DNA of 27,319 nucleotides from a virus, in IMG/VR virus record IMGVR_UViG_3300006920_000189, positions 1-27,319 of that record, one strand, 5' to 3'. Positions 1 through 27,319 of the stretch are shown here, piece by piece. Each line of letters begins with the position of its first letter. Position 1 is the stretch's first letter. The position numbers and the translations under genes are program-made. The notes below the pieces were generated by a model. That model was given only the letters and a program-made list of their open reading frames with translations, searched no databases and had not been told where the DNA came from.

Positions 1-30
1 ATAAAGCCGGCGGACCCAATAGGGATGGAC

Positions 31-414
31 CTACCCCCTACCCCCTCCAGTTAGCCGCCTAATCGCTTCGCTTCGATCAGCAGGTACCAGTCCCCTGGGT
101 GTGCTGATCGTCTGCAGGAAAGGCCCGTGCGTTTCCATGCCAGACTTTATATCGTGATAGTGTTTAGTCATTACCATTAGGTTTCTGCGGTCAAATTCTG
201 CGCCGCCAAACTCCCTAGCTATTACGTGATCAGTAACCTGCGCAGCAGCGTCTACCCCTATGGCCTCGCTAACCTCGCATAAAGGGCGCAGCTGCCTGCA
301 AAGTCTCGTAGTTCTGCGCCAGGCCTCGCTATTAAGAAACTTCTGGTTTCCTGTAGGTACCCGCTTTCGTGGTGGCTGGTAGTTCCGCCTGGTAGGTTTC
401 TTTAGGTGTGGCAT
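31..414 (-). CDS. HNH endonuclease, small phage type
   Basis: This is a basic protein of about 127 residues with an HNH core: an Asp-His pair in TDHVIAREFGG, then a conserved Asn in FDRRNLMVM, then the final His in KHYHDIKSGM. That order (DH, GG, NL, H..K) is the usual small phage HNH pattern. The cysteines that normally flank the last His are mostly absent; only the Cys in PLCEVSE remains. The ATG at 414 is chosen because it sits 4 bases after the stop of the upstream gene; a longer reading to 465 would run back into that gene. In HK97-like phages such HNH proteins sit next to the terminase and can be needed for genome packaging, so terminase genes are expected just left of the window. Family call is good; the packaging role is inference. 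Confidence 0.85.
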   Translation of the reverse strand: MPHLKKPTRRNYQPPRKRVPTGNQKFLNSEAWRRTTRLCRQLRPLCEVSEAIGVDAAAQVTDHVIAREFGGAEFDRRNLMVMTKHYHDIKSGMETHGPFLQTISTPRGLVPADRSEAIRRLTGGGRG

Positions 415-418
415 GGTG

Positions 419-961
419 CTACGTTTTACGCTTTCCAGATACACACATCTGGCCGCAGCCGTCACAATCAGTAAAGCCGCACGGCGCAGGCGCCTTAATC
501 TCTGGCGCAGCAGGCAGCGGCTGCCAGTGGGTTACGTTCGTTACCTTAAATACCGTGTGAAGTTCTGCGACCTGGGGCGCTGCAGGATCTGCCTGGCAGT
601 AGTTATAGCCCAGTTCCATTAACCACTTGCCGCTATACCTGCCTACTACCTGCTCTACTAAAAAGCCCTGGGTAAGTATTAATACATCGCTGGTAGTCTC
701 TGGTAGTCTGTCCTGTATGCTTATCCAGCTACTTTTAACTGTACGCACCTGTAGTTCGTTCATCAGGTGCTGCTGGTAAAACGCTGGGCTATCCCTGACC
801 GCCTGTAGAAACTCTGCGCTAACAAGTACCTGGCCTACCCTATAGGTAATACCAAGCCCTGCAGCATCGTCTGTTACCCTGGCTAAAGTATTTACCCAGG
901 CGTCAAAATCGCCAGCGTTTGCCTTATCCAGAATTAGCTTTATTGTCTTTAGGTCTTTCAT
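419..961 (-). CDS. DUF551-like protein with C-terminal Cys cluster
   Basis: A 180-residue protein. The middle holds the DUF551 signature: SWISIQDRLPE, a beta-rich stretch, and THWQPLPAAPE near residue 150. DUF551 proteins are common in phages and have no known function. The last 25 residues carry four cysteines in CGFTDCDGCGQMC, which could bind a metal; I see this as an added C-terminal extension. The N-terminal 90 residues are helical and not recognised. It lies between the recombinase and the HNH gene in the early operon. The domain call is fairly safe; no function is claimed. Confidence 0.8.
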   Translation of the reverse strand: MKDLKTIKLILDKANAGDFDAWVNTLARVTDDAAGLGITYRVGQVLVSAEFLQAVRDSPAFYQQHLMNELQVRTVKSSWISIQDRLPETTSDVLILTQGFLVEQVVGRYSGKWLMELGYNYCQADPAAPQVAELHTVFKVTNVTHWQPLPAAPEIKAPAPCGFTDCDGCGQMCVSGKRKT

Positions 962-964
962 TGC

Positions 965-1030
965 TTAATCTGTTTTAATTAAATCCAGGCTTACCGCCTC
1001 TACCTCTGCCTGTTCAATGTGTTCTATCAT
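965..1030 (-). CDS. possible 21-residue ORF between recombinase and DUF551 gene
   Basis: The stretch between the recombinase and the DUF551-like gene contains ATG, 20 further sense codons and TAA, ending 3 bases before the next ATG. A purine-rich GGGGTGAA lies just upstream of the start. The peptide is acidic (MIEHIEQAEVEAVSLDLIKTD). Its tight packing against the next gene fits the style of this genome. At 21 codons it may equally be a chance reading or a leader peptide that couples translation. Confidence 0.3.
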   Translation of the reverse strand: MIEHIEQAEVEAVSLDLIKTD

Positions 1031-1036
1031 TTCACC

Positions 1037-1059
1037 CCTAGCCAGTTCCACAGGCTAGG
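1037..1059. repeat. 7-bp inverted repeat at the end of the recombinase gene
   Basis: Perfect arms CCTAGCC and GGCTAGG are separated by 9 bases and include the recombinase stop codon. No T-run follows on either strand, so it is a poor intrinsic terminator. Large serine recombinases often have attP right beside their gene and recognise imperfect dyads, so this could be part of attP. That is inference only. Confidence 0.4.
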
Positions 1060-2770
1060 CTGCAGGTAGTAAATGTTGTATAGTTTGGTAGACCCGATTA
1101 AAGGCTGCAAAATCTTCTGCGGTTCGATTGTAGTCCGGTTGCGGGTACACAACGCTATTTTGCCCCTGATACGGCAGTAGCGGCGCCTCTGGCGCTTCTG
1201 GTACGTTTTGCTGGCCTAATCCGCCAGCGTTCTGTAAAGGGCTGATACCTAACGGTGTTGGCCCTTTTTCTATCTGTACGTATTGCATAATACCCGAATC
1301 AGTTAGGCTAAAAATACTATTGATTCTGGTGGTTCTACAGGCTAGTATTTCATCGTTAGGCTTTTCAGTAGTAACATAGAACCCTGCAGGGAAAAGCATG
1401 GTTAGCAGCGCTCTACGCTGATTACCGTCTAACTGGTCGTAAAGGGTACCCAGGCTTAGAAACAGGTTTAGAACTTTAGGTATCAGCTGGTATTGGTTGT
1501 CTCGCAGAAACTGCTGCCGGGCTATTGTTGCCCTTACCTTTTCGCTTTCCTCCCTGAATACCTCGTAATCTTCCGCCGTTATCTTTTCATCAGCAAATAG
1601 CTTTAGCGCTTTCATTCTGCGCTGCTCCAGGCCGTCCAGTGATGTTTTAAGCTGTCCTATCCTGCCGCTAACATCCTTTACCAGCTGGCCTACCTTTTCC
1701 GCCGCCTGCGCCTGCAGGTACTCCTTTGCCGCTGTACTCATTTCCAGGCTGGAAAAGATAGTAGCAATAAAGCCGTGAACGCGCCCTACCCTGTTTCGTC
1801 CGTGCTTCTGGTTCTTACTGCAGCGGTAGTAGTGATAAACATCGTTTCTACCTTTGCTGGTTTCGTGGGTAGTGGCGCTACCGCAGGCGCAGCGGAAAGA
1901 CTTGCTAGCGAAGTAGGCGCTATCGCCAGAAGCGTTTACTGTCCCTTTCTTACCGTTTAGCTGCTGCGCCTGCGCCTGCTGCCAGGTGTGAAGGTCTACT
2001 ATAGCTTCTACGTTTAGCTTTACGCGAAGATCAGGCAGGCCTGGTATCTTCGAAGTATAGAACTTCATACCAGCGTAGATTTCGCTTTTGATGGCCTTAT
2101 AATAGGTACTAAGTCCGCCGAAAATAGGCCGGCCGCCCAGCTGGTTATATACAGACGTTGGCTCTAGTCCCGCCGCTATCATAGTATAGGCCTCCCTGTA
2201 GTATGGCGCCAGATCCGGATCCTGGGTAAATATCCGCTTACCTCTACTGTCTAGTTCCTTTAGGAAAACGTACCCCCTGGGCGCCTGTCCCTGGTACCAG
2301 CCTGCTTTCCAGGTGTAGTAGACGCCCTTTAGTGATCTACGCCGGCCCTCGGTGCTTTCTTCCTCTGCCATCGCTTCGCGCAGTGACCGCAAAACCACCT
2401 GCCCAGATTTTTCTTTATCTGTCCATTCGGTAGCCGCCTGCACATCTACGCCTACCTGCCGAAACAGGTAGCGATAGTAGCCGCTTAATTCGGTATCCCT
2501 AAACCACCTGGAAAGGGAATGTACTACCAGGATAGTTACCCAGTCTGATTTAGGCCGGCGCCGGCTGTTGTGGCGCTTGCAAAACTCTAGCGCCTCTTTA
2601 ACAGACGCCCTATCGTCACCGCCTCTAACCACTTCAGAAAACTCCCGTATAACCTCATAGCCTTTACCCTCCATAACCATACGGTTAACGTCGTGCTGGG
2701 CGCCTATAGAAGTGTTGTCTGCCTGGTCAATATCGCTAACCCTGGCTACGCTAATCGCTTTATTTTTCAT
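1055..2770 (-). CDS. large serine recombinase (phage integrase)
   Basis: A 571-residue site-specific recombinase. The N-terminal resolvase domain has the nucleophile Ser12 in ARVSDIDQADNTSIGAQ and the active-site arginine region SLSRWFRD (residues 85-92); the Asp usual just before it is Ser85. The helix with EEESTEGRRRSLKG follows near 140-150. A 'Recombinase' domain is marked by QGQAPRGYV. The zinc ribbon (FRCACGS, later YYRCSKNQKHG) is unusual: the first knuckle is C-x-C, and a His seems to take the place of the last Cys. A coiled coil and a Pro/Gln-rich tail end the protein. This length and order match integrases of the phiC31/TP901 class, which integrate at attP/attB and need a directionality factor for excision. 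The start overlaps the upstream 41-codon gene by 11 bases. It sits inside the early operon, not at a prophage end. Confidence 0.95.
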   Translation of the reverse strand: MKNKAISVARVSDIDQADNTSIGAQHDVNRMVMEGKGYEVIREFSEVVRGGDDRASVKEALEFCKRHNSRRRPKSDWVTILVVHSLSRWFRDTELSGYYRYLFRQVGVDVQAATEWTDKEKSGQVVLRSLREAMAEEESTEGRRRSLKGVYYTWKAGWYQGQAPRGYVFLKELDSRGKRIFTQDPDLAPYYREAYTMIAAGLEPTSVYNQLGGRPIFGGLSTYYKAIKSEIYAGMKFYTSKIPGLPDLRVKLNVEAIVDLHTWQQAQAQQLNGKKGTVNASGDSAYFASKSFRCACGSATTHETSKGRNDVYHYYRCSKNQKHGRNRVGRVHGFIATIFSSLEMSTAAKEYLQAQAAEKVGQLVKDVSGRIGQLKTSLDGLEQRRMKALKLFADEKITAEDYEVFREESEKVRATIARQQFLRDNQYQLIPKVLNLFLSLGTLYDQLDGNQRRALLTMLFPAGFYVTTEKPNDEILACRTTRINSIFSLTDSGIMQYVQIEKGPTPLGISPLQNAGGLGQQNVPEAPEAPLLPYQGQNSVVYPQPDYNRTAEDFAAFNRVYQTIQHLLPAA

Positions 2771-2885
2771 CTTCTGGTATTATTAGTTCTAGCGCTAAAG
2801 TTAGCAAAGCGTCTAATTGGCGCTTTTGCATCAGCGTTAAACTTGCGCCTGGGCGTAAAGGGTGGATGTTTTTAATATGGCTCAT
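2760..2885 (-). CDS. 41-residue small protein directly upstream of recombinase
   Basis: A short gene that a length cutoff would miss. Its ATG forms an ATGA overlap with the stop of the upstream gene (2882-2885), and its stop overlaps the recombinase start by 11 bases, so both ends are translationally coupled. The product starts MSHIKNIHPL and ends IIPEDEK. The region from about residue 18 (LMQKRQLDALLTLALELI) is a likely amphipathic helix. Its place just before a serine integrase makes a directionality factor or integrase partner possible, but nothing in the sequence shows that. Confidence 0.6.
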   Translation of the reverse strand: MSHIKNIHPLRPGASLTLMQKRQLDALLTLALELIIPEDEK

Positions 2886-3193
2886 TTGTTGCCTTTTTTT
2901 CTAGGTGAAGGTAGCGGCCGGCAGGATACTACCCGCTGGCTTTGCTGGTGGCGCATAGTGCAGAGGGCCATCAGGCTACCCCAGTCTATTTCTCTGTCTT
3001 CCAGGGTGGCAAAATGCCATTCTAGCGTTAAGCCGTTAGATAGGTTAAACCTGATACCGTGATACGTTTCGCGGTTACTGTGGTACCCGCTGCACCGCCG
3101 AAAGCTGGCTACGTGGCCCATATTGATAGGGGCGTCTTCTACTTCGCCGGTAGTAGAATTAAACGGCGCTCTGGTAGGGGATACAAAAGTCAT
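2882..3193 (-). CDS. hypothetical early protein, 103 aa
   Basis: I do not recognise this family. The protein has a central stretch with many His, Arg and aromatic residues (FRRCSGYHSNRETYHGIRF, then LTLEWHFATLEDREIDWGS) and a basic C-terminus ending RKKGNK. No signal peptide or membrane segment is visible. The start is the ATG at 3193, 51 bases after the end of the preceding gene, and the stop overlaps the 41-codon gene as ATGA. It belongs to the early accessory cluster between the replication genes and the integrase. Confidence 0.65.
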   Translation of the reverse strand: MTFVSPTRAPFNSTTGEVEDAPINMGHVASFRRCSGYHSNRETYHGIRFNLSNGLTLEWHFATLEDREIDWGSLMALCTMRHQQSQRVVSCRPLPSPRKKGNK

Positions 3194-3244
3194 TTATAGA
3201 AATTTATGAAGTAGTAAATCGTGGGCTTAGCATTATATCGTCTA

Positions 3245-3763
3245 TCATAGTCCTGTACTTTTCAGGGCGCGGTCAAATTCGCCTATAGATATGCTGTAAG
3301 GGTTTTTGTAACGCCAGGCGCTAAAGTGAATTATAGCCTTATCGCCGCCTGTCCAGCCCTTAAACCAGCCATCTAAATCTGCCCTGGTTAGCCCGTCGTT
3401 CTCTGCAAGGGCAGTCCTGTTTATAAAAGCGTTCGCTTCGTCCAGCCCTGGGCTGTTAACTACTACGATGTTTTTACCTACTGGCGTAACCACCTGCAGC
3501 CCTACCCCATCGTCTTTACCCAGCACCAGTATTTCCTGCTGCTTACTACGATAGGGCAGCCCCGACCATTTCCGAATAGATATAACAGCCTCACCAGCCG
3601 CCACTTTATCTATCCGCCCTTTCCATAGGTCTACGTTTTGCCGTATAGTATGGATCTTTCGCCCAGTCTCTATTTTGTCCTGAAACTGCGTAGGTTCTCC
3701 GGCTCTGGGATGGCTACCAGGGAATTTTTCAGAGACGATAATAACGTAAGTTTTAATTTTCAT
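3245..3763 (-). CDS. ASCH/PUA-like phage protein
   Basis: A 172-residue protein whose N-terminal half resembles a family frequent in Bacteroidota phages. It begins with a beta strand (KTYVIIVSEKFP), then QDKIETGRKIHTIRQN, then LWKGRIDKVAAGEAVISIRKWSGLPYRSKQQEI. The KxHTIR and 'G-x-A-x-x-S-x-x-x-W-S-G-x-P-Y-R-S-K' elements recall ASCH-type folds, which are small PUA-related domains that bind RNA or nucleotides. A helical part with TRADLDGWFKGW follows. The fold assignment is from pattern memory, not a search. It is preceded by a 108-base gap with a GC-rich inverted repeat. Confidence 0.6.
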   Translation of the reverse strand: MKIKTYVIIVSEKFPGSHPRAGEPTQFQDKIETGRKIHTIRQNVDLWKGRIDKVAAGEAVISIRKWSGLPYRSKQQEILVLGKDDGVGLQVVTPVGKNIVVVNSPGLDEANAFINRTALAENDGLTRADLDGWFKGWTGGDKAIIHFSAWRYKNPYSISIGEFDRALKSTGL

Positions 3764-3795
3764 GGTTTTTTTGTTAAATGATTTGAAACACCACT

Positions 3796-3850
3796 GCAGG
3801 CGCCTGACTATCCCAAAAGCCGCAAATTATTTTGATTTACTGGCGCCTGC
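3796..3850. repeat. 9-bp inverted repeat in early intergenic gap
   Basis: Arms GCAGGCGCC (3796-3804) and GGCGCCTGC (3842-3850) flank 37 AT-richer bases in the 108-base gap between two small early genes. On the minus strand this could fold as a stem with a large loop just before the 172-aa gene. The left arm is part of a short palindrome CAGGCGCCTG. No T-run follows. A leader structure or binding site are both possible. Confidence 0.4.
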
Positions 3851-3871
3851 GTGATGTTAAAAAGGTGTTCT

Positions 3872-4117
3872 TTAAAGCAGATCCTGCTGCCTTCCGGCGC
3901 CCTTTCGCTTTCGCTTAAACTGGCCCCGTTCTATCATTTTCAGGTATTCGTGGTCGGTCATTTCTTCAAGTGCTGGTATAAGATCGCGCAGTAAAATGTG
4001 CCGTTTATTGGCGGTTTTCTTCGCCAGCTTTCGGCGCTGGATCAGTCCAGGGTAAACATTAAGGCGCTGCTGTATTTCGCGCCGTATTTCCTTTATCGTT
4101 TCTAGCCGCTTACTCAT
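3872..4117 (-). CDS. small basic helical protein, 81 aa
   Basis: Not recognised. The protein is highly basic and predicted helical throughout (SKRLETIKEIRREIQQRLNV, then RRKLAKKTANKRHILLRD), with a Lys/Arg-rich tail (KRKRKGAGR). That composition suggests binding to nucleic acid, but no known motif stands out. The start is the ATG at 4117 after AAAAAAAGAA. A strong stem-loop lies 19 bases upstream. It stands alone between two intergenic gaps instead of overlapping its neighbours as most genes here do. Confidence 0.6.
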   Translation of the reverse strand: MSKRLETIKEIRREIQQRLNVYPGLIQRRKLAKKTANKRHILLRDLIPALEEMTDHEYLKMIERGQFKRKRKGAGRQQDLL

Positions 4118-4135
4118 TTCTTTTTTTGTTTAAAG

Positions 4136-4161
4136 CCAGCGCCCCATCTACAGGGCGCTGG
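4136..4161 (-). promoter_or_regulatory. stem-loop just upstream of the 81-aa gene
   Basis: A perfect 9-bp stem (CCAGCGCCC / GGGCGCTGG) with an 8-base loop lies 19 bases before the ATG at 4117. It is not followed by a T-run on either strand, so it is more likely a leader structure than a terminator. Confidence 0.4.
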
Positions 4162-4216
4162 TGGGTTAAAAACGCATCTATGAAGAAATTACATCCCAAA
4201 ATTTTTGGTAGTACCA

Positions 4217-4235
4217 GCCGGCGCCAGGCGCCGGC
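4217..4235 (-). terminator. GC-rich hairpin after the 110-aa gene
   Basis: GCCGGCGCC and GGCGCCGGC pair around a single base. They are nested inside an outer TGGTAG/CTACCA pair (4206-4211 and 4246-4251), about 20 bases after the stop of the minus-strand gene at 4257. On the minus strand AAAAATTTTG follows a few bases later. It may act as a weak terminator or an RNA end stabiliser within the early operon. Confidence 0.45.
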
Positions 4236-4256
4236 CGGAGAAAATGCTACCACTTA

Positions 4257-4589
4257 CTAAATGCTCTGACATTGCACACAACGGCGCAAAAACGACGTAA
4301 CAGCAGGCTTTACTTCTGGGCTGCCCTCCCAGGTTTGTTCTATAATATTGCGGCAATAGTTTAATATCATTACTGTACGCTTTCGGTAACTCTCGGCAGT
4401 TATGGCCTTATTTAGAAACCGCTGCTTTGCGTCCTTCAAAATATTGGCCTGGGCTTCGGCGCGGGTACCCTGGGTTATCCGCAGGACTGCTACCCCCCTT
4501 TCCGCCAGAGCGCATAGCCGATACTGGGTTAGTTCTGGGTAACGTGCCAGGGTAATAGGTGTAGATAGTGGTCTGACTGTATTTATCAT
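4257..4589 (-). CDS. hypothetical protein, 110 aa
   Basis: Not recognised. The N-terminus is MINTVRPLSTPITLARYPEL. The middle is helical (AEAQANILKDAKQRFLNKAI), and the C-terminus has two cysteines in RRCVQCQSI. There is no signal peptide or membrane segment. The ATG overlaps the phosphatase stop as ATGA (4586-4589), so the two are likely translated together, which may link this cytosolic-looking protein to the exported phosphatase. It ends just before a large GC-rich hairpin. Confidence 0.65.
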   Translation of the reverse strand: MINTVRPLSTPITLARYPELTQYRLCALAERGVAVLRITQGTRAEAQANILKDAKQRFLNKAITAESYRKRTVMILNYCRNIIEQTWEGSPEVKPAVTSFLRRCVQCQSI

Positions 4590-5191
4590 TTCGCTTTATT
4601 TATCTGGGTTTGTGCTGCTACGTGTGCTACGTAGCGCTGATAGGTTATGTCTCTAACTACAGGCCACCAGGCCAGTAAATCGTAGATAGTGCTTTTCCGG
4701 TATCCCTGCTGGGCGTAATAGCGCCCTGCTACAGCTTTGGCCCGGTGCTGGCCGTGCAAGCAGTGAACGTAGGCGCCGCCAGCCTGCAGTAGCGTGTCTA
4801 TCTGGCGCAGTACGCTTTCGTTTAGCTGCCCTGCCTTGCCTTCTATATTGAAACAGTAAAGGTTTATACCGTAGCTGCGCAGTAGCCGGCGCTCTGCTGC
4901 GGTATCCATAACAGAAAGGCTTTTAGCCTCCAGGTTTAGCCGGATAACTGTTTTAATAGGGTAATCTTGCGCCAGGCTAGAAAAGTCTTTAGCCGTAAGC
5001 TGCGGACCTGCGAAAACGTAGCTGCTAGGCTGCAGTAGCCAGAAAACGCCATCAGGCAGCCCGGTAGCCGGTTTAGCTGTTAGCTGCTGATCAGCAGGCG
5101 CTGTAGGGCCGGTAGTGGCCTGGGTTTCGTACCCTGCCAGGCAGAGAAAAAACACTGCGCCGCAGAAACATATCATTAGTAGGGTTTTCAT
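4586..5191 (-). CDS. exported tyrosine/dual-specificity phosphatase
   Basis: A 201-residue protein with an N-terminal hydrophobic signal or anchor (MKTLLMICFCGAVFFLCLAG) and a Thr/Pro/Ala linker, then a small phosphatase domain. The core elements come in the expected order: KTVIRLNLEAK (near 80-90, like the VINLR strand), AAERRLLRSYGI, and the P-loop VHCLHGQHRA with His143, Cys144 and Arg150, fitting HCx5R. Cys144 would form the phosphocysteine and Arg150 bind phosphate. A clear general-acid Asp is not visible; Glu117 in FNIEGKAG is the nearest candidate. The plan resembles periplasmic TpbA-like phosphatases. It is coupled by ATGA overlaps to genes on both sides. Export to periplasm or envelope is inferred. 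An exported phosphatase is odd cargo for an early phage operon. Confidence 0.8.
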   Translation of the reverse strand: MKTLLMICFCGAVFFLCLAGYETQATTGPTAPADQQLTAKPATGLPDGVFWLLQPSSYVFAGPQLTAKDFSSLAQDYPIKTVIRLNLEAKSLSVMDTAAERRLLRSYGINLYCFNIEGKAGQLNESVLRQIDTLLQAGGAYVHCLHGQHRAKAVAGRYYAQQGYRKSTIYDLLAWWPVVRDITYQRYVAHVAAQTQINKAK

Positions 5192-5625
5192 TGCTTGATT
5201 ATTTTAACAGCTTCTATCTGGTGTACTTGTCCGTCACTTGTCCGCACAAAATCAGCGCCAGGCTTTAGCCGAAGGCTGGCGATATTTTCAGCTTTTGGGC
5301 AGCAGTTTCTACCAATCTTTTGCAGATCCTTTAGGGTAATTCCAAGCGCCTTTCTATTTTCTGGCGTGTTCAATACCCCTTTAACTATCCTACCGGCATA
5401 TAGGCAAGATTCAAAAAGCCCCAGGACTACAGCAAAATCTACATTGGCTACAGGATCGTCTTTATATCCTGGTGTTTCGCAAGGTTCTTTATATTCGCCT
5501 ACGTCGCCCTGAAACCACCTATACCCTGCGCTGTCGTGGCCCCAAAAAGTTAAAAACGCATCGTTTTTATTAGTCCATTTCCTAGACAAATAGGCAAAAG
5601 TTCCGCCTGTTTTCATCGTTTTCAT
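5188..5625 (-). CDS. hypothetical protein, 145 aa
   Basis: Not recognised. It contains aromatic-rich strands (FLTFWGHDSAGYRWFQGD), an acidic stretch and helical segments with Cys residues (GRNCCPKAENIAS). The C-terminus FVRTSDGQVHQIEAVKIIKQ looks like a small beta domain. The start is the ATG at 5625, overlapping the DnaC-like gene stop as ATGA; a second ATG lies 9 bases on. It carries one copy of a 22-bp exact repeat (5290-5311), also found in the Cro-like gene but in another frame. It sits between the helicase loader and the phosphatase. Confidence 0.65.
   Translation of the reverse strand: MKTMKTGGTFAYLSRKWTNKNDAFLTFWGHDSAGYRWFQGDVGEYKEPCETPGYKDDPVANVDFAVVLGLFESCLYAGRIVKGVLNTPENRKALGITLKDLQKIGRNCCPKAENIASLRLKPGADFVRTSDGQVHQIEAVKIIKQ
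5290..5311. repeat. 22-bp direct repeat, copy A
   Basis: The 22 bases here, containing GCTTTTGGGCAGCAGTTTCT, are identical to 8590-8611 in the same orientation. This copy lies in the 145-aa gene. The reading frames of the two copies differ, so protein similarity does not explain the match. Confidence 0.85.
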
Positions 5626-6629
5626 GTCGTAGCTTTTTTAGTAGTTAGTGATGGCTGGGCAGATCCGGATCCGCCGATAGCTTTGTAATCTCTGAATGTT
5701 TCGCCGCCTATAGGTATTATTTCGTACTGCTGCAGCAGCCTGTCCTGTACCCTACCGTCACCTATCAGGCCTGGTAGGTCTTTAGGCTTTATGTTGCTGG
5801 TAATGATAGTCTGGGCGCCGGTCTGCTTCCAAATGTGATGGCGTACCGTTAGGATAGTGGCTATTACGCTTAGATCGTTTCCGAAATGCTTATACTGTAA
5901 ATGCTCCCTTTTCAGGTCATCTAAAACCATACTGCCCTTGCTGGCGTCCTCAATCGGTTTTACCGTCTGGCTAGCTGCTACTGCCAGCATCATTTCGTCC
6001 AGGGACGTAAAGCCCAGAATGAAGCCGGTGTTGTACTCGCTATTAAGCTGCCGGCTAACATAATTAGCTACTATAGCTAGGGTACTTTTACCTGTCCCTA
6101 CCCCGCCGTACAGGTACAGGCTGCTACGGATAGGGATGAGCCTAACCTGGTTTTTTTCGCAGTTACATAGCCCATCTGGGCGGGTGCTTTGCTGCCCTAC
6201 TAACCAGTGCGCAATTTTGTGCATTGCTTCTACTAAATGCCGACGCCCTTCCCATACTGGCGCTTTTCCGGTTTCAAATTCTACCTGCTCGCAGTAGCCA
6301 CGGTAAAGCATAACTTTTGCCGCTTTGGTTAAAATCGCTGGATCAGCATCAGATCCTGCTGCACGTTTATTCATCGTCCTATACATTCTGCCCAGGCAGT
6401 TTTTCAGGCGCTTATCTTCGTCTACATCTTCTGCAGGCGCTGGCGCCATCAGCTTTTCGTGAAACGCCAGCCTATTGGCCTGCTGCTCTGGCGTCAGCTT
6501 CGCCAGATCGATAGCCTTTAGTCTTTGGCGCTGATCTTCTGTACCATACCTAACTATAGCGCTACGCTTCGCCGGCCCTACTGGTTTCGTCCAGTCTACT
6601 ACTATGTTATTTTCCATCGAAACCGGCAT
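5622..6629 (-). CDS. DnaC-like AAA+ helicase loader
   Basis: A 335-residue ATPase. The N-terminal third is helical and charged and would contact the helicase or initiator. The AAA+ core has Walker A GGVGTGKST (175-183), Walker B SMVLDDL with Asp237/Asp238, a sensor-1-like TIITSNIKPKDL, and an arginine-finger-like GDGRVQDRLL. Proteins of this kind load the replicative helicase at the origin during theta replication. It overlaps the end of the initiator gene by 23 bases. If the second ATG (6617) is used, the overlap is 11 bases. The initiator-loader pair is the classical lambda O/P-like arrangement. Assignment is strong; the start is uncertain by four codons. Confidence 0.9.
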   Translation of the reverse strand: MPVSMENNIVVDWTKPVGPAKRSAIVRYGTEDQRQRLKAIDLAKLTPEQQANRLAFHEKLMAPAPAEDVDEDKRLKNCLGRMYRTMNKRAAGSDADPAILTKAAKVMLYRGYCEQVEFETGKAPVWEGRRHLVEAMHKIAHWLVGQQSTRPDGLCNCEKNQVRLIPIRSSLYLYGGVGTGKSTLAIVANYVSRQLNSEYNTGFILGFTSLDEMMLAVAASQTVKPIEDASKGSMVLDDLKREHLQYKHFGNDLSVIATILTVRHHIWKQTGAQTIITSNIKPKDLPGLIGDGRVQDRLLQQYEIIPIGGETFRDYKAIGGSGSAQPSLTTKKATT

Positions 6630-7842
6630 TTTCGGAGTAATCGTAATTGGTTAAATCGTCCGCCGCTGGCGCCGCCTGGCCTGGCTTTTTTCCCGTTTTG
6701 TTTTTGCGGTCTTCTCTGCGCTCGTTTAACCCTCTTTCGGTTTCCAGTTCAAAGCGCATAAAATTAAATAGGCGCGGTAGCAGATCCGAACGCCAGTTCT
6801 GCAGCTGGTGCTGCTTACTTTTAGACGCCAGCGGAAAACAAACCAGGGCAGGCGCCAGTAGTTCGCCCTCTAAAGCGCCTACCGACCATCTGGCTTCTGT
6901 CCAGTAGTCTATACCTGTTTCCACTTTGGTAAAGTAGTAGGCCATCATGCTAGCGACCTGCTGCACCGTCACCTTTGCGCCCAGGCCTATCTGCTCCAGG
7001 TAGACCCGTTCCAGGTCGAAGGTGGCGCCCAGGGTAGCGGCTGCAGCTTTCTGGATTATATAGCCCTCTGCCTGCTCCCCTGGCTCGTCTATCCATTTTT
7101 CGCCTGCAGGAATTCCGCCGGCCGGAAATTCTTTTTTTGATCGTAAAGCATCTAGCGCAGCAATCGCTGCAGCTGCGCCTTCCCTATCCATTTCATCGAA
7201 TTCTAATAAATCAGATTCGGTTATTGTTTTTTCTGGCGAAGCAGAAGCAGAGGGTTTAGAAGTCTGTGTAGAAGTCTCTGTAGTATTCTTTGTAATGTCA
7301 CTACTCCCAGGTAAGTACCGTCCCGACTCTGGCGTAGGTACCGTACTTACTTCCACGTTAGTACCGTACTTACCCCCAGGTAAGTACGCCCCATCGTTTA
7401 GCGCCTGAATGTTTGCAGGCACTGGGCGCAGGTATAGGGTATTAGGCTGTACCATGTTGCCCTGGCGAAAAGGCTTCGTAAAGCTGTGTACTAGATCCAT
7501 TCTTTCTAGTATATCCAGCGCCAGGCGTATCATTCGCTCGGTAAATCCAAACTGCGCTTCTATCTGGGGATAGGACCGCCGCAGAAAGTCACCAGAAAAC
7601 CGGCGCTTATAGCTTACTACCCTACCTGTATCTTCGTCCCTGGCTATTGCTGGACGATACCAGTAAACAACATCCGCCAGTATCATTACCGCAGCAGGGT
7701 TTACCCTGCCGTTTTTGTTCAGTATCTGGCGTAACCAGATCGGAGGCACAATGTTTCCATGAAATACTATTAGGGCCATTTCTTCTACCTCTCTGGTAAG
7801 GGCAGACCTGTCTGGCCCTGTAATTTTGTGCTTATCTTTCAT
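6607..7842 (-). CDS. replication initiator (lambda O / DnaD-like)
   Basis: A two-domain initiator. The N-terminal part (VYWYRP, then FSGDFLRRSYPQIEAQFGFTERMIRLALDILERMDLVHSF) fits the winged-helix domain used by phage initiators to bind iterons. A low-complexity linker rich in Ser, Thr and Pro follows (TTETSTQTSKPSASASPEKT). The C-terminal helical domain (LERVYLEQIGLGAKVTVQQVASMMAYYF) resembles DnaD/O-type helicase-loader binding regions. It ends in a charged tail. It is followed directly by the DnaC-like gene. The ATG at 7842 is chosen; a GTG at 7911 would add 23 residues, and the ATG at 7779 is also possible. The DNA for the junction between the winged helix and the linker contains an iteron array, as in lambda O. 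Confidence 0.85.
   Translation of the reverse strand: MKDKHKITGPDRSALTREVEEMALIVFHGNIVPPIWLRQILNKNGRVNPAAVMILADVVYWYRPAIARDEDTGRVVSYKRRFSGDFLRRSYPQIEAQFGFTERMIRLALDILERMDLVHSFTKPFRQGNMVQPNTLYLRPVPANIQALNDGAYLPGGKYGTNVEVSTVPTPESGRYLPGSSDITKNTTETSTQTSKPSASASPEKTITESDLLEFDEMDREGAAAAIAALDALRSKKEFPAGGIPAGEKWIDEPGEQAEGYIIQKAAAATLGATFDLERVYLEQIGLGAKVTVQQVASMMAYYFTKVETGIDYWTEARWSVGALEGELLAPALVCFPLASKSKQHQLQNWRSDLLPRLFNFMRFELETERGLNERREDRKNKTGKKPGQAAPAADDLTNYDYSENAGFDGK
7306..7388. repeat. putative replication origin: iterons inside the initiator gene
   Basis: Four copies of the core GTAAGTAC (or its complement GTACTTAC) lie in 77 bases: 7311-7318 (+), 7343-7350 (-), 7366-7373 (-) and 7380-7387 (+). 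The outer copies share the 13-mer CCCAGGTAAGTAC; the inner two share the 13-mer GTACCGTACTTAC. Copies 3 and 4 form a perfect 10-bp inverted repeat around CCCA (7365-7388). AT-richer DNA lies beside the array at about 7190-7300. Iterons within the gene of the initiator that binds them are the known design of lambda-type origins. That this is the origin here is inference. Confidence 0.7.
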
Positions 7843-7946
7843 CCTAAAAAGATTTACCGTAGTTTTACGGCTGTTAAATGATAGAAAGCTGGGGCGGGTA
7901 AACTGTGCCACGGTAAAGCCGCTCCGCTTTCGATTTTAATCCTATC

Positions 7947-7979
7947 GCTGCAGACCCTACCAGGTTTGCAGCTTTTTTT
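7947..7979 (+). terminator. intrinsic terminator facing the plus strand
   Basis: The stem GCTGCAGACC / GGTTTGCAGC has one G-T pair, a loop of CTACCA, and is followed at once by seven Ts. It is a textbook rho-independent terminator on the plus strand. No plus-strand gene precedes it, so it would stop antisense transcripts of the initiator region. On the minus strand it lies just after the stop of the 132-aa gene and has no T-run. Confidence 0.6.
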
Positions 7980-8376
7980 ATGCCATTTCAAAGCGCAGAA
8001 AATGCTGCGCCCTTAATTTATTGTAGTGTGGAAAGCTGCAGGTAATTGTCGCAGCGTAGCGCTTAACGCTGTAAACCTCGCCACGCGCCGCCAGCCCTCC
8101 CCTATCGACGTTTAACGACCACCTGGTATCTTTGCGCTGGTCTGACATTGGATTACCTGCTGCGATATTTACAAGCGCTTCAAAGGTTTGTCTGCTTACC
8201 TGGTAGGTACCAGTAGGTAGCGGTTCTTCGCTGCCCAGCGCATCATTAACCACTATTGAATGATTCCAGAGGTATAGCAGTTCCGCAGCATCTGCTGCGC
8301 TGGTCAGTTGAACCAGTACCCTGTTACTTTTTTCTCTAAACTGCTTAGTAAGGGTATTTAGTAGTAGGTTTTTCAT
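7978..8376 (-). CDS. hypothetical early protein, 132 aa
   Basis: Not recognised. The ATG at 8376 makes an ATGA overlap with the stop of the Cro-like gene, which is why I prefer it to a longer reading that would run back through that gene. The protein begins MKNLLLNTLTKQF, has a helical N-terminal half (SAADAAELLYLWNHSIVV) and a beta-rich C-terminal half with WSLNVDRGGLAARGEVYSV. No signal peptide, metal motif or known domain is visible. As the second gene of the early operon, between the switch and replication, it could be a regulator or an anti-host protein. Confidence 0.65.
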   Translation of the reverse strand: MKNLLLNTLTKQFREKSNRVLVQLTSAADAAELLYLWNHSIVVNDALGSEEPLPTGTYQVSRQTFEALVNIAAGNPMSDQRKDTRWSLNVDRGGLAARGEVYSVKRYAATITCSFPHYNKLRAQHFLRFEMA

Positions 8377-8702
8377 GCTGCCCAGGTTTTTTCTAGTTGA
8401 CCTCGCCGGGTGCAGGCCATTTCTAGCCTGGCAATTAGCGGCGCTGGATCTCCAGCAGCGACCTTTTCCCTGGTTCGCATAGCTGCTTCTACCATTTCTA
8501 CACATAGCTGCAAAATGTCGGCCTGCGCAGAAATGCGGCCGCTCATTATATCCGCAATCTTCTGCAGAGGGTAGCCCTTACCAGCGTTTAGCTTTTGGGC
8601 AGCAGTTTCTAGCGCTAGCTGCTCGTAACTGATACTATGCGCCTTTAACTCACCCTTTAGGGCGTCGAAAAAAGGTTTTAGATTTCGTTTTTTATCATCC
8701 AT
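8373..8702 (-). CDS. Cro-like small regulator, first gene of the early operon
   Basis: A 109-residue helical protein transcribed away from the repressor-like gene. The region QKIADIMSGRISAQADILQLC fits the second half of an HTH of the type common in Bacteroidota phage regulators (I-A-x-x-x-x-G-R, then helices). The preceding SISYEQLALETAAQKLNAGKG could be the first HTH helices with an insertion. The C-terminus is helical and ends in EKTWAA. Its place as first gene after a 100-bp divergent region with palindromes supports a Cro-like role. The family match is weak. It contains copy B of a 22-bp repeat. Confidence 0.6.
   Translation of the reverse strand: MDDKKRNLKPFFDALKGELKAHSISYEQLALETAAQKLNAGKGYPLQKIADIMSGRISAQADILQLCVEMVEAAMRTREKVAAGDPAPLIARLEMACTRRGQLEKTWAA
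8590..8611. repeat. 22-bp direct repeat, copy B
   Basis: Identical to 5290-5311 in the same orientation, but read in a different frame (here as ETAAQKL, in copy A as RNCCPKA). It lies inside the Cro-like gene. Confidence 0.85.
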
Positions 8703-8802
8703 ATTTGTAACTCTTTACAATTATTCTACTGTAAATATGCGGTTATTCATATGAACTATTGTTCCTTCGTGTGATTTTAACGAATCAATCTACCCACTTA
8801 CT
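8703..8802. promoter_or_regulatory. divergent lysis/lysogeny control region
   Basis: This 100-base AT-rich gap separates the Cro-like gene (minus) from the repressor-like gene (plus). It holds TTGTAA-N4-TTACAA (8705-8720), another TGTAA half site (8731-8735 region), the palindrome TTCATATGAA (8746-8755) and TTCGT/ACGAA (8766-8770, 8780-8784). These are plausible operators. I could not find a convincing Bacteroidota promoter (TTTG / TAnnTTTG) on either strand. Confidence 0.6.
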
Positions 8803-9204
8803 ATGAAGCAATACTTTGATAAGCAGGTAATTACGGCCTGGCTAGATTTTTTAAAAAAAGAATTAGGTACCACTCATTCCGCAGCTGCCAGGCAGTCAGG
8901 AATAGAAGTAGTTAGGCTTAACGGCATAAAAGCCGGCAGAACTAAATTAGGGGCGCATGACCTAAAAGCGCTGGCCCTGGCCTACCCTATCCTAAGAGAT
9001 AAGGCTAAAGCGCTGGGGATAAATCCTAACCCTTCCACACAAAAAGAATTAACGCACCTGGACAGTGATCAGGAAAGCAGCCTAGCTACCGCTATGCTAG
9101 CAGATATTCGCGCTGCGATAAAAAATAAAGACGAAAGGATACTGCACCTGGAAAGCGAAGTAGCACGGCTGCACGGCATAATAGATAAGCTGCTAAGCAG
9201 GTAG
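8803..9204 (+). CDS. repressor-like HTH protein with C-terminal coiled coil
   Basis: A 133-residue protein, one of only two clear plus-strand genes. Residues 8-60 form a helical HTH region (WLDFLKKELGTTHSAAARQSGIEVVRLNGIKAGRTKL, then LKALALAYP) matching small XRE-like phage regulators. The C-terminal 30 residues (KDERILHLESEVARLHGIIDKLL) show a heptad pattern for an oligomerising coiled coil. No LexA-type peptidase domain is present, so induction would not be by RecA-driven self-cleavage. It is divergent from the early operon across a palindrome-bearing gap. The role as prophage repressor is inference from context. Confidence 0.75.
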   Translation: MKQYFDKQVITAWLDFLKKELGTTHSAAARQSGIEVVRLNGIKAGRTKLGAHDLKALALAYPILRDKAKALGINPNPSTQKELTHLDSDQESSLATAMLADIRAAIKNKDERILHLESEVARLHGIIDKLLSR

Positions 9205-9312
9205 TTTAGGGGCGTCGTCAAATAGTGACAGATCAGTAGCCAGGTCGGATATGGCTAATAATGCAGAGAATTTAGGCGTAGGTAGTTGGTCGTTGTTTTT
9301 GGGTTTACTCAT
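9193..9312 (-). CDS. possible 39-residue ORF antisense to the repressor end
   Basis: An ATG-started ORF reading MSKPKNNDQLPTPKFSALLA... and ending TAG inside the last codons of the repressor-like gene on the other strand. Its ATG overlaps the stop of the next minus-strand ORF as ATGA (9309-9312), the same coupling used by many firm genes here. The product is acidic towards its C-terminus, and its function is unknown. It could still be a chance reading. Confidence 0.35.
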   Translation of the reverse strand: MSKPKNNDQLPTPKFSALLAISDLATDLSLFDDAPKLPA

Positions 9313-9521
9313 TTACTGGGTGGGGTGTTTTCAAAAGGTGGCCCATAATACATACAAATGTTAGACGCAGCAATGATATAAGCCATTGCATAACCTAAAG
9401 GTACATTTTTAACACATTTACTATTTTCTGTTTCGTTACCTGCACAAATTAAACATACTTTACATTTTTTTGCCTGTAGCTTTACGCCATCATTTAACAA
9501 ACCCTTTTTATCATGGCACAT
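9309..9521 (-). CDS. possible 70-residue Cys-rich ORF antisense between the plus genes
   Basis: This fills most of the gap between the two plus-strand genes, on the minus strand. The product has Cys at C-x2-C-x2-C spacing (KKCKVCLICAG), a further Cys nine residues on, and a short hydrophobic stretch (GYAMAYIIAASNICMYY). It ends with ATGA coupling to the 39-residue ORF. Against it, its start overlaps the start of the plus-strand membrane gene by 9 bases, an awkward divergent overlap. The DNA is more AT-rich than its surroundings. The alternative is a non-coding promoter region for the plus gene. Confidence 0.35.
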   Translation of the reverse strand: MCHDKKGLLNDGVKLQAKKCKVCLICAGNETENSKCVKNVPLGYAMAYIIAASNICMYYGPPFENTPPSK

Positions 9522-11039
9522 CAGAACCGGCGCCTGCCGTTCTTAAATGCGACCGCATCCAGCGATACCGCACATTTAATCATCATAAAGGCCTGCTTTG
9601 GCTTCCTAGCTGTTACTACTGGCATAATGGTTTACAGCAGCTTTCGCCAGCTTATCGAAAACAGCCTACCCCCCTGGGCTTATTACTCTGGCATGGGGAT
9701 AACCTGCCTGGTCATGTACCTTATCATCGATCATGGGCTAGACTCTGATTTCATGGACCATTGGCGGACCTCTGACCAGCTGCGCAATAAAACCGTATCA
9801 GTAGAAAACAAACGCGCTGCAAAGTCGTACCTGCGCCAGCGCGGTTTTATGCTCTGGCTTAGATTTGCGCTAACCCTTACCAGTTCCATCTGGGCAGGTG
9901 CTGAAATTGCAAACCTTTCCACTACCCCACCCGATTACGAAGGCTATGCCGCCCAAATTATGACGGTAGCCAGCGGCAATACCGCCCAGGATTCTACAGC
10001 GCAGGCTACACTGCTGGCTGCTGAAACGGCAGAGGCTGGGAGAATAGACGCCGCTACCCTGGATGGCGATAACCTGGTAGACGCTGCTGTAGCTAGTGGG
10101 AATATTCACCAGCGCAGTATGTACCGATCTAACCCAGGCTTTTTCTACCCTGCGCCCAAAGGTCAATACTTTAAAAGTAACGACGCCTACGGGAAAAGGA
10201 TAGCTGTGGCTAAAGACGAAAAGCAGCGCCTAGTAGCATCTGCTAAAAGCCATACCGCTACCGCCAGGGCTGGGCTGCAGAATGTTCGCAGCATCGTAGC
10301 AGCAGACACCACTACCGCTATCCTGGCTGGTCTGTCTACCCGCCAGGCAGAAATGTATAATAGTACCATTTCCAGCCGGGCGCTGTTTGTCCGCTGGTTC
10401 GATATAGTAGCGGCGATAATTGGCCTGGTGCTGTTAAGTATCCGCCATAAGCGCCTAAAAGCTGCTGGCTGGGAAATACCTGCTGATCGTAGAAACCTGT
10501 CTAGTTTGCTATCCCAGTGGGCTGATCGGATGAAAAGCAACGCCCTGTGCGCTTTAGAAGAAGCGCTAAACCTAGATATAGACGGTGATGGCACTATAGG
10601 TGATCCTGATAAAAAGACTACTACCCTACCCCGCAGCCGGCCATCCGCCTACAGTATTAACCCCAGGGCGGAAATACAGCCGCCAGATACAGGGCGCGAA
10701 GACGGCTATTTTTTCAGCAGGGCCGCTACCCCACCCCGCAGCCTGGCGCTGTCCACTGTGGGCGCTGGTGCTGTAGCTACAGGTAGCTACAGCGTAGCCA
10801 CAGGCCTTACTTCGCCATCTGACCCCTGTAGCGCAGCTATTGATTTGCTTCGTTCTCACCGTAGCGTGATGGCTACGCTAAAAACATACGCCGGCAGGTT
10901 TGAATCAGAAACAGCGCAGGATAAGGTGCTGCAGTTAGAAGCAGAATTAGTAGATATAGCCAGCCGCCTGGGTAGCCTGGGCTGGGGCGTCGAAAAGAAA
11001 CCAGGCAGGACTGGTAGGTATTATTTATCGCCTATCTGA
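9513..11039 (+). CDS. four-helix membrane protein of unknown function, likely expressed in the lysogen
   Basis: A 508-residue protein. Hydrophobic segments lie near residues 20-43 (IIIKACFGFLAVTTGIMVY), 52-75 (AYYSGMGITCLVMYLIIDH), 112-133 (FMLWLRFALTLTSSIWAG) and 288-310 (VRWFDIVAAIIGLVLLSI). Between the third and fourth is an Ala/Thr-rich helical region of about 150 residues. The C-terminal 200 residues are soluble, with a Ca-loop-like DIDGDGTIGDPD and a helical end (AQDKVLQLEAELVDIASRLG). I do not recognise the family. It follows the repressor on the same strand and has its own terminator at 11147-11180. This context fits lysogenic conversion or superinfection exclusion; that is inference. 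Confidence 0.8.
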   Translation: MAHQNRRLPFLNATASSDTAHLIIIKACFGFLAVTTGIMVYSSFRQLIENSLPPWAYYSGMGITCLVMYLIIDHGLDSDFMDHWRTSDQLRNKTVSVENKRAAKSYLRQRGFMLWLRFALTLTSSIWAGAEIANLSTTPPDYEGYAAQIMTVASGNTAQDSTAQATLLAAETAEAGRIDAATLDGDNLVDAAVASGNIHQRSMYRSNPGFFYPAPKGQYFKSNDAYGKRIAVAKDEKQRLVASAKSHTATARAGLQNVRSIVAADTTTAILAGLSTRQAEMYNSTISSRALFVRWFDIVAAIIGLVLLSIRHKRLKAAGWEIPADRRNLSSLLSQWADRMKSNALCALEEALNLDIDGDGTIGDPDKKTTTLPRSRPSAYSINPRAEIQPPDTGREDGYFFSRAATPPRSLALSTVGAGAVATGSYSVATGLTSPSDPCSAAIDLLRSHRSVMATLKTYAGRFESETAQDKVLQLEAELVDIASRLGSLGWGVEKKPGRTGRYYLSPI

Positions 11040-11146
11040 AACAGAATAACACTATGTTCTTTCCCTTAAAGATCGTGGTGGTAAGTCTAAAAGCTGGGCG
11101 CGGTCCTATCCGTTAAGGCTTTGTTTTGTCTTATCATCCATACTAC
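11040..11146 (+). other. long 3' untranslated stretch after the membrane gene
   Basis: About 107 bases separate the stop codon from the terminator hairpin. They contain a 20-codon ORF (from 11054) that I do not consider convincing and a CCTTAA/TTAAGG pair. No tRNA fold is evident. Confidence 0.35.
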
Positions 11147-11180
11147 AGCAGCTACCCAGAATAGGGGTAGCTGCTTTTTT
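11147..11180 (+). terminator. intrinsic terminator of the plus-strand unit
   Basis: A perfect 11-bp stem (AGCAGCTACCC / GGGTAGCTGCT) has a 7-base loop and is followed directly by a run of six Ts (11175-11180). It lies 108 bases after the membrane-protein stop and ends the plus-strand transcription unit. The opposite strand has no T-run. Confidence 0.9.
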
Positions 11181-11202
11181 GTGTCCTGGGTTCACCCTCA
11201 AA

Positions 11203-11233
11203 GCCCCGCCGCCTAAATCAATAGGGACGGGGC
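11203..11233 (-). terminator. probable terminator of the late operon
   Basis: On the minus strand GCCCCGTCC pairs with GGCGGGGC (one wobble) around a loop, followed by TTTG. It lies about 35 bases after the last late gene and faces the plus-strand terminator, a typical convergent arrangement. The T-run is short. Confidence 0.45.
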
Positions 11234-11265
11234 AGTGAAGCGGAAATACACCCAAAACCGATTTC

Positions 11266-11712
11266 TTACCGGGCGGGTACCAGTAGTGGCGGGAAAATAT
11301 CGCCGCCGCTGATCAGCGTCTGCTTTTCGAGTACCTGCCGCTGGCCCATTTCCAGAACCGTTACCGCATCAGCGTAGCCCGTAGCCACGCCCCAGAGGGA
11401 ATTTAGTACAAACCGTACTAGCTTACCCATCGGTTTACCGTTGCCTATTACACGGTTTCCGGCCTCCAGTACAGCGGCGCGGGTGGTGTCTGGGTTTAGC
11501 GCTTTAAGCTGCGCAACAAATACCGGCCCGTCGTTAATAATTTCGCGTACTTCATCTTCTGCAGACAGAACTACAAACAGGTCGCCTACCTGCAGGCCAT
11601 CGCTGGCTGCATTTTCGCCAGCCTGCAGGATTTCTAAGCCGTCGCCTATACTATCAGCTACTTCTGTGTAGTCTGACTGGGCGCCAAAAGCCAATAATTT
11701 ACTTTTACTCAT
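11266..11712 (-). CDS. hypothetical protein at the end of the late operon, 148 aa
   Basis: Not recognised. The N-terminal half contains Gly/Asp-rich turns and a strand-like segment (DGLQVGDLFVVLSAEDEVREIINDG). The C-terminal half has FVLNSLWGVATGYADAVTVLEMGQRQVL, ending in a hydrophobic stretch with prolines. There is no clear membrane helix or signal. It is the last gene of the late transcript, 42 bases after the cupin gene, a position where phages often carry moron or accessory genes. Confidence 0.65.
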   Translation of the reverse strand: MSKSKLLAFGAQSDYTEVADSIGDGLEILQAGENAASDGLQVGDLFVVLSAEDEVREIINDGPVFVAQLKALNPDTTRAAVLEAGNRVIGNGKPMGKLVRFVLNSLWGVATGYADAVTVLEMGQRQVLEKQTLISGGDIFPPLLVPAR

Positions 11713-11754
11713 TATACTATCGATTAAGGGTTTGCCAGGATCCGCCTGGCGCGG

Positions 11755-12408
11755 TTATTTTTCGATAAAAGAAACGCCTATACAGTCTTCCAGTGCTGAA
11801 AAGTAGTGTACCGTTTCAGCTGGCACGGTAAAGACTGATCTAGGCGTTAATAGTTTTTTTCCAGCAATGATTTCTGCCCGGCCTGTTACCAGGTGGGTTA
11901 TCTCTTGCCTGGGGTGTTTATGCCTGGGGAAAAGCCCCCCTTTTTTGATCCTGAAAAACACGGCTACATAATTATTTAAATCGTAGTTCTTAGCTATTTC
12001 TATCAGGTCGTTATCGCTAGGTACCAAAGCCTTGCACCCTGGCTTATAAGCCCTAAGCGCCACGCCTTCCGCCTCTCTGTAGGATTCTGTAGGTATGGTT
12101 AAAAAATGCGTGTGGTCTAGGTAATCGATAGCTATCCGCTCGTACTGCCGCCTATAGCCTATAGCTAACGTTAGCAACCCAAGCAAAACCGAACTATTGA
12201 AAATTAGCCACCACTCCGCATTCCCAGGTATCAGCAGATAACCTAAAGCAGATAGGAAAATACCAGAAAGTGAAACTTTGATAAAACGACTTGAAAGTAA
12301 AGAGTGATCTGCTTTAACCAGATCGTTTTTAAGCGCTACGGCTAATATGTAAAACGTGACAAGGATAGTAAGAAAAGAAACATAAGGGAAAAAATCGCTA
12401 CTTGTCAT
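11755..12408 (-). CDS. membrane-anchored cupin protein next to the lysis genes
   Basis: A 217-residue fusion. Three hydrophobic segments (about 9-27, 42-60, 65-85) are followed by a soluble cupin domain from about residue 145. Cupin motif 1 is present as GGLFPRHKHPRQE, giving ligands His163, His165 and Glu169. Motif 2 is VFTVPAETVHYF with His201. All four usual metal ligands are kept, so metal binding is likely. Cupins range from dioxygenases and isomerases to ligand-binding regulators, and the substrate cannot be read here. It overlaps the holin stop by 11 bases, so it belongs to the lysis transcript. A membrane cupin in this place is unusual; a role in lysis timing or envelope modification is speculation. 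Confidence 0.8.
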   Translation of the reverse strand: MTSSDFFPYVSFLTILVTFYILAVALKNDLVKADHSLLSSRFIKVSLSGIFLSALGYLLIPGNAEWWLIFNSSVLLGLLTLAIGYRRQYERIAIDYLDHTHFLTIPTESYREAEGVALRAYKPGCKALVPSDNDLIEIAKNYDLNNYVAVFFRIKKGGLFPRHKHPRQEITHLVTGRAEIIAGKKLLTPRSVFTVPAETVHYFSALEDCIGVSFIEK

Positions 12409-12775
12409 TATTAGGGAATTTTATAGTTAGTATTTTTCTTATAAGGTCTAGTGTTTTTTCAATGATGAAATTTGTAGCAGTAGGCGCTGCTGTCTTAATA
12501 CTAGATAGGGCATCAGAAGCAATAAAGCCTACTATAACGTTGGCTATTAGTGCTAATTCCCTGGTTTGTCCGTCGCTTACCAGTAGCTTAGTTAGGTAGC
12601 TAACTGAATACCCGCAGATACCAACACCCGCCAGCAGGATTAACGCCGTTTTTCGCCAGGAAAATTTCGTGCCATTGACCACAAACAGCGAAAGCATAGC
12701 ACCTACCGTACCAGTAAAAATTCCGATAGGATCCATTTCTAAAGATTCTACTACTTCTAAAATTAATCCATTCAT
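12398..12775 (-). CDS. holin, LydA-like, three membrane helices
   Basis: About 125 residues from the ATG at 12775, chosen because it overlaps the amidase stop as ATGA; a longer reading to 12820 runs into the amidase. Three hydrophobic helices are seen: IGIFTGTVGAMLSLFVV, the segment after SWRKT (ALILLAGVGICGYSVSYL), and ELALIANVIVGFIASDAL. A basic C-terminal tail follows. The pattern and spacing fit LydA-type phage holins, which form inner-membrane lesions so that the endolysin reaches the cell wall. It lies directly after the endolysin. Confidence 0.75.
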   Translation of the reverse strand: MNGLILEVVESLEMDPIGIFTGTVGAMLSLFVVNGTKFSWRKTALILLAGVGICGYSVSYLTKLLVSDGQTRELALIANVIVGFIASDALSSIKTAAPTATNFIIEKTLDLIRKILTIKFPNNDK

Positions 12776-13404
12776 AAGTTTAGTATTTCGGAAAGGGACA
12801 GTAAAAAAGCAGGCATACATCCGCTATAGTTTGCGCCGTCAGCGTCTGGGGTGCTGGGCATTACTATAGCAGGCTCTAATTCGTCTGGAGAAACCACCAG
12901 GGCAGTATCAGATGGCTGGCGCCTGGGCGCCTGGGCGTACTTTAAACTGGCTACCCTGGCTACCAGTCCTAACCAGGGAAAATTCGCGCCTGGGCAGGTC
13001 TTACTGCTGTAGTCTGAATGCTGGGCTAGTTTCAGATGGTGAACAAATCCATTTTGCAACATTACTACCAGCCTGGCTAAAGATTCTATTTGCTCCAGGG
13101 CTGGTACTGTTTTATCGAAATTGCCAGTTAGAACTATTCCTATACTGGCGGTATTCATTCCTTTGCAGTGGTACCCTATTTTATTTATATCTAGTGTTCC
13201 GTTTACTGCGCCATCAGTATCTATAACGAAATGATAGGCGATACCTGGCCAGCCGTATTTTTTAATATGAAACCTAGCATAAGCAGCAGCAGATCCGGAT
13301 TTAGTTAGGGAATGATGTACTATAATATGCGTAATAGCCGACCGCTGGCGGGTGGGGTATGGCTTAGTAGGGTGGGTGGGTATGTTTGGGCGCTGAATTA
13401 TCAT
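12772..13404 (-). CDS. N-acetylmuramoyl-L-alanine amidase (endolysin)
   Basis: A 210-residue Amidase_2/PGRP-type enzyme that cuts the bond between N-acetylmuramic acid and L-alanine in peptidoglycan. Zinc ligands are visible: His30 in IIVHHSL, His129 in AQHSDYSSKTCPG and Cys137 in the same motif; Lys135 sits at the catalytic Lys position known from T7 lysozyme. Core motifs WPGIAYHFVI, GYHCKGMNTASIGI and LTGNF are in order. There is no signal peptide, so release would depend on the holin. The C-terminal 50 residues are Pro/Asp-rich and not recognised. The start overlaps the fibre stop by one base (TAATG). Confidence 0.92.
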   Translation of the reverse strand: MIIQRPNIPTHPTKPYPTRQRSAITHIIVHHSLTKSGSAAAYARFHIKKYGWPGIAYHFVIDTDGAVNGTLDINKIGYHCKGMNTASIGIVLTGNFDKTVPALEQIESLARLVVMLQNGFVHHLKLAQHSDYSSKTCPGANFPWLGLVARVASLKYAQAPRRQPSDTALVVSPDELEPAIVMPSTPDADGANYSGCMPAFLLSLSEILNL

Positions 13405-16400
13405 TATAATTTGCGGACTATTAAAGATGTGCCTGCATTAATATTTGCAGAACCGGAAACGCCCCTGCCCTGCGAATTAATGGTAGTTGTATTAGATACT
13501 GTAAAATATCCAGTAAACACCTTTCTGGTGTTGCTGGTCTGCTCTGGTAGTGTTAACGAAGTACCACTACTTAAAGTAGCCAGTACGCCATCATCGCCGG
13601 CTGTATATCCCCCCGTAAGCGTTCCAGCGCCTACGTTCATCCTTATTCCAGCGTCCGTTCCAGAAGACGTATTATAGTATACAATTAGTTCAAATTCATA
13701 TCTTATACCAGCCTTTACAGGTACTCCACCAGGGCCGCCTGTCGTCCAGTTCCCCGTAGGGAATGTACCTACGGATGTATTCGCAGTTTGGGAATATTGC
13801 AAGGGCATACCTTTATGAAATTCGGTTAAACCATCAGCATTAGTAACCAAAACACTACCGTCTGTAGTTGGCTTTTCATCAGTAGCAAACTGGTAATAAT
13901 CGTTTGCCCCTGTATCAAAAAATAGCCTGGGCTTTGAACCGTAAAAGTCAAGCATGAAATACCTACCGCTTGAATTATGGGTAAGCCCTTTTGGTACCAG
14001 TCTGGTATATTCGAAATTACTTCCGTATGCCTGGAAGTGTGGCACATCTTGCAGGACACCAGAAGAATTGAATTTTGCCTCAAACTCTAGCCCTACACCA
14101 TTCGCCCCCTGGGTGTACCACCCGTTCACATAGTTACCTGAAGACAAATTTCCCCATTGCTGCCGGGTATCGAACGATCCTGAACCTGAATAAGAATAAC
14201 CACGTACATCAGTGCTTAAAGGTACGGCAACATCGCCACCATCCTCGATGCCGTTACCATCCAACGGCAGGTTAGTAAGCAAACTTCCGTCTCCCCTAAA
14301 AGATGTGGCGTTCAGTGTCCCCGTAACGTCCAGCGGATAAAGCGGGTTTGTGTTAGCAATGCCAACTAAACCACCGTCTCTTTTTATTGATATGGCAGAA
14401 GTTACTGTTGTACTATTGGCCATTTCAATACGCAACAAATTAGCCGTGCCATCATAATACATTCGCCCGCCGTAGTTGCTACTTTGACCAAAGTAACCGG
14501 TGCTTTCCATCATTTCGATACCTCCTGAATATTGATAATTAAGCTGGTCAGCATTGAACCTTAAAAAGTTCGCGGTGGTACTCGCTGTTCCTAAAAGGTT
14601 CAACCGTGTAGCTGGATTAGTAAGCCCTATTCCCACCTCGCCCGACGATCGGTAAACGTCTGCACCGTTTTCAGACCATACCGGGCCTAACGGACTAATG
14701 GCTGTGGCAATAGCTGCGTCTATCTGATCCTTCCGTAAAACGTGGCCCGTGCTTGTTCCTGCCTCAACCGCTATTTGCCCATTGGTTGATATATCACCCG
14801 TTACGGTAAGGACTGTTGTGCTTTCCGGGTCAATGTGGAACACTTCATCGTGATTGTCGTCATACCATTGCGCATCATTCCACGACTGTATATTATTCCC
14901 TTTTCGGTATAGCGGCCCGGTATAATTCCTTGAAGGCACCCACTGTATCATCCCTATTCTGGTCGGGTTGGCTGGGTTCCCTGCGTTCTCTCTCGCCTTG
15001 AATTTAATTTCGTATTCCTCGGTATAAGTCGAACCGAAACCAGCCGCCGAAGGAACAACAAATTTATAGACATTGAGGCCTGTAGACGTTTCCATATTTT
15101 CCCCTACAACAACCAGCGGCGTTAAATAGGACGCATGTTCGCTGGTAACGGTCAATATCATATTCCCATCATATACATCATACGATCCATACATGGTGAC
15201 GTAGACAGTTCCTGACCCGTATGTGATCCGATCTATAAAGCCCTTCGCGTCAATATCAATTGTGATTTTGACAGAATCCCCGCTCCCCCATCCGGCCGAA
15301 GCATCCGCATTCGTATCAAACATTGATTTTAATGAGCCATACGACGGCGCGGTTGTACTTGTGACGCTGCCCCAATCCCAAGCCGACGCAAAACCATCGG
15401 AATTGTCAACGTCAATAATTCTTTTTGTTGTGCGCGGATTGTAGGCCCAAAAAGGCTGTCCGATTGCGACAAATTCAGGACTTAAATCAATAGTATTAGA
15501 ACCATCAATGCCAATTGTGTAATTACTTGTATTATAATTCAGGGTAGGAAAAGCCTGAACAATATCCCCGTCTGACTCATATCCAACGAATCCAACAGGG
15601 GTACCAACAGGAATGTTCTCGATGAAGAACTTTGAGTTTTTCCAACCGAAACGATCGGTTAGTGTTATCGGGCTTCCAATAGCGACGGACGTACCGCCGC
15701 CAAATGTTGAGAAAGCCCAATCGTCTGAACCCATAGTCATCGCATTTCGTTCCCACGCCACGTTGTTGGCAGAACTAATCAAACCATTATTTACAGTCAA
15801 CGAAGGCTCTACACCATACCCCCAAAAGGCCTTACCCGAAGATTTCAGGCTTCCACGAGTAACCAAAAAATTCGACCCACTATAAAACAGCCTTTCAGAT
15901 ACCATACCCGAAATGCTATTACCTACGGTTGGTTGGTATAGCATTGTGCCAACAAAGCGGCTGTCGCCAAATACATCAAGCTTCGCAGTTGGAACCGTTA
16001 ACCCTATCCCAACGTCTCCCGTAGTCCGGTATATGTCCGATCCTGAAAGTGTCCAATAATTAGTAGCGTCATCGCCTGCCACCCCTTGCGGCCCGGCTGG
16101 CCCTACTTCCCCCTGTGGTCCCGTCCCCGGTGCTGGTATCGCTATATTCAGCAAGTCCCCGTCCCCGTCTGTTGCTACCGTTACGTCTGCACCTTCAACG
16201 TTAATCCTGTTGATTTCTCCTAGCCATACCGTACCGGTGTCCCCTTTCATTTGAACCCCTTGTTTTACGGCTTGTGTTCTATCTCTGTTATATATTGGTA
16301 GATTAAAAGTCACACTTTCACCAGTTGTATAATTGAAAGTTCCCTGTAATTGTAATTGGTCAGCGAAAGATGTTTGCTGGCAAAGAGAATCAGCAAAATA

Positions 16401-16949
16401 TTGAATATTAAAACTAGATCCCCCTGCAAAGAGATTGAAAGTATAACAGTTCCTAGAATCAGTATATGAGTAAATGAACCCCGCAAAAACTGTTGACCAT
16501 CCATCCCCAGAAACACTTTCAATTTGCGCCCCTTTGGGAATACCCGTAGTATGAAATGAATAGAAATTAGTACCTCCCCATGTTAGCCAAATATCTGGCT
16601 TTTTCTCCCTGAATTCTATCTCCCCATCATCTAGCTTTTCAAGGTAAGAATTGTTAGGGCCGGCAAGCCCTGAAAGGCCAGCCTTTAGGGATTCCACCCA
16701 AACACCATTTACATACCTGTATTCTGTGTCGGTGTCGGCAACCCATACCTTTTGACCATCGTACAGAAAATCTGCAATGATTGAAATTGAGGTATCCCCC
16801 AGCGTAGGTATAGTATCCCTAAAATCTAAAGGGCCAGGGCTGGCCGGTTTAAAGGTGGTCTGGATGTTTATTTGCGCGCCTGCCTGGAGCGACAAAAGCA
16901 AAAACAAAAGCGCCAGCAGTCCTTTATCGGTTAAATGTGTAATTAGCAT
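13404..16949 (-). CDS. large tail fibre / receptor-binding protein with signal peptide
   Basis: An 1181-residue protein with an apparent cleavable signal (GLLALLFLLLSLQAGAQ, residues 10-26). Collagen-like Gly-x-y repeats lie near 275-292 (GPQGEVGPAGPQG). Stalk repeats of the GxVGI type occur three times: about 300-330 (YRTTGDVGIGLTVPTAKLDV), about 755-790 (YRSSGEVGIGLTNPATRLNL) and about 870-895 (GLVGIANTNPLYPLDV, followed by SFRGDGSLLTNLP). The C-terminal 130 residues form a Ser/Thr/Gly-rich head, likely for receptor binding. No endosialidase-type self-cleaving chaperone is seen. Codon use and word composition in the middle differ from the rest of the window. It overlaps the upstream tail gene by 26 bases. 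Confidence 0.85.
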   Translation of the reverse strand: MLITHLTDKGLLALLFLLLSLQAGAQINIQTTFKPASPGPLDFRDTIPTLGDTSISIIADFLYDGQKVWVADTDTEYRYVNGVWVESLKAGLSGLAGPNNSYLEKLDDGEIEFREKKPDIWLTWGGTNFYSFHTTGIPKGAQIESVSGDGWSTVFAGFIYSYTDSRNCYTFNLFAGGSSFNIQYFADSLCQQTSFADQLQLQGTFNYTTGESVTFNLPIYNRDRTQAVKQGVQMKGDTGTVWLGEINRINVEGADVTVATDGDGDLLNIAIPAPGTGPQGEVGPAGPQGVAGDDATNYWTLSGSDIYRTTGDVGIGLTVPTAKLDVFGDSRFVGTMLYQPTVGNSISGMVSERLFYSGSNFLVTRGSLKSSGKAFWGYGVEPSLTVNNGLISSANNVAWERNAMTMGSDDWAFSTFGGGTSVAIGSPITLTDRFGWKNSKFFIENIPVGTPVGFVGYESDGDIVQAFPTLNYNTSNYTIGIDGSNTIDLSPEFVAIGQPFWAYNPRTTKRIIDVDNSDGFASAWDWGSVTSTTAPSYGSLKSMFDTNADASAGWGSGDSVKITIDIDAKGFIDRITYGSGTVYVTMYGSYDVYDGNMILTVTSEHASYLTPLVVVGENMETSTGLNVYKFVVPSAAGFGSTYTEEYEIKFKARENAGNPANPTRIGMIQWVPSRNYTGPLYRKGNNIQSWNDAQWYDDNHDEVFHIDPESTTVLTVTGDISTNGQIAVEAGTSTGHVLRKDQIDAAIATAISPLGPVWSENGADVYRSSGEVGIGLTNPATRLNLLGTASTTANFLRFNADQLNYQYSGGIEMMESTGYFGQSSNYGGRMYYDGTANLLRIEMANSTTVTSAISIKRDGGLVGIANTNPLYPLDVTGTLNATSFRGDGSLLTNLPLDGNGIEDGGDVAVPLSTDVRGYSYSGSGSFDTRQQWGNLSSGNYVNGWYTQGANGVGLEFEAKFNSSGVLQDVPHFQAYGSNFEYTRLVPKGLTHNSSGRYFMLDFYGSKPRLFFDTGANDYYQFATDEKPTTDGSVLVTNADGLTEFHKGMPLQYSQTANTSVGTFPTGNWTTGGPGGVPVKAGIRYEFELIVYYNTSSGTDAGIRMNVGAGTLTGGYTAGDDGVLATLSSGTSLTLPEQTSNTRKVFTGYFTVSNTTTINSQGRGVSGSANINAGTSLIVRKL

Positions 16950-17847
16950 TGGATATACTTGTGATGGTGTTTAGTTTATATAGTAGATAATCTACCGTGT
17001 AATCGCTAGTAAGCCCTGTACTGCTTATACTGACCGTGTAAGCAGTAAAAGACGATGTAACATTAAACCCGTTACCGTCGATTATACTGCTTAGGTTTTC
17101 ATCAGACCAGGCTACAGGTACAGCGTAGTAGATATAGCCGCTGCCATCCATTGCTACAGTCTTATTACCTTCCGTTGCTACCAGCTTAGTTAGCGAAGAA
17201 TAAATGTTCCCTGATACGCTGTAATCTGTTGAGGCTACGCCGTAGAAAACAGGATAAACGCCCCGCAGCGTTTTACTGCTACTGTATGCCGTTCCTGATT
17301 CCCCGCCCTTTAACCATTCCTGTTCTGATCGTACCGTAACGGTAGCTACGCCAGTAGGCGCAAAGGTGTAGCTGTGGCTACCTGCAGTACCTGCGCCGAA
17401 GGTTTCTACACTGCTGCCGTTTACCTCTATTCGTCCACCCGATAAGGTGGCTACGCCTGGGTTATTTGTGGTACTGCTATAGCTGTAGGCGTTACTGGTT
17501 CCTACTTCGTTTGTAGGGCTGGATCCGGAAAGGCTTAAAGTAGGTGGCGCGAAGTAAAACCAGCTTACCCAGTCGCTAAAAGAATTACCGCCTACTATCG
17601 ATCCAGTAGAAACCGTGCGAAGTATAGGAGAATCTAAGTTAAAGGTGTCTATTGCGCCGGCGCCAGACATTCCTGCCTGAAAATACGATTTTAGAGTATC
17701 TAGCCTGTAGGCTGCGCTAAAGCCTCTGGTATAGCTAGAAAGTCTATCTGCAGGCTGCGGATCGTCAATAGTTGGCAAGTTCTCCAGCTGCCCAGAAACA
17801 CCCCCAGACAGAAACAGAAACAGCAAAAGCAGAAATAGATATTTCAT
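16924..17847 (-). CDS. exported tail protein of unknown role, 307 aa
   Basis: It starts with a strong signal peptide (MKYLFLLLLFLFLSGGVSG, then QLENLP). The body is Ser/Thr/Gly-rich beta structure, with an Ig-like or bacterial tail-spike look (SGSSPTNEVGTSNAYSYSS, later VATVTVRSEQEWLKGGESG). The C-terminal third (VAWSDENLSSIIDGNGFNV, then NANYTFNR) resembles terminal domains seen in Bacteroidota phage tail proteins. Its start overlaps the previous tail gene stop by one base (TAATG). A fibre adaptor or small receptor-binding subunit is the likely role. A secretion signal on a virion protein is the odd point. Confidence 0.7.
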   Translation of the reverse strand: MKYLFLLLLFLFLSGGVSGQLENLPTIDDPQPADRLSSYTRGFSAAYRLDTLKSYFQAGMSGAGAIDTFNLDSPILRTVSTGSIVGGNSFSDWVSWFYFAPPTLSLSGSSPTNEVGTSNAYSYSSTTNNPGVATLSGGRIEVNGSSVETFGAGTAGSHSYTFAPTGVATVTVRSEQEWLKGGESGTAYSSSKTLRGVYPVFYGVASTDYSVSGNIYSSLTKLVATEGNKTVAMDGSGYIYYAVPVAWSDENLSSIIDGNGFNVTSSFTAYTVSISSTGLTSDYTVDYLLYKLNTITSISNANYTFNR

Positions 17848-20555
17848 TAGTTCTTTTTAATTAGTTGAATAGAAACCGCTAAGCCTTTAGGTGCTGCGCC
17901 TGTAACTGTTTCTACCTGTAGCCTGTAGTAGCCTATGGCTACATCTGCGAAAGCGTCTACGCTTTCGCCCAGGCCAGTGTTATTAAATGTCGCTACGGTG
18001 TACCTGTACCCTGTAGCGTCGTAGTATTTCAGGTTCGCCTTTACTGTTCCGCCGTTATCCTGGGCGAAGGAAAAGCTTACCTTTCGAATACCCCAGCCAA
18101 CCCTATTTACTGGCCGCCAGAAAGGTTCTGTAAAGCCAGTAGCTACCGTGTCGTTGTACCCGAAAATTTGCAGGTCGTAGTGATCTGTCCGCAGCAGCGC
18201 CTGTAGCCGTGCGGTAAATTGTGGATCTGGCTGTATGTATGACCCTGCAGGAAAGTCTGCGGTAGCGTTTACTGGTACTACTGAAACCTCGCCGGTATCA
18301 GGTACTAGCCAGACCAGGCCGCCAGCGCCGTAATACGGTACAGCGTCTGCTGGTGGGCTAACCTGATTAACAGCAGGTACGCCCAGACCAGAATCGTATA
18401 AAACTTCTATCTGCTGCGTTTCTCCAGTCAGCGGATTAGTAACTACAATAATGTCGCCACCGTAAAGAGGTACGTCGTCTAGGTTGTTTACGGATAAGCC
18501 GCCTATACCGTCGCCAGTAGCTATACCGTCGTCTGTGGTGGTAGGTACGGTGTTGATACCCGGAGCGCTGTTACCTGGCGACCCGCCAATAGGTGGGGTA
18601 GTGTTCCCGCCGCCTGGCGTTACTTCTGGCTCTGGCACTCCCTGCCCGTCATCAGCCCCGAATATCGGACTACCGACCGTAGGCAGCCCTGGTACCGTAG
18701 TATCTACAAAGTTTTCTGCGATTTCAAACCACCTACCGCGCCAGGTGTCGCGGTCCAGGTTTAGCTGGCCTGATTTTAGCAGATATAACCTGGTATCGTC
18801 TCCTATTAAAAAGTGCGGACTGTAGTTTGTGGAAACTATAGTAATATCTAGCTGCTCCCTGGGCGCCTCTTGCAGTGCTAATATCATTCTGGCTAAAAGT
18901 CCGCCATGCGGCATAGCTGTAGCGTTTAAATAGCCGCCCCCCGACCATCTGCGCCAGCCATCGGCTACTAGCCAGTCCGTACCGTTAGCAGTGTATTCTA
19001 TCCGCCCAAACGTATTTTCACTAGGGCCATCTCCAAAAACTACTTCACGTTCCAGCACCAGGCTATTAAATCCCCCTGCGCCAGTTTCAGGCTCAAAGGT
19101 TAGATAGTTGTACTGATCAGAAATAGACCCTGTTAGTATGCTTTCCAGAAACACGTTATCTACCTGGTATAGTAGGTCAGTACCTGCTAACGAAAAGCCA
19201 TTACCGTTAACTATATCTACGTCGAAAAAGGTCATTTTCAGAGCGCCAGAAATAGGTAAGGGTGGCGATAAAGCAGAAATAGATGTTTCCAGAAATTGTA
19301 GCGCCTGGGGTGGGGAAAAACCAAAAACAAATTCATACTGCTCTACCCCGTCTACCCAGGTAGTTTCTCCGTAGCTGATTCCGCCAGGCGTAACGGTGGC
19401 CTGGCGTTTTAGGTACTTTTCGCCGCCATCTGGCCCAACTGAAATACGCACCGCAAAAATTGCATAAAGCGCCGTACTAGGTACTGCTGCGCTGTCGCTA
19501 AAAGCCCTAAAGGAAATGTTACCAGAAAGTCGCAGCCGGCCGGCGCCGCCATCTGTACCCAGGCTGCCTAAAATTGCTACAGGGCTTACTGTTTCATCCC
19601 AGGTGAAGCCTGGTAACAGGTTCTGCCTGCTGTAATTTTTGTAGACCAGCTTAACGGCCTTTAGCGGCGCAAGGTGGGTTTTTTTGCCGCCTGCGTTGGC
19701 GTATGCTTCGCCATTAACCAGGTGGCTACCCATCTGTACAGTAGACCCCGACCAGCTAGCTATAGCGTCGTATGCCAGTGCGTTACCGCCCTGGTCGTAG
19801 CGAAAAAAGGTAGTAGCCGTTAGTGGGCTGGCATAGCTACTAATATCTACGATTACGTACCTACCCGCAGAAAACACCAGGCGGCCGTTCATCCTGGTTA
19901 AAAATTCTACCAGCGCAGCGTAGCAGCTAGAGCGTTTTACCTCCCCCGTTTTATCCACCGTCTGCAGGGCGTTAAAGCCCAGGCGGGTACTGTCTAGCAG
20001 GTTAACGGACGTCGATGGCGTTAAACCCTCTGGAAACATTGTACTATTTGCCCGCAGATACTCTGCGCCAGGTGCAAAATAGTCTGATAGTGGCACGTTT
20101 CCCAGTACGTTAAATAGGTGTTCCTTTACCGTTACAAAGTCGTTTAGTCCTCCCTGCTTATAGGGTATGTCTTTTAGCCTAGAAAGGCCATCGGTAGCGC
20201 CTACTTTAAAGAAATAAGGGTACCCGTCAAAATCAGATACAACCTGTTCCAATAAAACAAATCCTACCCAGAATAGGGCGCCGTCTTTATGTATGCGCAG
20301 CCTGTACTGCATTTCGTTAGCCTGTACCAGCCCGGCAAAAACTGCTGCCTGGGTATCGCTGGTTATTTCAAACTGTACAGAACACTTAGACGCCATTACC
20401 CTACCATCAGGATCCTGGCCGCTTAACTGGAAATTAATACTGGCGCCCTTGCTTTCCAGCAGCAGCCCCGCATCAGTAGGGGCGCCGTTGTCTAAAAATG
20501 CCTCGTAGGGCGTGTTATTTACGCTGTTAATTCGCGCCTTTATTACCGTAGCCAT
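17847..20555 (-). CDS. tail tip / hub-like protein, 902 aa
   Basis: The large gene after the tape measure, where siphoviruses carry distal-tail and hub proteins. The N-terminal 150 residues (LLLESKGASINFQLSGQD, later MQYRLRIHKDGALFWVGFV, then FFKVGATDGLSRLKDIPY) match a type of tail protein common in Bacteroidota phages. The middle is beta-rich. A Pro/Gly-rich linker near 640-680 (EPEVTPGGGNTTPPIGGSPG) separates a C-terminal domain of about 200 residues. No separate Dit and Tal genes are seen, so this gene may combine both. One-base overlaps (TAATG) join it to both neighbours. Confidence 0.75.
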   Translation of the reverse strand: MATVIKARINSVNNTPYEAFLDNGAPTDAGLLLESKGASINFQLSGQDPDGRVMASKCSVQFEITSDTQAAVFAGLVQANEMQYRLRIHKDGALFWVGFVLLEQVVSDFDGYPYFFKVGATDGLSRLKDIPYKQGGLNDFVTVKEHLFNVLGNVPLSDYFAPGAEYLRANSTMFPEGLTPSTSVNLLDSTRLGFNALQTVDKTGEVKRSSCYAALVEFLTRMNGRLVFSAGRYVIVDISSYASPLTATTFFRYDQGGNALAYDAIASWSGSTVQMGSHLVNGEAYANAGGKKTHLAPLKAVKLVYKNYSRQNLLPGFTWDETVSPVAILGSLGTDGGAGRLRLSGNISFRAFSDSAAVPSTALYAIFAVRISVGPDGGEKYLKRQATVTPGGISYGETTWVDGVEQYEFVFGFSPPQALQFLETSISALSPPLPISGALKMTFFDVDIVNGNGFSLAGTDLLYQVDNVFLESILTGSISDQYNYLTFEPETGAGGFNSLVLEREVVFGDGPSENTFGRIEYTANGTDWLVADGWRRWSGGGYLNATAMPHGGLLARMILALQEAPREQLDITIVSTNYSPHFLIGDDTRLYLLKSGQLNLDRDTWRGRWFEIAENFVDTTVPGLPTVGSPIFGADDGQGVPEPEVTPGGGNTTPPIGGSPGNSAPGINTVPTTTDDGIATGDGIGGLSVNNLDDVPLYGGDIIVVTNPLTGETQQIEVLYDSGLGVPAVNQVSPPADAVPYYGAGGLVWLVPDTGEVSVVPVNATADFPAGSYIQPDPQFTARLQALLRTDHYDLQIFGYNDTVATGFTEPFWRPVNRVGWGIRKVSFSFAQDNGGTVKANLKYYDATGYRYTVATFNNTGLGESVDAFADVAIGYYRLQVETVTGAAPKGLAVSIQLIKKN

Positions 20556-22957
20556 TAGTACGCTCTGTTATAGCCGTGTTCTGCCTGTCTGACCATCGCT
20601 ACCAGCCTGTCGGCCTGTAGTTCGAATTCGCCAGTAACCTGTACACTGCTGCCTGCAGTGTTCATAAATTCATGCAATCGGTTTAGGGGTATTATCGCCT
20701 CTGGACCTGCTTCGCCAGCGACAAATAAGCCTGCGCCGGTAGTAATACCACCAGCAGCCAGCAGTGGGATATTTAAGGCGCCCAGGGCAGAAGTAAACAG
20801 CGCCGCTGCGCCTGCGCCAGCTGCTGCTGCCAAAGCAACGTTAAAAGGTGGCGGTACCAGCTTTAGGGCGCCAGCCACCTGGGTAGCTACCGCTAGCTTT
20901 ATTTCTGCGGCTATTGCGTCGCGCAGCGCTGATACTACAGCGCTACCAAAAGCTTTAACAGCAGACGCGCCTTTACTCATAGCGCTAGATACCTGGGCGA
21001 AAGCAGTTTTTGAAACGTTGCCGGTTAACTCCATAGCTGCCTGCATTTTTGCTATAGACTCGTTTAGTTCCTCCTGGGTAGCTAGCTGTCCGTTTAATTC
21101 TTCTGTTAGCAGCGCTACAGCGCCTACACTTGCTGGATAGCCATCCTCTACCAGACTGGTGATTAGACTCCTGGTTAGTCCTATCCTTTCGCTTAACGAA
21201 TCGTAGGTACTACCGAAAGCTTCCTGCTTTTCAGTGATCACTTCTAAACCGCTGCGATAGTCGCCAAAAAAGTCGTCTTGTAGGGCAGGCTTTAGCCCTT
21301 CGATCTTTTCCTGCAGGTACTCCGTATTTCTGCCGGCCTGCTGTAGCGATAAAACAAAAAGGTTAACCCCGTCTACCTGGCCTGTATCTATCGCCTGTAC
21401 TGCCAGCGGACCGCCGCCGCCGCCGCTGCCGCCTGTATCGTCATCAGTACCGCCGCCGCCGCCGCCGCCGCCTGGCTTTACATCTTTCAAAAAGCTAGTT
21501 AGCGTCCCCTCTGATAAACCGCCTACCGTCTGCTTAAACGCTTTACCAAATGTCTTACCCAGGCTAATACCTGCTACAGCGATTTTAGCCAGGTTCGCCG
21601 GATTAGCCAGGCTATTTTTAAGGGTGGAAAATCCAGCCTTAAATTCGCCTGACAATATTTGCCCGATACCCTTAAAGGTGTTACTTAGCTGGGTAGCTAT
21701 AGTAGACGTTATTTTGATCACTACCGCCGCCAGTCCAGCGTAAACGCCGATAATATTTTTAGCTATTGTACCTATTACATTTAGGGCGCCGCCGAAAGGC
21801 TTTAGCGCCGCATCGATAATATTGTAAATAGCTACGCCAAAACTTACCACCGAATCCCCCAGGCGCGCCAGGCTTTCGCCCAGTTCTGCCACCAGGCCAC
21901 GAAAATAGCCAGAATTCCTATAGGCTGCAATGATACCTGCAGTCAGCAGCGCCAGGCCTACTACTACCAGCCCTACAGGGCTGGCCAGAAACGCGAATAC
22001 CCCGCCTAAGCTAGTGATGGGCGCCAGCAGCAGGCTAAAACCTGACCGTAGCAGCGGTAGCGCTTTAGCGACCGCCCCCAGCCCCAAAAACATCGGACCG
22101 ATAGCAGCTACCAGTCCAGCGCTATAAATGACTGTTTTTTGCAGGGTAGGATTAAGCGCCTTAAAAGCGTTTACGCCATCAGAAATAGCTGCGCTAAGTC
22201 TGGTTAGGTTTTCCTCCAGGTTTAGCGTTTCAGATAGCGTTTTACCTATTTCCCTACCGGCTATCTGTAATTCTATGCCGAAAGTTTCAAAAGCCTTACC
22301 CAGTCCGCCCTGGATGTTTTGGAAAGTTTTACTGGTTTCCGCAGCTTTCGTTAGTCTTTTAAGAAACTCGCCAGCGCTTACCCCTGCTTTATTAATACCC
22401 TCCGCCGTGATCGTTCCGAATTCGTCTTTTATTATTTTAGTAAGTCCTGGCAGGCGTTCACGTATTACGCGCAGTTCCGTTTCTAATATCTTCCCCTTAC
22501 CTATCGCCTGCGCTAACTGTCGGGTAGCTTCGCCTGCGTCCTCTGATCCTTCCCCCGTTAACGTCGCAGCCCGTCCAAATTGCCGTAATAGGCGCTCTGC
22601 ATTCGCTGCGCTAACCCCAACCGCCTGCAAATTTAGCGACCCCGCAGCAGCAGACTTTAGATCCAGGGTGGTCTGGGTATCCTTGACAATATTTAGCAGG
22701 CTGGAAAACTGCCTGGCGCCTTCTTCTGCGGATCCAGAAACAGCCGCCAGGCCTTTTTCCAGCTTATCGAAGTCTGCGAAGGTTTTAACCGCAGCGGCGC
22801 CTATACCGATAATGGGCAGGGATACCCTGGTAGTTAAGTCTCTGCCTATACGCTCTGCCTTATAGCCAAAACGTTTTAGCTTATTCTCTGCCTGGGTTAG
22901 CGACCTGGTTAAAGGGCTAACATCAATTCCCAGTTTTAATAGTAAGCTAGAAGCCAT
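20555..22957 (-). CDS. tape measure protein
   Basis: 800 residues. The N-terminal part (LTQAENKLKRFGYKAERIG, then GIGAAAVKTFADFDKLEKGL, then ARQFSSLLNIVKDTQTTLDL) is the conserved tape-measure domain. Long hydrophobic segments follow (about 270-350), as is usual, then a Gly-rich linker near 490-515. The C-terminal helical domain ends AGPEAIIPLNRL, a typical tape-measure end motif. The protein sets tail length and helps DNA enter the cell. By the usual rule of about 0.15 nm per residue, the tail would be near 120 nm; this is an estimate. The start overlaps the tail-chaperone frame by 11 bases. Confidence 0.93.
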   Translation of the reverse strand: MASSLLLKLGIDVSPLTRSLTQAENKLKRFGYKAERIGRDLTTRVSLPIIGIGAAAVKTFADFDKLEKGLAAVSGSAEEGARQFSSLLNIVKDTQTTLDLKSAAAGSLNLQAVGVSAANAERLLRQFGRAATLTGEGSEDAGEATRQLAQAIGKGKILETELRVIRERLPGLTKIIKDEFGTITAEGINKAGVSAGEFLKRLTKAAETSKTFQNIQGGLGKAFETFGIELQIAGREIGKTLSETLNLEENLTRLSAAISDGVNAFKALNPTLQKTVIYSAGLVAAIGPMFLGLGAVAKALPLLRSGFSLLLAPITSLGGVFAFLASPVGLVVVGLALLTAGIIAAYRNSGYFRGLVAELGESLARLGDSVVSFGVAIYNIIDAALKPFGGALNVIGTIAKNIIGVYAGLAAVVIKITSTIATQLSNTFKGIGQILSGEFKAGFSTLKNSLANPANLAKIAVAGISLGKTFGKAFKQTVGGLSEGTLTSFLKDVKPGGGGGGGGTDDDTGGSGGGGGPLAVQAIDTGQVDGVNLFVLSLQQAGRNTEYLQEKIEGLKPALQDDFFGDYRSGLEVITEKQEAFGSTYDSLSERIGLTRSLITSLVEDGYPASVGAVALLTEELNGQLATQEELNESIAKMQAAMELTGNVSKTAFAQVSSAMSKGASAVKAFGSAVVSALRDAIAAEIKLAVATQVAGALKLVPPPFNVALAAAAGAGAAALFTSALGALNIPLLAAGGITTGAGLFVAGEAGPEAIIPLNRLHEFMNTAGSSVQVTGEFELQADRLVAMVRQAEHGYNRAY
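21411..21474 (-). repeat. GGC/GGT triplet repeat coding polyglycine linkers
   Basis: Two runs of CCG/GCC triplets on the plus strand encode two Gly-rich runs separated by a Thr/Asp-rich spacer in the tape measure. Such triplet runs can vary in length by slippage. Confidence 0.7.
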
Positions 22958-23288
22958 CTTTTCGTAAATCTGCGATTATTCGCCGGCGCTGATCTTCTGT
23001 AAAATCATCTGGCGTTAATATTCTGGTTTCTTTACTTTCTTCGTCCTTATCCCAGGCGAGAGTAAACAGGTCTTTATAGCCGCTTACCGTTCCTTTTTTC
23101 AGGTGTGGCGCCATAGCGTAAAAACTGACCACTCGCGCCTGCTCCCACCCTTCCCTATTTAGGCGCTCATCGTACCGCATCCTAAAAATCAGGGCTGCAG
23201 ACAGTTCTGCAGGCGTCATTTCGTCCATAGCATCAGGAGACAACCCCAGCAGGCCAGCACCTGCTAGTCTAATCGTTCCCGCTGTTAG
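22947..23288 (-). CDS. tail assembly chaperone, downstream (gpT-like) frame made by -1 frameshift
   Basis: This frame has no ATG at a sensible place (the first candidate start is a TTG at 23243), but it is open across the end of the upstream gene. After the shift it reads on as LTAGTIRLAGAGLLGLSPDAMDEMTPAEL..., and the LSPxxxxxMTPAEL stretch is the familiar motif of the second tail-chaperone domain. I read it as the C-terminal half of a fusion of about 221 residues made by slipping at GGGAAAC (23288-23294), like lambda gpG-T. The fusion would bring the tape measure and tube protein together during tail assembly. Confidence 0.8.
   Translation of the reverse strand, partial: LTAGTIRLAGAGLLGLSPDAMDEMTPAELSAALIFRMRYDERLNREGWEQARVVSFYAMAPHLKKGTVSGYKDLFTLAWDKDEESKETRILTPDDFTEDQRRRIIADLRKDGF
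23246..23267 (-). promoter_or_regulatory. possible stimulatory stem-loop after the slippery site
   Basis: On the minus strand CTAGCAGG can pair with CCTGCTGG (one wobble) around a 6-base loop, starting 20 bases after the slippery heptamer. That is further away than usual for a frameshift stimulator, so its role is uncertain. Confidence 0.35.
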
Positions 23289-23611
23289 TTTCCCGCCGCT
23301 GCGCTTTCTATTTCGTCCATCTTGGTAGGCGTCACCTGCGCAGCTATCGCTTTATAAGCTTCGATAAAAAAGTCTGCAGCAAAGCCTTCGTTTTCGTCTA
23401 AATGATCTTCTACCAACTCGATAGATGGCACTGGCGAAAGTTTGTTGCTCATTATAGCCTGCCTGATCAGTGACGCGCCAGAAGTGTAGATAAAGTCCAC
23501 CATTGCGGTTTCGTCTTTAGGATCCAGTCCCTTTAGCAGCTTTTTAAGCGCTCTGCAGGTACGGAAATTGAAACGTATAGTGTAGTCGCAGTTATTAATA
23601 TTAAAATCCAT
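23285..23611 (-). CDS. tail assembly chaperone (gpG-like)
   Basis: A 108-residue mostly helical protein (NCDYTIRFNFRTCRALKKLLKGLDPKD, later FAADFFIEAYKAIAAQVT) lying between the tail tube and tape measure genes, which is the standard place for the tail chaperone. It stops with TAA directly after a GGGAAAC slippery heptamer, so most ribosomes make this short form and a minority make the long fusion. The short form coats the tape measure before tube polymerisation in the lambda model. Two hairpins precede it. Confidence 0.85.
   Translation of the reverse strand: MDFNINNCDYTIRFNFRTCRALKKLLKGLDPKDETAMVDFIYTSGASLIRQAIMSNKLSPVPSIELVEDHLDENEGFAADFFIEAYKAIAAQVTPTKMDEIESAAAGN
23288..23294 (-). promoter_or_regulatory. 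-1 ribosomal frameshift site GGGAAAC
   Basis: In the zero frame the codons read gcG GGA AAC TAA, so the X-XXY-YYZ heptamer G GGA AAC lies directly before the stop. Slipping by -1 joins the open downstream frame. The lambda G-T site is GGGAAAG, differing only in the last base. Confidence 0.85.
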
Positions 23612-23612
23612 T

Positions 23613-23652
23613 TGCTAAGGGTGTTTAGCAGGCCGGGCCATACGGCCCGGCC
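23613..23652 (-). terminator. tandem hairpins between tail tube and chaperone genes
   Basis: GGCCGGGCC / GGCCCGGCC (23631-23652, 4-base loop) is directly followed on the minus strand by TGCTAA / TTAGCA. There is no T-run after them. They may lower read-through or protect the abundant tube-protein mRNA. Confidence 0.5.
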
Positions 23653-23671
23653 TTATTGATTACAAAAAAAA

Positions 23672-24106
23672 TTAGGCGATAGTCGCAGACGCCAGTTCAC
23701 CGGTTCCTGTCAGGGAAAACGAAAAGCTTGCTACCTCATCATTAGCGGCTGTCAGATCCAGGCCAGTTACTAGGGCGCTGCCTGTAAACTCCGTATCTCC
23801 AGTTACGCCAGTAGTCCACTTTACAGCGACCGGCAGCCGTGCTACCTGGGCGTCGTAAAGGTCTTTAAAGGTTAGCCGCGCTTCTGCGCTGATAGTGGCG
23901 TCAAAGTTCATTAAGCCCTCACATCCAGCAGACCAGCTAAGCTTTCCAGCGCTAGATTCTACCCAGTTGCCGCCGCCTGTATCCTTGCTGGACACCTCGG
24001 TAGTAGCTGCCTGAATAGACACGTTAGAAGATGTAGTATGGCCTACTTTGTCGCCTCCGATAGTTAGCCGGATTAATTCGCCTTTTGGTGTACCTGTAGT
24101 TGGCAT
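23672..24106 (-). CDS. major tail tube protein
   Basis: A 144-residue protein of the TP901-1/lambda V type beta-rich tube fold: KGELIRLTIGGDKVGHTTSSNVSIQAATTEVSSKDTG, then WVESSAGKLSWSAGCEGLMNF, and the C-terminal SFSLTGTGEL. The 'T-x-x-x-x-S-S-K-D-T-G-x-W' segment and 'SFSLTGTGEL' ending are typical of the family. The protein forms the hexameric rings of the non-contractile tail tube. Its position before the chaperone pair and tape measure confirms it. Hairpins follow the gene, as expected for a highly expressed virion gene. Confidence 0.9.
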   Translation of the reverse strand: MPTTGTPKGELIRLTIGGDKVGHTTSSNVSIQAATTEVSSKDTGGGNWVESSAGKLSWSAGCEGLMNFDATISAEARLTFKDLYDAQVARLPVAVKWTTGVTGDTEFTGSALVTGLDLTAANDEVASFSFSLTGTGELASATIA

Positions 24107-24161
24107 AGTTTGTTATTTGCTGCGCTATAGGGCGCAAAAGTGAATAGTTATTTTTTTGGCG

Positions 24162-24608
24162 CTACTGCTTAGTAGCTTTAAAGGTTAGCGCTGTCGTTAC
24201 TACGCCAGTATCAGGCTCTGGCGGTAGGTCTTCCTTGCCGGTGTATTTCAGCTTATAGGAAGAAAATTCGCCGGCCAGGTGGTGATCTTCTTCTACATCA
24301 ATAGTTTTGCCATCAATAGCTATCCTGCCCAGCCGGGCCAGGCGCCTGGTAGTGATGTATCCGCCTGGCTGCTCTGCATGAAATTCTACCATTAAATCGG
24401 CGCCGGCTGATACGCTTCCGTCCTTCGTGAAAATTATGTCTTCGTTTAGCTGGTGGTAAACGACGTTAGGAAAGTCTGCGCCCTGATCAGATTCTACAGG
24501 GAATACCCGCATAGTATTACCAGCGCCCAGGGCCAGGGCCAGGCCTGCCGGCGCATCGCCGGCTAACATTAGATCCCTGATTGTAATAGGTATAAATTCC
24601 GTAGCCAT
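24162..24608 (-). CDS. tail terminator / completion protein (DUF3168-like)
   Basis: A 148-residue protein between the gp10-like and tail tube genes. Elements such as LALALGAGNTMRVFPVES, then FPNVVYHQLNEDIIFTKDG, then ADLMVEFHAEQPG fit the DUF3168/gp17-like tail completion fold, where a 'P-x-V-V-Y-x-x-L' strand is the best mark. The protein would cap the tail tube and join it to the head. The assignment depends on both order and this motif. A short hairpin lies in the 55-base gap after the gene. Confidence 0.65.
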   Translation of the reverse strand: MATEFIPITIRDLMLAGDAPAGLALALGAGNTMRVFPVESDQGADFPNVVYHQLNEDIIFTKDGSVSAGADLMVEFHAEQPGGYITTRRLARLGRIAIDGKTIDVEEDHHLAGEFSSYKLKYTGKEDLPPEPDTGVVTTALTFKATKQ

Positions 24609-24610
24609 AG

Positions 24611-25180
24611 TTAAGCTGTTTTAAAGCCTCTGCGGACGCCACGCGCCGCTATTGCTTTGTCTGATTCTTTAAATAAAACCGCCAGCGCCGCAGGCCTTGC
24701 CTTTTGCATCGCTGGCACCAGTACCCTACTGCGAAAGGCCAGGGCGGACCCGTATAGCATCGCAGCGTAATAGCCGTCTACAGGCTGCCCTTTAGCGCCG
24801 TATTTTTTAACAGACGATAAAGCAAACTGCGGACCTACAAAAGCATCAGGCGATTTTTTTAGCTTAATTACCTGCAGGCTGCGCCGTAGGTTTCCTGGGC
24901 TATATTCTGTAACCTTCGTACCGTTTCTACGAAAGTGTGGCCGTTTACTATCGTCAAAGCCAGGGCTGCGCCGCGCCTGCTGCGCCACCTTTTGCGCCGC
25001 CTTTCTGGTTATCCGCTGGCGGTCTTTTTTGCTGTAGTCCACCAGCACCCTATCCAAGTTTTTCATTACAGCGCTAATCTGCCTATCTATAGAAATAGAG
25101 TTAGTCCGCTGCCGTTTACCGGCAGCCGCTGTACTGTTTAAAAAAGCCTGGCTATAAAATCTGGGCATTGCTTTAATCAT
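24611..25180 (-). CDS. HK97 gp10-like head-tail morphogenesis protein
   Basis: 189 residues, strongly basic. The helical N-terminal half (MKNLDRVLVDYSKKDRQRITRKAAQKVAQQARR) is followed by SPGNLRRSLQVIKLKKSPDAFVGPQF and a short GYYAAMLYGS segment. This order (basic helix, 'G-N-L-R-R-S-L', 'V-G-P', and a Tyr-rich turn) is that of HK97-gp10-family proteins used in head-tail joining. It overlaps the head closure gene by 8 bases, and a second ATG four codons in is possible. Confidence 0.85.
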   Translation of the reverse strand: MIKAMPRFYSQAFLNSTAAAGKRQRTNSISIDRQISAVMKNLDRVLVDYSKKDRQRITRKAAQKVAQQARRSPGFDDSKRPHFRRNGTKVTEYSPGNLRRSLQVIKLKKSPDAFVGPQFALSSVKKYGAKGQPVDGYYAAMLYGSALAFRSRVLVPAMQKARPAALAVLFKESDKAIAARGVRRGFKTA

Positions 25181-25511
25181 TGTTTTTTGCTTCCATCAGG
25201 ATAAACGACCTATTAGCCCCCTGCTCCAGAACGGAAATAATTTCAAAATTTTGCGACCTATAGACGATAGTATCTTTTGCGGTTATCGTTCGCTCTGGGC
25301 TATTTCTAATAGTGAAATGCGCCGAAGTAAAAGCCGTTTTTTGATCAGCTTCCTGGCTTTCGCCGCTGCCAGCTTTCTGGTAGTCCACAAAAGCAAAAAC
25401 CGGGCCGATAGTAACCAGGTTAGGGATGGCTGCGCCTGCGCTGTCCTGGGTTGTTCCTGTGTCCTGCAGGATCGTTATCTGCTGGTTCATTTTACCTATT
25501 ACGTTGTCCAT
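25173..25511 (-). CDS. head closure protein (SPP1 gp16-like)
   Basis: A 112-residue head-tail joining protein. The N-terminal INQ-type strand is seen as MNQQITILQDTGTTQDSAGAAIPNL, followed by VFAFVDYQKAGSGESQEADQKTAFTSAHFTIRNS and the C-terminal DTIVYRSQNFEIISVLEQGANRSFILMEA. These are the usual family elements (tag with Gly, 'E', 'F-x-I-R', and a final strand with Glu-Ala). It closes the connector channel after packaging. It overlaps the connector gene by 13 bases. Confidence 0.88.
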   Translation of the reverse strand: MDNVIGKMNQQITILQDTGTTQDSAGAAIPNLVTIGPVFAFVDYQKAGSGESQEADQKTAFTSAHFTIRNSPERTITAKDTIVYRSQNFEIISVLEQGANRSFILMEAKNND

Positions 25512-26017
25512 CGCCTATAGCTATTTAGTAGGTACTCTGACACGGTGGGCAGGCGCCTAACTCTATCGGTTCTGTTTTCGTAGAATTCAGCGATAGAAAA
25601 AAGCATAGCCTGTACTATGGCTTTAGGTACATCGTCAGCAGATGGCCCGTAGCCTACCGTATAGGTAATAGCTGGCGCCTCGGCTGGCGAAGTATTAAGC
25701 GTTACGGTAGTAGCGCCCAGGGCGTTTAGTTCTACCGTATAGTCTGTATCTACTACCAGGGTGGTTTCGCCTACATCTACGCTCACTACGCTGATCACAT
25801 CGCCCAGGCTTAGGGCTATGTCTTCTACTATGTCGAACTTTTCCGAAACAGTAGTAGTAATAAACTTTCTGTTAGTGTAGTGTTCTGCCTTTTCCCTTGC
25901 TGCAGAAATTAGTATCTGGATCAAATCGTCTTCCGCATCAAAGTCTACCTTCAGCCACACTTTTGCAGACGCAAGGGCTAAAGGCTCTAAAGCTGGTGGT
26001 GTAACGATCTGAATCAT
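25499..26017 (-). CDS. head-tail connector protein (HK97 gp6 / phiE125 gp8-like)
   Basis: 172 residues. The N-terminal helices (PLALASAKVWLKVDFDAEDDLIQILISAAREKAEHYTNRKF) contain the family mark 'L-x-x-A-K-x-W-L', 'D-D-x-L-I-x-x-L-I-x-A-A-R-x-x-x-E-x-Y-T-x-R'. A beta middle part follows, then IVQAMLFSIAEFYENR and a C-terminal helix with LLNSYRRW. Proteins of this type form a ring under the portal. The start lies 3 bases after the stop of the small head gene. Confidence 0.9.
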   Translation of the reverse strand: MIQIVTPPALEPLALASAKVWLKVDFDAEDDLIQILISAAREKAEHYTNRKFITTTVSEKFDIVEDIALSLGDVISVVSVDVGETTLVVDTDYTVELNALGATTVTLNTSPAEAPAITYTVGYGPSADDVPKAIVQAMLFSIAEFYENRTDRVRRLPTVSEYLLNSYRRWTT

Positions 26018-26020
26018 TTA

Positions 26021-26206
26021 CTAGGCTTTTTTGGTTTTTTCAGGATCCGGATCTGCCTTTTTAGTAGCAGCCTTCGCTGGCGCTTCTGCAGCCTTCGCTT
26101 CGATCAATTCCAGCGCCAGAGGCTTAGGTAATTCTGCTACATCCCCAGGGAAATAGGCCAGGTTCCAGGGTTTACCGCAGACGCCTGTTAAAATTCGGAC
26201 TTTCAT
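26021..26206 (-). CDS. small head-module protein, 61 aa
   Basis: A small gene directly after the capsid gene. The N-terminal half MKVRILTGVCGKPWNLAYFPGDVAELPKPLALELIEAKAAE shows the 'Y-x-P-G-D-x-x-E-L' plus amphipathic-helix pattern common in short proteins beside HK97-type capsid genes. The C-terminal part is a Lys/Ala/Asp-rich tail (KKADPDPEKTKKA). Its exact role is not known; a capsid accessory or connector partner is likely. Confidence 0.75.
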   Translation of the reverse strand: MKVRILTGVCGKPWNLAYFPGDVAELPKPLALELIEAKAAEAPAKAATKKADPDPEKTKKA

Positions 26207-26221
26207 TAAAGATGTTTTGTT

Positions 26222-26251
26222 TAAACCGCCCAGCTTTCGCTGGGCGGTTTA
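26222..26251 (-). terminator. strong GAAA-loop hairpin after the capsid gene
   Basis: A perfect 13-bp stem (TAAACCGCCCAGC / GCTGGGCGGTTTA) has a GAAA tetraloop on the minus strand and is followed by AACAAAAC. No T-run follows beyond TTT in the stem, so partial termination or 3'-end protection of capsid mRNA is more likely than full stop. Confidence 0.6.
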
Positions 26252-26292
26252 CTTCGTTATCGATTACCGCCGCCGTCTGGCGCCGGCTCTGG

Positions 26293-27319
26293 CTACGTTG
26301 TAGTAGCGTCCAGAATAGCGCTAAAGGCTTTAGGCTGGCGTACTGCTACGTCGTAGTAGCTGTTAGCCACCAGGCGTACCATACCGTCAGTAGCTTTGGT
26401 GTACTGATCGACAATAATATCAACCCCACCCCACTGGCCCAGGATCAATTTCGACCAATCGCCAAAAATGATAGCAGAGCAAATAGCAGAGGCTGTACCT
26501 TTCGTCAGGTTGTTAGGCACCTGGGTAGTATAGCCTGCGCTATAGCCCATTAGCGCCGCCATCATGTCTTCCAGAATAAACAGACCGCTACCAGCGTCTA
26601 CTTTCGTAGTCATCAGCTTAGTAGCTACGTCTGGGTTTGTCAGAAAGCCCATGTTTTCTACCATACCGTTTTCCACTGCAATAGCCTTTTGTAGCGCTAC
26701 CAGGTGGTCACGGGTGGGCGCGCCGCCGTCCGTACCGATGGCTACAGAACCGATACCTGCGGTATTAATAATACCGGTAGGGATGGCGCCAGATCCGGAC
26801 CCGCTGATAGCTGCCAGGTCAAGCGCTAAAGCGATACTGTCGCTAAGGTCTTCCCGGATATCCGCCTCTACCCCACCTGGGATAATAGACTGAATCATCA
26901 GCTGCCGGCTAACCTCTGTAAATGCGGCTAAACGGTGTGGGGACATACTAACCTTTGCGTAGGTCGGATCGGTTTCTGTAGAGGCATCTATTTCTCCTTC
27001 CCAGGTAGCAGCTGTGGCTGCAGATTTCGCCGGCATTTCCCAGTTACCCGTAAGTCCTGACCGCAGCCGGGCGCCCATCGATAGCACCTTTGGCATGGGG
27101 CGCAAAACTGGCTCGTAGTCTTCTGTAATGGTGGGTACAGTGTTGCCGCCAGAACCACCTACGGTAGAATCTCTGCGCTCTGTAGCTACCAGAAAGGAAG
27201 GGATAGCCACGCCCTCTACAGACTTACCGAAGCTTCGCGCCTCTTTCGCCGCTTCCTGGCGCATTTCCGCTTCCAGCCCCGTCTGCACTTCGCCGCGAAG
27301 CATAGCGCCGATAGCTGCG
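26293..27319 (-). CDS. major capsid protein, HK97 fold (5' end outside the window)
   Basis: At least 341 residues. The frame stays open to the window edge (AAIGAMLRGEV), so the first visible ATG at 27303 is probably internal. The N-terminal part is a helical delta or scaffold-like region (EMRQEAAKEARSFGKS), which is followed by the HK97 core: RPMPKVLSMGARLRSGLTGNWEMPA, WEGEIDASTETDPTYAKVSMSPHRLAAFTEVSRQLM, the long alpha helix around ADIREDLSDSIALALDLAAISGSG, and C-terminal KLILGQWGGVDIIVDQYT. It forms the icosahedral shell. Portal and protease genes should lie just outside to the right. Confidence 0.93.
   Translation of the reverse strand, partial: AAIGAMLRGEVQTGLEAEMRQEAAKEARSFGKSVEGVAIPSFLVATERRDSTVGGSGGNTVPTITEDYEPVLRPMPKVLSMGARLRSGLTGNWEMPAKSAATAATWEGEIDASTETDPTYAKVSMSPHRLAAFTEVSRQLMIQSIIPGGVEADIREDLSDSIALALDLAAISGSGSGAIPTGIINTAGIGSVAIGTDGGAPTRDHLVALQKAIAVENGMVENMGFLTNPDVATKLMTTKVDAGSGLFILEDMMAALMGYSAGYTTQVPNNLTKGTASAICSAIIFGDWSKLILGQWGGVDIIVDQYTKATDGMVRLVANSYYDVAVRQPKAFSAILDATTT

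What the first reader, a model, noticed from the sequence alone, without database searches (positions are those of the whole stretch)
7306..7388. Lambda-like replication origin buried in the initiator gene
Four copies of GTAAGTAC/GTACTTAC lie within 77 bases as two pairs of 13-mer direct repeats, and the last two copies make a perfect 10-bp dyad. They fall at the DNA-binding-domain/linker boundary of the O-like initiator, next to AT-richer DNA and directly upstream of a DnaC-like loader gene. The pattern is seen in the sequence. The origin role follows the known lambda O design. The alternating orientation (+,-,-,+) differs from lambda's iterons.
Basis: partly seen in the sequence, partly recalled or inferred. 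Interest (0 to 1): 0.7.

Follow-up and report, generated by a model that had tools for sequence, protein, structure and literature searches.

The report
Phage replication origin inside initiator gene
This phage carries its replication start site inside the gene for the protein that recognises it, and the unwinding half of that site is a 12-base DNA repeat that also occurs in phages of many unrelated bacteria, which seems not to have been described before.

Summary
The repeats are real and far beyond chance. They are best read as four 17-bp palindromic iterons (GTAAGTACgGTACTTAC type) exactly 23 bp apart. The period is not a multiple of 3, so it is not a protein repeat.

Homologous initiator genes, picked by protein alone, carry 22-23 bp arrays at the same place with different sequences. 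The nearest relative (Neolewinella) has the same register but GTAACGACgGTCGTTAC, a change mirrored in both half-sites. This is what dimer-binding sites that evolve with their protein should look like.

It is conserved at the DNA level in phages of Bacillota, Pseudomonadota, Cyanobacteriota and Bacteroidota. Thr is ACA 86/87 and Glu GAG 82/84, although the same genes prefer GAA. A Bacillus plasmid keeps only iterons plus this element, without the gene and out of frame.

Best explanation: a lambda-type origin made of a variable recognition array plus a conserved unwinding element. Function is inferred; nothing was tested at the bench.

The parts
6607..7911 (-). Replication initiator gene, 434 aa (GTG start as listed): winged-helix domain at residues 40-173, disordered linker about 184-243 encoded by the origin, helical C-terminal part
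   Evidence: phrog_270 replication initiation protein E 1.5e-5; AlphaFold2 pLDDT above 90 for the N-terminal domain; 37% identity over 419 alignment positions to the Neolewinella protein
5622..6629 (-). DnaC-like helicase loader gene, next in the operon and overlapping the initiator stop
   Evidence: phrog_3277 E 2.3e-8, phrog_50 E 3e-7
7380..7396 (-). Iteron 1 (gene order), outer, one strong half: CGATGGGGCGTACTTAC
7357..7373 (-). Iteron 2, inner, near-perfect palindrome GTAAGTACGGTACTAAC
7334..7350 (-). Iteron 3, inner, near-perfect palindrome GTAAGTACGGTACCTAC
7311..7327 (-). Iteron 4, outer, one strong half: GTCGGGACGGTACTTAC
7297..7304 (-). Terminal degenerate half-site GTAGTGAC; GTGATGAC at the same place in the Neolewinella relative
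7259..7296 (-). Three 12-bp repeats ATTACAAAGA-ATACTACAGAGA-CTTCTACACAGA-CTTC: local version of the conserved TACTACAGAGAW element, the proposed DNA unwinding element
   Evidence: two matches with 2 mismatches at 7267-7284 and 7279-7296, chance 0.06; conservation in relatives

Best explanation
This is the phage's lambda-type replication origin, embedded in the initiator gene. Dimers of the initiator's winged-helix domain bind four 17-bp palindromic iterons spaced 23 bp apart and wrap or bend the DNA. The strain opens the adjacent AT-richer 12-bp repeats (TACTACAGAGA type). One exposed strand is held, probably by the initiator itself, while the DnaC-like loader from the next gene brings in the replicative helicase. 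Shown here: the array, its periodicity, dyad symmetry and conserved position; its divergence together with the protein; the DNA-level conservation and near-exclusive location of the 12-bp repeat. Inferred: protein binding, strand opening, strand capture and helicase loading.
For: (1) Array beyond chance: 0 of 5000 synonymous shuffles reach the periodicity; period 23 is not a multiple of 3. (2) In 79 non-redundant homologues picked by N-domain protein only, 46 have a significant array, 38 of them with period 22-23, in the stretch just after the domain. (3) The nearest relative has four units in the same register, with a change mirrored in both half-sites: GTAAGTACgGTACTTAC here, GTAACGACgGTCGTTAC there. 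(4) The 12-bp element follows the array. At most 3 of 23 mismatches in 34 of 79 homologues against 22 of 790 synonymous shuffles; at sites picked by amino acids, Thr ACA 86/87 and Glu GAG 82/84, while conserved control sites in the same genes are GAA 42: GAG 22 and evenly mixed Thr codons. The reversed pattern gave 0. (6) Plasmid pBSG3 keeps only iterons plus element, without the initiator and with two +1 shifts in the old frame. (7) The region coincides with the disordered protein linker.
Against: No binding or replication data. GC skew shows no switch in this fragment. The AT enrichment is modest. The window's 12-bp repeats are degenerate (3 of 23 mismatches). 33 of 79 homologues show no significant array with this gap-free test, and a few lack the element (e.g. 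Eggerthella phage LE2-3, Exiguobacterium phage). The helicase-loading module differs between relatives: DnaC-like loader, G39P-type loader, or helicase directly next.
Confidence: 0.9

Rival explanations
1. The DNA repeats are by-products of a repetitive, Thr/Glu-rich protein linker selected at the protein level.
For: The element encodes TTENTTEITT-like residues in most homologues and always lies in one reading phase. A 12-bp unit is four codons.
Against: The iteron period of 22-23 bp cannot encode a protein repeat. Synonymous codons are nearly fixed in the element (ACA 86/87, GAG 82/84) but not at conserved control sites. pBSG3 keeps the element out of frame without the gene.
Confidence: 0.03
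2. The array is an operator: the initiator, or a phage repressor, binds there to shut off transcription of the replication operon, and replication starts elsewhere.
For: Palindromic sites for a winged-helix protein are what an operator looks like. Plasmid initiators often autoregulate (general knowledge).
Against: The array lies about 500 bp inside the gene rather than at a promoter, has four phased copies and is followed by the same 12-bp element in most relatives. In lambda the same position is the proven origin (annotation; PMC7466680).
Confidence: 0.05
3. The 12-bp element is a recombination joint: a conserved stretch where phages swap N-terminal domain plus iterons against C-terminal domain plus loader, kept similar by exchange and not by an unwinding role.
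For: It sits exactly between the recognition module and variable C-terminal parts (DnaD, O-like, others). Near-identical DNA is found across phyla.
Against: Exchange between cyanobacterial, Bacteroidota, Bacillota and enterobacterial phages frequent enough to fix single codons is hard to sustain. pBSG3 keeps the element without the gene. It abuts the iterons at the place where lambda has its AT-rich unwinding region.
Confidence: 0.12
4. The 12-bp element is a site for a host factor (DnaA-like strand capture, or a transcription or nucleoid protein) and is not contacted by the phage initiator.
For: It is conserved while the iterons and initiators diverge, as expected for a common partner. Its other strand holds TAGTAA, two triplets of DnaA-trio type, every 12 bases (by inspection).
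Against: Only two of each four triplets fit the DnaA-trio form 3'-(G/A)AT-5' quoted in PMC10797057. The hosts span several phyla.
Confidence: 0.2

Closest known systems
Phage lambda origin (ori-lambda in gene O) and the similar Stx-phage origins (P27, 933W)
   Same: Four iterons (six in the Stx phages) in the middle of the initiator gene, 20-24 bp apart, each an imperfect inverted repeat bound by an O dimer, followed by an AT-rich tract needed for unwinding; the helicase-loader gene follows (PMC7466680).
   Different: Different iteron sequence. The initiator is only distantly O-like. A DnaC-like loader replaces lambda P. The unwinding part here belongs to the TACTACAGAGA 12-bp repeat kind, which lambda does not share (best match 9 of 23 mismatches).
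Initiator-gene repeats noted in Obolenskvirus phages (Brutus, Scipio)
   Same: Direct repeats in the middle of the replication protein gene, proposed as origin (PMC10888812); the Obolenskvirus IME-AB2 (L006) shows the 23-bp array and the 12-bp element.
   Different: The passages read in that paper name neither palindromic units, nor the 23-bp phase, nor the conserved second element.
Iteron plasmids (RK2, F, R6K) with 13-mer unwinding elements
   Same: Iterons next to short AT-rich direct repeats; Rep binds the exposed strand with sequence specificity (review PMC10797057).
   Different: Not embedded in the initiator gene in this way; unrelated repeat sequence; 12 instead of 13 bp.
Bacterial oriC unwinding system with DnaA-trios
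   Same: Short triplet-based repeats next to a duplex-bound initiator array.
   Different: No DnaA; only half of the triplets fit the trio form.

Membership tests
Lambda-type gene-embedded iteron origin | Origin lies inside the coding sequence of its own initiator, at the end of the DNA-binding domain | tested here: met
   Array at gene nt 516-601, domain ends near residue 173
Lambda-type gene-embedded iteron origin | About four iterons, regularly spaced at 20-24 bp | tested here: met
   Four units, spacing 23, 23, 23; lambda 20, 24, 23
Lambda-type gene-embedded iteron origin | Each iteron is an imperfect inverted repeat | tested here: met
   Consensus palindrome reached in 0 of 300 column shuffles; mirrored change in the nearest relative
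Lambda-type gene-embedded iteron origin | AT-rich unwinding tract directly downstream in gene direction | tested here: met
   58% AT over gene nt 600-750 against 46-48% over the array; modest
Lambda-type gene-embedded iteron origin | Helicase-loader gene follows | tested here: met
   DnaC-like loader, not lambda P
Lambda-type gene-embedded iteron origin | Initiator homologous to lambda O | tested here: inconclusive
   Window protein matches phrog_270 only; 33 of 38 aligned relatives match phrog_391 'O-like'; fold matches phage Min27 O at 7e-4; Phage_rep_O only 0.044 in two of eight members
Lambda-type gene-embedded iteron origin | Initiator binds the iterons and replication starts here | not testable with these tools
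   Needs binding and origin assays
Two-part phage origin with TACTACAGAGAW 12-bp element (described here) | 22-23 bp array followed directly by 12-bp repeats in the linker-coding part, phase T|ACT|ACA|GAG | tested here: met
   Window 7259-7296, 2 mismatches per 18-base match, chance 0.06, same phase as relatives
DnaA-trio unwinding element | Run of 3'-(G/A)AT-5' triplets next to a DnaA box | tested here: not met
   By inspection only TAG and TAA of TAG-TAA-TCT-CTG fit; the adjoining sites are phage iterons; definition

The most novel reading that the evidence does not exclude
A single 12-bp unwinding element (TACTACAGAGAW, two to four copies) has been kept at the DNA level across the replication origins of phages of several bacterial phyla, while the adjacent recognition sites and their initiators diverged freely. 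It would be a common strand-opening code of temperate phages, read as single strand by the initiators or by a universal host partner.
Probability: 0.6. Interest if true: 0.75.

Novelty: new variant of a known kind. Interest (0 to 1): 0.55.

Why it matters
The array alone is one more lambda-like origin. The wider pattern is more useful. It gives a sequence signature that locates phage origins without experiments: 2355 of 5426 complete E. coli genomes hold a match, and the four checked lay in prophage genes, mostly Rac-like. It separates recognition (fast-changing iterons) from opening (constant 12-bp repeat), so how phage initiators melt DNA becomes directly testable. It also exposes elements that exploit the site: a Bacillus plasmid carrying the origin without its gene, possibly a decoy or a helper-dependent replicon, and a cyanobacterial CRISPR spacer that matches the element.

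Tried and rejected
Close relatives by direct peptide patterns from the window protein: none; solved by a profile of N-terminal domains. Exact search for the window's own iteron pair in IMG/VR: none. GC skew as an origin marker: uninformative in this fragment. Lambda as a carrier of the 12-bp element: not supported (9 of 23 mismatches). Felixounavirus bumzen membrane-protein hit: coincidental, no array. Pfam and NCBIfam on the window initiator: no match. PDB fold search: only weak winged-helix matches, best E 0.04. Viral origin of the pAQ4 CRISPR spacer: no exact match. Literature strings of the element: no relevant paper. The library lacks most subscription journals, so prior description cannot be excluded.

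Full report
**Observation.** The four GTAAGTAC words, the two 13-mer pairs and the 10-bp dyad are present at the stated place, and the word occurs nowhere else in the window. A repeat search shows the underlying order: one family of four copies at spacings 23, 23, 23. Read on the gene strand the units are CGATGGGGC|GTACTTAC, GTAAGTAC-G-GTACTAAC, GTAAGTAC-G-GTACCTAC and GTCGGGAC-G-GTACTTAC, separated by 6 bp. Each is a 17-bp odd palindrome; the inner two are nearly perfect and the outer two have one good half. In lambda, too, the inner iterons are bound first (PMC7466680). Under synonymous codon shuffling, 0 of 5000 shuffles reach the 23-bp periodicity and 4 of 5000 reach four copies of any 8-mer in so short a stretch. 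Because 23 is not a multiple of 3, the pattern cannot be a repeat of the protein.

**The gene.** The 434-aa product matches the phage replication initiation family phrog_270 (E 1.5e-5). The next gene matches DnaC-like helicase loaders (E 2e-8). AlphaFold2 with 38 relatives gives a confident winged-helix domain at residues 40-173 and a disordered linker at 184-243. The origin-like DNA encodes about residues 172-218, that is, the junction and the linker. Fold searches find only weak winged-helix matches in the PDB (replication terminator protein, E 0.04; plasmid Rep-DNA complex, E 0.06). Among predicted viral structures they find phage initiators, including Bacillus phage PM1 DnaD (1e-13) and phage Min27 protein O (7e-4).

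**Relatives keep the array but change its sequence.** Homologous genes from eight annotated phages were tested in the same way. Seven, those of Geobacillus, Acinetobacter, Staphylococcus, Exiguobacterium and Bacillus phages, show arrays of 22-23 bp (44 = 2 x 22 in PM1) at the same place with unrelated words; the Eggerthella phage does not. I then collected 160 further loci by N-domain protein only and reduced them to 79 non-redundant genes, the window and the annotated phages included. 46 have a significant array, 38 of those with period 22 or 23, located just downstream of the domain. The nearest relative, in Neolewinella antarctica (Bacteroidota; 37% identity over the whole protein), has four units in the same register with consensus GTAACGACGGTCGTTAC. 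It differs from the window's GTAAGTACGGTACTTAC by a two-base change mirrored in both half-sites, as expected if a symmetric dimer reads it. Both arrays end in a degenerate half-site GTAGTGAC / GTGATGAC.

**A second element.** Directly after the array most of these genes turn into a 12-bp repeat, consensus over 45 genes TAC(T/A)ACAGAGA(T/A)TACTACAGAGA(T/A)T. The window's version is ATTACAAAGA-ATACTACAGAGA-CTTCTACACAGA at 7259-7296. It encodes a Thr/Glu-rich linker, so protein-level selection had to be excluded. At sites chosen by amino acids alone (52 genes), the second Thr of each unit is ACA in 86 of 87 cases and Glu is GAG in 82 of 84, although the same genes prefer GAA. At a conserved control Glu in the domain the count is GAA 42: GAG 22, and at a control Thr all four codons are about even. 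The best match to the element has at most 3 of 23 mismatches in 34 of 79 genes, against 22 of 790 synonymous shuffles.

**How far it reaches.** All 120 lie in one phase of an open reading frame, and the best upstream period was 22 or 23 in 113 of the 117 that could be scored. The reversed pattern gave none. The pattern was chosen by DNA, so these loci show exclusivity and context, not conservation; the conservation tests above use the protein-chosen set. In GenBank phages the matches are mostly in replication initiation genes of Staphylococcus, Acinetobacter, Klebsiella, Escherichia, Pseudomonas, Burkholderia, Xanthomonas and Synechococcus phages. 2355 of 5426 complete E. coli genomes hold a match. 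The four inspected lay in prophage genes, three of them next to YdaT-family genes (Rac-like); three have a clear 23-bp array and the fourth a weak one.

**The module without its gene.** The 8.4-kb Bacillus plasmid pBSG3 carries a 172-bp stretch 76% identical to the PM1 gene that spans the iterons and the 12-bp element and little else. No other part of the initiator was found, and two single-base shifts break the old frame. This is strong evidence that the block works as DNA. Such a plasmid could be a decoy, since ectopic lambda origins arrest lambda (PMC4488673), or a helper-dependent replicon. I have not tested either. Separately, a CRISPR array next to type I-D cas genes on the cyanobacterial plasmid pAQ4 holds the element as part of a spacer; no exact phage source was found.

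**Mechanism.** The known lambda steps fit: initiator dimers on the iterons, opening of the adjacent tract, binding of the exposed strand by the initiator, loading of the helicase. The two-part conservation adds a division of labour: the iterons change with the initiator while the opening element stays. Whether the constant element is read by the initiators, by a host factor, or is kept partly by recombination is open. Membership in the lambda-type origin class rests on five met features and one inconclusive one (homology of the initiator to O). Binding and firing cannot be tested here.

**Novelty.** Gene-embedded iteron origins are known from lambda and were suspected for Obolenskvirus (PMC10888812). 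I found no paper in the open library that describes the 12-bp element. Subscription literature was not searched, so this is a statement about the library only.

Noticed in passing
L303 (pBSG3, NC_014104) 717-888; similar 8.4-kb plasmids of B. velezensis: Mobilizable plasmid carrying a PM1-like phage origin (iterons plus 12-bp element) without the initiator gene: possible natural origin decoy or phage-dependent replicon.
   Followed up: partly
L301 (pAQ4, NC_010478) about 14398-14421: A CRISPR spacer next to type I-D cas genes of Picosynechococcus PCC 7002 contains TATATATACAGAGATTACTACAGAGAT, i.e. the phage origin element.
   Followed up: partly
L304-L307; 2355 of 5426 complete E. coli genomes: The element is common in E. 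coli prophages, in genes annotated only as hypothetical, mostly next to YdaT-family genes (Rac-like), which are therefore probably origin-bearing initiators.
   Followed up: partly
L300 (Trichormus variabilis plasmid A) 917-2425: A cyanobacterial plasmid gene of unknown function, before a DnaB-like helicase gene, has the 23-bp array and the 12-bp element: likely a phage-type replication initiator.
   Followed up: no
window 1055-2770 (-): Large serine recombinase (phrog_95 integrase, E 2e-40): the phage is probably temperate.
   Followed up: no
window about 21403-21490, inside ORF 20555-22957 (-): A 39-bp periodic stretch (13 codons) with the same periodicity score as the iterons, probably a protein repeat in a large gene.
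   Followed up: no
relatives L003, L007, L005, L006: The same N-domain and origin type is coupled to different helicase-loading modules: G39P-type loader, DnaC-like loader, or helicase gene directly next.
   Followed up: no
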